Assembly (NCBI GenBank): GCA_002255955.1
Contig: NKIM01000022.1
Span: 1 to 64,000 of the forward strand
Length of the DNA: 64,000 nt
Origin: Burkholderiales bacterium PBB2
GTDB lineage: Bacteria; Pseudomonadota; Gammaproteobacteria; Burkholderiales; Burkholderiaceae_C
Direction: 5' to 3'
In this document: positions 1 to 64,000 of the stretch, piece by piece
Layout of the letters: every line of letters starts with the position of its first letter
How positions within the stretch are numbered: position 1 is the stretch's first letter
Notes under the pieces: generated by a model
The model's input: the letters and a program-made list of their open reading frames with translations, nothing else
What the model was told of the DNA's origin: nothing
Databases searched by the model: none
Made by a program: the position numbers and the translations under genes

Positions 1-1
1 C

Positions 2-1360
2 TCGCCGCTGATCAGCATCCTGGGTTATGCCCAGCTGCTGGAAGACGACCCCGCCATCCCGCCGCAACGGCGCGGTGCGGTGCAGGTGATCCGCCGGGGG
101 GGCGACCACCTGCTGAGCCTGATCGAAGGCACGCTGGACATCGCCCGCATCGAGAGCGGCCGCCTCACGCTCGAACTGGGCCCCATGCACTTTGCCGAAG
201 GCATGGACGAGCTGGTGCGGCTGTTCGAACCCCAGGCCGCAGCGCGCGGCCTGCGTTTCACGCACTACCGCACCGGCACCCTGCCCGAGCTGGTGCGCGC
301 CGACGAGAAGCGCCTGCGCCAGATCCTCATCAACCTGCTGGGCAATGCGGTGAAGTTCACCCGCGCGGGCCAGGTCAGCTTCCGGGTGGACTACGCCCGC
401 GAGATGGCCCGCTTCGAGATCGAGGACACCGGCCCCGGCATGGGCGAGGCCGAGCTGGCCCAGGTCTTCGAGCCCTTCGTGCGCGGCACGGCGGCCGGCG
501 GCAATGCCACCACCGGCACCGGCCTGGGCCTGACGATCGCGCGCATGCTCACCGGCCTGATGGGTGGCGAGCTCACCGTGCGCAGCACGCCCGGCGTGGG
601 CAGCTGCTTCACCATCAAGCTCTACCTGCCCGAGCTGCAGGCCCGCGCCAGCCAGCGCGAGCGGCCGTCTGCCCAGCGCCACACGGGTTACCTGGGCCCG
701 CGGCGCCGCCTGCTGGTGGTCGACAACGAAGAGGCCGACCGCCGCCTGCTGGCCGACCGCCTGGCGCCGCTGGGCTTCGAGCTGCTGCAGGCCGCCTCGG
801 GCGAAGCCGCGCTGGCGCTGCTGGCGCGTGAATCGGTGGACGCCATCTTCCTGGACCTGGCCATGCCCGGCATCGACGGCTGGACGACGCTGCGCCGCCT
901 GCGGGGCGAAGGCCTGAGCGCCGCGCCGGCGGCCATCGTCTCGGCCAATGCCTTTGACAAGGGCCTGGACAACAACCTGGGCATCACGCCGGCCGACTTC
1001 CTCGTCAAGCCGGTGCGCATGGCCGAACTGCTGGGCTGGCTGCAACGTCGCCTGGCCCTGCAGTGGGTGGACAGCGCGGCCGAGGCCCATGCGCCCGATC
1101 CGTCCGCCCCGGCCCTGGTGCCACCACCGCCCGATGCGCTGCGGGCGCTGGACGAACTGGTGCGCCTGGGCTACCTGCGCGGCATCCAGAAGAAGCTCGA
1201 CGCCCTGCAGGCCGAGCATCCTGCCAGCGGCCCCTGGCTCGATCACCAGCGCGCTCTGGCGCGGGCCTTCCAGCTCGACACCATGGCCCACCTGATCCAG
1301 GCCGCCCTGCCGGTGCCCGACACTGCAGCCTTGCCCAGACCCCTGCCCGATGCCGCCTGA
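2..1360 (+). CDS. Hybrid sensor histidine kinase/response regulator, 5' end cut off
   Basis: The reading frame is open from base 2, so the start lies before the window. The first residues (SPLISILGYAQLL) are the part of a HisKA domain just after the phospho-accepting His, which is itself outside. An HATPase_c domain follows, with an N box (RQILINLLGNAVKF, about 317-358), a G1 box (DTGPGMG) and a G2 box (GTGLGLTIARML). A receiver domain spans about 700-1060, with the phospho-acceptor Asp at codon 854-856 (FLDLAMPGIDG) and the conserved Lys in FLVKP. About 95 residues follow the receiver with no domain I can name. The gene overlaps the next regulator by 11 bp, so the two are probably co-translated partners. 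The input signal is unknown because the sensor part is missing. Confidence 0.93.
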   Translation, partial: SPLISILGYAQLLEDDPAIPPQRRGAVQVIRRGGDHLLSLIEGTLDIARIESGRLTLELGPMHFAEGMDELVRLFEPQAAARGLRFTHYRTGTLPELVRADEKRLRQILINLLGNAVKFTRAGQVSFRVDYAREMARFEIEDTGPGMGEAELAQVFEPFVRGTAAGGNATTGTGLGLTIARMLTGLMGGELTVRSTPGVGSCFTIKLYLPELQARASQRERPSAQRHTGYLGPRRRLLVVDNEEADRRLLADRLAPLGFELLQAASGEAALALLARESVDAIFLDLAMPGIDGWTTLRRLRGEGLSAAPAAIVSANAFDKGLDNNLGITPADFLVKPVRMAELLGWLQRRLALQWVDSAAEAHAPDPSAPALVPPPPDALRALDELVRLGYLRGIQKKLDALQAEHPASGPWLDHQRALARAFQLDTMAHLIQAALPVPDTAALPRPLPDAA

Positions 1361-2366
1361 CGACCTGCCCCCACTGCCCCCACCCGCCCCGCTGGCCCAG
1401 GCCACCGGCGAGGTGGTGCTGATCGTCGACGACGTGCCCGACAACCTGTCGCTGCTGCACGATGCGCTCGACGAGGCCGGCTACACCGTGCTGGTGGCCA
1501 CCGACGGGCCCAGCGCCCTGGCCCGTGCCCGCCAGGCGCGGCCGGCCATCGTGCTGCTGGACGCGATGATGCCGGGCATGGACGGCTTTGAAGTGGCGCG
1601 CCAGCTCAAGGCCTCGCCCGAAACCGCCGCCATCCCCATCGTCTTCATGACGGCGCTGACCGAAACCGAACACGTGGTGGCGGCCTTTGCCGCCGGCGGG
1701 GTGGACTACGTCACCAAGCCGCTGCAGCCGCGCGAGGTGCTGGCCCGCATGGCGGCGCACACCCACACCGCGCGGGTGCAGCGCCAGGCCCGCAATGCGC
1801 TGGACGCCTTCGGCCACGCCACCCTGGTGGTGCGCGCCAGCGACGGCCGCCTGCTGTGGCAGACGGCGCTTGCGCGCAGCCTGCTGCGCGACTATTTCGG
1901 CAGCGAAGGCAGCGCCGCACCGGTGCCGCTGATCGACTGGTTGCGCCGCCAGACCGATGCGCTGGCAAGGGGCGAAGAACCCCAGGTTCTGGTGTGCGGC
2001 CGGGGTGGCCGCCGCCTCACGCTGGCCCTGCATGCAATGAGTGGTGAGGCACCGGCTGAGCCATCGGCCGAGGACGGTGACGAAGACGAATCCGAGTGGC
2101 TCATCGTCGCCAGCGAGGTGGACGACGCCGCGGTGCTCGACGCCATGATGCAGGCCTTCCGCCTGACCGCGCGCGAAGCCGAGGTGCTGTACTGGGTGGC
2201 CAAGGGCAAGACCAACCGCGACGTGGGCGACATCCTGGGCGCCAGCCCGCGCACGGTGACCAAGCACATGGAGCACATCCTGCCCAAGCTGGGCGTCGAG
2301 ACACGCACGGCGGCCGCCAACCTGGTGCTGGGCCACCTGGGCAAGCTGGGCCGGCGGCCGCTGTAG
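1350..2366 (+). CDS. Response regulator: receiver plus LuxR/NarL-type DNA-binding domain
   Basis: This 338-residue protein has an N-terminal receiver domain (about residues 20-140) with an acidic pocket (VDD), phospho-acceptor Asp71 (VLLDAMMPGMDGF), a switch Thr (FMTA) and a Lys (VTKPLQP). A middle segment of about 120 residues resembles a degenerate PAS-like linker (LDAFGHATLVVRASDGRLLW). The C-terminus (about residues 270-330) is a LuxR helix-turn-helix (LTAREAEVLYWVAKGKTNRDVG). The ATG lies inside the end of the upstream hybrid kinase, which argues for a cognate pair. The long linker between receiver and HTH makes it longer than the usual ~210-residue NarL-type regulators. Target genes cannot be told from the sequence. 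Confidence 0.92.
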   Translation: MPPDDLPPLPPPAPLAQATGEVVLIVDDVPDNLSLLHDALDEAGYTVLVATDGPSALARARQARPAIVLLDAMMPGMDGFEVARQLKASPETAAIPIVFMTALTETEHVVAAFAAGGVDYVTKPLQPREVLARMAAHTHTARVQRQARNALDAFGHATLVVRASDGRLLWQTALARSLLRDYFGSEGSAAPVPLIDWLRRQTDALARGEEPQVLVCGRGGRRLTLALHAMSGEAPAEPSAEDGDEDESEWLIVASEVDDAAVLDAMMQAFRLTAREAEVLYWVAKGKTNRDVGDILGASPRTVTKHMEHILPKLGVETRTAAANLVLGHLGKLGRRPL

Positions 2367-2405
2367 CCGTCTCAGTCGGCGCCGGGCCGCCCCAAGGCGA
2401 CTGAG

Positions 2406-2424
2406 CGCCCCCTCGGGGGGGGCG
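2406..2424 (+). terminator. GC-rich hairpin after the response regulator
   Basis: CGCCCCC at 2406-2412 pairs with GGGGGCG at 2418-2424. It sits 40 bp after the response-regulator stop and at the 3' end of the convergent small gene. No clean T-run follows (TATAT only), so a terminator role is only likely by position. Confidence 0.3.
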
Positions 2425-2430
2425 TATATC

Positions 2431-2625
2431 TCAGCGCTCGGGCCGGTGCTGGTAGGGCGCGTGCTCGGTGGGCTGCGCCGACAGATAGCGCGCGCCCACC
2501 GGCAGCAGGAGGCGCACCCAGTTCGTGCGGCGGCCGGGTTGCCACAGGCCCGAGATCACCATCACGATGGTGATCCAGGCCGCCAGGGCGCCCAGGGTCA
2601 CGGCGGCGTGCAACAGCCAATGCAT
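2431..2625 (-). CDS. Small membrane protein of unknown function
   Basis: This 64-residue frame has one strong hydrophobic segment near the N-terminus (AAVTLGALAAWITIVMVISGLW), then a basic and polar tail. I do not recognise a family. It lies 41 bp downstream of mscL on the same strand, so it could be the second gene of an mscL transcript. The single-span topology and the absence of any competing gene support it as real, but its shortness leaves doubt. No signal-peptidase or lipobox motif is visible. Confidence 0.5.
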   Translation of the reverse strand: MHWLLHAAVTLGALAAWITIVMVISGLWQPGRRTNWVRLLLPVGARYLSAQPTEHAPYQHRPER

Positions 2626-2666
2626 GGTGATGGGCTCGGGCAGCGTGGGCCGCTGGCGGCTGGGGC

Positions 2667-3107
2667 TCAGCGCTTGCTCAGCGCGTCGCGGATCTCGCGC
2701 AGCAGCACCACGTCTTCGGGCGTGGGCGCGGGGGCGGCCGGCGGGGGCGGCGGCACGTCGGCCTTCATGCGGTTGATCTGGCGCACCATCATGAAGATGA
2801 TGAAGGCCAGGATGATGAAGTTCACCGCCACGGTGATGAAGTTGCCGTAGGCCAGCATCGGCACCCCGGCCTTGCTGAGATCGGCGTAGGTCATCGCGCC
2901 CTTGAAATCTGCCGGCGGGTTGCCCAGCAGGATGAAGTAGTTGCTGAAGTCCAGGCCGCCGAACACCTTGCCCACGATGGGCATGATGAGGTCCTTGACG
3001 ATCGAGTCGACGATCTTGCCGAAGGCGCCGCCGATGATGACGCCGACCGCCAGGTCAACGACATTGCCCTTGACCGCAAACTCCCTGAATTCCGAGAAAA
3101 AACTCAT
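2667..3107 (-). CDS. mscL: Large-conductance mechanosensitive channel MscL
   Basis: MscL is a homopentameric inner-membrane channel that opens under membrane tension and releases solutes on hypo-osmotic shock. The 146-residue product is of normal family length. It starts with the amphipathic N-terminal helix ([29 protein letters not shown] split over positions 1-29), followed by TM1 with the glycine-rich gate, a periplasmic loop, TM2 (about residues 85-105) and the charged C-terminal helix ([12 protein letters not shown]). The start at 3107 has a GGAGAG ribosome-binding site. The frame stays open upstream to 3194, but those residues do not match the family. Confidence 0.96.
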
Positions 3108-3298
3108 CGATCTCTCCGCTGGCGGCCTGAGGCCACCCTTTCCTTGTTGATGGATAAAAACCTTGCGAGCGCCAGAACGGCGCGCAACGGCCATGATTGT
3201 CGACGGCGACGGTCCCGCACAGCGGTAAAACGCTGATACTGTGGCGCGGAAAACAGTTTCGGATGCGGTTGCCGATACTGAGAGCTGATAGCGTCCGT

Positions 3299-3304
3299 TA
3301 GAAT
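3299..3304 (+). promoter_or_regulatory. Possible -10 box of the petABC promoter
   Basis: TAGAAT lies 41 bp before the petA start in the 238-bp gap between the divergent mscL and petA genes. TAGAAT is a frequent -10 form in Burkholderiales. I see no convincing -35 at 16-18 bp, so this is tentative. Confidence 0.3.
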
Positions 3305-3345
3305 CCCGGGTTGCCCCCGATCAGAAGTCTCGTTTGAGGATCCTC

Positions 3346-3942
3346 ATGAGTGACCAGCAAGTGGACCACGGCAAGCGCACCTGGCTCATCGCCACAAGTT
3401 GCGCCGGTGCCGTTGGCGGCGTAGCCACCGCCGTACCTTTCGTCAGTACTTTCACACCGTCCGAGCGTGCCAAGGCCGCCGGTGCAGCCGTGGAAGCCGA
3501 TATCAGCGGCCTCAAGCCGGGTGAAAAGATGACCGTCGAATGGCGCGGCAAGCCCGTGTGGATCGTCCGTCGCACGCCCGAGCAGTTGGAAGCCCTGAAG
3601 GGCACCGACGGCCAGCTGGCCGATCCGAATTCGGACCGCAAGGCCTACCCGCCCCCCGAGTACGCCAAGAATCCCCATCGCTCGATCAAGCCCGAGTATT
3701 TCGTCGGCGTGGGCATCTGCTCGCATCTGGGCTGCTCGCCCAGCGACAAGTTCCAGGCCGGCCCGCAGCCCTCGCTGCCGGATGACTGGCACGGCGGTTT
3801 CCTGTGCCCTTGCCACGGTTCGACCTTCGACCTGGCTGGCCGCGTGTTCAAAAACAAGCCGGCGCCTGACAACCTTGAGGTTCCCCCTCACATGTACCTG
3901 TCCGACGCCAAGATCCTGATTGGCGAAGACAAGAAGGCTTGA
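3346..3942 (+). CDS. petA: Ubiquinol-cytochrome c reductase, Rieske iron-sulfur subunit
   Basis: This subunit of the cytochrome bc1 complex takes the first electron from ubiquinol at the Qo site through a 2Fe-2S cluster. The 198-residue protein has an N-terminal membrane anchor after a Tat-like KRTW segment. The C-terminal cluster domain has both ligand loops, GICSHLGC (Cys and His ligands plus the disulfide Cys) and GFLCPCHGS, and then the proline loop (NKPAPDNLEVPP). The ATG at 3346 is preferred over a TTG at 3334, because the latter is part of the ribosome-binding site TTGAGGA. It is the first gene of the petABC operon, 44 bp before petB. Confidence 0.97.
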   Translation: MSDQQVDHGKRTWLIATSCAGAVGGVATAVPFVSTFTPSERAKAAGAAVEADISGLKPGEKMTVEWRGKPVWIVRRTPEQLEALKGTDGQLADPNSDRKAYPPPEYAKNPHRSIKPEYFVGVGICSHLGCSPSDKFQAGPQPSLPDDWHGGFLCPCHGSTFDLAGRVFKNKPAPDNLEVPPHMYLSDAKILIGEDKKA

Positions 3943-3986
3943 TGCTTCGGCATCAGGTCGCACAAGGCTAAAGGACAGAGGTCAAC

Positions 3987-5399
3987 ATGGCTGCTGAATT
4001 CAAAGAAGCTCCCGCTGGCGCTGGCGCCGGCGAAAAACTGCTGACGTGGGTGGACAACCGCTTCCCGGCTAGCAAGCTCTACAAAGAGCATCTCTCGGAG
4101 TACTACGCTCCGAAAAACTTCAACTGGTGGTACATCTTCGGTTCGCTGGCCCTGGTGGTGCTGGTGATCCAGATCGTCACCGGCATCTTCCTGGTGATGC
4201 ACTACAAGCCGGACGCCACCCTGGCGTTCGCCTCGGTCGAGTACATCATGCGTGATGTGCCCTGGGGTTGGCTGATCCGCTACATGCACTCCACCGGCGC
4301 TTCCGCGTTCTTCGTGGTGGTGTACCTGCACATGTTCCGCGGCCTGATCTACGGTTCCTACCGCAAGCCGCGTGAACTGGTCTGGATCTTTGGTTGTGGC
4401 ATCTTCCTGTGCCTGATGGCCGAGGCTTTCATGGGCTATCTGCTGCCCTGGGGCCAGATGTCCTACTGGGGCGCCCAGGTGATCGTGAACTTGTTCGCGG
4501 CTGTGCCCTTCGTTGGCCCGGACCTGGCCTTGCTGATCCGTGGTGACTTCGTGGTGGGTGACGCCACGCTGAACCGCTTCTTCAGCTTCCACGTCATTGC
4601 CGTGCCTCTGGTGCTGCTGGGCCTGGTGGTGGCGCACATCATCGCGCTGCACGAAGTGGGTTCCAACAACCCGGACGGCGTCGAGATCAAGGGCCCCAAG
4701 GCGCCCAAGGATGCCAAGGGTCACCCGCTGGACGGCGTGCCGTTCCACCCGTACTACACGGTCCACGACATCTACGCGCTGAGCCTGTTCCTGATCGTTT
4801 TCACCAGCATCGTGTTCTTCGCGCCGGAGCTGGGTGGCTACTTCCTGGAATACAACAACTTCATCCCGGCTGACCCGCTGAAGACCCCGGCGCACATCGC
4901 CCCGGTCTGGTACTTCACGCCCTTCTACTCGATGCTGCGCGCCACGACCGACACCATGGTCAATGTGCTGGTGGGCATCATCGGCCTGGGCGCCCTGCTG
5001 GCGGTCATCAAGGGCAGCTTCGGCGGCAAGGCCAAGCTGGCCGTGCTGGTGATCGCTGCAGCCGCCTGCTTCCTGCTCAAGATCTTCGACGCGAAGTTCT
5101 GGGGTGTGGTGGTGATGGGTGGTGCGGTCGTGATCCTGTTCTTCCTGCCCTGGCTGGATCACAGCCCGGTCAAGTCGATCCGCTATCGCCCGGACTGGCA
5201 CAAGTATGTGTACACCGTGTTCGTGGTGTTCTTCCTGGTGCTGGGCTATCTGGGCATCCAGCCGCCGACCGACATCGGCACGCTGATTGCACAGGTGGGC
5301 ACGCTCTTCTACTTCGGCTTCTTCCTGCTGATGCCCTGGTGGAGCAAGCTGGGCACGCCCAAGGCCGTGCCTGACCGCGTGACCTTCCACGCCCACTGA
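3987..5399 (+). CDS. petB: Cytochrome b subunit of the bc1 complex
   Basis: This 470-residue inner-membrane protein carries hemes bL and bH and both quinone sites of complex III. The heme-ligand His pairs lie in YMHSTGASAFFVVVYLHMF and in FHVIAVPLVLLGLVVAHII, with eight or more hydrophobic helices. It contains the long C-terminal extension usual in Burkholderiales. The Qo-site motif that is PEWY in most proteins reads PVWY here (Val at residue 307, codon 4905-4907), so the usual Glu proton acceptor is absent. Neighbouring petA and petC complete the operon, and petC starts 21 bp after the stop. The identification is certain. Confidence 0.98.
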   Translation: MAAEFKEAPAGAGAGEKLLTWVDNRFPASKLYKEHLSEYYAPKNFNWWYIFGSLALVVLVIQIVTGIFLVMHYKPDATLAFASVEYIMRDVPWGWLIRYMHSTGASAFFVVVYLHMFRGLIYGSYRKPRELVWIFGCGIFLCLMAEAFMGYLLPWGQMSYWGAQVIVNLFAAVPFVGPDLALLIRGDFVVGDATLNRFFSFHVIAVPLVLLGLVVAHIIALHEVGSNNPDGVEIKGPKAPKDAKGHPLDGVPFHPYYTVHDIYALSLFLIVFTSIVFFAPELGGYFLEYNNFIPADPLKTPAHIAPVWYFTPFYSMLRATTDTMVNVLVGIIGLGALLAVIKGSFGGKAKLAVLVIAAAACFLLKIFDAKFWGVVVMGGAVVILFFLPWLDHSPVKSIRYRPDWHKYVYTVFVVFFLVLGYLGIQPPTDIGTLIAQVGTLFYFGFFLLMPWWSKLGTPKAVPDRVTFHAH

Positions 5400-5420
5400 A
5401 CAAGCACCGGAGTCCAAAGA

Positions 5421-6203
5421 ATGAAGAAACTCATCGCTACGCTGCTGACCGCCCTTTCTCTGGGTATGGGTTTGGTTTCCGGCGCTCAAGCTGCTGGCGG
5501 CGGCATCGAGTGGGACAAGTTCCCCAAGGAAAAGATGACCGACATGGCGGCCCTGCAAAACGGTGCCAAGCTGTTCGTCAACTACTGCCTGAACTGCCAC
5601 GCTGCGGCCTTCAATCGCTACAACCGTCTGCGTGACCTCGGTCTGACCGAAGCGCAGATCAAGAGCAATCTGCTGTTCGCCGGCGAAAAGGTCGGCGAGA
5701 CCATGAAGGTCTCGCTCGATCCCAAGCAGGCCAAGGACTGGTTCGGCGCCACCCCGCCGGACCTGACCGTGATCGCCCGCTCGCGCGCTGACGGCGCCAA
5801 GGGTTCGGGTGCAGACTATCTGTACACCTACCTGCGCACCTACTACCGCGACGAAACCAAGGCCACCGGTTGGAACAACCTGGCATTCCCTAGCGTGGCC
5901 ATGCCGCATGTGCTGTGGGAGCTGCAAGGCCAGCGCGGCGCCAAGTTCGAGGAAGTTGCCGATCCGCATGACCACAGCAAGACCATGCATGTGTTCAAGG
6001 GCTTCGAGCAACTGACCCCCGGTACTCTGGACGCTCGCGCGTACGACAGCGCCGTGGGTGACTTGGTCGCCTACCTGCAATGGATGGGCGAGCCGGCCCA
6101 GGCCCAGCGTTTCCGCCTGGGTGTGCTGGTGCTGCTCTTCCTGTCGGTGTTCACGGTGTTCGCTTGGCGCCTGAATGCCTCGTACTGGAAAGACGTGAAG
6201 TAA
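5421..6203 (+). CDS. petC: Cytochrome c1
   Basis: This is the heme-c subunit of the bc1 complex, passing electrons from the Rieske cluster to soluble cytochrome c. The 260-residue product has a Sec signal peptide (MKKLIATLLTALSLGMGL, cleavage near AQAAG), the heme-binding motif CLNCH (about residue 56), a probable axial Met in FPSVAMPHV, and a C-terminal membrane anchor (RFRLGVLVLLFLSVFTVFAW). A ribosome-binding site (CCGGAG) precedes the start. It is the last bc1 gene, and sspA follows after 162 bp in the same direction, an arrangement common in betaproteobacteria. Confidence 0.97.
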   Translation: MKKLIATLLTALSLGMGLVSGAQAAGGGIEWDKFPKEKMTDMAALQNGAKLFVNYCLNCHAAAFNRYNRLRDLGLTEAQIKSNLLFAGEKVGETMKVSLDPKQAKDWFGATPPDLTVIARSRADGAKGSGADYLYTYLRTYYRDETKATGWNNLAFPSVAMPHVLWELQGQRGAKFEEVADPHDHSKTMHVFKGFEQLTPGTLDARAYDSAVGDLVAYLQWMGEPAQAQRFRLGVLVLLFLSVFTVFAWRLNASYWKDVK

Positions 6204-6365
6204 CGTCTTCCGTCCCGGTCCTGGCGGCTGCGCGAGCGGCAGCCGGGTCCAACACGCAGTGGGTGGCTCGTCCGGAGCGCCCGCTGCGTTTGTCTTTTGT
6301 GCGGCTCACTGCAAGACTCGATGTGATCCGCAGCCTTTTCACCTGACCTCTCGGAGCCTGCCGCC

Positions 6366-6983
6366 ATGATGGTGCTTTATTCTGGAACCACCTGCCCCTA
6401 CTCGCATCGCTGCCGCTTCGTGCTGTTCGAAAAGGGCATGGACTTCGAGATCCGTGATGTGGACTTGTTCGCCAAGCCCGAAGACATCGCCTTGATGAAC
6501 CCGTACAACGAAGTGCCCATCCTGGTCGAGCGCGACCTGATCCTGTACGAATCGCACATCATCAACGAGTACATCGACGAGCGCTTCCCGCACCCGCAAC
6601 TGATGCCCGGTGACCCGGTCGCACGCGCCCGCGTGCGCCTGTTCCTGCTGAATTTCGAGAAGGAACTGTTCGCCCATGTGAACGTGCTGGAAGGCCGTGG
6701 CCAGGCCGTCAAGGCGACCGACAAGCAGCTGGAAAAGGCCCGCGCGCAAATCCGCGACCGCCTGACTCAGCTCGCCCCGATCTTCCTGAAGAACAAGTAC
6801 ATGCTGGGCGACGATTTCTCGATGCTCGACGTGGCCATCGCCCCGCTGCTGTGGCGCCTGGACTACTACGGCATCGACATGTCGAAGAACGCCCTGCCGC
6901 TGCTGAAGTACGCCGAGCGCATCTTCTCGCGCCCGGCCTACATCGAAGCGCTGACGCCGTCCGAAAAGGTGATGCGCAAGTAA
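6366..6983 (+). CDS. sspA: Stringent starvation protein A (GST-fold RNA polymerase-associated protein)
   Basis: SspA has a glutathione S-transferase fold without the enzyme activity. In enterobacteria it binds RNA polymerase and affects stress and acid-tolerance genes. The 205-residue product has an N-terminal thioredoxin-like domain (MMVLYSGTTCPYSHRCRFVL; NEVPILVERDLILYESHIIN with the cis-Pro) and a helical C-terminal domain (DDFSMLDVAIAPLLWRL). Two ATG codons stand in tandem at 6366 and 6369; the first is used here. It is followed 38 bp later by sspB, the usual partner order. Confidence 0.95.
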   Translation: MMVLYSGTTCPYSHRCRFVLFEKGMDFEIRDVDLFAKPEDIALMNPYNEVPILVERDLILYESHIINEYIDERFPHPQLMPGDPVARARVRLFLLNFEKELFAHVNVLEGRGQAVKATDKQLEKARAQIRDRLTQLAPIFLKNKYMLGDDFSMLDVAIAPLLWRLDYYGIDMSKNALPLLKYAERIFSRPAYIEALTPSEKVMRK

Positions 6984-7021
6984 GCGCCGACCGCAGCGAA
7001 GCGAGAGCACAAGAGTTCGAC

Positions 7022-7669
7022 ATGGATCAAAGCACCGACAAGGGCGGTCCGGGCAACAGCTCGACCCGTCCCTATCTGATTCGCGCCCTGCATGACTGGT
7101 GCACTGACAACGGCTTCACGCCCTACATCGCGGTCCATGTCGATCGCTTCGTGCAGGTGCCGATGGAGTACGTCAGCAACAACGAGATCGTGCTGAACGT
7201 CGGCTTTGACGCCACCAGCGGCCTGGACCTCGGCAACGAGTTCATCCAGTTCAAGGCCCGCTTCGGCGGCACGGCACGCGAGATCATGGTTCCGGTCGAC
7301 CATGTGGTGGCAATCTACGCCCGTGAGAACGGGCAGGGCATGGCTTTCCCCGCGCCAGAAGCGGCCGATGCTGCTGCGCCCGTGGCCGGTGCTGCGGCTC
7401 CGGCTGCAGCAGACGCACCGAAGCCCGCGCGTGGCCTGCGCCTGGCCTCTGTGCCATCCCCTGCTCCCGATGCTGTCGACGAGTCGCCTGCGACCGAATC
7501 GCCTCTTGAATCGCCTGCTGCAGCGCCTGAACCTGCCGCTGCAGCCCCGGCGCTGACCTCGGTGCCGGCTTCGCCTGCACCGGCCGCCGATGGGGCGCCG
7601 GACGATGGCTCCGAGCCTGACGGCCCGGGGCCGGGCGCCGGTCGTCCCGCACTCAAGCGGATCAAGTGA
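7022..7669 (+). CDS. sspB: ClpXP specificity factor SspB
   Basis: SspB is an adaptor that brings ssrA-tagged and other substrates to the ClpXP protease. The folded domain covers about residues 18-110 (RPYLIRALHDWCTDNGFTPY, then IMVPVDHVVAIYARENGQGM). A long Ala/Pro/Glu-rich flexible linker of about 85 residues follows. The very C-terminus (GRPALKRIK) matches the ClpX-binding XB motif known from E. coli SspB. The total of 215 residues is longer than E. coli SspB because of the linker. The ATG at 7022 fits the family start; its ribosome-binding site is weak, consistent with coupling to sspA 38 bp upstream. Confidence 0.94.
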   Translation: MDQSTDKGGPGNSSTRPYLIRALHDWCTDNGFTPYIAVHVDRFVQVPMEYVSNNEIVLNVGFDATSGLDLGNEFIQFKARFGGTAREIMVPVDHVVAIYARENGQGMAFPAPEAADAAAPVAGAAAPAAADAPKPARGLRLASVPSPAPDAVDESPATESPLESPAAAPEPAAAAPALTSVPASPAPAADGAPDDGSEPDGPGPGAGRPALKRIK

Positions 7670-7717
7670 AGGACGGGACCGATCAGGTCTGGCTTCGCGT
7701 TCTTGCATCCTTCGGGG

Positions 7718-7744
7718 CTGGAGCGTCAAAACTCCAGCTATACT
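7718..7744 (+). promoter_or_regulatory. Inverted repeat and -10 box before tRNA-Thr
   Basis: TATACT at 7739-7744 is a good -10 box 12 bp before the tRNA. Directly upstream, CTGGAG (7718-7723) and CTCCAG (7732-7737) form a perfect 6-bp inverted repeat that takes the place of a recognisable -35 box. It might also be a weak terminator for sspB. Confidence 0.35.
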
Positions 7745-7755
7745 GAAGGGCTAGT

Positions 7756-7831
7756 GCCGGCTTAGCTCAGTTGGTAGAGCAACCGCCTTGTAAGCGGTAG
7801 GTCATCAGTTCGAATCCGATAGCCGGCACCA
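7756..7831 (+). tRNA. tRNA-Thr (anticodon TGT)
   Basis: A 76-nt cloverleaf can be drawn. The acceptor stem GCCGGCT pairs with AGCCGGC, with discriminator A and an encoded CCA end. The D arm is TAGCTCAGTTGGTAGAGC. The anticodon stem CCGCC pairs with its complement around the loop CTTGTAA, giving anticodon TGT. The T arm contains GTTCGAATC. TGT reads ACA/ACG threonine codons. It is a single tRNA and not part of a cluster. Confidence 0.97.
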
Positions 7832-7845
7832 GATGCACAAACGAG

Positions 7846-7879
7846 AAAACGAGTCTTCGCAAGAAGGCTCGTTTTTTTT
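7846..7879 (+). terminator. Rho-independent terminator of the tRNA transcript
   Basis: AAAACGAG (7846-7853) pairs with CTCGTTTT across a short loop region, and the run of eight T ends at 7879. It stands 15 bp after the tRNA. Confidence 0.9.
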
Positions 7880-7938
7880 CGTCCCTGCCGTCTTCGGCGC
7901 GCGGGTGCTTGAGCATCGCAGAACCGGCGCGTCGCGCT

Positions 7939-8286
7939 TCAGCCCTGCTGCTCGACCTTGATGCGCACCTTGTGCGGCTGAATGCCTTGCTCGGCCAGCA
8001 ACTCCTCCAGCCGCGGTTGCAGGTGGCGCAGCTTGGCGGCCACGGCGGCGTTGGCGGCGATCAGGCTCCAACCTTCTTCGTCCACCGGGCCGGGTTTGAT
8101 GAAGCGGCTCAGCGCGCCAGGCAGGGCGGGAGCTACCACGGCCATGCGGCGTTTCGATTCATGCAGCAAGCGCCCCAGGCGGGCCAGGGCGTCATGGCCG
8201 GCCAGGGCCTGCGAGATCGGCAGCGGGTCGGGCACCGCGCATGTATTGGGCTTGCCGGTGGGGCGGATTCGGAACGGAGCGCGCAT
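7939..8286 (-). CDS. dciA: DUF721 protein, DciA-like helicase-loading factor
   Basis: The 115-residue product carries a DUF721 domain over most of its length (ALARLGRLLHESKRRMAVV; LPGALSRFIKPGPVDEEGWSL; NAAVAAKLRHLQPRLEELL). DciA, a DUF721 protein, is the widespread bacterial operator of the replicative helicase DnaB where the DnaC/DnaI loader is absent. In many proteobacteria it lies beside secA, as here, where it points away from secA. The product is shorter than some known DciA proteins, and DUF721 members are diverse, so the symbol is an inference from domain and neighbourhood. A basic N-terminus precedes the domain. Confidence 0.75.
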   Translation of the reverse strand: MRAPFRIRPTGKPNTCAVPDPLPISQALAGHDALARLGRLLHESKRRMAVVAPALPGALSRFIKPGPVDEEGWSLIAANAAVAAKLRHLQPRLEELLAEQGIQPHKVRIKVEQQG

Positions 8287-8620
8287 GGCGGCAGTGTACG
8301 GCGCGCTGCCTGCTGACGCCCCCGCAAGCCGGGGCTTGCCCGGGGGGGCGGAGCCCCAGGTTTGTCAAATGGCGAATGCTAAACTGACGGGCTTTTGCGC
8401 CTGGATCACCGTGGATTTTGCGTAGGGCCGCGCTTGCAAGTGCGGCAGCACGCCCCATATGGACCGGGCGCATTCAGAAACAACACAAGAAGACCCGTCT
8501 CACACAGAAGGCCCAGTCTCGCGGCGCGAATTTCACGATGCACGCCGGCAGCGACAGCCGTCACCAGGAGCTTGCCTCAGGCGAGCTCCCGTTCCACGAC
8601 CGAACAAACCATCACGCTGC
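8287..8620 (+). other. 334-bp gap between dciA-like gene and secA
   Basis: This divergent intergenic region must hold both promoters. The visible structure is a GC-rich inverted repeat around 8320-8347 (CCCCCGCAAGCC facing GGGGCTTGCCCGGGGG). A frame in phase with secA stays open here from 8459, but the residues are of low complexity and do not resemble SecA. I see no SecM-like arrest peptide and no clear sigma-70 pair. Confidence 0.5.
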
Positions 8621-11365
<2,745 letters not shown>

Positions 11366-11413
11366 AGATGGGCCTCGCTTGGCGCTCGCAGCAGCGCCGA
11401 AGCAGCCCCACGA

Positions 11414-11445
11414 AAACGCCCCGCTGAGTCGGGGCGTTTTTTTTG
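11414..11445 (+). terminator. Rho-independent terminator of secA
   Basis: AAAACGCCCC pairs with GGGGCGTTTT around a short loop, followed by an eight-T run. It stands about 50 bp after the secA stop. Confidence 0.93.
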
Positions 11446-11685
11446 AAGGGCAGCGCGCCTGTCTGGGCGCAAAGACGAAGCTGCGCATCCTTCGCCCTAG
11501 AGGCCCCCGCCTAAAACCCCGGTTTTCCCGTGCTTTTCACACGAGCGTGAGGCGCTGCCACCCGGTCAGGGGGGCGACGTCACTGGGGGCTTCCCCTAGC
11601 ATCTCCCCCTAGATTGAAGTGGTTTTCGATTGGACTGGTTTCACCGGTTCAGACCACGAAACTTTCGAACCGGAGGGTGATAGAG
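11446..11685 (+). other. Upstream region of the first PEP-CTERM gene
   Basis: This 240-bp non-coding stretch holds a small palindrome AAAACCCCGGTTTT near 11514. It also has a direct repeat CCCCTAG (11593-11599 and 11606-11612, 13 bp apart), the first copy facing a CTGGGG to make an imperfect dyad. A response regulator of the NarL/LuxR type could bind such a site, but I cannot assign one. I find no -24/-12 sigma-54 promoter. Confidence 0.4.
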
Positions 11686-12249
11686 ATGCGTACAAAACAA
11701 GCCGTCGTCGCGATGTCCATGGCCGCCGCCCTGATGGGCCTGGCCTCGCAAGTCCATGCAGGCCCCGTCACACAGCTGACGCTGGGTGCTGATGGCGCAT
11801 TCTCCAACCCGAACATCGGCAGCAAGAGCGGCCAGAACTTCGCCAACGTCTTCAGCGGCTTGCTGCTGAGCGCCGACACCCTGGTCAGCGGCAATCTCTT
11901 CACCAAGGCCAATATGGCCGTGGACGTGGAAGACGTGTACCTACTCAAGCTGGACGGCAATGGCAAGGCCGACCCGGCCAGCCGCCTGTCCTTCACCCAG
12001 ACCGTGGGCCGTGACTGGTCCAAGCCCGGCTACGGCGCCGAAGAGTGGACCCTGGCTCCTGTGAGCCTGAGCGCCGGCCAGTGGGAGCTGCATGTCAACG
12101 GCTACCTGGAAGGTGCCAAGCATGGCGCGGCTTTCAATGGCCAGCTCAAGACCGGCAGCAACAACGTGCCCGAGCCACAAAGCCTGGCCCTGAGCCTGGT
12201 GGCCCTGGCCGCCATGGCCGGCCTGAGCCGCCGCCGCCAAAAGGCCTGA
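11686..12249 (+). CDS. PEP-CTERM sorting-domain protein, exported
   Basis: The 187-residue product has a signal peptide (MRTKQAVVAMSMAAALMGLA, cleavage near VHAGP). A FxxAFSN-type secreted domain with predicted beta strands follows (VEDVYLLKLDGNGKADPASR; LSAGQWELHVNGYLEGAKHG). The C-terminus is a PEP-CTERM signal: VPEPQSL, a hydrophobic stretch, and a basic end (RRRQKA). PEP-CTERM proteins are cut and anchored or released by an exosortase, usually in exopolysaccharide-producing bacteria. The ATG at 11686 is selected by a strong GGAGGG site; a start at 11614 would hide the signal peptide. The substrate or function of the mature domain is unknown. Confidence 0.88.
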   Translation: MRTKQAVVAMSMAAALMGLASQVHAGPVTQLTLGADGAFSNPNIGSKSGQNFANVFSGLLLSADTLVSGNLFTKANMAVDVEDVYLLKLDGNGKADPASRLSFTQTVGRDWSKPGYGAEEWTLAPVSLSAGQWELHVNGYLEGAKHGAAFNGQLKTGSNNVPEPQSLALSLVALAAMAGLSRRRQKA

Positions 12250-12296
12250 GCCCGCCGCCGTTCACCGATCTGCCGAATGCACTGAATCGAAAGTCA

Positions 12297-12998
12297 ATGA
12301 CCATGTCGACCCTCTTCAAGAAGACCCTGAGCGCTGCCACCCTGGCCCTGATCGCCGGCACCGCATCGGCCGCCAGCGTGGATCTGCTCTTCGTCAACAA
12401 CTCCGGCGAGCTGGAGCTGGACACCTCCTACACCGACACCGCCGGCCGCCAGCTGGAATCCTTCGGTTATGCCACCGGCACCCTGCAGTTCGAGAACCGC
12501 GCCGGCGCCAGTTTTTACGCCTTCTGTGTCGAACTGGCCCAGGACTACGCGAGCAGCCGCCGCGGCTACCAGACCTATTCGGAAGGCAGCTTCAGCGTCG
12601 GTGAGAACAAGCTGCTGCAAGGCCTGTTCGCCACCAGTTTCAGCAACTCGCTGAACGCCAGCCAGCAAGCCGCCTTCCAGACCGCAGTCTGGGAAATCAC
12701 CCACGAATCCGCCGGCAACCCGCTCAATGTGGCCGCCGGCCAGGGGGCTTTCTTTGTGCAAGGCCTGGGCGGCGCCACGGTGGCCGAGCAGAACGCCTTC
12801 GTCGCCAGCGTCAACGGCTATCTGCAAGCCGCCGCCAGCTACAACGGCCCCGACCTCTACACCATCACCAAGCTCAGCAACGCCGACTACCAGGACCTGC
12901 TGACCGTCAGCGCCGTGCCCGAGCCGGGCAGCCTGGCCATGATCATGGCCGGCCTGGGCGTGATCGGTTTCAGCGCACGCCGTCGTCGCCAAGCTTGA
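12297..12998 (+). CDS. PEP-CTERM protein with thioester/TQXA-like exported domain
   Basis: The 233-residue product has a signal peptide (LFKKTLSAATLALIAGTASA), a central domain containing FYAFCVELAQDY and FQTAVWEITHES, and a C-terminal PEP-CTERM signal (VPEPGSLAMIMAGLGVIGF then ARRRRQA). The pattern of a Cys in a CVEL-type motif plus an AVWEI motif is typical of many PEP-CTERM proteins and recalls thioester adhesion domains, though no Gln bond partner can be confirmed here. ATG codons at 12297 and 12303 are both possible. It follows the preceding PEP-CTERM gene by 47 bp and probably shares its transcript, ended by the hairpin at 13055. Confidence 0.85.
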   Translation: MTMSTLFKKTLSAATLALIAGTASAASVDLLFVNNSGELELDTSYTDTAGRQLESFGYATGTLQFENRAGASFYAFCVELAQDYASSRRGYQTYSEGSFSVGENKLLQGLFATSFSNSLNASQQAAFQTAVWEITHESAGNPLNVAAGQGAFFVQGLGGATVAEQNAFVASVNGYLQAAASYNGPDLYTITKLSNADYQDLLTVSAVPEPGSLAMIMAGLGVIGFSARRRRQA

Positions 12999-13054
12999 GT
13001 GATTGGAATGACTGAGCGCGGCGTAGTGCAGCGCTGATCAGTCCCAGCAAAAAC

Positions 13055-13086
13055 AAAAAGGCCGGTCGAGCAGACCGGCCTTTTTT
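13055..13086 (+). terminator. Rho-independent terminator after the PEP-CTERM pair
   Basis: AAAAAGGCCGGTC (13055-13067) pairs with GACCGGCCTTTTT around GAGCA, with a T6 tract. It stands 56 bp after the stop at 12998. Confidence 0.93.
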
Positions 13087-13363
13087 CGTTCTGGTTCTCC
13101 AGCTGCTGACCGGCGCGCGCTACCGGGGCGACGCGTTCCGGATTCAGAAGCCCGCTCGTACAGGCGGCCCGTCCCGCAAGCCTGAGCTTGTTGGAGCCGC
13201 CGCTCTTGCCTGCACGTTGCGGCGTTTGCCTCCGCTGCCTGCGCCAAGCCCAAACTCGTCGGAAGCCTTTGGCGGCCCTCACAGCTGCCCCTCGTTTCGT
13301 GCTGCATGCTGCTGCGTCGTCGGGTTCAGCGGAATTCTTCGAGTGCCCGTTTTCGAGCGCCCA
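13087..13363. other. Gap between convergent transcripts
   Basis: About 280 bp lie between two opposed terminators. Short open frames exist but have no ribosome-binding site or family resemblance. I see no further structure. Confidence 0.4.
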
Positions 13364-13392
13364 TGAAAAAGAGCTCCCGAAGGAGCTCTTGT
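13364..13392 (-). terminator. Rho-independent terminator of the anchor-A gene
   Basis: Read on the minus strand, AAGAGCTCC pairs with GGAGCTCTT across a TTCG tetraloop and runs into a T-tract (TTTTTC). It is 24 bp beyond the stop at 13417. Confidence 0.9.
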
Positions 13393-13416
13393 GCTGGGCC
13401 GTAGCTGCCAGCCGCT

Positions 13417-14502
13417 TCAGCGCACGCGGCGGCGGCGGGCGACGAAACCAATCACGCCCAGGCCGGCCAGCAGCATGGCGTAGCTGCCCGGCTCCGGCAC
13501 AGCCGAGACCAGGGGCGAGTAGCCGACTTCCAGATTGCTCTTCAGGCCCAGGGCCACGAGCTGGCCTTCGAGGTGGCCGCCGCCGGTGCGTTGCTCGCCC
13601 CCGTAGACCAGGGCGTAGGGCGCCAGGATGCTGCCGCCGACGAAACTGCCCACGGTCACATCGGTGGTCTTGCTGAAGTTGAATAGCACATTGCTGTTCA
13701 GCGCGTCCAGCTGGGTGGCCGGCTTGCCCCAGGGGTCCAGGCCGCCGATGGCCACGTTCTGGGTCAGCTGACCGCCGGCAAACAGCACCGCATCGCTGCC
13801 GGTGTAGTTGATCACCACGGTGGCGCCGGCCTTGATGCCGCTCAGGCTCAGATTGCGGAAGGTGGCGGTGTTGACGTTGAAGACTTCAAAGTCCGCGCCC
13901 GTGCCGACGAAGCTGATGCCGCTGATCTCGGTCTTGCCGTTGGCGGTGTAGCTGCTGATTTGCGTCTTGCCGGTGGCGCTGAGGCTGCCCAGCTGGGCGG
14001 TGGTGTTGCGCAGGGTGGTGGCCGCGGCATTGAAATCGATCAGACCGCTTTGCTTGCGCAGGTCCAGCGCGGCGGACGAACCGGTCTTGCTGCCGCCGAA
14101 GACGCCGTAGCTGTTGCCGTACTGACTCAGGCTCTGGTCCCAGTAAGGCAGGTGAGAACCCTTGGTGGAATCGACGCCAGCCGGCGCATTGCTGTAGATG
14201 CGGCCGCCGTTCAGCTTGACATCGCCGCCGACCACCAGGGCCGGGCCCGTCACCGTGGACGGGGTGCGGTAGTTGATGGACAGGCCGTTGGCCGTCAGAT
14301 TGCCACCAACGGCCATGCGGCCCTCGATGTCATTAGCCTGATCGACATTGCCGAGGATGAAGGCGCTGAAGCCCTTGGCGGCACCGAAGTCGATGGTGGG
14401 CACGGCGTGCGCGGCGCCGGCACCCAGCAGCGCCAGGGCTGCAGAAACCAGTTGGAGGCCAGTCTTGAGCTGGGTCGTCTTCTTCATGGTCAGTTGCTTC
14501 AC
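13417..14502 (-). CDS. Choice-of-anchor A family PEP-CTERM protein
   Basis: The 361-residue exported protein has a signal peptide (GLQLVSAALALLGAGAAHA) and then a choice-of-anchor A domain (GFSAFILGNVDQANDIEGRMAVGGNL). A long beta-rich region follows, and the C-terminus is a PEP-CTERM signal (VPEPGSYAMLLAGLGVIGF then ARRRRVR). The anchor-A domain occurs on surface proteins carrying different sorting signals, including LPXTG and PEP-CTERM. The ATG at 14502 has an AAGGGA site; the second ATG at 14487 has none. Its sorting signal is nearly identical to that of the protein at 12297, so one exosortase probably serves both. Confidence 0.9.
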   Translation of the reverse strand: MKQLTMKKTTQLKTGLQLVSAALALLGAGAAHAVPTIDFGAAKGFSAFILGNVDQANDIEGRMAVGGNLTANGLSINYRTPSTVTGPALVVGGDVKLNGGRIYSNAPAGVDSTKGSHLPYWDQSLSQYGNSYGVFGGSKTGSSAALDLRKQSGLIDFNAAATTLRNTTAQLGSLSATGKTQISSYTANGKTEISGISFVGTGADFEVFNVNTATFRNLSLSGIKAGATVVINYTGSDAVLFAGGQLTQNVAIGGLDPWGKPATQLDALNSNVLFNFSKTTDVTVGSFVGGSILAPYALVYGGEQRTGGGHLEGQLVALGLKSNLEVGYSPLVSAVPEPGSYAMLLAGLGVIGFVARRRRVR

Positions 14503-14673
14503 TCGATTCCCTTGTTTCGGTTGCGCTCTCTCGAAAAGCCTGTGTTTTCGAGCTGAATAAATTCTAGGAAGCGTTCCCGTCTGCGGGTATCCCCGGACTC
14601 AAGTGGTATTTCATTGGTTTGTGCGCTTTGCACGGAAGCGGGGCACTTGAGGCCCCGGGCTGACCGTCACAAC

Positions 14674-16026
14674 TCATGTCGCGTCGTCGGCCGCAGCTGC
14701 GGAACTGCCGGCCTCCAGCGCACCCAGCGCCCGGCGCAGGCTGCTGGCGCTGGGAGATTCGACGTAGACGCAGCGCTTGCCGTGGCGTTTGCAGTGGTCC
14801 TTGACCCGCCAGTAGGCGTCGTGGCTGATGCAGCCGGTCTGGCAGATCACCAGGTCGGCGGCGGCCAGGCTGGCGTCGAGCTTGGCGACGGCGTCTTCTT
14901 CGCCGCCGTCGTGGTGCAGAAAGCGGCCGCCCGTGCCCTCGATCAGCTGGCGGTAGATGGGCACCACGCTGGGCCGGCCGCCGACGCAGAGCACAGCGCG
15001 TTCGCCCAGGTCAGGCGAAGACGCGGGCTCGGGTGCAGCGTTCGCCACCGGCTCGGCCGGCGCGAGCGTCTGCAGGCGCTGCAGCTCGGCCTGGCTTTCA
15101 CGCTGGCGCTGCTCGGCCAGGGCGGCGTCCTGGCGGGCGCGCAGCAAGGCGCGCTCCAGATCCTGGATGCGGCTGAGTTGATGGCGTATCTGCTCGGCCT
15201 GCTCCTGGCGGTGGCGCAGGCCCGGCGCGGCGGCTTCGAGCGCCTGCATGTCGTCGCGCAGGCTGGCGAGCAAGGTGTCACGGCCCAGCAGCTGGGCGCG
15301 CAGCTGCACCAGCTCGGCGGCCTGGCGCTCCTGCGCCGCGGCGCGCTCCTGCAGCACCCGCTGGCTGCGCTGCTGCACGCGCGCCAGCTCGGCGGCCAGC
15401 ACCGCGTTCTCGTCGGCCAGGGCTTCCAGCCGGCCCAGATCGGCGCGGTTGGCGGCGCCCACCTGGTGTTGCAGCATGTGGATGTCGCGCAGCACCTGCT
15501 CTTGCAGGCTGTGCTCGCAGCGCGCGTGGGTCAGGGTGGCCCAGAAGCAGGCGGCGACGTCGAGCGGCGGCTCGCCCTCGCGCAGGGGCTGGCCCTGGGC
15601 GGCTGCGGCCCACCAGGCGGCCAGGGCCAGGGTGGTCTTGCAGGCAGCGGCCAGGCGCAGGGTGCGGATGAAGCGCTGGTCCAGCTCGCGCTGCAGCAGC
15701 TCGGCCACATCGCTGCGCTGGCCGCAGGCGTCGATGGCCAGGCAGTGCAGCTCGTAATCGTTGGCGCGCGGGTTGATGCCGGGCAATCGCCCCAGGCGGC
15801 GCCGCAGCAAGGGCATGGGCAGGCAGACGCCGATCACCGGGCACAAGGCCTGGCTGGGCAGCTCCCAGAGCCGGCGTCGGCGCGAACCCAGGCGGTGCTC
15901 CTCCGCCGCGGGCTCGTTCGGCAGAGCCGGCTTGCGGGCCAGTCCGCCGAGCAGTGCGGGGGCGCCCGAGCCGGTTTGGGCTTCGCCCTCGATCAGGGCG
16001 GTGAAGACATTGGGGCTGTCACACAT
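14674..16026 (-). CDS. DUF2325 protein with coiled coil, last gene of the heme operon
   Basis: The 450-residue product has a helical N-terminal half, a long coiled coil (about residues 190-330, rich in Ala, Glu, Gln, Arg and Leu heptads), and a C-terminal DUF2325 domain (AVLCVGGRPSVVPIYRQLIE; HHDGGEEDAVAKLDASLAAA; DLVICQTGCISHDAYWRVKD). DUF2325 is a Rossmann-like domain with conserved Cys and His residues and no firmly assigned function. The ATG at 16026 has a strong AAGGAG site; longer starts lack one. It follows tonB by 114 bp on the same strand, at the end of the heme-uptake gene string, which suggests a role linked to iron or heme but does not prove it. Confidence 0.8.
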   Translation of the reverse strand: MCDSPNVFTALIEGEAQTGSGAPALLGGLARKPALPNEPAAEEHRLGSRRRRLWELPSQALCPVIGVCLPMPLLRRRLGRLPGINPRANDYELHCLAIDACGQRSDVAELLQRELDQRFIRTLRLAAACKTTLALAAWWAAAAQGQPLREGEPPLDVAACFWATLTHARCEHSLQEQVLRDIHMLQHQVGAANRADLGRLEALADENAVLAAELARVQQRSQRVLQERAAAQERQAAELVQLRAQLLGRDTLLASLRDDMQALEAAAPGLRHRQEQAEQIRHQLSRIQDLERALLRARQDAALAEQRQRESQAELQRLQTLAPAEPVANAAPEPASSPDLGERAVLCVGGRPSVVPIYRQLIEGTGGRFLHHDGGEEDAVAKLDASLAAADLVICQTGCISHDAYWRVKDHCKRHGKRCVYVESPSASSLRRALGALEAGSSAAAADDAT

Positions 16027-16140
16027 GCGGGTCTCCTTGTGGGCGAGGGACAAGTCGAGGGGGGATGGGAAAACGGGGTGAGAGAACTCAGCGGGGAAAA
16101 GCGACATAGGTCTGGGCTGCTGCGGCGCTCAGTGCGGTGC

Positions 16141-16932
16141 TCAGTGCGGCGATTCGGGGCTTGTCGGCCTTGTCGGGTTGCCGCTGTTGCTAGTGCTGCT
16201 GCCATGCTGCAAGGCAAAACGCACCGGCACCTCCACCCAGCTGCTCAGCGCCTGCAGCTGCTCCTGCGTGCGCACCTGGGCCGGCACATAGCGGCAGGCC
16301 AGGGCCAGGGCCTGTGCGGCCTGATCCAGCAGGCGCCAGCCGCTGCCGCGTTGCACGCGCACCTCGGCCGCCCGGCCGTCTTCGGCCACCTGCACCCGCA
16401 GCAGCACCTGGCCCTCGATGCCGCGTTCGCGCAGGGCCGCCGGGTAGAGCCGGGCCGCCTGGCGCGCGGCGCAATCGCCATGCTCGGCCGGCAGCTGCGC
16501 CGGGCTGCCAGCGTCGACCGGATGTGCGGGCATGGGCCGGGCGCTGACCGGGCTGGCTGCCGTTTGCTGGGCCACCGCGGCCAGCAGAGGCAGGTCTGCA
16601 CTGGCCTTGCTGGCTTCGGCTTCGAGCGTCACAGGGGCATTGACGAGAGAGGGGGCCTGTGGCATCGCCTGCAACACGGGCAAGCCCGGGGCGGCAGGCA
16701 GGGGTGGCCTCGGCGCCCGCTCAGGCCGGGGCGCCGGAGCCGAGTCCTGCGTCTGCGGAATCCTCTGCGGCAGCAGCGACACGGCAACCGTCATCGGCCG
16801 CGCTGAAGGCGGGCTGGCCGGCCGCCCGTGCAAGGCCCAGGCCAGGCCCAACACACCGCTCAGATGGGCCGTCAGCACCAGGCCCAGCACAGCCGGGCGG
16901 CGCGGTGTGGCGAGGGCGGGCGGCTTGTTCAT
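16141..16932 (-). CDS. tonB: Energy transducer TonB
   Basis: TonB spans the periplasm and passes proton-motive force from ExbBD to outer-membrane receptors. The 263-residue product has one N-terminal membrane anchor (AVLGLVLTAHLSGVLGLAW), a Pro/Ala-rich spacer, and a C-terminal TonB domain (YPAALRERGIEGQVLLRVQV, VQRGSGWRLLDQAAQALALA). A short Ser/Asn/Pro tail follows. It sits 33 bp downstream of hmuV and most probably serves HmuR. No exbB or exbD lies in the window, so the partner motor must be encoded elsewhere. Confidence 0.9.
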   Translation of the reverse strand: MNKPPALATPRRPAVLGLVLTAHLSGVLGLAWALHGRPASPPSARPMTVAVSLLPQRIPQTQDSAPAPRPERAPRPPLPAAPGLPVLQAMPQAPSLVNAPVTLEAEASKASADLPLLAAVAQQTAASPVSARPMPAHPVDAGSPAQLPAEHGDCAARQAARLYPAALRERGIEGQVLLRVQVAEDGRAAEVRVQRGSGWRLLDQAAQALALACRYVPAQVRTQEQLQALSSWVEVPVRFALQHGSSTSNSGNPTRPTSPESPH

Positions 16933-16965
16933 CGACGTAGGCTCCTGGCGCTGGCCGTTGAAGCT

Positions 16966-17781
16966 TCAGGCCGCGCGCCGCGGCGCGGCCGCTGGCGCCA
17001 GGCTGGCCACCAGGGCCGACCCCTCGCCATCGCGCAGCAGGCGCAGGCGCACGCCGTAGAGCTGCTCCAGCAAGGGCAGAGCGGCGGGCACGGCGCCGCA
17101 GTCGGCCAGCAGTCGGCCGGCTTGCAGCAGCCAGAGGCGCTCGAAGTTCTGCATCGCCAGGTTCAGGTCGTGCAGCACCGCCACCAAGGCATGGCCGCGT
17201 GCGGCGGCAAAGCGGCGCCAGCGCTCCATCAGCTCCAGGGCCAGGCCCGGGTCCAGGGCGGCCAGGGGCTCGTCCACCAGCAGCAGGCCGGCCTCGCAAT
17301 CCCAGGCCTGGGCGAACACGCGCGCCATCTGCACGCGCGCCTGCTCACCGCCCGAGAGGCTGTCGAAGCGTCGGCCGGCCAGGTGCCCGGCCTGGGCCTG
17401 CTGCAGGGCGGCGGCGACGATCTGCGCCTGCTGCGGGTCGCCATCTCGCGTGGCCTGCGCCACCCGGCCCAGCGACACCACCAGCTCCACCGGCAGGCCA
17501 AAAGCCACAGCGTGTTGCTGCGGCAGCACCGCGCGCCGCAGGGCCAGCTCCGCAGCCGGCCAGTCCTGCAGCGGCCGGCCGTTCAGGCGCAGCTGGCCGC
17601 GCTGCGGGCGCAGCTCGCCGGCCATCAGTCGGAGCAGGCTGGATTTGCCAGCGCCGCTGGGGCCGAGGATGGCGACGCGCTCGCCCGCCTGCAGAGTCAG
17701 GCTGAAGGGGCCCAGCTCGGGCGCACCGGGCCCCGAGCCCAGGCGCAGGCCCAGCTGGTCCATTTGCAGCAGGCGGCTCAT
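16966..17781 (-). CDS. hmuV: Heme ABC transporter ATP-binding protein HmuV
   Basis: This cytoplasmic ATPase drives heme import through HmuU. The 271-residue product has Walker A (GPSGAGKSSLL), a Q-loop (LPQQHAVAFG), the signature LSGGEQARVQMARVFAQ, Walker B (LLLVDEPLAALD) and the switch His (VAVLHDLNLAMQ). Its start overlaps the hmuU stop by 4 bp (ATGA), so translation is coupled. The FecE/HmuV type of the fold and the neighbours fix the substrate as heme rather than siderophore or vitamin B12. Confidence 0.95.
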   Translation of the reverse strand: MSRLLQMDQLGLRLGSGPGAPELGPFSLTLQAGERVAILGPSGAGKSSLLRLMAGELRPQRGQLRLNGRPLQDWPAAELALRRAVLPQQHAVAFGLPVELVVSLGRVAQATRDGDPQQAQIVAAALQQAQAGHLAGRRFDSLSGGEQARVQMARVFAQAWDCEAGLLLVDEPLAALDPGLALELMERWRRFAAARGHALVAVLHDLNLAMQNFERLWLLQAGRLLADCGAVPAALPLLEQLYGVRLRLLRDGEGSALVASLAPAAAPRRAA

Positions 17782-18833
17782 GCGACACCGCCTTGGCGCA
17801 GGGACTGGCGCAGCAGCCAGAGGAAGCAGGGCGCACCGAGCAGTGCGCTGAAGATGCCGACCGGGATCTCGGCCGGCACGGCCAGGGTGCGAGCCAGGGT
17901 GTCGGCCAGCAGCAGCAAGAGGGCGCCGCTCAGCATGGCGCAGGGCATCAAGCGGCGCAGATCGGGCCCGACCAACTGCCGCGCCAGATGCGGCGCCATC
18001 AAGCCGATGAAGCCGATGCTGCCGCAGGCCGACACGGCCAGGGCCGAGAGCAGGGCAATGCCCAGCACGCTGCGCCGCCGCAGGCCCTGCACATCGACGC
18101 CGACATGGGCCGCCTGCTCGCGCCCCAGGGCCAGGGCATTCAAGGGCTGGGCCCAGCGCCGGGCCTGCAGCGCCACGGCCAGCAGTGCCAAGCCCATCAT
18201 CAGCAGCAGCCAGCCATTGGCGCCGGCCAGCGAGCCCAGGCTCCAGAAGCTCAGCGCGCGCAGCTGTTCATCGGTGGCCAGATGGCTGCACAAGCCCACC
18301 AGTGCGAAGGCCAGGGCCTGCACCGCCAGGCCGCAAAGCAGCAGGGCCGACACCGAGCCCGGCGCCAGCCAGCGCGCCAGGCGCTCAAGCGCCCAACACA
18401 CGCCCAGCGCGCCGGCAAAGCCCGCCACCGGCAGCAGCCAGATCCGCCAGGCCGGGGGCAGCTGGAACTGCAGGCCGGCGAACAGGGTCAGGCACAGGGC
18501 CACGGCGGCGGCCGCGCCGGCGCTGATGCCCAGCAGGCCGGGGTCGGCCATGGGGTTGCGAAACAAAGCCTGGCTCAGGCAGCCGGCCAGGCCCAGGGCC
18601 GCGCCGACCGCGAGGCTCAAACCCACACGCGGCAGGCGCAGATGCCAGAGCACATGGGCGCCGCCGCTCAGCGGCGCCTCGCCACCCGGCCAGAGCAGCC
18701 AGTCGCCCGGCGCGATCGACACGGCGCCCAGATGCAGGGCCAGGGCGCTGCCCAGCAGCAGGGCCAGGCCCAGCAGCCCGGTGGCCGAGAGCTGTGGCCG
18801 CAACGGGGTGGACGCGCTCAAAGTGGGATTCAT
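17778..18833 (-). CDS. hmuU: Heme ABC transporter permease HmuU (FecCD family)
   Basis: The 351-residue inner-membrane protein has the pattern of a FecCD/BtuC permease with about ten helices. Conserved parts include the coupling loop GFIGLMAPHLARQLVGPDLR and the helix GLLGISAGAAAAVAL. HmuU forms a dimer bound to two HmuV subunits and receives heme from HmuT. The gene overlaps both hmuT and hmuV by 4 bp, so all three are read as one coupled unit. The identification rests on family features together with the surrounding heme genes. Confidence 0.95.
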   Translation of the reverse strand: MNPTLSASTPLRPQLSATGLLGLALLLGSALALHLGAVSIAPGDWLLWPGGEAPLSGGAHVLWHLRLPRVGLSLAVGAALGLAGCLSQALFRNPMADPGLLGISAGAAAAVALCLTLFAGLQFQLPPAWRIWLLPVAGFAGALGVCWALERLARWLAPGSVSALLLCGLAVQALAFALVGLCSHLATDEQLRALSFWSLGSLAGANGWLLLMMGLALLAVALQARRWAQPLNALALGREQAAHVGVDVQGLRRRSVLGIALLSALAVSACGSIGFIGLMAPHLARQLVGPDLRRLMPCAMLSGALLLLLADTLARTLAVPAEIPVGIFSALLGAPCFLWLLRQSLRQGGVA

Positions 18834-19732
18834 GCGCCGGCCCCAGCGCGGCCGGGCTCGGGATACAGGCCTTGCGCCAGCCGGCTCAGCGCCTGGGGCA
18901 GGCGCGGGCCAAAACCCAGCAGTTCCAGGGCATCCAGCGCAAGCACGCGGCGCCGCTGGCCGGCCGGGGTCTGGGCCAGGCCGGGCAGCTTGAGCAAGGC
19001 CTCCAGGCCGCCGGCCGCGGCCAGGCCTTGCTCGGTCAGGAGGATGTGCTCAGGGGCGGCGGCGATCACCGCTTCCGGCGTCAAGGGCTTGTAGCCGCTC
19101 ACGCCCTGCACGGCATTGCGTGCGCCGGCATAACTGAGCATGGCATCGGCCGCTGTGTCCTGGCCGGCGATGCGCACCTGGCCCATGCCGTGCGAGAGGA
19201 TGAAGAGCACGCGCGGCGTGAGCAGGCTGCCGCGCGGGCCGGTGCTGCGCTGGGCCACCTGGCGCAGGCTGGCCTGCCAGTCACGTTCCAGGCGCTCGCA
19301 CAGGGCGGCGGCTTCGGCGCGGCGGTTCAGCAGCTCGCCCAAGCGGCGGGTACGCGCGATCAGGCCTTCGAAGCGGTGCTCGGCGCGCAGCACCTGCAGC
19401 GGCACGCCGGCCGCTTCCAGCTGGCGCAGCACGGCCGGCGGGCCTGCGTCTTCGGTGGCGATGATGAGCTGGGCCTGCAGGGCCAGCAGGCCCTCGGTGG
19501 CCAGCGTGCGGGCGTAGCCCACATTGGGCAAACGCTGGGCTTGCGGCGGGTAGAGCGAGGTGCTGTCCACGCCGACCAGGCTGGCCTCCGCGCCCAGGGC
19601 ATAGACCAGCTCGGTCAGCGCGCCGCCGATGCTGATCAGGCGCTGCGGGCTGGGCGCAGCGCACAGAGGCGTCGTCCCGGCGGCCATCAGCAGGCCCAGG
19701 CCTGCCCCGGCGCTGAACTGGCGGCGCTTCAC
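18830..19732 (-). CDS. hmuT: Periplasmic heme-binding protein HmuT
   Basis: The 300-residue product has a signal peptide (MKRRQFSAGAGLGLLMAAG, cleavage near PLCAAP) and the two-lobed periplasmic binding fold of the TroA/FecB class (RLISIGGALTELVYALGAEA; LVGVDSTSLYPPQAQRLPNV). HmuT captures heme released by the receptor and hands it to HmuU. The KRRQF start resembles a Tat motif, but only weakly. It overlaps hmuS upstream and hmuU downstream by 4 bp each. Confidence 0.93.
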   Translation of the reverse strand: MKRRQFSAGAGLGLLMAAGTTPLCAAPSPQRLISIGGALTELVYALGAEASLVGVDSTSLYPPQAQRLPNVGYARTLATEGLLALQAQLIIATEDAGPPAVLRQLEAAGVPLQVLRAEHRFEGLIARTRRLGELLNRRAEAAALCERLERDWQASLRQVAQRSTGPRGSLLTPRVLFILSHGMGQVRIAGQDTAADAMLSYAGARNAVQGVSGYKPLTPEAVIAAAPEHILLTEQGLAAAGGLEALLKLPGLAQTPAGQRRRVLALDALELLGFGPRLPQALSRLAQGLYPEPGRAGAGA

Positions 19733-20832
19733 GGGCAGGACTCCACAGCGGCGGCCTGACGGTCAGCCAGGCTTTCCAGCAGGGTGCGCCAGTCGCAACG
19801 CTCGGCCTGGCCGGGCTTGCGTTCGCCAAACAGCATGGCGATGTTGCGGCCCTGGGCGTCGAACAGCTCGAGCGAGCAGACCAGGCCGTCCACCGTGGGC
19901 TTGCGCACCAGCCAGGCCTGGGCGATGTGGTCTTCGCGCAGATGCAGATTGAAGCCGGGGTCCAGCACATTGAGCCAGGGGCCCATCACCGCCACGCGCT
20001 GGATCGGGCCGCTGTGGATCTGGATGGCGCCGGCATTGCCGGTGAACACCATGAGGGGCACGGCCTCCTGCGCCGCCCGGCTGAGCAGCTCCTGGGCCGC
20101 GGCCAGGGGCAGGGCTTGGGCAAACTGCGGCTCAGCCAGGCGCAGGGCTTGGGTGCGGCTGAGGCCGAAGCGGCGCAGCAGGGCGAAGAAATCATGGGTG
20201 TCGCGCAGCGAGGCCCAGGCGGCGTGGAAGCCGGCCAGGTCGATCTCGGCATCGGGCTTCTCCGCCGGCTCGGCAGGCGCGGCCTCGATCTGGATGCCGG
20301 GCGCCTGGTCTTCGTGCGCGAAGCGCTGCAGCAGGGCCTGGTAGGCCGCTTGATTGCTCTCCGGGCGCAAGAAGATCTTGTGGATGGCCTGACCGCTGGC
20401 GTCGAAGAACTGCAGGCTGCGCTGCTCGGCGCCATCGGCCAGGCGCTCGCTGAGCGCAAAACCATGGGCCCAGGCGCGGTAGAACAGGCGCAGATCGATG
20501 GCCCCGCCCAGCACCAGGCCAACGCCGCCTTGCGCGCTGGCGCCGCGGTAGGGCCCGGTCTTCTCGTGCACGCAGGATTCGTTGCGGGTCAGCGCCATCA
20601 GCTCGCCCAGGGCCTCGCAGGCTTCGATCAGCTCGGGCCAGAGCGGCTGCAGGCGCTGGGCGCGCAGCGGGGACTCCTCGGCGGTGAAGGCACCGAGATG
20701 GGCGGCGACCAGCTCGCCTTCGCTGATCTGCAGCTTGTGGGCGATGTCGCGGTGGCGGGCAGGCTGGCCGGCGGCGGGGCTGAGGCGGGCGTGGCCAAAG
20801 GCCTGGCGCAGGCGGCTGAAGCTGGCTTGCAT
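19729..20832 (-). CDS. hmuS: Cytoplasmic heme-degrading/carrier protein HmuS
   Basis: The 367-residue protein has the internally duplicated HmuS/ChuS/PhuS fold: a first half with LMALTRNESCVHEKTGPYRG and a second with IQIHSGPIQRVAVMGPWLNV and LDPGFNLHLREDHIAQAW. Members bind imported heme; some cleave it and others pass it to heme oxygenase. No signal peptide is present, consistent with a cytoplasmic protein. It starts 42 bp after the receptor gene and overlaps hmuT by 4 bp. Whether this one degrades heme or only carries it cannot be told from the sequence. Confidence 0.93.
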   Translation of the reverse strand: MQASFSRLRQAFGHARLSPAAGQPARHRDIAHKLQISEGELVAAHLGAFTAEESPLRAQRLQPLWPELIEACEALGELMALTRNESCVHEKTGPYRGASAQGGVGLVLGGAIDLRLFYRAWAHGFALSERLADGAEQRSLQFFDASGQAIHKIFLRPESNQAAYQALLQRFAHEDQAPGIQIEAAPAEPAEKPDAEIDLAGFHAAWASLRDTHDFFALLRRFGLSRTQALRLAEPQFAQALPLAAAQELLSRAAQEAVPLMVFTGNAGAIQIHSGPIQRVAVMGPWLNVLDPGFNLHLREDHIAQAWLVRKPTVDGLVCSLELFDAQGRNIAMLFGERKPGQAERCDWRTLLESLADRQAAAVESCP

Positions 20833-20874
20833 GGTGAAACTCTCCGGGTGTTGGGTGTGGAAAAGGGCGCTGGC

Positions 20875-23145
20875 TCAGAACTCGGCGGCCAGCGAGACCT
20901 GCAGCTGGCGGCCGGGCGCGGTGTAGGCGTCCAGCTCGGTGGTGGTGGCGGCCAGGCCGCGCACATCGGCCCAGCGCCAGTAGCGGCTGTTGCCCACGTT
21001 GTTCAGCTGGGCCTGCAGGCGCCAGCCGGGCTGGACACGCCAGCCCAAGCCCAGGTCCAGGACCTGGTAGCGGGGTGTGAGGAACTGGCTGGCCACGCTG
21101 CTGTCCTGGGCGCGCTTGGCGGCAGCCAGCTGCCAGTTGGCGCTCCAGCTCCAGTCGCCGCGGTCCCAGCGCGCGCCCAACTGGGCGCGGTCGGGCTGCA
21201 CGGTGTCGAGCGGGCTGCGCTCCCCGTTTTGTTCGCTGTGGCCGCGGCTGCGGGCCAGGGCGGCGCTCAGCTCCAGGCCGGGCTGGGCCTGCCAGAACAC
21301 ACGGGCTTCGACGCCGTGGATGCGCGCCTGGTTCAAATTGATCGACTGAAAGATCAGCGGGTCTTTGGGTTTGCCGCTGCCGCGCACCACCTGCTGGCTG
21401 ATGAAATCGCGGTAGCGGTTGCGGTAGGCGCTGAGCTGCCAGCGCAGCTGCTCGGCCACGCGGCCGCGCAGGCCCAGCTCCAGGCTTTGTGCTCGTTCGG
21501 CTTTCAGGTCCGGGTTGCCGATGCTTTCATAGCCATGCACCGGGTTGGCAAAGCCGTTGTTGACCTGATCAGCCGTGGGTGCGCGAAAGCCCAGCGCCCA
21601 CTGCGCATAAGGCTGGACCGTTTCGCTGGCGCGCCAGACCAGGCCCAGGCGCGGTGTCAGTGCCTGGTCGCTGAGGCTGACCACGGTGCCGCTGTAGCCG
21701 GTGCTTTTGGGGCTGAGGCGGTAGCGCTCGTAGCGCAGGCCGGGAATCAGGCTCAGGCTGCCGGTCTCGATCTCGCTTTGCACAAAGGCGCCGACCTGGC
21801 TGGCGTCAGTGTCGGGGAAGGGCTTGCTCGGAAAGCTCTCGCCGGCCGGCGGCACGGTGCCATCGCGCAGGCCGCTGATGCGGTTGCGGCTGAGGTCGAT
21901 GCCGTAGCTCAGGCGCTGGTCGCTGAGCTGGGTCTGCGCCTGGCTGCTGAAGCCGATCAATTCCTCGCGGTAGAAGCCTTCGCGGATGCGGTCGGGCGAC
22001 TGGTGGCGGTCTTCCACGCTGCGCTGGCGGGTCTCGCTGTGCTGCACATAGATCTGGCTGTGCAGGGATTGCAGCCATTCGCCGTTCAGGTCGTCGTAGC
22101 GGTGCTCCAGCGAGACGCGGCGGCGGTTCAGGCGGTCTTGGGCATCGAGGTCGATCACGGCCGTGGGCGTCTTGTCGTTGACCACGGGGGCGCGGCCCGA
22201 CAGCACTTCCGTGTCCTGGCGGCGCTGGCGCAGCTCCAGCATCGCTTGCAGGCGCTGGCTGGGGCTCAGGCGCAGGGCGGTTTTGGCCAGCAGGTTCTCG
22301 CTGTGGAACTCGGCCGGGTTGGCGGCGGTGCGTTGGCTGTTGAGATCCTTGCGCTCGCCGCGGTTCTGGGTTTCATGGCCGCGCGCCAGGCTCAGCTGCA
22401 GCAGGTGCTGCCATTCGCCTTGTTGGAATGCATAGGCGCCGCTGAGGCGCTGCGAGCGGTCCACCGTGGCCAGGCTGCTGCGCAGCAGGCCGGCCTGGGT
22501 CTTGCCGTCCTTGAGCAGGTCTTCGGGCGAGAGGCTGCTCAGGCTCAGGGCGCCGGCCAGGCCGTCACTGCCGAACTGGGCCGAGGCCGGCCCGCGCAGC
22601 ACCTCGGCCCGGCTCAGGGCATCGAGGTCCACCTGGTCGGCGCGGCCGCTGGCAAAGGCGCCGAAGCTGAAGGCCTGGGGCAGGCGGATGCCGTCCACCA
22701 TCATCAGCACCTGGTTGCCCTCCAGGCCGCGGATGTTCAGGCCCTCGTTACCGGCGCGGCCGAGCGAGCTGCCGGCGGCGCTGAAGCGGGTGGCGGCGCT
22801 GCGCACGGCCAGGTCGACTTCGTCATCGAGCAGATCCTTGAGGTTGCGCGCCTCACGCTTGAGCAGGGCGGTGCGGTCGATCACGTTGACGGTGTTAGGC
22901 ACCTTGTCACTGGCCCGCTCGGTGCGGGTGGCGCTGATGGTGATCTCGGGCAGGGCCGTCACGGCGGCGGGCTGCGCCGCCTGGTCGGGCTTTGGCGAGC
23001 CGCTCTGGGCCAGGCCGAGCCCTGGCGTTGCCATCAGGGCCACCGCCAGGGCGATGGGTCGCAGCGTGCTTGGGTAATGGTTTACTTCAGCGCCAGAAAA
23101 AAATGGGCGCGAGGAAATCGAGGCGGCAGCGTGCGTGCGCAGCAT
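20875..23145 (-). CDS. hmuR: TonB-dependent heme/hemoglobin receptor HmuR
   Basis: The 756-residue outer-membrane receptor has an N-terminal signal region, a TonB box-like segment (ALPEITISATRTERA), a plug domain (LLDDEVDLAVRSAATRFSAA; GLNIRGLEGNQVLMMVDGIR) and a 22-strand-type barrel ending in Phe (LQVSLAAEF). The heme-receptor hallmark is visible around residue 519: FRAP, then a His in NPVHGYE, then NPDL, the arrangement used for heme transfer in HemR-like receptors. The ATG at 23145 with AAGGA upstream is preferred to one at 23265. A signal peptide probably begins after a further internal N-terminal stretch, so the exact start is uncertain. hemP lies 171 bp upstream. Confidence 0.93.
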   Translation of the reverse strand: MLRTHAAASISSRPFFSGAEVNHYPSTLRPIALAVALMATPGLGLAQSGSPKPDQAAQPAAVTALPEITISATRTERASDKVPNTVNVIDRTALLKREARNLKDLLDDEVDLAVRSAATRFSAAGSSLGRAGNEGLNIRGLEGNQVLMMVDGIRLPQAFSFGAFASGRADQVDLDALSRAEVLRGPASAQFGSDGLAGALSLSSLSPEDLLKDGKTQAGLLRSSLATVDRSQRLSGAYAFQQGEWQHLLQLSLARGHETQNRGERKDLNSQRTAANPAEFHSENLLAKTALRLSPSQRLQAMLELRQRRQDTEVLSGRAPVVNDKTPTAVIDLDAQDRLNRRRVSLEHRYDDLNGEWLQSLHSQIYVQHSETRQRSVEDRHQSPDRIREGFYREELIGFSSQAQTQLSDQRLSYGIDLSRNRISGLRDGTVPPAGESFPSKPFPDTDASQVGAFVQSEIETGSLSLIPGLRYERYRLSPKSTGYSGTVVSLSDQALTPRLGLVWRASETVQPYAQWALGFRAPTADQVNNGFANPVHGYESIGNPDLKAERAQSLELGLRGRVAEQLRWQLSAYRNRYRDFISQQVVRGSGKPKDPLIFQSINLNQARIHGVEARVFWQAQPGLELSAALARSRGHSEQNGERSPLDTVQPDRAQLGARWDRGDWSWSANWQLAAAKRAQDSSVASQFLTPRYQVLDLGLGWRVQPGWRLQAQLNNVGNSRYWRWADVRGLAATTTELDAYTAPGRQLQVSLAAEF

Positions 23146-23316
23146 GGTCGTGAGTCCTTGTCTGGAAAAGGGACTGGCACGGGCGGGCTGGCGCGGGGCG
23201 AGGCTGGCTGGTGCGAAACAGAAATGAAAAAAAGGCGAAGGGATCTGGAAAAAAAGAAGCGGCAAAAAGGAAGTCGTTCGGGTGGGCGGGCGGGCCGGTG
23301 GAGGACGGCGTCGGCG

Positions 23317-23607
23317 CTACTTGGTCAGGATCAGCTTGCCCAGCGAGGTGACGCGCAGCCGGTAGATCTGTCCGGCATGTTCGATCTCGACCTCGCGTCG
23401 GTCGGCCAGCAAGGTTTCGCTGCTGAGCCTGCGCGGCGCAGCGCCGGGGCGTGCCGACGACAGGGCTGCGAGCGAAGCGGGCGATGCAGGCGAAACGGCG
23501 GCCGTGGTCAGCGTGGCCGACACCTGGCCCCGGGCTTCGGTTTCCAGCGCCAGGCTGGCAGCCAGCAGGCTGGCGGGACGGATGGAAGAGGATGACATGG
23601 CTCCCAT
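23317..23607 (-). CDS. hemP: Hemin uptake protein HemP
   Basis: The last 40 residues carry the full HemP signature (RRLSSETLLADRREVEIEHA, then YRLRVTSLGKLILTK). HemP family proteins are small, about 45-80 residues, and in some Burkholderiales HemP (HmuP) acts as an activator of the heme receptor gene together with Fur. The frame from 23607 gives 96 residues. A second ATG is at 23598, and the N-terminal half is a low-complexity Ala/Ser stretch, so the true start may lie further in. A candidate -10 (TTAAGA) overlaps the first ATG, which also argues for a later start. It heads the heme operon. Confidence 0.9.
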   Translation of the reverse strand: MGAMSSSSIRPASLLAASLALETEARGQVSATLTTAAVSPASPASLAALSSARPGAAPRRLSSETLLADRREVEIEHAGQIYRLRVTSLGKLILTK

Positions 23608-23611
23608 CTTA

Positions 23612-23630
23612 AATGAGAACGATTCGTAAT
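23612..23630 (-). promoter_or_regulatory. Fur box upstream of hemP
   Basis: AATGAGAACGATTCGTAAT matches the 19-bp Fur form AATGAGAATGATTCTCATT at 15 positions. On the minus strand it falls inside a possible promoter (-35 TTGCAA, 17 bp, -10 TTAAGA), so iron-loaded Fur would block polymerase. Confidence 0.8.
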
Positions 23631-23822
23631 TGCAATCTCTTTTGAGTGCAGCCGCGACTATCCTGTGCGCGTCGCGGTCGGGTGCGGAGATGAGAATGCA
23701 AGCTGTTTCGACCGGGCGAGCGCGGTCTTGCCTCAGCGTGGAGCGGCTGCACGCACAATGCTCCGTCCGCGTGCGCCTCAGGCTTGCGCGCCACTTGCAT
23801 GCTTTGTTGAAAGGAAGCCACC

Positions 23823-24290
23823 ATGAAGGGTGATGCCAAGGTCATCGAATACCTGAATGCCCAGCTCAAGAACGAGCTGACCGCCATCAACCAGTATTTC
23901 CTGCACTACCGCATGCTCAAGAACTGGGGCCTGGAGCGCCTGGCCAAGCATGAGCACGACGAGTCCATCGAGGAGATGAAGCACGCCGACAAGCTGATCG
24001 ACCGCATCCTGATGCTGGAAGGCCTGCCCAATCTGCAAGACCTGGGCAAGCTCTACATCGGCGAGAACGCGGTCGAGGTGCTGCACTGCGACCTGAAGAT
24101 TGAGGTCGGCTCGCACCCGCTGCTGAAGGAGGCGATTGCCTACTGCGAAAGCATCCGCGACTACGTCTCGCGCGAGGTGCTGGTCAGCATCCTCGAAGAC
24201 ACCGAAGAGCACATCGACCATCTGGAAACCCAGATCGGTCTGGTCGCCCAGCTGGGCGAGCAAAACTGGCTGCAATCGCAGCTGTCCTGA
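23823..24290 (+). CDS. bfr: Bacterioferritin
   Basis: Bacterioferritin forms a 24-subunit shell that oxidises and stores iron and binds heme between subunits. The 155-residue product has the four-helix ferritin fold with ferroxidase ligands ([18 protein letters not shown] with Glu18; [10 protein letters not shown] with Glu51 and His54; [11 protein letters not shown] near the end). The heme-ligand Met52 is present in EEMKHAD. An AAAGGAAG ribosome-binding site precedes the ATG. It is divergent from hemP, and bfd follows 200 bp downstream behind its own terminator and promoter. Confidence 0.96.
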
Positions 24291-24305
24291 TCGCTCCAGA
24301 AGCAC

Positions 24306-24341
24306 AGGCCGCCGTCCCGGGAGGGGCGGCGGCCTTTGTAC
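24306..24341 (+). terminator. Probable terminator of bfr
   Basis: AGGCCGCCG (24306-24314) pairs with CGGCGGCCT (24327-24335), followed by a short T-rich tail (TTTGTACTTTT). It stands 15 bp after the bfr stop. Confidence 0.8.
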
Positions 24342-24386
24342 TTTTGGCGGCAAGGCCCTCAGTTTCAGGGGGTGCTTGCGAACATG

Positions 24387-24405
24387 ATTGAGAAGTGTTC
24401 GCATT
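24387..24405 (+). promoter_or_regulatory. Fur box upstream of bfd
   Basis: ATTGAGAAGTGTTCGCATT agrees with AATGAGAATGATTCTCATT at 14 of 19 positions. It overlaps a perfect 8-bp inverted repeat, TGCGAACA (24377-24384) and TGTTCGCA (24396-24403). bfd is a classic Fur-repressed gene. Confidence 0.75.
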
Positions 24406-24490
24406 TGCGATAGAGTGGCGACGCCATCTGGCACTTTTCTGCCCACTTCTTCATGCCTTGCCGGCTCCGTGCCGGCAGCCGTCCCGCGCC

Positions 24491-24757
24491 ATGATCGTCT
24501 GCCTCTGCCACCGTGTTTCCGACCGTGACATCCGCCGCCAGGTGGCCGATGGCGTGCGCAATTTCGAGGTGCTGCAGGACGAAACTCGGGTGGCCGCCGC
24601 CTGCGGCAGCTGCCTGGACTGCGCCCGTGAGGTGTTTGACGAGGCCCTGGCCCAACCCGCTTGCGCCGCCCGCTGCGGCGGCGCGCCCTTGCAGATGAGC
24701 GCCGGCAGCCAACCGCTGCGCCGCATGACGGTGCGCCCGGAGCTGCTCCTGCCCTGA
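24491..24757 (+). CDS. bfd: Bacterioferritin-associated ferredoxin Bfd
   Basis: Bfd is a small 2Fe-2S protein that docks on bacterioferritin and reduces the stored iron so that it can leave. The 88-residue product has the Bfd/BFD-like domain with four Cys in the CxC-x~31-CxxC pattern (IVCLCHRVSD; CGSCLDC). The C-terminal 30 residues are an extra Pro/Arg-rich tail. The ATG at 24491 fits the family start; the frame is open upstream but unlike the family. The gene lies behind its own Fur box, so it is expected to be induced when iron is low, opposite to storage. Confidence 0.93.
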   Translation: MIVCLCHRVSDRDIRRQVADGVRNFEVLQDETRVAAACGSCLDCAREVFDEALAQPACAARCGGAPLQMSAGSQPLRRMTVRPELLLP

Positions 24758-24901
24758 TGGCCGCCTGCGCACGGCCGCTGCAGCGCTGATCTTGTGTCCC
24801 CCTGAGCCGGCCGGCGGGCGAGCGCCTGTCGTCGGCTTGTCTTGATTCCGTCGAATCACTGACAAGTGCGCGTCATATGGGCTGCCTAGCATGGCCAGCT
24901 C

Positions 24902-26698
24902 ATGAGCACCGCCATTCCCAACGCCTGCGAGCGCCGCCTGCCTGACGCGCCCCTCTCGCGAGCGAGGCAGGGCGCCGTCCTGTGTCTGGCCGGCTTGCTG
25001 GCGCTGTTGGCCCTGGCCCTGCGTGGCTCCGGCCGCGAGCCGCTCTGGCTGGCCCAGCTGCAGCCCACGCTGGCGCAGTTCTCGCCCACGCTCTGGTCCT
25101 TGCTGAGTGTCGCCGGCCTTGGCTGGGCGGCGCTGGGTTTCGTGTCGGTGCAGAAGCCAGCACTGGCGGAGCGCCTGTGGCCGACCGGCTTGTTTGCCTT
25201 GCTGGTCGGCGGCGTGCTGGCCCAGGTGCTGAAGAAATCGATCAACGCGCCGCGCCCACCCTCGGTGCTGGGTGCGGGCGAGCTCTGGGTCACCGGTGAC
25301 CCGCTCTATTTCAACGCCATGCCCTCGGGTCACTCGGCCACGGCAGCGTCCTTGATGCTGCTGCTGTGGGTTCTGGCGCGCCCGCCTCGTTGGGGTCAGG
25401 TCTTGCTGATCTGGGCGGCGGTGGCCGTGGGCCTGGCCCGCATCGGTGTGGGTGCGCATTGGTCCAGCGATGTGCTGGCCGGCTGGGCCTTGGGTCTGGT
25501 GATGGGCCTGCTGGCCCTGCGTGTCGTGCCCCAGCCTCCGGCCTGGATGCAGGGGCCAGCCGGCGTGCGTGCCCGTGCGGCCGCGGGCCTGCTCAGCGGC
25601 TGCGTGCTGGCCCTCATGCCCTGGGGCTACCCTTTGGCTGAGAACGGCCAATGGCTGATGGGTCTGGGCCTGATCGCGGCCGCCGTCTGGCAGCTCTGGC
25701 GCCATGGTGTGCTGGCGCGACCGGCCGCCTTGCTGCGCATGGTGCTCGGCCTTTTTCTCCTGCTGGCGCTTCTGGCCTGGGCGGCGCCGCAGGTCGATCT
25801 GCAGCAATGGCAGGCTAGCCTGGCCCGCGTGGCACCGAGCGACTGGCTGTTGGCGAGCCTGGCCCTCTTGCTGAGCTTGGGGCTGCGTGGCTGGAGGGTG
25901 CAGCTGGAGTGGCGCGCGCGGCGCGCGCGCAGCGAACTGCCCGCGGCATCGCTCAGTTATGGCGCCAGCCTGCGCTTGCTTTTGCTCCACACCCTGGCGC
26001 TGAACTGGGCGCCTTTGCGCAGCGGTGAGCTGGGCTACCTCTGGCTGGCCCAGCGCCAGTACGGCGCCACGGCCGCGGAAGCCCTGGCCAGCCTGGTCTG
26101 GCTGCGTCTGCAGGATCTGCTGGTGCTGGGCAGCTTGAGCCTGGCGGCGGTGCTGGCCTGGTGGTTGGGGCAGGGGGCGGGCCTGGCCTTGCTGATGAGC
26201 GCCTTGTGCTTTCTGGCTGGATCGGCCCTTCTGCGTGGCGTGTTGGCCCGGCTGCAGCCCTCGACCCAGCCACAAGCCCTGCCCCAGGGGCGGTGGGCGC
26301 GCTTGCGCGCGGCCCTGGCCCAGGCGCCATCCCTGGGGGCTCAGCGCCCCATTGCCTTGCTCAGCCTCGCCAACTGGTGGCTCAAGTTGGCAGCGCTGGG
26401 CGGCTTGTTGATGGCCTTGCTGGGCGGCTCGCCCTTGCAGGGCTTGTTGGCGGCGATCGGTGGCGAACTGGGCGGCATGTGGCCGATTCAAGCCACTGCG
26501 GGCCTGGGCAGTTATGAAGCCGGCGTGGCCGGCATGGCCGCCTGGTTGGGCGTCGAGATGGCGCTGCCGCTGGTCCTGGCAGCCGCGCTGGCCGTGCACG
26601 GCCTGGCCTTGCTGCTCAGCACCGTGGCCGGCCTGCTGGTGCTCTTGTTCTACGGTTTCCCGGCCCGCGCGCCGGCGGCCACTTTGCGAGTCGCATGA
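24902..26698 (+). CDS. Fusion of PAP2 phosphatase and lysylphosphatidylglycerol-synthase-type flippase domain
   Basis: The 598-residue membrane protein joins two known families. Residues about 60-205 form a PAP2 lipid phosphatase with all three motifs: KKSINAPRPP (111-120), PSGH (141-144), and RIGVGAHWSSD with the catalytic His186 and Asp190. Residues about 280-590 form a multi-helix domain of the LPG synthase TM/UPF0104 type (LLLLHTLALNWAPLRSGELG; GGMWPIQATAGLGSYEAGVA). PAP2 enzymes dephosphorylate lipid pyrophosphates or phosphatidic acids; the second domain is linked to lipid flipping. It is the first of five genes joined by ATGA overlaps. The likely substrate is a polyprenyl or lipid phosphate. 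Confidence 0.85.
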   Translation: MSTAIPNACERRLPDAPLSRARQGAVLCLAGLLALLALALRGSGREPLWLAQLQPTLAQFSPTLWSLLSVAGLGWAALGFVSVQKPALAERLWPTGLFALLVGGVLAQVLKKSINAPRPPSVLGAGELWVTGDPLYFNAMPSGHSATAASLMLLLWVLARPPRWGQVLLIWAAVAVGLARIGVGAHWSSDVLAGWALGLVMGLLALRVVPQPPAWMQGPAGVRARAAAGLLSGCVLALMPWGYPLAENGQWLMGLGLIAAAVWQLWRHGVLARPAALLRMVLGLFLLLALLAWAAPQVDLQQWQASLARVAPSDWLLASLALLLSLGLRGWRVQLEWRARRARSELPAASLSYGASLRLLLLHTLALNWAPLRSGELGYLWLAQRQYGATAAEALASLVWLRLQDLLVLGSLSLAAVLAWWLGQGAGLALLMSALCFLAGSALLRGVLARLQPSTQPQALPQGRWARLRAALAQAPSLGAQRPIALLSLANWWLKLAALGGLLMALLGGSPLQGLLAAIGGELGGMWPIQATAGLGSYEAGVAGMAAWLGVEMALPLVLAAALAVHGLALLLSTVAGLLVLLFYGFPARAPAATLRVA

Positions 26699-27816
26699 CG
26701 ATGAATCCTTCTTCCTCCCTGGTTCTCGACCCGCCCCTGGGTGCGCTGCCGGCTGCCGGTGCTGATGCTGTTGGCGCAGCTGCAGGCAGTCATCCGGCCC
26801 ACGCGCTCGAGCCGCTGCCCGCACACCGCCTCAGCGTGGTCGTGCCCATGTACAACGAGCGCGAGAACGCCGCGCCCTTGATCGACGCGGTGCAGGCCGC
26901 GCTGGCGGACTATGGCTACCCTTGGGAGCTGCTGGTGGTGGACGATGGCAGCCGCGATGGCACAGCAGCCCTGCTGAGCCAGCATGCCCGGCGCGTCGGC
27001 CCGCATATCCGCGTCATCCGCCTGGCACGCAATTTCCGCCAGACCGCGGCCATGCAGGCCGGTATCGACGCGGCACGCGGCGATGTCATCGTCACCATGG
27101 ACGGTGACTTGCAAAACGACCCACGCGACATCCCGCGCCTGGTCGAGCGCCTGCTGCGCGAAGACCTGGATCTGGTGGCCGGTTGGCGCCAGCAGCGGCA
27201 GGATGGCCTCTGGCTGCGCAAGATTCCTTCGTTGCTGGCCAACCGTCTGATCCGCAAGATCACGGGCCTGCAGTTCCAGGATCTGGGTTGCAGCCTCAAG
27301 GCCTTCCGTGCGCCGGTGCTCAAGCAGGTGCGGCTGTACGGCGAGATGCACCGCTTCATCCCCGCCTGGCTGGCCACGGTGACCGCGCCCGAGCGCATGG
27401 CCGAGGAGCCGGTGCAGCACCATGCGCGCCTGCGCGGCCAGTCCAAGTACGGCATCTCGCGCTCGCTTCGGGTGGTGGTTGACCTGCTGGCCGTCTTCTT
27501 CTTCCTGCGCTTCGGCACCCGGCCGGGGCATTTTTTCGGCGTGCTGGGCTTGGGCGTGATGATGGTGGGCATGGCCCTGCTCAGTTATCTGGGCGTGCTC
27601 AAGCTGCTGGGTGAATCGATCGGCGGCCGTCCTCTGCTGCTGCTGGGCTTCTTCTCGCTGCTGGGCGGCTTGCAGTTCCTGACCACGGGCGTGCTGGCCG
27701 AGCTCCTGATGCGGGTGTACTTCGAGGGCCGTCAGGTGCGCCCTTACCAGCGTGCCCTGCACAGCGCCGACGCCGACCCCACCCCCGAGCGCGGCTGGAG
27801 CCAGGCCGCGCCATGA
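26695..27816 (+). CDS. GT2 glycosyltransferase, polyprenyl-phosphate type (DPM/GtrB/ArnC-like)
   Basis: The 373-residue product has a GT-A catalytic domain (LSVVVPMYNERENAAPLIDA; LLVVDDGSRDGT; DGDLQNDP as the metal-binding DXD region) and two C-terminal membrane helices (about residues 280-350), the layout of enzymes that attach a sugar to undecaprenyl phosphate. The GQSKYGISRSL element is also typical of the ArnC/GtrB group. The ATG overlaps the stop of the upstream fusion gene (ATGA). The first 40 residues are a low-complexity extension, so a later start cannot be excluded. The next gene is an ArnT-like transferase that would use the product. Confidence 0.9.
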   Translation: MTMNPSSSLVLDPPLGALPAAGADAVGAAAGSHPAHALEPLPAHRLSVVVPMYNERENAAPLIDAVQAALADYGYPWELLVVDDGSRDGTAALLSQHARRVGPHIRVIRLARNFRQTAAMQAGIDAARGDVIVTMDGDLQNDPRDIPRLVERLLREDLDLVAGWRQQRQDGLWLRKIPSLLANRLIRKITGLQFQDLGCSLKAFRAPVLKQVRLYGEMHRFIPAWLATVTAPERMAEEPVQHHARLRGQSKYGISRSLRVVVDLLAVFFFLRFGTRPGHFFGVLGLGVMMVGMALLSYLGVLKLLGESIGGRPLLLLGFFSLLGGLQFLTTGVLAELLMRVYFEGRQVRPYQRALHSADADPTPERGWSQAAP

Positions 27817-29420
27817 CGGCACTCGCTCCTCAGCGCTTCAGCCTGTGGGCCTCGGGCGGGTGGGCGCTGGCCATGGCGGCGCTGTTCCTGCTGCGCCTGG
27901 GCGCGGCGCCGCTCTTCGATGTGGACGAAGGTGCGTTTGCCGAGGCCTCGCGCGAGATGCTGGCCAGCGGCGATTGGCTCCACACCACGCTCAATGGCCG
28001 CGATCGTTTCGACAAACCGATCGGCGTCTACTGGCTGCAGGCCAGCAGCCTGGCCTTGTTCGGCATCAACGAGTTCGCGGCGCGCCTGCCCTCGGCCCTG
28101 TGCGGCCTGGGCTGGGTGCTGGCCCTGGCCGGCTTTGCCCGGCCGCGCTTTGGTGACGCGACTGCCATGTTTGCCGCCACGGCCCTGGGCAGCAGCCTGG
28201 GTGTGCTCTTGATCGGCCGCGCGGCCACCGCCGATGCGCTGCTCAACCTGCTCCTGGTGCTGACCCTGCTGGACCTGTGGCGGCATCTGGAGTCCTCGGC
28301 CGGCAGGCCCTGGGCGCTGCGTCGAGCGGCCTTGTGGGCGGGCCTGGGCGTGCTGACCAAGGGGCCGGTGGCGGTCTTGATTCCCTTCGCCACCTTGTTG
28401 CTTTGGCTGTGGCGCCAGCAGGGCTTGCGGGCTTTGCCGCGCAGCCTGTGGCGGACCCTGGCCGAGCCCGGCGCACTGGCGCTGTTCTTCCTCGCCTGGG
28501 CGCCCTGGTATGCCTATGCCTTGCAACGCCACGGCTGGGCCTTCATCGATGGATTTCTGTTGCAGCACAATCTGCAGCGCTTCAGCTCACCGCTGGAGGG
28601 CCATGGCGGAGGCCCTCTGTACTACCTGCTGATGCTGCCCCTGCTGAGCCTGCCCTGGACGCCGCTGCTGGCTGCGGCCCTGCTGCAGATCCGCCGGCAT
28701 TGGCAGCAGCCTTTGCCGAGCTTTCTGATCTGCTGGGCCGGCTTTGTGCTGGTGTTCTTTTCGCTGTCGGGCACCAAGCTGCCGCACTATGTGCTGTACG
28801 GCCTGACGCCCTGGCTACTCTTGGGCGCGATGTCCTTGAAGCCGCCCTTGAGCCGCGCCTGGCGCCTGGCACTTGCGCTGTCGGCCGCGGCGCTCTTGCT
28901 CTTGCTGGGCGGCTTGATGGCGGCGGCGGCTTCGGGCCGCTTGACGGCGGGCAAGACCGGTTTGTATGCCGAACTGATCGCCGCCGCGCCGGCCCTGCCG
29001 GGGCTGGCGCCCGCGCTGCTGGCCGTGTTGCTGGTGTTGCTGATGAGTCTCTGGCTCTGGCCACGGCTGAGCCTGCCCAAGGCGGCGCTGGGCACGGCCG
29101 TGCTCGCAGGTGGCTATTTGGTGGCCGTGATCGTGCCCTGGTGGGGTCAGGTCTTGCAGGGGCCGGTGCGGGCCGCTGCCCTGCAGGCGGCGCAGCGAGA
29201 TCCGTCATGGCCTGGCCAGGTCTGGCTCTGGCGCAGTCAGACCCCAAGCTTTGGGTTCTACCGTCAGCAGCCCACGCCCGGCCTGCCCGAGCCACGGCCC
29301 GGCGACTGGGTCTTCACCCGCGCCGATGAGCTGAAGAGCGCGCCGCCGGCTGCAGCCTACGACATCATCCGCCCCGGCCCGGGCTATGTGCTGCTGCGTT
29401 GGCGGACGGAGGCCCCATGA
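27813..29420 (+). CDS. ArnT-like glycosyltransferase, family 39
   Basis: The 535-residue integral membrane protein has the GT-C/PMT-2 pattern: a first periplasmic loop with the acidic motif DVDEGAFAEASREM, then RDRFDKPIGVYWLQ, followed by many hydrophobic helices. ArnT-type enzymes transfer a sugar from undecaprenyl phosphate to lipid A or another periplasmic acceptor. It overlaps the GT2 gene by 4 bp, so donor synthesis and transfer are coupled. The aminoarabinose synthesis genes (arnA, arnB, arnD) are not in the window, so the sugar need not be aminoarabinose. Confidence 0.88.
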   Translation: MTALAPQRFSLWASGGWALAMAALFLLRLGAAPLFDVDEGAFAEASREMLASGDWLHTTLNGRDRFDKPIGVYWLQASSLALFGINEFAARLPSALCGLGWVLALAGFARPRFGDATAMFAATALGSSLGVLLIGRAATADALLNLLLVLTLLDLWRHLESSAGRPWALRRAALWAGLGVLTKGPVAVLIPFATLLLWLWRQQGLRALPRSLWRTLAEPGALALFFLAWAPWYAYALQRHGWAFIDGFLLQHNLQRFSSPLEGHGGGPLYYLLMLPLLSLPWTPLLAAALLQIRRHWQQPLPSFLICWAGFVLVFFSLSGTKLPHYVLYGLTPWLLLGAMSLKPPLSRAWRLALALSAAALLLLLGGLMAAAASGRLTAGKTGLYAELIAAAPALPGLAPALLAVLLVLLMSLWLWPRLSLPKAALGTAVLAGGYLVAVIVPWWGQVLQGPVRAAALQAAQRDPSWPGQVWLWRSQTPSFGFYRQQPTPGLPEPRPGDWVFTRADELKSAPPAAAYDIIRPGPGYVLLRWRTEAP

Positions 29421-30154
29421 GCTTCTGGACCAGCCCACGCGCCCGCCATCGTGAGATGCGCGCTTTCCTCGTCTGTCTGGTCGCAGCCCTGGCGGTGTTC
29501 GCCGCCTGGCCGACGCTGGACCTGAGCCTCAGCCGCAGCTTGTATGCCGGCCAGTTTGTGCATGCGGACAAGGCCTGGGTTCGGGCCATGTACGAGGCCG
29601 TGCCCTGGTTGACCCGCGCGCTGGCCTTTTACCTGCTGCTGCGCTTGCTGGCGGGCCGTTGGCGTTTGTCGCGGCCGGTCTGGCGGCGGTTGTGGGTGAG
29701 CTTGCTGCTGCTGGTGCTGGTGGTTGGCGCCCTGGTCCATGGGCCGGTCAAGCAGTTCTGGTCGCGGCCTCGGCCGGTGCAGGTGCTGGAGTTTGGCGGC
29801 AGCGAGGCCTACAGCCCGCCGCTGGCGCCGGCCGGCTTGAACCCCGAGCGCAAGCGCTATTCCTTCGTCAGCGGCCATGCCGCCTCCGGCTTTGCCTTGC
29901 TGGCACCGGCCTTGTTCGCAGCGCCCGCGCGGCGGCGCTGGTGGGGGCGGGCGGCGCTGGGCCTGGGGCTGCTGATCGGCCTGGGCCGCATCTTGCAAGG
30001 CGGCCATTTCCTCAGCGATGTGCTGTTCGCCGGCTTGCTGGTCTGGGGCTCGGCCCTGTTGATTCGGCAGCTGTGGCTGCTGGGCGGCCTGCGCCGCGTG
30101 CGCCCGGCACAGGCACGGGCCTGGATTCAGAGTTGGAAGAAGAGAACGGTATGA
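29417..30154 (+). CDS. PAP2-family membrane phosphatase
   Basis: The 245-residue product has five or six hydrophobic helices and the PAP2 motifs KQFWSRPRP, SFVSGHAAS and GRILQGGHFLSD. Related enzymes are LpxE, which removes lipid A phosphates, LpxT, and undecaprenyl pyrophosphate phosphatases. A longer loop before the SGH motif (about 40 residues) is characteristic of the LpxE/PgpB-like group. It overlaps the ArnT-like gene and the next gene by ATGA. Being in one operon with a deacylase, a role on lipid A is plausible, but carrier recycling is equally possible. Confidence 0.88.
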   Translation: MSFWTSPRARHREMRAFLVCLVAALAVFAAWPTLDLSLSRSLYAGQFVHADKAWVRAMYEAVPWLTRALAFYLLLRLLAGRWRLSRPVWRRLWVSLLLLVLVVGALVHGPVKQFWSRPRPVQVLEFGGSEAYSPPLAPAGLNPERKRYSFVSGHAASGFALLAPALFAAPARRRWWGRAALGLGLLIGLGRILQGGHFLSDVLFAGLLVWGSALLIRQLWLLGGLRRVRPAQARAWIQSWKKRTV

Positions 30155-30810
30155 CACGAGTTTCGAAAGGTCTGGCCGCCAGCCTGGCCCTGCTGCTGTG
30201 CAGTGCTCATGGCTGGGCCCAGGCCGAAGAAAGAGCCGCCCTCAAATCCATGGCCGTGGGCGGCAGCCTGATGAGCTGGGCCTGGCTGGCTTGGCAGGAT
30301 GCGCCGATTGACTCGGCCTTGTGCGCGAATCAGGGTCCGCGCGGCCTGCGTTTCGATGCCGCCAAGGACCGCGAGCTGCGCGCCGCCAGCCTGGGCTGGC
30401 GCCTGGGCGAATGCATGGCCTGGCGTTCTCAGTCCAGCGCCCTCAGCCTGCAGCTGGCGCCACGTCTGCAAGTCGGGGCCTGGCAGGCCAGCCGCGGCGC
30501 GGCCTCGCGCCACCTGGTCGATGCGGCCTTCATCCCGGCCCTGCGCTGGGACCTGGGAGCGCCGGCGGCGGGCCTGCGCCTCGATCTCGAACTGGGCATC
30601 GGCGCCGGCTTCATCAGCCACAGCCGCATCGGCGCGCGTCAGAAGAGCACGAACTTCCAGTTCTTCGACGTCATGGGCCTGGGCCTGCGCAGCGCCGATG
30701 CGCGCTGGCGCCTGAGCCTGGACTACCGCCATGTGAGCAATGCCGACATCCGCAAGCCCAACCAGGCGGTGGACTTCATCGGTCTGAGTGTGGAAGTCCC
30801 CATGCCTTGA
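30151..30810 (+). CDS. PagL-like lipid A 3-O-deacylase (acyloxyacyl hydrolase)
   Basis: The 219-residue product has a signal peptide (GLAASLALLLCSAHGWAQA) and an eight-strand-barrel-like outer-membrane domain. The C-terminal DYRHVSNADIRKPNQAVDF matches the PagL active-site segment, with catalytic His and Ser side by side (HVS in place of HYS) and Asn. PagL removes the 3-O acyl chain from lipid A and lowers its stimulatory power. It is longer than Pseudomonas PagL (about 170 residues). It ends the five-gene unit, its ATG overlapping the PAP2 stop. Confidence 0.85.
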   Translation: MTRVSKGLAASLALLLCSAHGWAQAEERAALKSMAVGGSLMSWAWLAWQDAPIDSALCANQGPRGLRFDAAKDRELRAASLGWRLGECMAWRSQSSALSLQLAPRLQVGAWQASRGAASRHLVDAAFIPALRWDLGAPAAGLRLDLELGIGAGFISHSRIGARQKSTNFQFFDVMGLGLRSADARWRLSLDYRHVSNADIRKPNQAVDFIGLSVEVPMP

Positions 30811-30855
30811 GTCGCCGGGGCGGGCCACAATCCGGCCCACACAGGAGACTTCGCG

Positions 30856-32478
30856 ATGCAGGCTTTCGACTGGCAGAACCCTTACCCGAGCACACGCAGC
30901 CCGCTGTTCGCGCGCAATATCGTGTCCACCTCGCACCCGCTGGCCGCGCAAGCGGGCTTGCGCATCTTGGCCCAGGGCGGCAATGCGGTCGATGCGGCGA
31001 TTGCCACGGCCGCTTGCATGACCCTGGTCGAACCCTGCAGCAATGGCCTGGGCTCGGACGCGTTCTGCATCCTTTGGGACGGCCAGCAGCTGCACGGCCT
31101 CAATGCCTCGGGCACGGCGCCCCAGGCCTGGACGCCCGAGCATTTCTTCAAGACCTACGGCGCGGATGCGAAAACCCCGCCCAAACGTGGCTGGGGCGGC
31201 GTGACCGTGCCCGGCGCGGTGGCCGGCTGGGTGGCTTTGAGCGATCGGTTTGGCAAGCTGCCCTTTGCCGATCTGATGGCGCCGGCCATCGAGATCGCCG
31301 AGCGCGGCTATGCCGTACCGGTGGTGGTCCAGAGCAAATGGGCCATGGCGGCGGAGCTGGCCGACCTGACCAGCCAGCCCGGCTTTGCCGAAGCCTTCTT
31401 GCCGCGCGGCCGCGCGCCCCAGGTGGGCGAGCTGTTCAAGTTCCCGGCGGCAGCGCGCACCTTGCGCCTGATTGCCGAGAGCAAGGGCGAGGCGTTTTAT
31501 CGCGGCGAGGTGGCCGCGGCCGTTGAGGCCTTTGCGCGCAGCACCGGCGGCGCCATCACCGCGGCCGACTTTGCGGCCTACCAGCCCGAGTGGGTGACGC
31601 CGATTTCGCAAAGCTATGCCGGCCACGAGCTGCACGAGATCCCGCCCAATGGCCAGGGCATTGCCGCCCTGATCGCTCTGGGCATCCTCAAGCACCGCGA
31701 CCTGCGCCGCCATGCGGTGGACAGCGTGGCCGGCCAGCATCTGCAGATCGAGGCCATGAAGCTGGCCTTCGCCGATGTGTACCGTTATGTCTCCGACCCG
31801 CGCAGCATGGATGTGAGCACGGCGGAGTTGCTGGACGAGCAGTACCTGGCCCGCCGTGCGGCCTTGATCGACCCGAATCGTGCCCAGGATTTCCAGTGCG
31901 GCAACCCGGTCAAGGGCGGCACCATCTACCTGACTGCAGCCGACGAGAACGGCATGATGGTCAGCTTCATCCAGAGCAATTACATGGGCTTTGGCTCCGG
32001 CCTCGTGCTGCCCGGTTACGGCGTGTCCTTGCAGAACCGGGGCCACTGCTTCACCCTGGAAGCAGGCCACCCGAACGTGGTCGCGCCCGGCAAGCGCCCC
32101 TTCCACACCATCATTCCGGCCTTCCTGACCCAGAACGGTCGGCCCGTCATGAGCTACGGCGTGATGGGCGGCAATATGCAGCCGCAAGGCCATATGCAGA
32201 CTCTGGTGCGCATGCTGGACTATGGCCAGCAGCCACAGACCGCCTGCGACGCGCCGCGCTGGCGCTTCAACGAAGGCCTGTCGCTCAATGTCGAGCCGCA
32301 CATGCCGGCGGCCACGGTGGCCGGCCTGCGTGATTTGGGCCACCAGATTGGCGACATCCACGACAGCTATCAAGACTTCGGCGCCGGTCAGTTCATCTGG
32401 CGCCTGGGCGACCCGGCGGTGGAAGGATACGTGGCCGCCAGTGATCCGCGCCGCGACGGCGCCGCGGTGGGCTTCTGA
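30856..32478 (+). CDS. Gamma-glutamyltransferase family protein
   Basis: The 540-residue protein is a Ntn-hydrolase precursor of the GGT family (GGNAVDAAIATAACMTLVEP; NGLGSDAFCILWDG; PPNGQGIAALIALGIL). Autocleavage would occur before the Thr in KGGTIYLTAADENG, giving a small subunit with SFIQSNYMGFGSGLVLPGYG. No signal peptide is visible, so it is probably cytoplasmic, unlike classical periplasmic glutathione-degrading Ggt. This subgroup has been linked to other gamma-glutamyl or amidase substrates, so the substrate is uncertain. An AGGAGA site precedes the ATG. Confidence 0.9.
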   Translation: MQAFDWQNPYPSTRSPLFARNIVSTSHPLAAQAGLRILAQGGNAVDAAIATAACMTLVEPCSNGLGSDAFCILWDGQQLHGLNASGTAPQAWTPEHFFKTYGADAKTPPKRGWGGVTVPGAVAGWVALSDRFGKLPFADLMAPAIEIAERGYAVPVVVQSKWAMAAELADLTSQPGFAEAFLPRGRAPQVGELFKFPAAARTLRLIAESKGEAFYRGEVAAAVEAFARSTGGAITAADFAAYQPEWVTPISQSYAGHELHEIPPNGQGIAALIALGILKHRDLRRHAVDSVAGQHLQIEAMKLAFADVYRYVSDPRSMDVSTAELLDEQYLARRAALIDPNRAQDFQCGNPVKGGTIYLTAADENGMMVSFIQSNYMGFGSGLVLPGYGVSLQNRGHCFTLEAGHPNVVAPGKRPFHTIIPAFLTQNGRPVMSYGVMGGNMQPQGHMQTLVRMLDYGQQPQTACDAPRWRFNEGLSLNVEPHMPAATVAGLRDLGHQIGDIHDSYQDFGAGQFIWRLGDPAVEGYVAASDPRRDGAAVGF

Positions 32479-32510
32479 AACGAGGGTCAGGTCTTGCCCG
32501 CGTGCCGACC

Positions 32511-33386
32511 ATGCCAGGCCTGATCGAGCGCCTGTCCCTGGGCTGGCAGACCGATCTGATCTTTGCCCGCTTCGACGGGCAGGTGATCGAGCGGCCCGAT
32601 TGCCTGGTGCTGCGCATGCCCGGCAACCCGCTGTTTTACTGGGGCAATGCCTTGATCCTGCCCGAGCCGCCGCGCGATACCGAGCTGACGCATTGGCTGC
32701 AGCGCTTCGAAGAGGAGGTGGGCCAGCACACGCGCGAGTCCGGCCATGTGGCCATCGGCTTTGATGCGGCCGCGCCGCATGAGCCGCTCCTGAGCTGGGC
32801 AGCGGCCGGCTTCGAGATCTTTGGCAGCGCCACCCTGGCCGTGACGGCCGTGGCCTGGCGCCGCCCGCAGCGGGCTTTGGCGCCCGAGTTCCACATCCGC
32901 GCGCTGGACCTGAGGCAGGAGGGTGAACTGGCCGCCGTGCTCGATCTGCAGTGCGAAAGCAATGACGCGGGCTACGAGCCCTTCGGCTATCGCGTGCACC
33001 GCGAGCGCCAGATGCGCCGCTATGCCGCGATGCAGGTGGCTGGGCTGGGTGCATGGTTCGCCGTCTTCGCAGGCGAGCAGTTGGTGGCCGATTGCGGCCT
33101 GTTCCGTGCCACGCAGATCGGCCGGCCCGAGTTGGGCCGCTTTCAGCATGTCGGCACGCACCCGGCCTGGCGGCGCCGCGGCCTGTGCACGGCCTTGATC
33201 GATGCGGTGGTGGTGCAGGGCCTGCAGGCCTGGGGGCTGGAGCGCCTGGTCATGTGTGCCGACCCGGACGATGTGGCCATCGGCATCTACGAATCGCTGG
33301 GCTTTTCGCGCGCGCTGGCTGGCGATGTACGGGCCATCTGCGCGCAAAGAAGACCGACCCGGGACCAGGTGTCGAAACAGCTTTGA
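32511..33386 (+). CDS. GNAT family N-acetyltransferase
   Basis: The 291-residue product has a C-terminal GNAT fold (about residues 130-280) with the acetyl-CoA loop in VGTHPAWRRRGLCTALIDAV and the motif-B region AIGIYESLGFSRA. The first 120 residues (FYWGNALILPEPP) form a second, degenerate acetyltransferase-like half. The acceptor is unknown. A GTG at 32502 with AGG at better spacing is an alternative start that would add three residues. The gene follows the GGT gene by 32 bp and may share its transcript. Confidence 0.85.
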   Translation: MPGLIERLSLGWQTDLIFARFDGQVIERPDCLVLRMPGNPLFYWGNALILPEPPRDTELTHWLQRFEEEVGQHTRESGHVAIGFDAAAPHEPLLSWAAAGFEIFGSATLAVTAVAWRRPQRALAPEFHIRALDLRQEGELAAVLDLQCESNDAGYEPFGYRVHRERQMRRYAAMQVAGLGAWFAVFAGEQLVADCGLFRATQIGRPELGRFQHVGTHPAWRRRGLCTALIDAVVVQGLQAWGLERLVMCADPDDVAIGIYESLGFSRALAGDVRAICAQRRPTRDQVSKQL

Positions 33387-33433
33387 GGGTTCGCGCTGCG
33401 CCCCCGAGCTGCAGGGGGCGTGACCTCATGCAC

Positions 33434-33463
33434 TTGCCCGGCGTCATGGCCCGCTGTTAGCAT
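33434..33463 (+). promoter_or_regulatory. Possible promoter before the MFS leader
   Basis: TTGCCC (33434-33439) and TAGCAT (33458-33463) are spaced by 18 bp. The transcript would start near 33470, leaving a long leader before the MFS gene at 33804. Confidence 0.35.
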
Positions 33464-33488
33464 GGCCGCTCTTGATTCAAATCAGACC

Positions 33489-33593
33489 ATGACCAAGCTC
33501 CTCGACCGCACCCGACGACGCACACCCCGTGCGGCGCTCGCCTGCGTGAGAGTCGCAGCCTGGCCCCAGGCTGCCGCCGACTGCCCGCATTGA
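33489..33593 (+). CDS. Possible arginine-rich leader peptide of the MFS gene
   Basis: A 34-codon frame begins about 20 bp after the proposed transcription start. It encodes an Arg-rich stretch (DRTRRRTPRAALACVRV) that uses the rare codons CGA, CGA and AGA. No clear ribosome-binding site precedes its ATG. It may be a translated leader acting on the downstream transporter gene, or a chance frame. Confidence 0.3.
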   Translation: MTKLLDRTRRRTPRAALACVRVAAWPQAAADCPH

Positions 33594-33803
33594 CGCGGCG
33601 CTGTTTCGGTTTTCTCCCCCCTCGGTGAGCCGCCGTGCCTTTGATTTGCCGGCCTGCTTCTTCGCTTCAAGCTCACCCTGTTCTGTCTTCTCTCGTGTGT
33701 TTCCCGCGTTTCGCCACCTTGGCGGAGTGCCCTGGTGTTGCCCCTGACCCCGCCCTGCGCGCGGGAGCCAGCACACCGGGAACCGTTTCGGAGTGTCTCT
33801 CTC
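33594..33803 (+). other. Pyrimidine-rich untranslated leader of the MFS gene
   Basis: This 210-bp region is C- and T-rich and poor in G on the plus strand, most clearly at 33606-33715 (blocks such as TTTTCTCCCCCC and TTCTGTCTTCTCTC). Such RNA is a typical Rho loading site. A small inverted repeat, CGCCACCTTGGCG, follows near 33712. Confidence 0.4.
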
Positions 33804-35195
33804 ATGGCTTCCCGCTTTTTTGCGTCCCTGTCGCGCCCGGGCCTCTGGCCGGGCTTGTTGTTCGAGCGAATGCGCCGCCTGCTGACCCTGCCGCCTGGCG
33901 ATCTGCTGCGTGACGCGATCTACCGCCGGCTCTGGACTTCCATCCTGATCAGCTCCCTGGGCGGGCAGATCACGATGCTGGCCCTGCCGCTGACGGCGGC
34001 CGTGCTGCTCAATGCCAGCCCCACGCAGATGGGTTTGTTGACCTCGATGGAGATCGCGCCCTTTGTGCTGTTCTCCCTGCCCGGCGGGGTCTGGCTGGAC
34101 CGCGTGCGCAAGCTGCCGGTGTATGTCTTCGGCGAGGCTTTTCTGGGCCTGGCCGTGGCCACCGTGCCCCTGGCCGCCTGGATGGGCTGGCTGACCATGG
34201 GCTGGCTCTATGTGGTGGGCTTTGTGCTCGGCACGGTCTACACCATCGCTGGCAGTGCCGCACAAATCGTGCTGACCCAGGTGGTCAGCCGCGACCGCCT
34301 GGTCGAGGCCCATGCCAAGAACGCGCTGGCCTCCAGCGGCGCCGAAGTGGCCGGCCCCGGCGTGGCCGGCGTGCTGATCAAGCTCTTGGGCGCGCCCATG
34401 GCCCTGGCGGTGGATGCCTTTCTGGTGCTGATCTCGGCCCTGATCCTGCGCGGCATCAAGGTCCAGGAGCAGCTGGCGCCGAGCGGGCAGGCCGATTTCT
34501 GGCGCGACCTCAAGGCCGGCGTGCAGTTCGTGCGCGAGCGTGCGCTGCTGGTCAGCCTGGCCTGCACCGTGGGCAGCTGGCAGCTTTGCTACAACGCGGC
34601 CCAAGTGGTGCAGATCCTGTTCGCCACCCGCAGCTTGGGGCTGAGCGCGCAAGAGGTGGGCCTGAGCTATGTGGCCCTGGGAGCCGGCACGGTGCTGGCC
34701 AGCGTGTTCGGTCACCGCATCAGTGCCAAGGTCGGGCCGGGCCCTTGCTTGGTGCTGGGCGTGGCCAGCTCGGGCTTCGGCTGGCTGCTGCTCGGTCTGA
34801 TGCCGGCCAATGCCTGGGGCGTGGCAGCCTTTGCCTTCATGCTCTTCATGTTCGGCGTCGGTGCGGTGCTGATCTTCATCAACTTCCTGTCGCTGCGCCA
34901 GGCCGTCACACCGGCGCCCATGCTGGGTCGAATGACCAGCACCATGCGCTGGTTGATCTTGATTCCGGCCGGCCCGGGTGCGCTGCTGGGCGGCTGGCTC
35001 GGTGAGCATGTGGGCCTGCGTTCCTCGCTGCTGTTCGCGGGCGTGGGCGCGCTCTGCCTGGCCTTGATCGCCTGGCGCCACCCGGTCATTCGCGATGTGC
35101 GCGAGCTGCCCAAGGCCGAGGATCTGGAAGACCAGAACCCGCAAGGCGTGGCCGGCGCCAGCGGCCTGGCGTTGGACCTGGGGCCGAACAAATGA
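33804..35195 (+). CDS. MFS transporter
   Basis: The 463-residue protein has about twelve hydrophobic helices and the MFS loop 2-3 motif in the form GGVWLDRVRKLPVY. It resembles the macrolide/multidrug-efflux branch (LWTSILISSLGGQITMLALP; LSAQEVGLSYVALGAGTVLA). The ATG at 33804 follows a GGAGTG site; a longer frame from 33735 lacks one. The last 30 residues are a polar tail. It overlaps the next GNAT gene by ATGA, so exporter and acetyltransferase are co-translated, a combination that would fit resistance to a small toxic molecule. The substrate is unknown. Confidence 0.9.
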   Translation: MASRFFASLSRPGLWPGLLFERMRRLLTLPPGDLLRDAIYRRLWTSILISSLGGQITMLALPLTAAVLLNASPTQMGLLTSMEIAPFVLFSLPGGVWLDRVRKLPVYVFGEAFLGLAVATVPLAAWMGWLTMGWLYVVGFVLGTVYTIAGSAAQIVLTQVVSRDRLVEAHAKNALASSGAEVAGPGVAGVLIKLLGAPMALAVDAFLVLISALILRGIKVQEQLAPSGQADFWRDLKAGVQFVRERALLVSLACTVGSWQLCYNAAQVVQILFATRSLGLSAQEVGLSYVALGAGTVLASVFGHRISAKVGPGPCLVLGVASSGFGWLLLGLMPANAWGVAAFAFMLFMFGVGAVLIFINFLSLRQAVTPAPMLGRMTSTMRWLILIPAGPGALLGGWLGEHVGLRSSLLFAGVGALCLALIAWRHPVIRDVRELPKAEDLEDQNPQGVAGASGLALDLGPNK

Positions 35196-35803
35196 GCGAG
35201 GCAAGACCTGACCCCGCCGTTTCTGGGTCGGCAGTGCCCGACCCCATCCTGATCGAAGTGCCCGAGACGATCAGCACCGAGCGCCTGCTGCTGGCCGCGC
35301 CGCGGCCCGGCATCGGCCCGGCTCTGAGCGTGGCCGTGGCCGAGTCCATCGGCCTGCTCAGCCCCTGGATGCCCTGGGCCCAGCAGGTGCCCAGCTTTGA
35401 AGAATCCGAAGCGGTGGCACGCCGCCAGCAGGCCGACTTCATCGCCCGCCGCGATCTTTGCTACCAGATCTACGACCGCGCGCCCGAAGGCCGCCGCCTG
35501 CTCGGCGGCATCGGCCTGCACCGCATGGACTGGACCGTGCGCCGCTTCGAGATCGGTTACTGGCTGCGCGCCAGCGCCCAGGGCCAGGGCTTCATGAGCG
35601 AGGCCGTGACGGCCCTGAGTCGCATGGCCTTCGAGCAGCTGCGCGCCCGTCGGGTGGAGATTCGCATGGACGAGACCAACCTCGCCAGCCGCGCCGTGGC
35701 CGAACGCTGCGGCTTCGAGCTCGAAGGCATCTTGCGCTGCGACAGCCTGTCGCCGCAGGGGGAGCCGAGGAACACTTGCGTGTACGCACGCCTGGGCCTG
35801 TGA
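35192..35803 (+). CDS. RimJ/RimL-type GNAT acetyltransferase
   Basis: The 203-residue protein has the GNAT_3 pattern of ribosomal-protein acetyltransferases (ISTERLLLAAPRPGIGPALS; GYWLRASAQGQGFMSEAVTA; RVEIRMDETNLASRAVAERC; GFELEGILRCD). RimJ/RimL relatives acetylate protein N-termini, and several relatives inactivate drugs or peptides. Its start overlaps the stop of the MFS exporter gene. The acceptor cannot be told from sequence. Confidence 0.9.
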   Translation: MSEARPDPAVSGSAVPDPILIEVPETISTERLLLAAPRPGIGPALSVAVAESIGLLSPWMPWAQQVPSFEESEAVARRQQADFIARRDLCYQIYDRAPEGRRLLGGIGLHRMDWTVRRFEIGYWLRASAQGQGFMSEAVTALSRMAFEQLRARRVEIRMDETNLASRAVAERCGFELEGILRCDSLSPQGEPRNTCVYARLGL

Positions 35804-35806
35804 TCG

Positions 35807-36274
35807 ATGAGCGCTTCGGAATCGATCCGTTTTGACATGAGCGGCCCGCCGGACGCGGTGGCCTTTCAGCGGCTGTACGACAGCACCGGCTGGGCCGGAG
35901 GCGTGGAGCGGGAACCTTTGTTTTATGCGCGCGCCCTGGCGGGTTCCTGGGCGCAGTGTGCGGCCTATGCCGGTGAGGAATTGGTGGGCTTCGGGCGGGT
36001 GATTTCCGATGGTGTCTTGCATGCCTTCATCACCGAGATGATCGTGCTTCCGGCCTGGCAGGGGCAGGGCCTGGGCTCTCAGCTGCTCGATCGCCTGGTT
36101 CAGCATTGCCTGCAGCGGGGCCTGCGCGACATCCAGCTCTTCTGCGCCGAGGGCAAGCAGGGCTTTTACGAGAAGGGCGGCTTCACGCCGCGGCTGCCGG
36201 GCCGACCGGGCATGCAGTACACGCGATGTGCTGAGGCCTCTGAATCGCCCGAATCGCCAGCATCTCCTGAATAG
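35807..36274 (+). CDS. GNAT family N-acetyltransferase, small
   Basis: The 155-residue single-domain protein has a GNAT core (LVGFGRVISDGVLHAFITEM; VLPAWQGQGLGSQLLDRLVQ with the acetyl-CoA loop QGQGLG; GFYEKGGFTPR). It begins 3 bp after the preceding acetyltransferase, so it belongs to the same transcript. A Ser/Glu/Pro repeat closes the C-terminus. The acceptor is unknown. Confidence 0.9.
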   Translation: MSASESIRFDMSGPPDAVAFQRLYDSTGWAGGVEREPLFYARALAGSWAQCAAYAGEELVGFGRVISDGVLHAFITEMIVLPAWQGQGLGSQLLDRLVQHCLQRGLRDIQLFCAEGKQGFYEKGGFTPRLPGRPGMQYTRCAEASESPESPASPE

Positions 36275-36341
36275 CCCCGGCCCAGCGCGGCCATGCCTGC
36301 GAACCTATGCTGCTCGCTGAGCGCTTCAAGGACCCGCAGGC

Positions 36342-37607
36342 ATGGACGACGACACGATAGGCAAGAGCTGGCACCGGCCCTCGCGGGCCCATGGCCATGA
36401 ACTGCAGGCGCCAGCATCAGCCACCGAGCCCAGCCTGGCCGCAGCGCAGGCGCGCATCGCGGCGGTCGACCCGGCGGCGTATGCGCGCAGCCGCAATGCC
36501 CTGGACGGCGCGGTCACCGGCTTGTCGCCCTACCTCACCCATGGCTTGGTGAGCCTGGCCGAGGTCCTGGGTGGCGTGCAGCAGCGCCATGCGCTGGAGG
36601 TGCAGCACAAGCTGGTGTTCGAGCTGGGCTGGCGCGCTTACTTTCGCCACGTCTGGAAGCACCGGGGCGAGGCGATTTTTGCCTCGCTGCACGAAGGGCC
36701 GCTGCCCGATGCAGCCTATGCCCGCGAGCTGCCCGTCGATGTGCGCGAGGCCCGCAGCGGCGTGCCGGTGATCGACCAGGCGGTGCGCACGCTCTACGAG
36801 ACCGGCCTGCTGCACAACCATGCGCGCATGTGGCTGGCCAGCTATCTGGTCCATGTGCGCAAGATCCACTGGCGCAGCGGCGCCGACTGGCTCTACGGCC
36901 ATTTGCTCGACGGCGATCTGGCCAGCAACCACCTGAGCTGGCAATGGGTGGCCGGCACGGGCAGTCGCAAGCCCTATCTGTTCAATGCCGAGAATGTGGC
37001 GCGTTATGCACCCGCAAGCTGGCACAGCCCGGGCACGGTGATCGATGTCAGCTACGAGGCCCTCGATCAGCTGGCGCGTCATCCCCAGCCGGCGCTGCTG
37101 GAGGGAACGACCGAGCGGCCGGCCCCGACCGAGGTGCCGGCCTTGCTGTCCGCGCCACCCCCGGGTTTGGCGATTCAGTCGCCCGATGCGAGCCAGGTGG
37201 CTGGCCGCGAGGTGTGGCTGGTGCACCCCTGGAGCTTGGGCGCGCTGCCGGCCGACTTGCCGCCCGATACCCAGGTGATCGGCCTCTGGCTGCAGGACTT
37301 TCACCAGGCTTGGCCCTGGAGCGAGCGGCGCTGGCGCTGGGTGGCCGCACGCATGGCCGAGCTGGGCGCGGTGATGTGGTGGACGGATGCCGCGGCGCTG
37401 GAGCAGGCCTTGAGCGGCGCGCGCCGGGTGCGCTGCCGCGCCGAGCCGCATCTTCAGGCCTGGCTGCCCCGCTGGGCCGAGTGCCTGCCCGAGCCGGCGC
37501 TGTTTCCCGAGGTGACGCCCTGCTGTGCGTCCTTCTCGGCCTGGTGGACGCGCAGCACGCGTGGCCTCGCTACCGCCGATGACTTGTTGTCGAGGCTGCC
37601 GCGATGA
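36342..37607 (+). CDS. Photolyase-like FAD protein with apparently permuted domains
   Basis: The 421-residue protein lacks the N-terminal antenna domain of DNA photolyases and starts almost at once with the helical FAD-binding domain (about residues 30-235): GLSPYLTHGLVSLAEVL, KLVFELGWRAYFRHVWKHRG, VIDQAVRTLYETGLLHNHAR, DLASNHLSWQWVAGTGSRKP and YLFNAENVARY. The last 135 residues look like a Rossmann/antenna domain placed after it (EVWLVHPWSLGALPADLPPD; FHQAWPWSERRWRWVAARMA; GAVMWWTDAAALEQAL). DNA repair or light sensing is possible; activity is unproven. It overlaps the DCC gene by ATGA. Confidence 0.8.
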   Translation: MDDDTIGKSWHRPSRAHGHELQAPASATEPSLAAAQARIAAVDPAAYARSRNALDGAVTGLSPYLTHGLVSLAEVLGGVQQRHALEVQHKLVFELGWRAYFRHVWKHRGEAIFASLHEGPLPDAAYARELPVDVREARSGVPVIDQAVRTLYETGLLHNHARMWLASYLVHVRKIHWRSGADWLYGHLLDGDLASNHLSWQWVAGTGSRKPYLFNAENVARYAPASWHSPGTVIDVSYEALDQLARHPQPALLEGTTERPAPTEVPALLSAPPPGLAIQSPDASQVAGREVWLVHPWSLGALPADLPPDTQVIGLWLQDFHQAWPWSERRWRWVAARMAELGAVMWWTDAAALEQALSGARRVRCRAEPHLQAWLPRWAECLPEPALFPEVTPCCASFSAWWTRSTRGLATADDLLSRLPR

Positions 37608-37999
37608 AGCCCCAACCCTGCGAACAGACCAGTGATTCGCTGACCGTGCTTTTCGACGGCGCCTGCCCTTTGTGCCGGCGCGAGATCGCGCTCTACCGCG
37701 GCCAGGCCGAGGGCCAGGCGGTCTGCTTTGCCGATGTCAGCGACCCGGCTCAGGTCTTGCCGGCGGGGCACACGCAAGCAGAGCTGCTGGCGCGCTTCCA
37801 TGTGCTGCTGCCCGACGGGCGCTTGCTCAGCGGCGCCGAGGCTTTTCTGGCCCTGTGGGCGCGGCTGCCCGGCTGGCGCTGGCTGGCTTGGCTGGGGCGG
37901 TTGCCTGGCGTGGCGCGTTTGATGGAGTGGGCTTACCTGGGCTTCTTGCGCGTGCGGCCGGCCGTGCAGCGGGGATTTCGGCGCTGGAAACCCGACTGA
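37604..37999 (+). CDS. DCC-family (DUF393) thiol-disulfide oxidoreductase-like protein
   Basis: The 131-residue product has the DUF393 signature near the start (LFDGACPLCRREIALYRG), a DxxCxxC arrangement that recalls thioredoxin-like active sites. A middle region GRLLSGAEAFLALWARLPG and a C-terminal RVRPAVQRGFRRW complete the family pattern. Enzymatic activity of the family is not well defined. It is translationally coupled to the photolyase-like gene, which suggests a shared function, perhaps a redox partner. Confidence 0.87.
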   Translation: MKPQPCEQTSDSLTVLFDGACPLCRREIALYRGQAEGQAVCFADVSDPAQVLPAGHTQAELLARFHVLLPDGRLLSGAEAFLALWARLPGWRWLAWLGRLPGVARLMEWAYLGFLRVRPAVQRGFRRWKPD

Positions 38000-38014
38000 G
38001 CTGCGCGCGCAGGC

Positions 38015-38779
38015 TCAGTGGTCTGGCACGAAGCGATCCACCGCGTCGGTGATGATGCCGTCCACCCCGTTGGCCCGCAGCCAGGCCACGACCGATTCAT
38101 CGTTGGCGGTGTAGACCAGGGCCTTCATGCCGGCCGCGTGGATGGCTTGCACGCGCGCCGCGTCCATCAGGCGGTAATTGGTGATGACGGCCACGCAGCC
38201 CAGGCTTTGCGCCTCGTCAAGCCAGCTTTCGCGCGGGCTGTCGAGCAAGAGGCCGCGCGGCACCCCGGGGGCGGTCTTGCGGGCACCTTCCAGGGCGACG
38301 GGCTCGAAGGAGCTGAACAGGGGCAGGAGCGCCTGCCCCTGTCCCTGGCCCTGCCACAGGCGCAGCACCTCGCGGCCCACGACCTGGCCGGTCAGGCGCT
38401 CCTGGCCCGGCGTGGGCTTGAGTTCCAGATTGAGGCCGAAGCGGTTGGCCTGGACGAAGTGGGCCACGGCCTCCAGGCTGGCCAGGGGTTCGCCCGCGTG
38501 AGCGCGGCTGTGCCAGCTGCCGGCGTCCAGGCGGCTCAGCTCCGACCAGCTCTGCGCGCTGGCCAGGCCCGAGCCCGTGCTGGTGCGGCGCAGGCTGCTG
38601 TCGTGCAGCAGGAAGGGAACGCCGTCCGAGCTGAGCTTCACATCGCACTCAAAGGCCCGGTAGCCATGGGTGGCACCGAGACGGAAGGCGGCCAGGGTGT
38701 TCTCGGGCGCCAGCTTGCCGGCGCCGCGATGGGCGATCCAGAAGGGCAGGGGCCAGGGTGTATTGGACGAAGTATTCAT
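38015..38779 (-). CDS. ugpQ: Glycerophosphodiester phosphodiesterase
   Basis: The enzyme splits glycerophosphodiesters from phospholipid breakdown into glycerol 3-phosphate and an alcohol. The 254-residue product has the GDPD TIM-barrel motifs: IAHRGAGKLAPENTLAAF with catalytic His and the Glu of PENT, then FECDVKLSSDGVPFLLHD with the metal ligands and second catalytic His. No signal peptide is present, so it is the cytoplasmic UgpQ type. It converges on the DCC gene with only 15 bp between the stops. Confidence 0.93.
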   Translation of the reverse strand: MNTSSNTPWPLPFWIAHRGAGKLAPENTLAAFRLGATHGYRAFECDVKLSSDGVPFLLHDSSLRRTSTGSGLASAQSWSELSRLDAGSWHSRAHAGEPLASLEAVAHFVQANRFGLNLELKPTPGQERLTGQVVGREVLRLWQGQGQGQALLPLFSSFEPVALEGARKTAPGVPRGLLLDSPRESWLDEAQSLGCVAVITNYRLMDAARVQAIHAAGMKALVYTANDESVVAWLRANGVDGIITDAVDRFVPDH

Positions 38780-39105
38780 GGCTGCGGACTTGGTCTAGGG
38801 CGGCGCCATATTAGCCCTGGAGAGGGCGCTCCAGATGCAAGGCCAATCGGCGCCAGAGGCCGGGGCAAATGCTGCGCTGCGGTACGATCACGGCCCGAGC
38901 GCGCAAGGCCCGGCCGCGCGATCCGCCGGCGGTTGCCGGTGTGGCGCAGGGCCGGCCCTGACAGGCCTGGGCCACAAGCCCGTCGATGCCCTGGGTCCGT
39001 TCGTTCCAGCCAATTCCCCAGCCTTGTGGCTGGGCTTTTCGGGCGCCAGAGCCCGGGGGGCCTGGCCGCAGCCAACCAAGGGTGTGTCGCCCGCACCTGG
39101 CCGCC
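38780..39105 (+). other. Divergent gap upstream of the FAD/Fe-S oxidoreductase
   Basis: This 326-bp region lies between ugpQ (minus) and the oxidoreductase (plus). TACGAT at 38883-38888 might be a -10 box, without a good -35. The stretch 38890-39010 is GC-rich and contains several potential stems but no structure I recognise. A terminator-like hairpin stands at 39017-39039. Confidence 0.4.
39017..39039 (+). terminator. Orphan intrinsic terminator ahead of a gene start
   Basis: CCCAGCC (39017-39023) pairs with GGCTGGG (39028-39034) across TTGT and is followed by CTTTT. It ends about 65 bp before the next start codon on the same strand, with no gene upstream on that strand for about 1 kb. It may end a small RNA or act as an attenuator. 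Confidence 0.6.
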
Positions 39106-42100
39106 ATGAATGCACCGCATCCGCTGATGCTTGAAGATCCTGCTGCCCCGAACGCCGCTGCCGATGCGGTTCATGCAGCATCCCCCCGCCTGCGCGAGAT
39201 TCCCTACAACTACACCTCCTTCTCCGACCGCGAGATCGTCATCCGCCTGCTCGGCGAGCCAGCCTGGGCGCTGCTGGACAAGCTGCGCGAAGAGCGCCGC
39301 ACCGGCCGCTCGGCCCGCATGCTGTACGAGGTGCTGGGCGACATCTGGGTGGTGCAGCGCAACCCCTATTTGCAAGACGATCTGCTGGACAACCCCAAGC
39401 GCCGCGGCCTCTTGATCGAAGCCTTGCAGCACCGCCTGAGCGAGGTGGAACGCCGCCGCGACCCCAGCACCGATGCCCAGCGCGATGCCGATGTCGGCCA
39501 GCTGCTGAAGGCGGCGCAAGAGGCGGTGCGCCAGTTCGCCAGCCAGTTCGAGCAGGTGGCCGAGCTGCGCCGCCGCACCATCCGCTTGCTGGGCAAGACC
39601 ACGGCGCGCGACAACATCAAGTTCGACGGCCTGGCCCGCGTCTCTCACGTCACCGACGCGACCGACTGGCGTGTCGAGTACCCCTTCGTTGTGCTGACCC
39701 CGGACAGCGAGGCCGAGATGGCCCAGCTGGTCAAGGGCTGTGTGGAACTGGGCCTGACCATCATCCCGCGTGGCGGTGGCACCGGCTACACCGGCGGCGC
39801 CGTGCCCCTGGTCTGGAACAGCGCGGTCATCAACACCGAAAAGCTCGAAGGCCTGCGCGGCGTCGAGATGCTGACCCTGCCCGGCCTGGACCGCGAGGTG
39901 GCCACGATCTGGAGCGAGGCCGGCGTGGTGACGCAGCGCGTGTCCGATCTGGCCGAGCAGCATGGTTTTGTGTTTGCGGTCGATCCGACCAGCGCCGAGG
40001 CCTCTTGCGTGGGCGGCAATATCGCCATGAACGCCGGCGGCAAGAAGGCCGTGCTCTGGGGCACGGCGCTCGACAACCTGGCCAGCTGGCGCATGGTCAC
40101 GCCTGAGGCCAAGTGGCTGGAGGTGACCCGCCTCAACCACAATATGGGCAAGATCCATGATGTGGAGGTGGCCAGCTTCGAGCTGCGCTATTTCGACGCC
40201 AGCGGCAAGAAGCTGGAGCGCAGCGAGCGCCTCGACATCCCGGGCCGCACCTTCCGCAAGGAAGGCCTGGGCAAGGATGTCACTGACAAATTCCTGGCCG
40301 GCCTGCCCGGCATCCAGAAAGAGGGCTGCGACGGCCTGATCACCAGCGCCCGCTGGGTGGTGCACAAGATGCCGGCCCATGTGCGCACGGTCTGCCTGGA
40401 GTTCTTCGGCAACCCCAAGGACTGCGTGCCGGCCATCGTCGACATCAAGGACTTCATGTTTGCCGAGGCGAAGCGCCCTGGCGGCGCGGTGCTGGCGGGT
40501 CTGGAGCATCTGGACGACCGCTATCTCAAGGCCGTGGGCTACTCGACCAAGAGCAAGCGTGCCCACCTGGCCGGCGCGTCCTCCAACGGCCTGCCCAAGA
40601 TGGTGCTGGTCGGGGACATCGTCGGTGAGGATGCCGATGCCGTGGCCCGCGCCACCTCGGAGGTGGTGCGCCTGGCCAATGGCCGCAACGGCGAAGGCTT
40701 TGTCGCCATCAGCGCCGACGCGCGCAAGAAGTTCTGGCTCGATCGCAAGCGCACGGCCGCCATCTCCAAGCACACCAATGCCTTCAAGGTGAACGAGGAT
40801 GTGGTGATCCCGCTGCCGCGCATGGGCGAGTACACCCTGGGCATCGAGCGCATCAATATCGAGCTGTCGCTGCGCAACAAGCTGGCCCTGGTCGGCGCGC
40901 TGCAGCAGCTGTTCAGCACCGCCAAGCTGCCCTTGGGCAAGAGCGACGACGCTGGCGAGATCCCCAGCGCCGAGCTGCTGGGCGACCGCGTGCAGCAAGC
41001 CCTGGCCCTGCTGGCTGAGGTGGGCGCGCAGTGGCAACGCTGGAAAGATGAGCTCGACCTGCCCCGCCCCGAGGAAGGTGGCAGTTACTTTGACCAGTTG
41101 CAAGACCACAGCCTGCGCGCCTCCTGGAAGACGCAGATCTTCAAGCCCCTGCAAGCCATCTTCAGCGGTGCGGCGTTTGCGCAGATCCTGGAGGAGTGCA
41201 AGCGCATCCACCAGGAGGTGCTGCGTGGCCGGGTCTGGGTGGCCTTGCACATGCATGCCGGCGACGGCAATGTGCACACCAACATCCCCGTCAACTCCGA
41301 CAACTACGAGATGCTGCAGACGGCGCATGAGGCGGTGGGCCGCATCATGAAGCTGGCGCGCAGCCTGGACGGCGTGATCTCGGGCGAGCACGGCATCGGC
41401 ATCACCAAGCTGGAGTTCCTCAGCGATGAGGAACTGGCCGATTTTGCCGACTACAAGCTGCGCGTCGACCCGGAAGGCCGCTTCAACAAGGGCAAGCTGC
41501 TGCGCCCCAAGGCATCCACCCACGGCACCTTTGCCGACCTGACCAATGCCTACACGCCCAGCTTCGGCCTGATGGGGCATGAGTCGCTGATCATGCAGCA
41601 GAGCGATATCGGCGCCATCAGCGACAGCATCAAGGACTGCCTGCGCTGCGGCAAGTGCAAGCCGGTCTGCGCCACCCATGTGCCGCGCGCCAATCTGCTT
41701 TATTCGCCGCGCAACAAGATCCTGGCCACCTCGCTGCTGGTCGAGGCCTTCTTGTACGAGGAGCAGACCCGCCGCGGCATCTCGATCAAGCATTGGGAAG
41801 AGTTCGAGGATGTGGCCGACCACTGCACGGTCTGCCACAAATGCGCCAACCCCTGCCCGGTCAAGATCGACTTCGGCGATGTGACCATGAATATGCGCAA
41901 CCTCTTGCGCAAGATGGGTCAGAAGAGCTTCCGCCCCGGCAATGCCGCGGCCATGTTCATGCTCAATGCCACCAACCCCGAGACCATCAAGATGGCGCGG
42001 GCCGCCATGGTGGGCGTGGGCTTCAAGGCCCAGCGCCTGGCGCACGATGTGCTGAAGACCTTTGCCAAGAAGCAGACCGAGGCCCCGCGTGCGACGCTGG

Positions 42101-43050
42101 GCCCGGCGCCGATCAAGGAACAGGTCATCCACTTCATCAACAAAAAGCTGCCCGGCGGCCTGCCCAAGAAGACGGCGCGGGCCCTGCTGGACATCGAGGA
42201 CAAGGACTACGTGCCCATCATCCGCAACCCGGCCGCCACCACGGCCGAGACGGAAGCCGTGTTCTATTTCCCCGGCTGTGGCTCCGAGCGCCTGTTCAGC
42301 CAGGTCGGCCTGGCGACGCAAGCCATGCTCTGGCACGCCGGCGTGCAGACCGTGCTGCCACCGGGTTATCTGTGCTGCGGCTACCCGCAGCGCGGCTCGG
42401 GCCAGTTCGACAAGGCCGAGAAGATGATCACCGACAACCGGGTGCTCTTCCACCGCGTGGCCAACACCTTGAACTACCTGGACATCAAGACCGTGGTGGT
42501 TTCTTGTGGCACCTGTTACGACCAGCTGCAGGGCTACAAGTTCGAGGAAATCTTCCCCGGCTGCCGCATCATCGACATCCACGAGTACCTGCTGGAAAAA
42601 GGCATCACGCTCGGCAGCGACAAGAGCTACCTCTACCACGACCCCTGCCACAGCCCGATGAAGCTGCAGGAGCCGATGAAGACGGTCAAGGCCTTGGTCG
42701 GCGACAGCGTGGTCGAGAGCAAGCGCTGCTGCGGCGAGAGCGGCACCCTGGGCGTGACCCGGCCGGACATCTCGACCCAGATCCGCTTCCGCAAGGAAGA
42801 AGAGTTGCGCAAGACCGAGACTCAGCTGCGAGAGAGCGGCAAGGTCGCGGCCGCCGAGAACCTGAAGATCCTGACCAGCTGCCCGAGCTGCCTGCAAGGT
42901 TTGAGCCGCTACGGCGGCGACCTGCAGAACGGCCTGCTCGAAGCCGACTACATCGTCGTCGAAATGGCCCGCCAGATCCTCGGCGAGGACTGGATGCCGC
43001 AGTATGTGGCCCAGGCCAATAACGGCGGGATTGAGCGGGTTCTTGTTTGA
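39106..43050 (+). CDS. FAD-linked oxidase/Fe-S oxidoreductase with DUF3683 (D-2-hydroxyacid dehydrogenase type)
   Basis: The 1314-residue protein fuses parts that are separate in glycolate oxidase (GlcD, GlcF). In order: an N-terminal DUF3683 region ([20 protein letters not shown]), an FAD_binding_4 domain ([20 protein letters not shown]), an FAD-oxidase C-terminal domain ([35 protein letters not shown]), two 4Fe-4S clusters near residues 845 and 907 ([24 protein letters not shown]), and a C-terminal CCG heterodisulfide-reductase-like domain ([34 protein letters not shown]). It probably oxidises D-lactate or a similar hydroxy acid and feeds electrons to the membrane chain; the substrate is inferred. 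The ATG at 39106 has only a weak ribosome-binding site. Confidence 0.92.
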
Positions 43051-43052
43051 AG

Positions 43053-43102
43053 GTGAACAGGTGAATGGTTCACCCGGCGCGCAGCGCCCTTCACCTGTTC
43101 AC
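43053..43102. repeat. Perfect 13-bp inverted repeat with nested hairpins
   Basis: GTGAACAGGTGAA (43053-43065) and TTCACCTGTTCAC (43090-43102) are exact complements. The 24-bp spacer holds GGCGC-GCA-GCGCC, and GGTGAA-TGG-TTCACC (43060-43074) could form instead. It lies between convergent genes, so a two-way terminator is the simplest reading, though no T-run follows. Confidence 0.8.
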
Positions 43103-43128
43103 GCGTTCACTCCGATTCGTTCGCGCAC

Positions 43129-44154
43129 TCATTCCGCCGACAACTTCCGCTCCCGGATCAGCCGGTGCCAGGTCTGGGTTTCCTGCTGCACGAAGCGGCC
43201 CAGGCTGGCCGCGTCGCTGGGCGTCACTTCGAGCCCGAACTCTTCCAGCCGCGCTTTCAGCTCCGGCAGCTGCAGGGCCCGGCTCAGCTCGGTGCTCAGG
43301 CGTGCCGTGATGGGCTCGGGTGTGCCGCGGGGCAGGAACAGGCCTTGCCAGGCCGAGACATCCACGCCCTTGAGGCCCAGCTCATCGAAGGTGGGCACAT
43401 CGGGCAGCTGCGCCACGCGCTTGCCGCTGAGTACGGCCAGGGCGCGCAGCTTGCCGCTGCGGATTTGGGGCAGGCCCGCGGCGGTGTCGAGGATGGCCAT
43501 GGGCACCACGCCGGCCAGCAGGTCTTGCACCGCATTGGCCGTGCCGCGGTAGGGCACATGGACGATGAAGCTGCCGCTGCGCTCCTTGAGCATCTCCATG
43601 GCCAGGTGGTGCGGGCTGCCCACGCCGGGTGAGGCGTAGCTGAACTTGCCCGGGTTCTTCTTCACATCGGACAGCCATTGGCCCACGCTGCTGAAGCCGG
43701 CCTGCGGGTTCACCACCAGTAACAGGGGGAAGCGGGCCATCAGGCCCACGGGCTGCAGGTCGCTGGGCGTGTAGGCCAGCTTTTTGTACATGGCGCTGTT
43801 GAAGACCATGGCACCGTTGTCGCCGCTGAGCCAGGTGTAGCCGTCTGCTGGCGACTTGGCCGCGGCGTCGGTGCCGATGCTGCCCCCGGCGCCGGGCCGG
43901 TTGTCGATGATGATTTGCTGGCCGAGCTGCTTGCTCAGTTGCGGCGCCAACTGGCGTGCCAGAAAGTCCGAGCCGCCGCCGGCCGGGTAGGCCACGATCC
44001 ATTTGATCGGGTGGGCGGGCCAGCTGCCGGCATTGCCGTTTTGCGCCCAGCTGCCGCCGCTGCTGCCCAGCAGGGTCAGTCCAGCCAGTGCCGCCAGGGC
44101 TAGGCTCCAGCGGCGCCTCTGTGCTTGCGGGCCGCCAGGATTCTTCTTCGTCAT
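43129..44154 (-). CDS. Bug-family (TctC-like) periplasmic substrate-binding protein
   Basis: The 341-residue product has a signal peptide (RRRWSLALAALAGLTLLGSS, then GSWAQ) and the tripartite tricarboxylate receptor fold (IKWIVAYPAGGGSDFLARQL; GQQIIIDNRPGAGGSIGTDA; YASPGVGSPHHLAMEMLKER; VPYRGTANAVQDLLAGVVPM). Such proteins bind carboxylates or related small molecules. No TctA or TctB membrane partner is nearby, so it is one of the many orphan Bug proteins seen in Burkholderiales. The ligand is unknown. It reads divergently from the HIT gene. Confidence 0.93.
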   Translation of the reverse strand: MTKKNPGGPQAQRRRWSLALAALAGLTLLGSSGGSWAQNGNAGSWPAHPIKWIVAYPAGGGSDFLARQLAPQLSKQLGQQIIIDNRPGAGGSIGTDAAAKSPADGYTWLSGDNGAMVFNSAMYKKLAYTPSDLQPVGLMARFPLLLVVNPQAGFSSVGQWLSDVKKNPGKFSYASPGVGSPHHLAMEMLKERSGSFIVHVPYRGTANAVQDLLAGVVPMAILDTAAGLPQIRSGKLRALAVLSGKRVAQLPDVPTFDELGLKGVDVSAWQGLFLPRGTPEPITARLSTELSRALQLPELKARLEEFGLEVTPSDAASLGRFVQQETQTWHRLIRERKLSAE

Positions 44155-44215
44155 CGGGGTCTCCTCATCTGCATTGCTACAGTCGGCGCATCTTAGTCAG
44201 CCCCAGCTCGCCGAT

Positions 44216-44680
44216 ATGTCCGCCCCTCTCAGTGATTGCCCTTTGTGTCGTGATGCGCTGCTCGCTGCGCCCGAGCCGGGTGTGGAGCTGCTGCTGCAGC
44301 GGCCACGCTATCGCGTGGTACGGGTGCTGGATGCGGACTTCCCGGCCTTCTACCGCGTGATCTGGCAAACCCATGTGGCCGAGTTCAGTGATCTGCCTGC
44401 GCCCGATCGCCTGGTCTGCATGGAGGCGGTCACGGCGGTCGAGCAGGCCTTGCGCAGCCAGTTGCAGCCCACCAAGGTCAACCTGGCCACCCTGGGCAAT
44501 GTGGTGCCGCATCTGCATTGGCACGTGATCGCGCGTTTCGATTGGGACACGCATTTCCCCGCGCCCATCTGGGCGGCCGCGCAGCGCGGCGCCGATGCCG
44601 TGCGCCTGGCGGCTCTGCGCCAGGCGCTGCCGGCTCTGGATGCCGCGGTGCTGCAGGCGCTGGAGTCAGTGCCGGGCTGA
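44216..44680 (+). CDS. HIT family hydrolase
   Basis: The 154-residue protein has the histidine-triad motif HLHWHVI (about residue 100), with VNLATLGNVVPHL before it, and an N-terminal CPLC pair (DCPLCRDAL) that may bind zinc. HIT proteins hydrolyse or transfer nucleotidyl groups, for example on dinucleoside polyphosphates. The FDWDTHFPAPIW segment after the triad is typical of the betaproteobacterial subgroup. The start at 44216 aligns with the family; a longer open frame does not. Confidence 0.92.
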   Translation: MSAPLSDCPLCRDALLAAPEPGVELLLQRPRYRVVRVLDADFPAFYRVIWQTHVAEFSDLPAPDRLVCMEAVTAVEQALRSQLQPTKVNLATLGNVVPHLHWHVIARFDWDTHFPAPIWAAAQRGADAVRLAALRQALPALDAAVLQALESVPG

Positions 44681-44859
44681 TGCGCCCGTCCCGCAGCGCC
44701 CTTGGCCGCCGGCCCGCCCCTGCAAATGTCGCCTGAAATCGGTGGCTCTGCCTAGCCCCGGAATGCCCCCATGGGCCACGCTCAGCCCCGACCTAAACTC
44801 GGCCGGAACTCTAAAAAGACAGCGGGCGGGCGGGCGAGACAAGAACGGTTGGGTCTGCG

Positions 44860-46092
44860 ATGGCAGTAGATGCAGAGGCGCCCGGCGCTCCGGATAGGCG
44901 TGGCGCGCTGGACGAGGTTTCCTTGACGCAGGCCGAGGCCTTGATTGCGGACGAGGCTTTTGATGCTGCGCTACAGCACACGCGGGCGCTGCTCGAGCGC
45001 TTGCGTGGCCGCGAGGCCGAGCCGGCGGTGGCCGAGCTCGCGCGCCGCATCTACCAGCTCCGGGGCGATTGCCTGACACGGCTGGACCGCTTCCCCGAAC
45101 TGCTGGCCGATTGCGCGGCCCGCATGGACCTGCTCTCGGTCGATCAAGCCTCGGTGCAGCGGGCCGAGCTGATGATCAAGATGTCGTTTGCGCATGCCAA
45201 TCTGGCCATGCCCGAGCAGGCTTTGCGCTCGGCCCATGTGGCCTTGCAGGACGCCCTGAACCTGGGCCAGCGCCTGCTCGCGGCTCAAGCCCTGGAGCGC
45301 CTGGCCATGGCCTACCTGTCCATGGGCGACGGCGTGGCCGCCGAGCGTTTCATGTTTGAGGCGCTGGAGCACAGTGATGCCAGCAGCCCGCCGCAAGAGC
45401 GCCTGCGCCGCGTCTCCAATGCCGTGCATCTGCTGTGCACGCTGCACGATGCCTATCTGGACATGGGTTTGCCGGCCTTGGGTGAATCGGTGCTGGCCCG
45501 GGCCCAGGGCCTGCCGGCCAAAGCCGAAGCCCTGCTGCCCACGGTGCCTGGCCGTTACCTGGTGTGCATGTGGCTGGCCAATCAGGCGCGCTGGCTGCGC
45601 CGCCGAGGGCAGCGAGACCAAGCGCGGCGCGCTTTTGAGGCCTGCCTGGCCCAGGCGTTGAAAGAGGGCTGGCAAGCGGTCAGCCGGCCGGTGCAGCTGG
45701 AACTGGCACTGATGGCCGAGCAGGTCGGTGACTTGCAGACGGCGCTGGCACTTTTGCGCGCTCTGTTCGAGCCCGAGAGCTTGCGTGTACGCGATGTGGT
45801 GGCGCTGCCGGCCTACCGCATGCGTGAGCGCGTCTGCCGTGCGCTGGGGCACGGCCTTGAGGCCGATCAGGCTTCCGAGCGGCGGCGCACCCGCCAGGCG
45901 GCGCGCCATCAGGCGGTGCTGGAGGCCGCGGCGCACAACCACCACCATGGCCAACTCATCCTGTCCACCCTGGCGGCGGCCGAGCGGCAGCGGGTGGATG
46001 CCGAAATTCAGCGCCTGCGCAGCCAGCATGCCGCCGGCACCATCTTGCGCATGCCCGATCAGGACGATTGGTTTCGCCCCGATCTGCCCTGA
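44860..46092 (+). CDS. TPR-like helical protein of unknown function
   Basis: The 410-residue product is almost entirely helical with degenerate tetratricopeptide-like repeats (about residues 40-320): AELMIKMSFAHANLAMPEQA, AQALERLAMAYLSMGDGVAA, YLVCMWLANQARWLRRRGQR and LELALMAEQVGDLQTALALL. It has no signal peptide or membrane segment. The last 80 residues form a charged helix (ERRRTRQAARHQAVLEAAAH) and a short acidic end. The repeat block resembles the sensory halves of some TPR-GGDEF proteins, but no output domain follows, so it may be a scaffold or a truncated relative. I do not recognise a named family. Confidence 0.75.
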   Translation: MAVDAEAPGAPDRRGALDEVSLTQAEALIADEAFDAALQHTRALLERLRGREAEPAVAELARRIYQLRGDCLTRLDRFPELLADCAARMDLLSVDQASVQRAELMIKMSFAHANLAMPEQALRSAHVALQDALNLGQRLLAAQALERLAMAYLSMGDGVAAERFMFEALEHSDASSPPQERLRRVSNAVHLLCTLHDAYLDMGLPALGESVLARAQGLPAKAEALLPTVPGRYLVCMWLANQARWLRRRGQRDQARRAFEACLAQALKEGWQAVSRPVQLELALMAEQVGDLQTALALLRALFEPESLRVRDVVALPAYRMRERVCRALGHGLEADQASERRRTRQAARHQAVLEAAAHNHHHGQLILSTLAAAERQRVDAEIQRLRSQHAAGTILRMPDQDDWFRPDLP

Positions 46093-46111
46093 GGCATCAG
46101 GGCCAAGAACT

Positions 46112-47161
46112 TCAGGCCGCGGCCTGTGCCTGGGCTGGTTGACTCACCAAGCCCAGCTGGCCGAACAAGTCCTTGGGGTCGGCCATCTGCGGGATCAGGC
46201 TCACGTCCTGGCCCAGGCCCAGCTCGCGGGCCAGGTCGCGCAGCAGGCGCAGCATGGAGTAGTCCTCCAGCGCAAAGCCCACCGAGTCAAAGAAGGTGAT
46301 TTCTTGCTCGCTCGCGCGGCCGGCGCACTGGCCCTTGAGTACGCGCCAGAACTCGGTCACCGGGAAATCGGCCGGCATCTGCTGCACATCGCCTTCGATG
46401 CGCGATTGCGGCTCGAACTCAACAAAGACCGTGGCCATCTCCAGCACGCCGCGGTGCATCTCGGTCTTGCCGGGGCAGTCGCCACCGACGCCGTTGATGT
46501 GCATGCCGGGCTCGATCATCTCGGGCGTCAGGATGGTGGCATTGGTCTTGTCGGCGGTCACGGTGGTGACGATGTCGGCGCCGCGCACAGCCTCGGCCGT
46601 GCTCTTGCAGGCGATCAGGCGCAGGCCGGGCAGGGCGCTCAGATGGCGCTGCAGCTTGGCGGTGGCGGCCGGGTCGATGTCGAACAGGCGGATTTCGTTG
46701 ATGCCCAGCAGGTGGTGGAAGGCCAGGGCTTGGAACTCGCTCTGTGCGCCATTGCCGATCAAGGCCATGCTGCGGGCGTTCTTGCGGGCCAGCTGCTTGG
46801 CGGCCATCAACGAGGTGGCGGCGGTGCGGATGGCGGTGCTCAGGGTCAGCTCGCTGAGCAGCTCGGGCCGGCCGGTGGCCACATCGGCCAGCAGGCCCAC
46901 GGCCATGACGGTGGGCAGGCCGGCGCGGGTGTTCTTGGGGTGGCCGTTGACGTACTTGAAGCTGTAGAGGCTGGCGTCGGCGATGGGCATCAGCTCGATC
47001 ACGCCATCGGGCGAGTGGCTGGCCAGACGGGCGCATTTGTCAAACTCGTTCCAGCGCAGGTAATCGGCTTCGAGATAGCCGACCATGCGCTTGAACAACT
47101 CGGCCATGCCGAGGGTTTGGGCCATTCGGGCGACGTCGTGCGTGTTCAGCAAAGTGGTCAT
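46112..47161 (-). CDS. Ornithine cyclodeaminase family protein
   Basis: The 349-residue product has the OCD/mu-crystallin fold with an NAD(P)-binding core (ARSMALIGNGAQSEFQALAF; IRLFDIDPAATAKLQRHL) and substrate-side motifs (ELMPIADASLYSFKYVNGHP; GMHINGVGGDCPGKTEMHRG). The enzyme converts L-ornithine to proline and ammonia. The long N-terminal part (FKRMVGYLEADYLRWNEFDK) is typical of true OCD. A divergent Lrp/AsnC regulator stands 225 bp away and probably controls it. Confidence 0.92.
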   Translation of the reverse strand: MTTLLNTHDVARMAQTLGMAELFKRMVGYLEADYLRWNEFDKCARLASHSPDGVIELMPIADASLYSFKYVNGHPKNTRAGLPTVMAVGLLADVATGRPELLSELTLSTAIRTAATSLMAAKQLARKNARSMALIGNGAQSEFQALAFHHLLGINEIRLFDIDPAATAKLQRHLSALPGLRLIACKSTAEAVRGADIVTTVTADKTNATILTPEMIEPGMHINGVGGDCPGKTEMHRGVLEMATVFVEFEPQSRIEGDVQQMPADFPVTEFWRVLKGQCAGRASEQEITFFDSVGFALEDYSMLRLLRDLARELGLGQDVSLIPQMADPKDLFGQLGLVSQPAQAQAAA

Positions 47162-47251
47162 GGGAGGTCTCCGTTGTTCTGTTGAGATGGATTCTTCCCA
47201 AGCTCGCTGCTAGCGAGAAGAGCAAGAACTGATCAAAAAGTGATGGGTTTC

Positions 47252-47285
47252 TGCCATTTCGATAGACATAATTGGCGAAATGGCA
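47252..47285. promoter_or_regulatory. Operator-like dyad between ornithine cyclodeaminase and lrp-type gene
   Basis: TGCCATTTCG (47252-47261) and CGAAATGGCA (47276-47285) are perfect 10-bp inverted arms around a 14-bp AT-rich spacer. The position about 90 bp before the cyclodeaminase start and about 100 bp before the regulator start suits an Lrp-type shared operator. Confidence 0.65.
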
Positions 47286-47386
47286 ATTGAGCGAGGTCAA
47301 GGCGCGGGAGGCTGTGCGCTTTCCGCCCCTGTTTCCTGCGTTCTTGCGCCACCGATGGTGAGGCTGCAAACCCGAGATTTCCTGTG

Positions 47387-47812
47387 ATGGACACCCTGGA
47401 TCAACAACTGCTCGCGCTGCTGCGCCTCGACGCCCGCGCCACCGTGGCCACCCTGGCTGCCAAGCTCAAGGTCTCGCGCGGCACGGTGACCAACCGCATC
47501 GCCAAGCTGGAGGACGCCGGTGTCATCGTCGGCTACACGGTGCGCCTGCGGCCCGATGTCACGCCCAACGAGATCTGCGCCTGGATGAGCATTGCCGTGG
47601 AGGGCAACAAGACCCGCGAGGTGATCAGCATCCTGCTGGGCGAGCCCGGCGTGGCCGGCCTTTTCGACACCAATGGCCGCTGGGATCTGCTGGCCGAGCT
47701 GCGCGCCGCCACCCTGGCCGAGCTGGCCGATGTGCTGGAGCGTGTGCGCCTGATCAAGGGCATCGGCGCCACCGAAACAAGCATTCATTTGCAGACCTAC
47801 AAAGCGGCCTGA
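47387..47812 (+). CDS. Lrp/AsnC family transcriptional regulator
   Basis: The 141-residue product has an N-terminal HTH (LDQQLLALLRLDARATVATL; VSRGTVTNRIAKLEDAGVIV) and a C-terminal RAM/AsnC ligand-binding domain (VISILLGEPGVAGLFDTNGR; DVLERVRLIKGIGATETSIH). A GTG codon at 47384 directly before the ATG is an alternative start. Family members form octamers that sense amino acids. The divergent ornithine cyclodeaminase gene suggests ornithine or arginine as the effector, by inference. Confidence 0.93.
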   Translation: MDTLDQQLLALLRLDARATVATLAAKLKVSRGTVTNRIAKLEDAGVIVGYTVRLRPDVTPNEICAWMSIAVEGNKTREVISILLGEPGVAGLFDTNGRWDLLAELRAATLAELADVLERVRLIKGIGATETSIHLQTYKAA

Positions 47813-47923
47813 ATCCCGGGCGGCCATGTACATTCACAGTTGGCCCCGGGCTGTGGAGTTCGGCACTTGGGGCTCTGGGCGCTGGCTTGCGCCCGGCATC
47901 GGCTTGCAGCGTACAGCCTCACG

Positions 47924-50185
47924 ATGAGCGAAGACTTGTTGCCCCCAGATCCCGCGCCGAGTTCCGACGTCAACCGCCAGCTCGAGCTGGCCTTGCGCGA
48001 GCGCGACATCATTCTGGCCAGCGCCGGCCTGGGCATCGTCTACGTGCGGCAGCGCGTCATCCTGCGCTGCAATGGCCGCTACGCCGAGATCTTTGGCTAT
48101 GCCGATGCCAGCGAGCCGCTGGGCCGCAGCAGCGTGGAGCTCTACCCCGATGAGCCGGCCTTCAAGCAGCTGGGCGCCGAGGCCTACCCGGTGATGGCCT
48201 CGGGCCAGCGCTACAAGACCGAGCGCCTGATGCGGCGCCGCAATGGCGAGCTGTTCTGGGCCAGCATGACGGGCCGATTGATTGCGCCCGACGACCCGGC
48301 GCAGGGCTCGATCTGGATCGTCGACGACATCACCGAGCAGCGCCAGGCCCAGGACGCCCTGGCCGCGGTGACGGCCGAGCTGCAGCTGATCCTGGAGCAT
48401 TCCATGGTCGGCATCGTCTTCCTGCGCGACCGGCGCGTGACGCGCTGCAACCGCAGCTTCGAGGCCTTGTTCGGCTACGAGCATGGTGAGCTGGACGGCA
48501 GCTCCTCGCGCCAGTGGTACCTCAGCGATGCCGATTGGGAGGCCGCCGGCCAGCGCTGCTACGAGCCCTTCAAGCAGGGCCGTGCGTTCGAGGGCGAGAT
48601 GCTGCTGCGCAAAAAAGACGGCACGCCGGTGCACTGCGAGGTGCGCAGCAAGGCCATCGACGTCAGCGACCTTTCGCGCGGCTCGATCTGGATCACCATG
48701 GACATCAGTGCGCGCAAGAACGCCGAGGGTGCTTTGGTGCAGGCCAAGGATGAGCTCGAACACCTGATCAAGAAACGCACCCGCCAGCTGCAGCAGACCG
48801 TGCTGGCCATGGAGCAAAAGGTGCTGGAGCAGCAGCGCGCCGAGGCCCACATCCAGCGCCTGGCCCATTTCGACGCGCTGACCGGCCTGCCCAACCGCGT
48901 GCTGCTGGCCGAGCGCTGCCACCAGGCCATCGAGATCGCGCGCCGCCATGGCGAGAGCCTGGCCCTGATTTTTCTCGATCTCGACCATTTCAAGAACGTC
49001 AACGACTCGCTCGGCCACCGCTTCGGCGATGAGCTGCTCAAGACCCTGGCGCGCCGCCTCAAGACCGCCGTGCGCGAGCAGGACACGGTCTCGCGCCTGG
49101 GCGGCGATGAGTTCATCCTGGTGCTGCCCGGCACCGACAACACCGGCGCCGGCCATGTGGCCGAGAAGGTCATGGAGCTGGCCGCCCAGCCCTTCCAGAT
49201 CGAGCAGCACGAGCTCAATGTCACGCCCTCGATCGGCATCGCCATGTACCCCTCGGATGGCAGCGATTTCGACGCCCTGTGCCGAAGCGCCGACATCGCC
49301 ATGTACCGCGCCAAGCAGGACGGCCGCAACAGCTTCCGCTTCTTCACCAGCCTGATGCAGGCCGAGGCCCGGCGTGGCCTGCAGCTGGAGAACTCATTGC
49401 GCCGCGCGCTCGAGCGCGACCAGCTCAGCCTGGTCTACCAGCCCCAGGTGTCTCTGGTCAGCGGCCAGGTGATCGGCGCCGAGGCCTTGCTGCGCTGGCG
49501 CCACCCGGAGCTGGGCGAGGTCTCGCCCGCCGAGTTCATCCCGGTGGCCGAATCGACCGGCCTGATCGTGCCGATTGGCGAGTGGGTGATGCGCACGGCC
49601 GTGCAGCAGCTCAAGGCCTGGATGGCGCAGGGCATGGCGCCTCTGGTGATGTCGGTGAATCTGTCCTCGGTGCAGTTCCGCCACAACGACCTGCCGGGTC
49701 AGATCAGCCGCATCCTCGATGAGGCCGCCCTGCCGGCCGAGCTGCTGGAGCTGGAGCTGACCGAGGGCGTGGCCATGCGCGACCCGCAGGGCGCCATCGC
49801 GGTGATGAACGATTTGCACCGCCGCGGCATCCGCCTGTCCATCGACGATTTCGGCACCGGCTACTCCTCGCTCAGCTATCTGAAGAAGTTCCGCGTCTAC
49901 AAGCTCAAGGTGGACCAGAGCTTTGTGCGCGACCTGGGCGACGACCCGGAGGACCGCGCCATCGTCAGCGCCATCATCAGCATGGCCCACAGCCTGGGCC
50001 TGCAGACCATTGCCGAGGGGGTCGAGACCCTGGAGCAGATGCAGTTCCTGCGCAGCCAGGGTTGCAAGGAGGTGCAGGGTTATCTGTTCAGCCGGCCGCT
50101 GCGCGCCGAGGAGTTTCCGGCCTTTGTGGCCGCCGGCACCCGCGTGCTCGATGAGCACGCGGAGCTGTGGCATTACGCGATCTGA
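47924..50185 (+). CDS. PAS-PAS-GGDEF-EAL cyclic-di-GMP protein
   Basis: The 753-residue protein has two PAS domains (about residues 30-140 and 150-265), a helical linker, a GGDEF domain and an EAL domain. The GGDEF motif is intact (RLGGDEFILVLPG), and an inhibitory RxxD I-site (REQD) lies five residues before it. The EAL motif (EALLRWRHP), ELTEGV, DDFGTGYSSL and KVDQSF are all intact, so both synthesis and breakdown of cyclic-di-GMP are possible. No membrane segment is seen, so it is a cytoplasmic sensor, perhaps of redox or a small ligand. The ATG at 47924 is used because residues upstream are unlike the family. Confidence 0.93.
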   Translation: MSEDLLPPDPAPSSDVNRQLELALRERDIILASAGLGIVYVRQRVILRCNGRYAEIFGYADASEPLGRSSVELYPDEPAFKQLGAEAYPVMASGQRYKTERLMRRRNGELFWASMTGRLIAPDDPAQGSIWIVDDITEQRQAQDALAAVTAELQLILEHSMVGIVFLRDRRVTRCNRSFEALFGYEHGELDGSSSRQWYLSDADWEAAGQRCYEPFKQGRAFEGEMLLRKKDGTPVHCEVRSKAIDVSDLSRGSIWITMDISARKNAEGALVQAKDELEHLIKKRTRQLQQTVLAMEQKVLEQQRAEAHIQRLAHFDALTGLPNRVLLAERCHQAIEIARRHGESLALIFLDLDHFKNVNDSLGHRFGDELLKTLARRLKTAVREQDTVSRLGGDEFILVLPGTDNTGAGHVAEKVMELAAQPFQIEQHELNVTPSIGIAMYPSDGSDFDALCRSADIAMYRAKQDGRNSFRFFTSLMQAEARRGLQLENSLRRALERDQLSLVYQPQVSLVSGQVIGAEALLRWRHPELGEVSPAEFIPVAESTGLIVPIGEWVMRTAVQQLKAWMAQGMAPLVMSVNLSSVQFRHNDLPGQISRILDEAALPAELLELELTEGVAMRDPQGAIAVMNDLHRRGIRLSIDDFGTGYSSLSYLKKFRVYKLKVDQSFVRDLGDDPEDRAIVSAIISMAHSLGLQTIAEGVETLEQMQFLRSQGCKEVQGYLFSRPLRAEEFPAFVAAGTRVLDEHAELWHYAI

Positions 50186-50197
50186 GCGGGTGCCACT

Positions 50198-52621
50198 TCA
50201 GGGCCGTGCTTCCAGCTGATGCTTGGCCGGCCCGGCCAGCAGCGGCGTGGGCCGGGCGCGCATGAAATCGGCATGGCCGGCGCCGTAGTAGGGCGAGAGC
50301 GGATGGCCGCTCTGGCCGCCCGGCATCGACAGCAGGCCCTGGGCCTCATGGCCGGGCGCCACCACCAGGCGCTGCGACTGGCCGTGGCGCTGCTGCATGA
50401 CCTGGGGCAGATTGCCGTCGCCGTCCATGCCCTCGACCGGCATGTCCAGCCAGCGGCTCAGAGCCGGAATCGCGCGTGAAAGCACATGCTGGATGCGCGC
50501 CGGATTGGCCTCGCCCCAGGTCGCCTCGGCCAGAGGGCGGCGTTGCTTGCCGCTGCCCTGGCTCATCTCGGCCATCGCCGCGTCGATCTGGCTCAGCTCG
50601 ACGGCCTCCCAGCTGCTGAAGCCCGGCGGCAGCAGATGGGCCGGGCGCAGCTCCAGGGCCTGCACCGCGCTGTACTCGAAGTTCTTCTTCCAGCCGATGC
50701 GGGTCTTCTCGTCGCCCTGTAGCTCGTTGCCCAAATCCTTGCCCAGCGCGGCGCGGCTCCAGGCGTCCCAGAGGGCGTCCAGGCAGCGCAGGCGCACGCT
50801 GCGCGCCAGGCGGTAGCCGGCCTGGTCGGCGGCGGCCTGACCGTTCCATTGCTGGAGCAGGCGTAAGGCCTCGGCCTGGGCGGCGGTGGGCGTGGCGCTG
50901 GCGGCCAGCCGGGCCTCGGCACGGCGCGCCCAGCTCTTGATGAAGCGCGCCTCATGGTCCAGCTGGATGGCGGCCAGGCTGGCTTCGTCATGGCGGGGCT
51001 TCTCGCTCAGGCGATCACGCACCTGCTGCGCACGGGCGCCGAGGTCAAAGCCGCCATCACCGATCAGCTCGCCCCAGGCGCCAGCGGCCTGGCGGTTGTT
51101 GGCCGTCCAGAGCTGGCCCTGGCTGGGGTTCTTGATCACCGGGTAGTCGGCCGGCGCCAGCCAGCCGCGGGCCGGGCTGTCCAGGCTCTGGAATCTGGCA
51201 TAACGTTCACCCAGGCCGGAGCCGCTCCAGAGCCGGCCGGCCACGGTCCAGGCGATCTGGCCTTGGCGGTCGGCCACCAGCAGGTTCTGGTGCGGCAGGC
51301 CGGCACGCTGGGCCAGAGCGAGCACCTCGTCCACGTTGCGCGCCTGCAGGAACTGATCCAGACCCAGGTTGTAGGCCTCGCCCTGGTGCGCCGCCCAGCG
51401 CAAGGCATAACGCTGGCCTTGCAGCGTCTTGGCGATGGGGGCGCCGTCCACCTCTTGCACGCGGAAGGCGCGCGCGAGCTCGCCCTTGACCTCGATGCGC
51501 TCGTTGAACACACGCAGGCGCTCGGCCGGAATCTCGGCCGGCAGCGCAATCCAGTCGAACCACTGGCCGTAGGCATTGGTGAAGCCCCAGGCCACCTGGC
51601 CGTTGCTGCCCACCACCAGGCTGGGTACGCCGGGCAGGCTCAGGCCGGCGGCGCGCAGCGCGCCCTCGCCACGGCCCAGCTGCAGCTGGGTGCGGTACCA
51701 GATGCTGGGCACCGAGAGGCTCAGGTGCATGTCATCGGCCAGGATGGCGCGGCCGTCGGCCGTGCGGCTGCCGGCCACGGCCCAGTTGTTGCTGCCGACC
51801 GGGGCTTCATCGAGCGATGTCGCACGGGCCAGCGCTTCCGGCTTGTGGGCCGATTTCTGCAGATTGAGCAGCTCGGGGCCGGGCAGGGGCAGGGGCAGGG
51901 GCGGCAGCTGGCTGCCGTCGAGGGCGGCGTCCCAGCGGCCACCCCGCGGGTGCAGCCAGTCGAACAGCGTGTCGCCCGCCTTCTCGCGCAGCAGGGCGCG
52001 TTCAAAGCCGCCCTGGATGCCCCCGCTTTGCAGCATGGTGAACATCTCGCCAATCACCAGCAGGGAGTCGACCGGCGTCCAGTCCTGCGGCTCGGCGCGC
52101 AGCAGCAGGTACTGCCAGGGCCGCACGCGCAGGGCGGCCAGGCCGGCGTTGACGCCGCTGGCATAGGCTTGCAGCAGGGCGCGATCGGCCTCGCTCATGC
52201 CGGCCAGGCGCTCACTCAGGCGGGCGCGCAGGCGGTGCAGGCGGCGCTCCTGGTCGCGCTCCACGGCCTTGGGGCCGAACAGGGCAGCCAGCTCACCGGC
52301 GGCCGAGCGTCGGCTCAGGTCCATCTCGAAAAAGCGCTCCTGGGCATGAACAAAACCCAGGCCGCGGGCCAGGTCCAGGCGGTTCTCGCCCTGCAGCACG
52401 GCCGTGCCCAGGCTGTCACGCGCCACGCTCAGCGGCGCGCTCAAACCGGGCAGCTGGATGCGGCCATCCAGCTGCGGCAGGCTGGCGCGCAGCAGGGCCC
52501 AGAGCGTCATGGCCAGCAGCCCGGCGATCAGCAGCAGGCCGAGCAGGCTGCGGCGCAGCCAGCGGCGCCAGCGCGGCGCGGCGGGACGGGAAGGCAGGGT
52601 CGGGGCGGCAGACAAGCTCAT
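50198..52621 (-). CDS. Penicillin acylase family (Ntn-hydrolase) protein
   Basis: The 807-residue precursor has an N-terminal membrane/signal segment (RRSLLGLLLIAGLLAMTLWA) and a small-subunit region (LDLARGLGFVHAQERFFEMD; RRSAAGELAALFG). Autocleavage would occur before the nucleophile Ser in EAPVGSNNWAVAGSRT (about residue 273), and the large subunit follows (ADDMHLSLSVPSIWYRTQLQ). The family includes penicillin G acylase and acyl-homoserine-lactone acylases, so quorum-signal cleavage is possible but not shown. The start is chosen at 52621; its ribosome-binding site is weak. Confidence 0.9.
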   Translation of the reverse strand: MSLSAAPTLPSRPAAPRWRRWLRRSLLGLLLIAGLLAMTLWALLRASLPQLDGRIQLPGLSAPLSVARDSLGTAVLQGENRLDLARGLGFVHAQERFFEMDLSRRSAAGELAALFGPKAVERDQERRLHRLRARLSERLAGMSEADRALLQAYASGVNAGLAALRVRPWQYLLLRAEPQDWTPVDSLLVIGEMFTMLQSGGIQGGFERALLREKAGDTLFDWLHPRGGRWDAALDGSQLPPLPLPLPGPELLNLQKSAHKPEALARATSLDEAPVGSNNWAVAGSRTADGRAILADDMHLSLSVPSIWYRTQLQLGRGEGALRAAGLSLPGVPSLVVGSNGQVAWGFTNAYGQWFDWIALPAEIPAERLRVFNERIEVKGELARAFRVQEVDGAPIAKTLQGQRYALRWAAHQGEAYNLGLDQFLQARNVDEVLALAQRAGLPHQNLLVADRQGQIAWTVAGRLWSGSGLGERYARFQSLDSPARGWLAPADYPVIKNPSQGQLWTANNRQAAGAWGELIGDGGFDLGARAQQVRDRLSEKPRHDEASLAAIQLDHEARFIKSWARRAEARLAASATPTAAQAEALRLLQQWNGQAAADQAGYRLARSVRLRCLDALWDAWSRAALGKDLGNELQGDEKTRIGWKKNFEYSAVQALELRPAHLLPPGFSSWEAVELSQIDAAMAEMSQGSGKQRRPLAEATWGEANPARIQHVLSRAIPALSRWLDMPVEGMDGDGNLPQVMQQRHGQSQRLVVAPGHEAQGLLSMPGGQSGHPLSPYYGAGHADFMRARPTPLLAGPAKHQLEARP

Positions 52622-52791
52622 GGTGAAAGGACAGCGTCGGTACAGCAAGAGGAGAGACGAAACGGCCCGAGCAAGAAAACACCGGGCCGGGGCGCGATTG
52701 TGGCCGCGCCGGGTGAGGCCGGCCTTCGGGGTTTTGCAGGGTGTCGGGGCACACGGGCGGCGCTAGCGGGCGCCCTCCTAGAATCCGCGCC

Positions 52792-53787
52792 ATGTCTGCG
52801 ATCTCCTCCAAGTTCTCCTTCTTGTTCCCCATGCTGCGCGCTGTGGCACCAGCCCGTCTCGGTGCCGCCCTGCTGGTCCTGACGCTGGCCGCCTGCTCGC
52901 ATGTGCCCTTGATCGGCTCTGGCCCGGCCCCGGCGCCCAGCAGCCCCAGCACGCCGGCGCCGGCCGATCCGGTGGCGCCCGTGGTGGTGCCGGTCGTGAA
53001 GGCGCCCCCCGTGCCGCCCAAGATTGGCCTGGCCCTGGGCGGCGGCGCGGCGCGTGGCTTTGCCCACATCGGCGTGATTCAGGTGCTGGAGGAAAACGGC
53101 ATCAAGGTCGATCTGGTGGCCGGCACCTCGGCCGGCAGCCTGGTGGCGGCGCTGTACGCCTCGGGCATGAGCGGGCGCGAGCTGGCCACGCTGGCCGAGA
53201 CCATGGACGAAGGCGCCATCACCGACTGGGCCTTCCCGACCCGCGGCCTGATCCGCGGCGAGGCCCTGGCCAAGTATGTGCGAGAGAAGACCGGTGGCAA
53301 GAACATCGAGCAGATGCGCATCCCGCTGGGCGTGGTGGCCACCGATTTGTCGGACGGCTCCGGTTCGCTGTTCCGCCGCGGCGACACCGGCGTGGCGGTG
53401 CGGGCCTCCAGCTCGGTGCCGGCGGTGTTCCAGCCGGTGCGCATTGGCAACCGAGACTATGTCGACGGCGGCCTGGTCGCCCCAGTGCCGGTTCGCTATG
53501 CGCGCCAGATGGGTGCCGAGCTGGTGATCGCGGTGGACATCTCCTCGCCGCCGGAAGAAAAACCCGGCACTGGCGCCATCCCCATGCTGATGCAGACCTT
53601 TTCCATCATGGGCCGCAGCATCAACAATTTCGAGCTGCGCGAGGCCGATGTGCTGGTGCGGCCCAAGCTCGATGGCGTGGGCAGCGCGGACTTTGGCGCC
53701 CGACGCCGCTCCATCCAGGCCGGCCGCGAGGCGGCGCAGGCCGCCTTGTCGCAGTTGCGTGCGCGCATCGCTGAAAAGACCCGTTAG
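52792..53787 (+). CDS. Patatin-like phospholipase, predicted lipoprotein
   Basis: The 331-residue product has a signal peptide with a lipobox (LLVLTLAACSH), a Pro/Ala-rich spacer, and a patatin domain from about residue 78. The domain has the oxyanion loop GGGAARGFAHIGV, the nucleophile elbow GTSAGS and the catalytic DGG. It resembles the RssA/NTE-like branch that acts on phospholipids. TAGAAT at 52779-52784 is a possible -10 box very close to the ATG, so the leader would be very short. It reads divergently from the acylase-family gene. Confidence 0.92.
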   Translation: MSAISSKFSFLFPMLRAVAPARLGAALLVLTLAACSHVPLIGSGPAPAPSSPSTPAPADPVAPVVVPVVKAPPVPPKIGLALGGGAARGFAHIGVIQVLEENGIKVDLVAGTSAGSLVAALYASGMSGRELATLAETMDEGAITDWAFPTRGLIRGEALAKYVREKTGGKNIEQMRIPLGVVATDLSDGSGSLFRRGDTGVAVRASSSVPAVFQPVRIGNRDYVDGGLVAPVPVRYARQMGAELVIAVDISSPPEEKPGTGAIPMLMQTFSIMGRSINNFELREADVLVRPKLDGVGSADFGARRRSIQAGREAAQAALSQLRARIAEKTR

Positions 53788-53872
53788 GCCTCAAGACAGC
53801 CCCAGGCCGGAGTGGGGCGCTCAGTCTCGGCTAGGCTAGGGGCCTCGCCTCCCGGCATCTGGTGCATCGCCC

Positions 53873-54526
53873 GTGACCCAACCCGATTCCGCCACGCCCT
53901 TGTTCCCGCTGCAGTCGGTGCTCTTTCCCGAGGGCTATTTGCAGCTGCAGATCTTTGAGCCGCGCTATCTGGACATGGTGCAGCGCTGCTGGCGCGAGGG
54001 CCGGCCCTTCGGTGTGCTCAGCTTGATCGAAGGCGGCGAGGTGCGCCGCCGCGACCCGGCGCGTGGCGAGGCCTTTGTGCAGGAGCGGTTTCAGAGCGTG
54101 GGCACCCTGGCCCGCATCGAACATTGCGAAACGCCACAGGCCGGCTTGATGCGCATCCGCTGCCGTGGCGGCCAGCGCTTCCGCCTGCTGTCCAGCGAAT
54201 GCCTGCCCGGCGGCCTGTGGGTGGGGCAGATCGAGCCCTTGGCCGAGGACGCCGCCGTGCCCGTGCCCACGGACCTGAAGGTCACCTCCACCCTCCTGCA
54301 AAGCCTGCTGCACAGCCTGGAGCAAGGCGCTGCCGCGGTGGATGTGCCGGTGCAGCCCCCCTACCGCTGGGACGACAGCGGCTGGCTGGCCAACCGCTGG
54401 TGCGAGCTGCTGCCCCTGCCCCCCGAAGAGCGCCAGCGCCTGATGCAGCTGGACAACCCCTTGCTGCGCCTGGAGCTGGTGGCCGATCAGCTCGATCAGC
54501 CGGGGGTGTTGGCGGGGCGGGCTTGA
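53873..54526 (+). CDS. LON substrate-binding domain protein
   Basis: The 217-residue protein consists of a Lon N-terminal (PUA-like) domain without ATPase or protease parts (ATPLFPLQSVLFPEGYLQLQ, then FEPRYLDMVQRCWREGRPFG), followed by a helical end (PPEERQRLMQLDNPLLRLEL). Such stand-alone domains are common in proteobacteria and their role is not well known; a part in substrate selection is only inferred. GTG at 53873 is the only suitable start codon. It follows the patatin gene by 85 bp. Confidence 0.87.
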   Translation: MTQPDSATPLFPLQSVLFPEGYLQLQIFEPRYLDMVQRCWREGRPFGVLSLIEGGEVRRRDPARGEAFVQERFQSVGTLARIEHCETPQAGLMRIRCRGGQRFRLLSSECLPGGLWVGQIEPLAEDAAVPVPTDLKVTSTLLQSLLHSLEQGAAAVDVPVQPPYRWDDSGWLANRWCELLPLPPEERQRLMQLDNPLLRLELVADQLDQPGVLAGRA

Positions 54527-54597
54527 GCTTTCGCCCCTCACTTGCCTTGCTGTGTTCGGAGCGGCTTTTGGGGTGCAACGTGAGGCCCTGCAGCCCG

Positions 54598-54800
54598 CGC
54601 CGCCACCGGGCTCATGGTTCCGGGGTCGGCCCTGACGGGCCGACTTCCCTGCGCTGCTCGCACCTCGGGGCTGGCGCATAACTCACTCCGCTCACTGCGT
54701 TCGCTTCGTTCAGACAGAAGCGCCAAGTCAGAACTTGAAGCGCGCGTGTACGCGCGCGCCCCGAGGCGCTGTGCTGCTCGGCCCGGCACAAATCGCCCGG
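54598..54800 (-). repeat. Left copy of an inverted ~205-bp repeat
   Basis: Read on the minus strand this copy matches 54891-55098 along its whole length with scattered changes. It holds two perfect hairpins: GTCGGCCC-TGAC-GGGCCGAC (54625-54644) and GCGCGCG-TGTA-CGCGCGC (54740-54757). It is intergenic and has no coding signal. Confidence 0.85.
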
Positions 54801-54890
54801 CAGCGGCACGGGCTGCAGGGCGCTTGCATCGCGGTCGATGTGCCCCATCAACGGTGGAACACGCCACCTCCGTAGGTGGCTCGGCCCGCC

Positions 54891-55098
54891 GACGGGCGAT
54901 TTGTGCGCGGCCGAGGGCGCAGCGGAGCGGCTCAGGCGCGTGTACGCACGCGCTTCAAGCTCTGACTCGGCGCCACCTGTTTGACCGCAGTGAGCGCAGC
55001 GAACGGAGGGAGTTTGGCGCCGCTGAGCCGCGCAGTGAGCACCGAGGGGAGTCGGCTCGCAGAGCCGACCCGCGAACCATGAGCCCGGTGGCGGGCCG
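54891..55098 (+). repeat. Right copy of the inverted ~205-bp repeat
   Basis: This copy has the same order of blocks as the left one: GGGCGATTTGTGC, the hairpin GCGCGTG-TACG-CACGCGC (54936-54953), CGCTTCAAG, TCTGACT, GTGAGCG-type purine blocks, the hairpin GTCGGCTC-GCA-GAGCCGAC (55051-55069) and AACCATGAGCCCGGTGGCGG. The 90-bp centre between copies contains GCCACCT-CCGT-AGGTGGC (54863-54880). Confidence 0.85.
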
Positions 55099-55179
55099 AG
55101 CCACCGCAGCGAGAAAGAGAGCTGCGTTCAGTGCGAAGGAGATCCGTCATGTTCCTCCACCTCAGCTGCCTGACAGACG

Positions 55180-55207
55180 AAAAAAAGCCCAGCGGATGCT
55201 GGGCTTG
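55180..55207 (-). terminator. Rho-independent terminator of the phasin gene
   Basis: On the minus strand AAGCCCAGC pairs with GCTGGGCTT across ATCC and is followed by a T-run. It lies about 70 bp beyond the phasin stop. Confidence 0.92.
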
Positions 55208-55275
55208 AAGGGCACGTTTGGCAGCCGGCGGGGCCGGCCTCAGCGGTGCCGAGGAGACAACTGATGCGAGAAGGC

Positions 55276-55833
55276 TCAGGCGGCAGCGCGCTTGGAAGCG
55301 CGGGTGGCCGTTTGGGTGGCCTTGACGGCGCTGTTGGTGGCGGCTTCGAAGTTGGCTTCGGCCACTTCGGTGGCTTGCTTGGCCGCCTTTTGCACGGACT
55401 CGAAAGCGTTGTTGGCGGCGGCGACGGCGCTCTTCACCAGGGCGACGGCGTTTTCGGTGCCGGCCGGTGCGTTCTTGGCGGCGTTTTCGACCACGGCCGA
55501 GAACTTGGCTTGGATGTCAGCCAGCTGGGCTTCAGCCACCTTGGCCACTTCGGCATTGGTGCTGGAGGCGATGTCGTACAGATGGCGGCTGTAGGAAGCG
55601 GCCTTCTCGGCGCTGGGCTGCAGCAGGGCGCTTTGCAGGGCCAGCAGCTCTTGAGCGTCCTTCACCGACAGGGCGGCTTGGGTCGACTCGACGGCTTCGC
55701 TCAGGGCGGTTTTGGCCACTTGCAGGTTCAGTTCGACCAGCTTTTCCACGCCTTCGAAAGCCTTGTTGGTCAGGCCAAACAGGGTTTCGACATTGGCTTT
55801 GTGGGCGGCGATGATTTGTTCGGTAGTCAGCAT
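55276..55833 (-). CDS. phaP: Phasin, polyhydroxyalkanoate granule-associated protein
   Basis: Phasins coat polyhydroxybutyrate granules in the cytoplasm and set their size and number. The 185-residue product has the Phasin_2 pattern: [20 protein letters not shown], then [20 protein letters not shown], and amphipathic helices rich in Ala, Val and Glu. The C-terminal end is a Lys/Ala/Thr-rich tail ([15 protein letters not shown]). The ATG at 55833 has an AGGAG site; upstream residues in the frame are not family-like. Two PhaR-like palindromes and a strong promoter lie upstream. Confidence 0.95.
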
Positions 55834-55898
55834 GGAGCACTCCTGATGGGGGGTGACCCCCGTTGATTCGATGGATGAAATCGTTCGACAGCGATAAA

Positions 55899-55913
55899 TG
55901 TTGCACTGCAACA
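55899..55913. promoter_or_regulatory. PhaR-like operator at the phasin transcription start
   Basis: TGTTGCACTGCAACA is a perfect palindrome with 7-bp arms and TGC/GCA half-sites, as described for the PhaR repressor. It overlaps the expected transcription start of phaP. Confidence 0.65.
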
Positions 55914-55919
55914 AAACGA

Positions 55920-55947
55920 AGTATAGGGATGCCGGGCGGCTTTGCAA
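55920..55947 (-). promoter_or_regulatory. Sigma-70 promoter of the phasin gene
   Basis: On the minus strand TTGCAA (55942-55947) and TATACT (55920-55925) are 16 bp apart. The start would be near 55912, giving a leader of about 80 nt. Confidence 0.75.
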
Positions 55948-55953
55948 GACATT

Positions 55954-55972
55954 TTTGCTGCGGCGCAGCAAA
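55954..55972. promoter_or_regulatory. Second PhaR-like operator upstream of phaP
   Basis: TTTGCTGC-GGC-GCAGCAAA has perfect 8-bp arms and the same TGC/GCA half-site type as 55899-55913. It sits just upstream of the -35 box. Confidence 0.6.
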
Positions 55973-56077
55973 TTAGGGGGATTCGCCGGAATTCCTGCCT
56001 TCTTCCGCAGCTTGGCGCCGCGCGGTGACGCCCCCATGACAGGCACGGAATGCCACCGCCCGCTATGGTGTGCACCC

Positions 56078-57025
56078 ATGCAGGCCTTTCATTCCGACGC
56101 CCATTCCCTGGCCTTGCCGCCGGGTCACAGCTTTCCCGCCAGCAAGTACCGCCTGCTGCGCGAGCTTTTCGAGGCCGAGCCCGGTCTGCTGCGCATGGCG
56201 CCGGCGCCGGCTGCCAGCGAGGCGGAACTCTGCCTCGTCCACACGCACGAGTACGTGAACGCGGTGCTGCAGGGCCAGTTGAGCGCGGCCCAGCAGCGCG
56301 AGATCGGTTTCCCCTGGTCGCCCTCGATGGCGGCGCGCTCGCTTCATTCGGTGGGCGCCAGCATTGCCGCAGCCCGCGCTGCCCTGGCCGAGGGCGTGGC
56401 CGCGAACATGGCCGGCGGCACCCACCATGCCTTTGCCGACCGGGGTTCGGGCTACTGCGTCTTCAACGATGTCGCGGTGGCTGCGCGCCTGATGCAGCAG
56501 GAGGGGCGGGCGCAGGCGAGGCCGGGCGACTCGCGGCTTCGCGTGCTCGTCATTGATCTCGATGTCCACCAGGGCAATGGCACGGCTGCCATTTTTGAGG
56601 GCGACGACAGCGTATTCACCTTCTCCATGCACGGCGCCAAGAATTTCCCGGCCCGCAAGGAGCACAGCGATCTCGATGTGGAGCTGCCCGATGGCTGCAG
56701 TGACGAGCCCTACCTTCAGGCACTCGACCAGGCGCTCGAAGAAGTTTGGGCTCGCCATGCCGCCGCAGGCGCCCAGCCCGGCCTGGCTTTCTACCTTGCC
56801 GGCGCCGACCCGCACGAAGGCGACCGCCTGGGCCGCCTCAAGCTCAGCAGCGCCGGCCTGCTGGAGCGCGACCGGCGCGTGCTCTCCGCCCTGCGCGAGC
56901 GTGGCATCCCCGTCGCCCTGAGCATGGCCGGTGGCTACGGCCACGACATCGCCACCACGGTGGCGGTGCAAGCCAACACGCTCAACGAAGCGGTCAGGGC
57001 CTGGACGGGGTGGCGGACGCGCTGA
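56078..57025 (+). CDS. Histone deacetylase-like (class II) amidohydrolase
   Basis: The 315-residue protein belongs to the arginase/deacetylase fold and has the zinc-site motifs of HDAC-like enzymes: [51 protein letters not shown] and the catalytic Tyr in SMAGGYGHD. Bacterial members remove acetyl groups from acetoin-related regulators, polyamines or other small molecules; the substrate is not clear here. It is divergent from the phasin gene across a 244-bp regulatory region. Confidence 0.92.
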
Positions 57026-57124
57026 GGACGTCCACCGGATGCTTTGTTTCTTTGTGGTTGAATTTCTCCCAATCCTCAGCCCTTGCCCTTTGTCGTTTTC
57101 CAACCAGGACGCTGCGCGCGCTTT

Positions 57125-57847
57125 ATGACCTCACCCAATCTGTTCCAGCAACCCACGCCGGCCGACACGGCGGCCGTGGACACCGCCATCGTGACCCGGC
57201 GCTCCATGCGGGCGTTCTTGCCCACCGAGGTGGCGCCGAGCGAGATCGAGGCGATTCTGCAAGTGGCGGCACGGGCGCCGTCGGGCACCAACACCCAGCC
57301 CTGGCAGGTGCATGTGCTGACCGGCGCGGCGCGTCAGCGCCTGGTCGATCGCATCCAGAAGGCCTACCTGGATCCGGCCGAGCTGGCGACCCACAGCGAG
57401 GAGTACGCCTACTACCCGAATGAATGGGTCTCGCCCTACATCGACCGCCGCCGCAAGGTCGGCTGGGATCTGTATGGCCTGCTGAACATCGCCAAGACCG
57501 ACAAGGCCCGCATGCAGGCGCAACATGCGCGCAACTTCCAGTTTTTCGATGCGCCGGTCGGCCTGATCTTCACCATCGACCGCGTCATGCAGCAGGGCAG
57601 CTGGCTGGACTACGGCATGTTCCTGGAGAACCTGATGGTCGCGGCGCGCGGCCGCGGCCTGCACACCTGCCCGCAGGCGGCCTTTACCCAGTTCCATCGC
57701 TTGATTGCCGAAGAGCTGCAGCTGGCGCCCAGCCAGATGGTGGTGTGCGGCATGGCGCTGGGGCACGCCGACCCGGCGGCGGTGGAAAACAGCCTGCTCA
57801 CCGAGCGTGCGCCGGTGGCCGAGTTCACGCGCTTTTACCGTGACTGA
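57125..57847 (+). CDS. Nitroreductase family flavoprotein
   Basis: The 240-residue product has the FMN-binding nitroreductase fold (VTRRSMRAFLPTEVAPSEIE; VAARAPSGTNTQPWQVHVLT; YGMFLENLMVAARGRGLHTC; MVVCGMALGHADPAAVENSL). It probably reduces nitroaromatics or quinones with NAD(P)H; the physiological substrate is unknown. The ATG at 57125 aligns with the family. Its last bases overlap the GTG start proposed for the antiporter. Confidence 0.92.
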   Translation: MTSPNLFQQPTPADTAAVDTAIVTRRSMRAFLPTEVAPSEIEAILQVAARAPSGTNTQPWQVHVLTGAARQRLVDRIQKAYLDPAELATHSEEYAYYPNEWVSPYIDRRRKVGWDLYGLLNIAKTDKARMQAQHARNFQFFDAPVGLIFTIDRVMQQGSWLDYGMFLENLMVAARGRGLHTCPQAAFTQFHRLIAEELQLAPSQMVVCGMALGHADPAAVENSLLTERAPVAEFTRFYRD

Positions 57848-59309
57848 TCGCCGCGGCCTGGAGGAGCGCGGCGGGCCAAGCCGCCGCGGGCTGCTGTGGG
57901 GTCAGGTGGTGCGTCGCGGCAGCCTGGCCCTAGCCATGGCGATGTCCGCCGGCCCGGCCCTGGCGGCCGATCTGGACGGCAGCCGTTTCGGCGCGCTCTG
58001 GGGCCTGCCGTTTGCGGGCCTGCTGCTGTCCATCGCCCTGATGCCCCTGCTGGCACCGGCGATCTGGCACCGCCATTTCGGCAAGATCAGCGCTGGCTGG
58101 GCTCTGACCTTGCTGCTGCCGCTGCTGGCGCGTGAGGGCGCCGGCACGACGGGCGGCGTGCTGCTGCACACCGCCGTGGCCGAGTACCTGCCCTTTGTGA
58201 TCCTGCTGACGGCGCTGTTCACCACCGCGGGCGGCATCTTCATTCGCGGCAATCTGCATGGCAGCCCGGGGCTCAATGTTGGCCTGCTGGCGGTGGGCGC
58301 GGCCCTGGCCAGCGTGATGGGCACGACGGGGGCATCCATGCTGATGGTGCGGCCGCTGATCCGCGCCAACGACAACCGCCGCCATAACGTCCATGTGCTG
58401 GTGTTCTTCATCTTCATCGTCAGCAATGCCGGGGGCGCGCTGACGCCGCTGGGCGACCCGCCGCTGTTCCTGGGTTTTCTGCAAGGCGTGAGCTTTTTCT
58501 GGACCCTGCAGCATCTGGCACCGCACACCCTGTTCATGGTGGGCAGCCTGCTGGCCATCTTCTACGGGTTGGATCGCCATTTCTACCGCCGCGAAGGCGT
58601 GCTGCCGCGCGACCCCACGCCGGACGACCACCGCTTCGGCATCGAGGGCGGCCTGAACTTCGCCTTGCTCGGCGTGGTGGTGGGCCTGGTGCTGATGAGC
58701 GGGCTGTGGAAGCCGGCGCACCCGGGTTGGCATCTGGGTGGTGTGAGCCTGAGCCTGCCGGCCCTGCTGCGCGATGGCGCCCTGATCCTGGTGACCCTGG
58801 CCTCGGTCGTGCTGACGCCGCGCGATGTGCGTGCGCGCAACCAGTTCTCCTGGGCGCCCATGCTGGAGGTGGCCAAGCTCTTTGCTGCCATCTTCGTCAC
58901 CATGGCGCCGGTGCTGGCCATGCTCAAGGCGGGCGAGCAGGGGGCCTTTGCCGCCGTCACCCGCGCCGTCACCGCGCCCGATGGCCAGCCCATGCCCTGG
59001 GCCTACTTCTGGTTCAGCGGCCTGCTGTCGTCCTTTCTGGACAACGCGCCGACTTATCTGGTGTTCTTCAACCTGGCCGGGGGTGATGCGGCGCAGCTGA
59101 TGACCCAGCTGGCGCCCACGCTGGTGGCCATCTCGGCCGGCTCGGTGTTCATGGGCGCCAACAGCTACATCGGCAATGCGCCCAACTTCATGGTCAAGGC
59201 CATCGCCGAAGAGCGCGGCATCGCCATGCCCAGCTTCTTTGGCTATATGGCTTGGTCGGGCGCGGTCTTGATTCCCTTGTTTCTTGTGATGAGCCTGATC
59301 TGGTTCTGA
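57840..59309 (+). CDS. Sodium:proton antiporter-like membrane protein
   Basis: The 489-residue integral membrane protein has about twelve hydrophobic helices of the ion transporter (NhaD/CitM) superfamily: TGASMLMVRPLIRANDNRRH, VFFIFIVSNAGGALTPLGDP and SSFLDNAPTYLVFFNLAGGD, the last two being the paired conserved hairpins. A signal-like segment (RRGSLALAMAMSAGPALAA) lies at the N-terminus. GTG at 57840 is the best start and overlaps the nitroreductase stop by 8 bp, so the two genes are coupled. Substrate ions are inferred from the family. Confidence 0.88.
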   Translation: MTDRRGLEERGGPSRRGLLWGQVVRRGSLALAMAMSAGPALAADLDGSRFGALWGLPFAGLLLSIALMPLLAPAIWHRHFGKISAGWALTLLLPLLAREGAGTTGGVLLHTAVAEYLPFVILLTALFTTAGGIFIRGNLHGSPGLNVGLLAVGAALASVMGTTGASMLMVRPLIRANDNRRHNVHVLVFFIFIVSNAGGALTPLGDPPLFLGFLQGVSFFWTLQHLAPHTLFMVGSLLAIFYGLDRHFYRREGVLPRDPTPDDHRFGIEGGLNFALLGVVVGLVLMSGLWKPAHPGWHLGGVSLSLPALLRDGALILVTLASVVLTPRDVRARNQFSWAPMLEVAKLFAAIFVTMAPVLAMLKAGEQGAFAAVTRAVTAPDGQPMPWAYFWFSGLLSSFLDNAPTYLVFFNLAGGDAAQLMTQLAPTLVAISAGSVFMGANSYIGNAPNFMVKAIAEERGIAMPSFFGYMAWSGAVLIPLFLVMSLIWF

Positions 59310-59324
59310 GGAGTGTTGTTCTTC

Positions 59325-60308
59325 ATGTCGAACCTTGCCGCCCCCAAACCTCGCGTGCTCTTGGCCCGCCGTATCTTTCCGGACATCGCCGCGCGCATGG
59401 CCGAGGTTTTTGATCTCGACTACGCCGATGACGATGAGCCGCTGAGCCCCGAGGCCTTGCGCCAGCGCCTGCAGGGCAAGCTGGGGCTGTTCGCCTCGGG
59501 CACCGAGCAGATCACGGCCGAGCTGCTGGACGCCTGCCCCGAGCTGCGCGTCATCAGCCTGATGACCGTGGGTTACAACAATGTGGACCTGGCCGCTTGC
59601 AGCGCGCGCGGCGTGCGCGTCAGCAATGCGCCCGATGTGCTGACCGAAACCACGGCCGACTTTGGCTTTGCCCTCATGATGGCCGCGGCCCGGCGCATCA
59701 GCGAGAGCGAGCATTACCTGCGCCGAGGTGACTGGAAGCAGTGGCGCGTGGACCTGTTCGCCGGCGCCGACATCCACGGCGCCACCCTCGGCATCCTGGG
59801 CATGGGCCGCATCGGCCAGGCCATCGCACGGCGCGGCGCCCTGGGCTTTGGCATGCCGGTGATCTATCACAACCGCAGCCGCCTCGCCCCCGAGCAGGAG
59901 GCACCCATCGGCGCCCGTTGGGTCAGCAAGGAGGCGCTGCTGCGCGAGGCCGATCACCTCGTCATCGTCGTGCCCTACACGCCGGCGTCTCACCACCTGG
60001 TGGCCGAGCAAGACCTGGCCCTGATGAAGCCCAGCGCCACCCTGACCAATATCGCCCGGGGCGGCGTGGTGGACGATGTGGCCCTGGCCCGCGCGCTGCA
60101 GCAAGGTCGACTGGCCGCAGCCGGCCTCGATGTCTTCGAGGGCGAGCCCCAGGTGCACCCGGACCTGCTGGCCTGCGCCAATGTCGTGCTCACGCCGCAT
60201 ATCGCCAGTGCCTCGGTGCCGACGCGGCGGGCGATGTGCGAGCTGGCCGAGGCCAATTTGCGGGCTGCATTCAGCGGGCAGCCGATGCCCACCTTGCTCA
60301 ACCCTTGA
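59325..60308 (+). CDS. D-2-hydroxyacid dehydrogenase (glyoxylate/hydroxypyruvate reductase type)
   Basis: The 327-residue product has the D-isomer-specific 2-hydroxyacid dehydrogenase layout: a substrate domain (VISLMTVGYNNVDLAACSAR), the NAD(P) motif GILGMGRIGQAIARR, and the catalytic Arg (NIARGGVVDD), Glu (FEGEPQVHP) and His (LTPHIASAS). This subgroup reduces glyoxylate or hydroxypyruvate to glycolate or D-glycerate. ATG at 59325 is preferred to a GTG at 59313. It follows the antiporter by 15 bp in the same direction. Confidence 0.93.
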   Translation: MSNLAAPKPRVLLARRIFPDIAARMAEVFDLDYADDDEPLSPEALRQRLQGKLGLFASGTEQITAELLDACPELRVISLMTVGYNNVDLAACSARGVRVSNAPDVLTETTADFGFALMMAAARRISESEHYLRRGDWKQWRVDLFAGADIHGATLGILGMGRIGQAIARRGALGFGMPVIYHNRSRLAPEQEAPIGARWVSKEALLREADHLVIVVPYTPASHHLVAEQDLALMKPSATLTNIARGGVVDDVALARALQQGRLAAAGLDVFEGEPQVHPDLLACANVVLTPHIASASVPTRRAMCELAEANLRAAFSGQPMPTLLNP

Positions 60309-60433
60309 GCCGACTGTCGCTCCGCGCACAGCGCGCGGAGCGTGCGTCCGGTTTGAGCTGAAGACAAGGCAGAATCCTCCGCCTGTCGCATCCGCTGAGA
60401 TGCGCTGATAAAAAAGAAAACCAGGAGGGTCAC

Positions 60434-61420
60434 ATGCTTTGGAACAAGGGCAAGAAAAGCGATCGATACGCCCGGCGCGCACCCGCTGAGCGGCGGGACG
60501 CCGCGGCTTGGCCGACATGGTCTGCAGCCGCGATGCTGCTCTTCAGTCTGGGTGGCGCGGCCCAGGCCGAAACTGCCGAAGCCAGCGTAGGCGCGACGAG
60601 CCCGGTGCCGCGCACCGTGGCGGTGATCTCGGCCATTGGTGATCGCATCACCATCGTGCGCCAGCGCGAGCAGACCGGCTCCCATCTGGCGCCCTACACC
60701 CGCAAGGAAGTGCGGCTGGACCCGGTGACGCTGAATCGCCTGGTGTTGGACGGCATCGATGAGGGCTTCAATCAGAGCGAACCGCAAACCCGCCGTGTGC
60801 TGCTGGACTGGCTGCCGCCTGAAGAGGCCATGGCCTACGTCGACGAAAAGCGTTATGTCCAGCGCGAGGAGCGCCTGGAAGCCCTGCTGATCGAGCACCT
60901 GCGCGCCGTGCCGGAGCGCAGCCAGTGGGACGAGATCGTGGCGGTCTTGCCCAAATGGCATATGTCCAGTGTCAAGGGCATGGGCGAGCGCCTGGCCGGC
61001 ATTGGCATCTATATTCAACCGCTTGCCCGCGAGCGTTACACCGGCCTGGAGTCCTCGGGCAATGGTGATCTGAGCCTGCAGGCTGAAGGCCAAGCCGATG
61101 GTGACTACCAGACCGTCGACCCGAAGACCGGCGAGAAGGGCGCCAGCTCGGTGTTCGTGGCCGTCTACATGTACTTCCAGACGGTGACGCTGGATGCGCG
61201 CACCCTGGCGGTCAAGAAGCGCGAAGTGCGTCGCGACAGCGTCCGCTACCACGACCCGAACTCGACCGCGATCAACATCGGCCGCATGTTCGATTCGGGC
61301 TTCCTGTCTCAAGCCCTGAGCAACGTCGTGCAGCGCTCGTCAGAGCGCGCCGTGACCGGCGACGTCATCGTCAGCCCGGCCCGCAAGCTCGAAGCCCCGG
61401 CCGAAACGCCAAAACCCTGA
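60434..61420 (+). CDS. Exported protein of unknown function
   Basis: The 328-residue product begins with a long basic N-terminus and a signal peptide (WSAAAMLLFSLGGAAQA, cleavage near AQAE). The mature part has a mixed alpha/beta pattern (VPRTVAVISAIGDRITIVRQ; FVAVYMYFQTVTLDARTLAV; SGFLSQALSNVV) and no metal or catalytic motif I can name. A good ribosome-binding site (AGGAGG) precedes the ATG. The pattern resembles other lone secreted hypotheticals of Burkholderiales. No neighbour points to a function. Confidence 0.8.
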   Translation: MLWNKGKKSDRYARRAPAERRDAAAWPTWSAAAMLLFSLGGAAQAETAEASVGATSPVPRTVAVISAIGDRITIVRQREQTGSHLAPYTRKEVRLDPVTLNRLVLDGIDEGFNQSEPQTRRVLLDWLPPEEAMAYVDEKRYVQREERLEALLIEHLRAVPERSQWDEIVAVLPKWHMSSVKGMGERLAGIGIYIQPLARERYTGLESSGNGDLSLQAEGQADGDYQTVDPKTGEKGASSVFVAVYMYFQTVTLDARTLAVKKREVRRDSVRYHDPNSTAINIGRMFDSGFLSQALSNVVQRSSERAVTGDVIVSPARKLEAPAETPKP

Positions 61421-61452
61421 ACGGTGGCGCCTGGTCCCGGCGCCCGCCCCGC

Positions 61453-61866
61453 TCACTGCCCCTCGGGCGGCTGCCAGAGTTCGATGCGGTTGCCGTCGGG
61501 GTCCATGACCCAGCCGAACTTGCCGTACTCGGATTCATCCACCTTGTCGTCGACTTGGCAGCCCTCGGCCCGCAACTGGGCCAGCAGGGCATGCAGATCG
61601 GCCACGCGATAGTTCACCATGAAGGGGGCAGGGCTGGGGTCGAAGTAGGTGCTCGCGGCATTGAAAATGCTCCAGACCGTGGTGCCCTGGCCCTCAGGGT
61701 TGTGTTCGCCGCGCCAGCGAAAGGCCGTACCGCCCCAGGCCTCGACCGGGATGCCCAGGTGGTGCCGGTACCAATCGCGCAGCCGTTCGGGCTGGCTGGA
61801 TTTGATGAAGATGCCGCCGATGCCGGTGACCCGGCTGGGGCTGCTGTCGGGCGTGTCGCTGCTCAT
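61453..61866 (-). CDS. VOC superfamily (glyoxalase/bleomycin resistance) protein
   Basis: The 137-residue product has two beta-alpha-beta-beta-beta units (GGIFIKSSQPERLRDWYRHH; FMVNYRVADLHALLAQLRAE; KFGWVMDPDGNRIELWQPP). The C-terminal Glu of IELWQP is the usual metal ligand. Members include glyoxalase I, dioxygenases and antibiotic-binding proteins; the role of this one is not set by sequence. It is close to the GH19 gene on the same strand, 42 bp downstream of its stop. Confidence 0.9.
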   Translation of the reverse strand: MSSDTPDSSPSRVTGIGGIFIKSSQPERLRDWYRHHLGIPVEAWGGTAFRWRGEHNPEGQGTTVWSIFNAASTYFDPSPAPFMVNYRVADLHALLAQLRAEGCQVDDKVDESEYGKFGWVMDPDGNRIELWQPPEGQ

Positions 61867-61908
61867 CTGGGCTTGCCTCGCTGGAAATAGTGCTGTCGTG
61901 ATTCGGCC

Positions 61909-62760
61909 TCAGTTTTTGGCTTTGGCCTTGGCCTTGACGGTTCGCACCGCAGCCTTGGGTTTCTTGACCTTGTTGCTGACGGGCTTGGGGGCTGCCTTGG
62001 CTGTGGCCTTGGTTTGCGTCTTCTTGGGCTTGCTGGCCTTCTCCGCCTTTTCGGCTTTCTCGGCTTTTTCGACCTTGGCCTTGCTGCTCTTGGCTTTATT
62101 GCTCTTGCTCTTGCCCGCTGCGGCCAGCCCCGCCATCGCCGCCATGTCAGGCATCTCGCGGCTGCCCGCTTCTGCCTCGCTCAGGATCGCCAGTGCCTTG
62201 GCGTAGAAAGCCTTGCGGTCTTCGAGGCCGCGGTTGCCGCCGTTGACGGTGTAGCTGATGAACTCCACCGGCGAGAGGTCGAGTACCGCGCCTTTGTATT
62301 TTTTCTTCAGCCGGTCGCTGTCCGGGTGGTTGGCGGCGTCGTTGAGGTTGCGGGTCAGCCAGTACTCGCAGGCGCTCCAAACCGCCATCTCGGGCTCTTC
62401 CAGCAGCTCGGGCTTGTTGATGAACAGATCGCGCGATCCCTTTTTGATGCCCAGCTGCAGGTAGTTGGCCCGCCCCGTGGTCTGAAAAATGCCGCGGCCA
62501 CGGAAGCGCACCCCGTCACCCGCCTGCGTATTGCCCAGATCGGCCCGGCCCTCGTAGGCACTGCCCGAGGCGTACTCGCGCAAGGTCTTGAAATGGTCGG
62601 TCTCATGGCAGGCCTGGGCCAGGAAATGCGCGTACTCCTGGGCCGTGTCGATCTGGTACTGCGGGCACAGCTGGTTCATCCACTCGGCCAGAGCCGGCAT
62701 CAGGGCCGTTTTGCGTCCAGCGATCTGGGCCAGGTGTTCTGCGGTGATGGCAAGTGTCAT
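61909..62760 (-). CDS. GH19 chitinase/endolysin-like protein with histone-H1-like tail
   Basis: The 283-residue product has a glycoside hydrolase family 19 domain (about residues 1-200): FLAQACHETDHFKTLREYAS with the catalytic Glu, GDGVRFRGRGIFQTTGRANY, and PVEFISYTVNGGNRGLEDRK. Similar small GH19 enzymes are phage endolysins or cell-wall lysozymes. The last 70 residues are Lys/Ala-rich (a repeated EKA block, then KPKK and KAKAKAKN), like the tails of bacterial histone-H1 or AlgP proteins. No signal peptide is seen. A GGAG site precedes the ATG. Confidence 0.88.
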   Translation of the reverse strand: MTLAITAEHLAQIAGRKTALMPALAEWMNQLCPQYQIDTAQEYAHFLAQACHETDHFKTLREYASGSAYEGRADLGNTQAGDGVRFRGRGIFQTTGRANYLQLGIKKGSRDLFINKPELLEEPEMAVWSACEYWLTRNLNDAANHPDSDRLKKKYKGAVLDLSPVEFISYTVNGGNRGLEDRKAFYAKALAILSEAEAGSREMPDMAAMAGLAAAGKSKSNKAKSSKAKVEKAEKAEKAEKASKPKKTQTKATAKAAPKPVSNKVKKPKAAVRTVKAKAKAKN

Positions 62761-62875
62761 GGCGGTGGGGCTCCGGGTGATGGGCTGGCGGTTGCCTGTG
62801 CTTTCGCTCAGGGCCGGTCTCGCAGTGCGAAGGCATCATCGGGGGCGCGCCGCGTTTGACCAACCCCTAAGCTCG

Positions 62876-63166
62876 TCACCTCACGGTGTTGAGCAGCAGC
62901 TGAATGCGGCACGTTTCCGTATTCAGCGTGCCCAGGTGAAAGCGGCCCGGGCCTTGCAGCAGGGTGTGGTCTCCGCTCCGCAGGTGTCGATCCTCAAGCC
63001 GGCCTTCCTGGGTCAGCCAGAGCTGACCGCGTTGAACTTGCAGACGCGCGCGCTCGTGGCGCCGCAGTTGCAGTTGCTGGCAGGCTTGGTCCGGCAGCAG
63101 GTCTTGGGTTTGCGACTGTGAACCTGGCAGCGCGGCTTCAAGGTCGGTTCGGAGTGAGGTGTCCAT
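62876..63166 (-). CDS. DUF2917 protein
   Basis: The 96-residue product has a cupin-like DUF2917 core (LQVQRGQLWLTQEGRLEDRH, then LRSGDHTLLQGPGRFHLG). DUF2917 genes are small, found mainly in Burkholderiales, with no known function. The ATG at 63166 is chosen because upstream residues in the frame are low-complexity and overlap the promoter region. It is divergent from a MocR regulator 152 bp away, which probably shares control. Confidence 0.8.
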   Translation of the reverse strand: MDTSLRTDLEAALPGSQSQTQDLLPDQACQQLQLRRHERARLQVQRGQLWLTQEGRLEDRHLRSGDHTLLQGPGRFHLGTLNTETCRIQLLLNTVR

Positions 63167-63221
63167 GGCGATCAGCTTAGGCAGGCCAAGGCTGGCGCAA
63201 CAGCCACAAGGCCAGGCTGAT

Positions 63222-63257
63222 CTGTACCGTACAGAGCACTGGAAAGTCGCACTGTAC
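63222..63257. promoter_or_regulatory. CTGTAC repeat operator between DUF2917 and mocR-type gene
   Basis: CTGTAC-C-GTACAG (63222-63234) is a perfect palindrome, and a third CTGTAC follows at 63252-63257, 30 bp after the first. A mix of inverted and direct repeats is usual for MocR operators. Confidence 0.6.
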
Positions 63258-63318
63258 TGCTCGTGCCCACCCGCATCTGTATGGCTCTTGCGTACTGCCA
63301 AGCCTTCAGAATAGGGTG

Positions 63319-64000
63319 ATGAAAGCAGCCGACCCGCACGACCAGTACGACCCGAAGGACCCCAGCGAAGCAGCCCTTGGCGATACTGGCCGGCAGCCCT
63401 CGCTTTATGTGCAGCTTGCTGAGAAGCTGGCTCGCGCCATCCGTGCTGGCACCCTGGCGCGCGGTGAGCGCATGCTCTCGGTGCGCGAGCTGGCCCGGCA
63501 GCAGCAGGTCTCACAGTCGACGGTGGTGCAGGCCTACCGCTGGCTGGAGGATGCTTTGCTGATCCAGGCGCGGCCACGCTCGGGCTACTTCGTGGCCCAG
63601 CGACCCAAGTCTTTGCCGGAGCCGCAGACCTCGCGCCCGAGCCGGCTGTCGCGCAAAGTGCATCTGGACGATCTCGGCCAGCAGGTGCTACGCCTGTCCG
63701 TGGCGCCCGACATCATCAGCTTTGGCGCCGCCGCTCCCGAGCCCGATTTGTTCGACCAGGAGCGTGTGCGCCGGGCCTTGATTCGCACCGTGCAGCGGCA
63801 CCGGAATCTGCTGTGCAGCTATCAGCTGGGCAGCGGCCAAGAGGCGGTGCGCCGTGCCGTGGCCCGCCATGCGCTGGGCATGGGCTGCGAGCTGGAGGCC
63901 GATGACATCATCATGACCAACAGCTGCCTGGAGTCCATCACCCTGTGCCTGCAAGCGGTGACAAAGCCCGGTGATGTGGTGGCGCTGGAATCGCCGACCT
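63319..64000 (+). CDS. MocR-family regulator (GntR HTH plus aminotransferase domain), 3' end cut off
   Basis: The frame is open to the window end (227 codons seen). An N-terminal GntR-type winged helix (about residues 25-100: PSLYVQLAEKLARAIRAGTL; VSQSTVVQAYRWLEDALLIQ; RPRSGYFVAQ) is followed by the start of a fold-type-I PLP-dependent aminotransferase domain (VAPDIISFGAAAPEPDLFDQ; SYQLGSGQEAVRRAVARHAL; NSCLESITLCLQAV). MocR regulators use a bound PLP to sense amines or vitamin B6 and control nearby genes. The catalytic Lys lies beyond the window. It reads divergently from the DUF2917 gene. Confidence 0.93.
   Translation, partial: MKAADPHDQYDPKDPSEAALGDTGRQPSLYVQLAEKLARAIRAGTLARGERMLSVRELARQQQVSQSTVVQAYRWLEDALLIQARPRSGYFVAQRPKSLPEPQTSRPSRLSRKVHLDDLGQQVLRLSVAPDIISFGAAAPEPDLFDQERVRRALIRTVQRHRNLLCSYQLGSGQEAVRRAVARHALGMGCELEADDIIMTNSCLESITLCLQAVTKPGDVVALESPT

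Follow-up and report, generated by a model that had tools for sequence, protein, structure and literature searches.

Dissimilar palindromic cassettes with common inverted ends at shared intergenic loci in the Roseateles/Paucibacter group

Between a LON-domain gene and a phasin gene, two repeats of about 205 bp stand as mirror images of each other, which raises the question of what such a pair is and what keeps its hairpins. The window, i.e. the whole stretch of 64,000 nucleotides that was analysed, is part of contig C53; the genome (G000), from the Roseateles/Paucibacter group, measures 5.48 Mb and is assembled in 90 contigs. The same-genus relatives compared included Paucibacter sp. Y2R2-4 (G012), Paucibacter sp. 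DJ2R-2 (G009) and three MAGs labelled Rubrivivax (G002), Roseateles (G001) and uncultured Burkholderiales (G007).

The mirrored repeats at 54598-55098 are the two halves of one gene-less folded cassette, named cassette A. The whole element measures about 600 bp (about 54556-55155 of the window), and the window feature is one copy of it, an imperfect palindrome with two diverged structured arms, a spacer and inverted terminal motifs (Table 1). The original prediction described an inverted pair of repeats; the pair is real, but it does not consist of two free repeats, being one element that is copied whole and whose left and right arms stay distinct. The hairpin letters and coordinates given there, including those of the central 7-bp hairpin, were correct on direct reading, and the changes on both sides of a stem between the two copies are present in the outer hairpin and in stem III. 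When 54600-55094 was compared with its own reverse complement, the identity was 72% (E 3e-68), and a repeat search likewise returned the arm pairs. Compared with dinucleotide shuffles, the fold of a 541-nt strand is more stable by 15 sd, which mostly reflects the long inverted repeat, because stretches from the single window arms reach a fold z of only -2.5 and -0.8 and are not exceptionally stable. Open reading frames listed across the element were judged spurious because the repeats are palindromic. At the left end the window reads TTCGGAGCGGCTTTTGG where many other copies have TCGGCACnnAGCmGCCTTTGG, the right-end terminal motif reads AGCGGAGGTCCGCAATGTGCCGA in copy L036, and CGGCAC is absent at both ends of the window copy.

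Table 1. Features of the element and of its neighbourhood (positions in the window).
Feature	Position	Strand	Basis or remark
LON substrate-binding domain gene	53873..54526	+	Pfam PF02190; converges on element
Left end of element	54556..54579	+	Decayed terminal motif TTCGGAGCGGCTTTTGG and inner flank; alignment of copies
Left arm, cassette A	54598..54800	-	Minus is the strand reading outward from the centre
Left-arm outer hairpin GTCGGCCC/GGGCCGAC	54625..54644	.	Letters read directly
Left-arm three-way junction	54663..54766	.	Consensus structure of arm alignment and letters
Left-arm stem I	54663-54671/54758-54766		Part of three-way junction
Left-arm stem II GGCGC/GCGCC			Inside three-way junction
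Left-arm stem III GCGCGCG/CGCGCGC	54740-54746/54751-54757		Letters read directly
Central spacer	54801..54890	.	Contains 7-bp hairpin 54863-54880
Right arm, cassette A	54891..55098	+	Inverted relative of left arm, 77% identical
Right-arm stem III GCGCGTG/CACGCGC	54936..54953	.	Letters read directly
Right-arm outer hairpin GTCGGCTC/GAGCCGAC	55051..55069	.	Letters read directly
Right end of element	55119..55155	-	Alignment of copies; decayed terminal motif at about 55136-55155
Terminator-like hairpin of phasin gene	55185-55206		Adjoins element
Phasin gene	55276..56079	-	Pfam PF09361; converges on element; ORF as listed, true start may be further in

Copy numbers of cassette A are lower bounds. 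The own genome holds at least nine near-full copies including that of the window, the other eight being 93-96% identical over about 530-545 bp, and many shortened copies besides, often at contig ends; at least 83 pieces were found among the best 40 of 112 candidates. Matches were present in 16 of the 58 other genomes searched (genus, 10/17; other genera of the family, 5/17; rest of the order, 1/24), five of which contain near-full copies (G001, G002, G007, G009 and G012). Further copies in the host and its relatives, on which the original prediction had staked its claim, thus exist, and with this dispersal its proposal of a structured intergenic repeat or non-autonomous mobile element is supported. 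A purely local inversion-duplication is excluded because the unit of left and right arm is dispersed. By a GC3 heuristic, the genes around 37 loci were convergent at 16, tandem at 14 and divergent at 1, while 6 loci, the window's own copy among them, received no assignment. In G022, a member of another genus, inverted arm pairs stand at other spacings, about 0.14 to 1.2 kb apart (L122, L118 and L120), and at L122 a 234-aa ORF lies between the inverted arms.

Conservation of the arm structure was analysed in an alignment of 97 arms, in which right arms were reverse-complemented to match the left ones. There had been 105 distinct arms, but 8 from shortened or deleted copies (in L042, L043, L044, L049 and L052) were removed before the covariation analysis. 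Loci of G000, G001, G002, G007, G009 and G012 contributed 68 arms, and matches in G022, G024, G031 and five further genus members contributed 29. The RNAalifold consensus consists of an outer hairpin and a three-way junction, with an energy of -119.5 and a covariation term of 66.6. When column pairs were ranked by G-test with APC, pairs of this structure filled 9 of the first 10 places and 22 of the first 30, compared with 0.04 and 0.11 expected by chance. The selection on structure that had been suggested from the two window copies is therefore supported. In subsets, structure pairs in the top 30 numbered 16 for the 29 non-locus arms alone, 10 for 34 left arms and 6 for 34 right arms. Under a stricter null, in which substitutions were redistributed along a tree (60 replicates), four pairs remained significant, all four in the structure. 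The off-pairs, whose cells are not independent events, were 53 A.C versus 2 G.T in stems I, II and II-inner in arm orientation, with the opposite bias in the outer hairpin (6 A.C versus 22 G.T) and stem III (0 versus 6). Since the 53 A.C pairs are G.T on the other strand, reading outward from the centre, this bias suggests that the folded strand may be the outward-reading one.

The same ends bound other palindromic cassettes, namely C in the own genome, B in G009 and D in both G002 and G009. All four are imperfect palindromes with no nucleotide cross-match among them, so that A, B, C and D form a set of mutually dissimilar palindromic cassettes with common ends. The window locus was found in G009 via the LON-domain gene, and there the same two genes flank cassette B, a palindromic insert of CGCAGAG repeats with a core of about 130 bp and ends of the same type. 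Cassette B occupies at least 35 places in G009 (best 40 of 106 candidates) and had no match in G000 among the best 40 of 63 candidates; C occupies at least about 19 places in G000 and at least 5 in G009 (best 40 candidates per genome). Against the plasmid and phage collections, cassette A gave no match at the sensitivity used, and C gave one weak plasmid match with 29% coverage.

Flank searches were performed with 11 own-genome A copies in G002 and G009, with 9 C sites of G000 and with 8 B sites of G009. They yielded 27 G000/G009 pairs, which are not 27 loci, since L038 and L288 enter twice, once per flank. At the 14 sites aligned on both sides, the two genomes carried a different cassette in 12 cases and none in G009 in 2, and never the same one; the combinations were A/B at 5 sites including the window, A/C at 2, C/B at 4 and C/D at 1, where D was recognised by eye. 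The 13 pairs aligned on one side only comprised 7 with different cassettes, 5 with none in one genome and 1 ambiguous (L034/L226, counted so for the distance of about 1.3 kb to its B copy). Against the closer G002, 13 pairs were compared: 4 agreed in both cassette and orientation (some of them truncated at contig ends), 3 had different cassettes, 2 of these seen from one flank only, 3 had none in either genome, and 3 were cut by contig ends before the site. The L294 locus carries C in G000, D in G002 and B in G009. Since different cassettes stand at the same intergenic loci, the loci are kept while the inserts change. An apparent exchange of inserts between common ends could not be seen from the window letters alone. 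Flank homology up to CGGCAC was clearest at L277/L309, L284/L305 and L049/L215 (left); the motif-picking script missed the motif at several other ends of this comparison.

Several single loci were noted besides. Cassette D at L313:1822-1958 (G009) and at about 1230-1337 of L306 (G002) is a near-perfect palindrome of the CACAGAGGCACGGAG type, and CACAGAG repeats like it occur in many unrelated bacteria. An internally deleted cassette C of roughly 140 bp lies at L335:414-555, adjoining the apparent end of an RNase P RNA gene. At L192/L299 (G000 C34:102583-102773) the outer end of cassette C is only about 65-70 bp from a terminator-like hairpin. When L038 and L326 (G000 C70) were compared with L230 and L285 of G009, the flanks of one copy were found at two cassette-bearing places, as if the elements were rearrangement breakpoints.

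Most A copies end in an inverted motif outside the 540-bp core, and the consensus over A, B and C is GGCnGCnntCGGCACnnAGCnGyC. In a first count the A anchors also placed 22 left and 22 right sites without the motif, and the A ends were recounted cleanly because left and right anchors cross-match. Among own-genome A ends in the clean count, exact CGGCAC stood at the expected place in 16 of 23 on the left and in 8 of 21 on the right, and with one mismatch in 1 more and 7 more, respectively; random windows contained it exactly in 1.8% and with one mismatch in 21.5%. Within one mismatch it was present at 42 of 46 B ends (30 exact) and 31 of 35 C ends (23 exact), mostly at one distance from the insert (18/24, 18/18, 15/17 and 12/14). 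The pattern CGGCACNNAGCNGNCNTT had 96 matches in the own genome versus 8 for a backward control, and of 18 exact matches 14 were at A or C ends. By a loose motif count, in which 28% of random windows match and near-duplicates were removed, the motif was found at 21/34 A ends and 32/32 B and C ends of G000, G002 and G009, and the pooled A ends of G007, G012 and G001 were of the GTGCCC type in 4/20 and of the CGGCAC type in 4/20. G007 contains 19 exact copies of the 15-mer GTGCCCGGAGCGGNC, and 36 with up to one mismatch versus 10 for the control. Ten of the exact sites lie beside A, four beside C and five beside nothing recognised (several at contig ends), so the same cassettes adjoin another end motif in this relative. 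The ends of the G012 and G001 copies were more varied.

The best explanation, held with about as much belief as doubt, would be exchange or re-insertion of cassettes between the inverted ends by a trans-acting enzyme. Without a docking site, it is implausible that insertions hit the same dozen positions independently. Each lineage would have its own trans-acting enzyme, which would recognise the ends and replace or re-insert whatever stands between two inverted ones, while the outer half of the motif and the CGGCAC core would stay with the locus. Docking loci would then exchange inserts faster than loci are gained or lost. The arm structure may be kept since the single-stranded arm, read outward, would be needed for copying or recognition, and a side effect on the transcript ends of neighbouring genes is possible. 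Taken further, and only as a tentative suggestion, the Roseateles/Paucibacter chromosome may carry some forty to fifty docking loci downstream of genes, with inverted hairpin sites at which a dedicated, lineage-specific recombinase would swap gene-less structured cassettes, and the outward-read arms could be its guide or its folded single-stranded substrate.

Several results speak against exchange. Alignment was restricted to one flank in 13 of the 27 G000/G009 pairs, and the two flanks of the G000 copies L038 and L288 map to different places in G009. Clean empty sites with a target-site duplication were not seen: the L032/L228 junction is unalignable and G009 has other sequence at L292/L307. 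Among own-genome A ends, 6 of the 23 on the left and 6 of the 21 on the right lack CGGCAC even when one mismatch is allowed, those of the window copy included. Stems pairing the outer with the inner half of a single end exceeded a within-class permutation only modestly, with at least 5 pairs at 44 of 147 ends and a permuted mean of 33 (sd 4). In G012 the 15-mer GTGCCCGGAGCGGNC was not enriched (11 versus 8 for the control), and just 4 of the 20 pooled A ends of G007, G012 and G001 had this other motif, which is thus not general outside G007. No enzyme came to light. Y1 transposases (PF01797) are present in all 18 of 18 genus genomes, the own included, and no full end was recognised beside Y1 genes at 14 loci searched with a loose motif, which gave many scattered matches. 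A REPIN/RAYT system is not favoured as the mover; the two own-genome Y1 genes that were read have GGGGTCAG repeats instead of cassette ends (a third gene is at C83:55707). These two genes, L257:709-1401 and L266:1150-1923, are flanked by inverted repeats of the GGGGTCAG type in a TIRYT-like arrangement.

Instead of being exchanged, MITE-like cassettes might have entered a pre-existing short REP-like palindrome independently in each lineage through a transposase targeting it. This is conceivable but on balance doubtful: the outer half GGCnGC of the motif is common to the flanks of A, B and C, and REP-targeting IS elements are documented in excerpts of PMC1525189, while the inner ends are cassette-specific directly after CGGCAC and the 18 exact CGGCACNNAGCNGNCNTT matches, the only ones followed, include no bare docking palindrome in the own genome. 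Three of the four matches away from A and C ends have no facing partner within 2 mismatches, and the fourth (L336), in apparent coding sequence, has one with 2 mismatches. We consider it unlikely that homologous recombination produced the pattern, with cassettes imported together with their flanks from relatives or paralogues converting one another via the short common ends. In its favour, and against exchange, the tree places the window copy with G000 copies and its G002 ortholog, also an A, with three G002 copies, although this grouping by genome is incomplete, L091 (G009) and L094 (G002) lying among the G000 copies; the split could also come from gene conversion. In the 540-bp core the window copy resembles the G000 copies (93-96%) more than the G002 ortholog (88.6% over 579 bp), yet over 670 columns including the flanks the ortholog comes first by identity (0.856 versus 0.849). 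Excerpts of PMC3898611 discuss Neisseria repeat arrays as promoting recombination, and a recent import is possible at L049/L215 because the 96% identity of its flanks exceeds that of every other G000/G009 pair. However, at L294/L306 (C versus D) flank identity is 94-95%, inside the span of the other G000/G002 pairs, the change is confined to about 110-300 bp, and the common ends measure only about 20-25 bp.

That the element is mainly a structured RNA or a 3' end element of the neighbouring genes, such as a bidirectional terminator or transcript stabiliser, appears improbable. The covarying structure, the off-pair bias to one strand and the location downstream of genes would suit it, but the element matched no Rfam family at gathering score (best sub-threshold match E 0.3 or weaker; over the window a tRNA was the sole match), and dissimilar cassettes replace A at the same loci, which makes it unlikely that the locus has a sequence-specific RNA function. 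A promoter scan found none, which carries little weight since none were expected by chance either. The differences could finally be an artefact of repeats misjoined in short-read assemblies, as many G000 contigs end in cassette A and G002 is a fragmented MAG, 76% complete, whose contig C311 brings together two flanks that G000 has in separate places. On this contig (L304/L096) the left flank of the window element is joined across A to the flank of another G000 site (on C35); the cause would be a rearrangement at the element or a misjoin in the MAG. At 14 sites G000 and G009 each have the two flanks together in a single locus, and misjoined G000 reads do not explain B versus A or C, because B had no match in G000 among the best 40 of 63 candidates; assembly errors are not a plausible source of the G000/G009 differences, and we attach next to no weight to this reading.

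Among published systems the nearest pattern appears to be that of NIMEs and dRS3 in Neisseria, which is also a betaproteobacterium, followed by REP dimers with variable spacers; by their defining end sequences the cassettes belong to neither. The dRS3 unit is ATTCCC-N8-GGGAAT, 20 bp with 6-bp inverted ends, RS repeats measure 30-160 bp, and NIMEs combine gene-less intergenic repeat families with one short imperfect palindrome (excerpts of PMC3898611). Like NIMEs, cassettes A, B, C and D combine gene-less inserts that are unlike one another with one type of short inverted end, and GGCnGC-N12-GCnGyC, about 24 bp, is a short imperfect palindrome. Unlike them, they end in the consensus given above, or in GTGCCCGGAGCGGNC in G007, and not in dRS3; the inserts are about 100-600 bp and themselves inverted pairs, the loci examined contain no side-by-side arrays, and orthologous loci differ one insert for one. 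In excerpts of PMC3733652, REP dimers are two inverted palindromic units with variable spacers and are non-autonomous, features that REP dimers, BIMEs and REPINs have in common with the cassettes. The inserts are larger and structured here, the end consensus lacks the GTAG tag of REPIN/RAYT, and the two own-genome Y1 genes read are flanked by GGGGTCAG-type repeats in place of the cassette ends. MITEs such as Correia/NEMIS, ERIC and RUP have terminal inverted repeats, are mostly intergenic and form a stable transcript fold (excerpts of PMC2229807). Cassette A resembles them in its terminal inverted repeats, dispersed copies and lack of genes, and differs in that several dissimilar interiors have common ends, locus occupancy is conserved while the interior differs, and no target-site duplication was seen, there being no alignable empty site.

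In Acinetobacter, dif/pdif modules lie between sites of site-specific recombination and move from replicon to replicon. By description the cassettes resemble these modules in lying between putative recombination sites, and differ in being chromosomal and gene-less with another site sequence. IS110/IS1111 recombinases use a structured non-coding bridge or seek RNA as guide, and by description the likeness lies in palindromic targets and structured nucleic acid. REP-like palindromes are targets of IS110/IS1111 elements in excerpts of PMC1525189. The open-licence PMC literature yielded no published description of these cassettes, and excerpts of a triplex-repeat paper (PMC4666352) and a MITE review (PMC2229807) contain none of their ends.

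In conclusion, dissimilar intergenic repeat families with common ends replace one another at shared loci among members of one genus, and in the relative G007 the ends differ while the inserts persist, so site, end and insert are separable modules. This provides a testable case for exchange machinery acting on non-coding DNA and a concrete comparison for the origin of NIME- and BIME-like mosaics. It also advises caution, since turnover of cassettes can account for intergenic divergence between close species.
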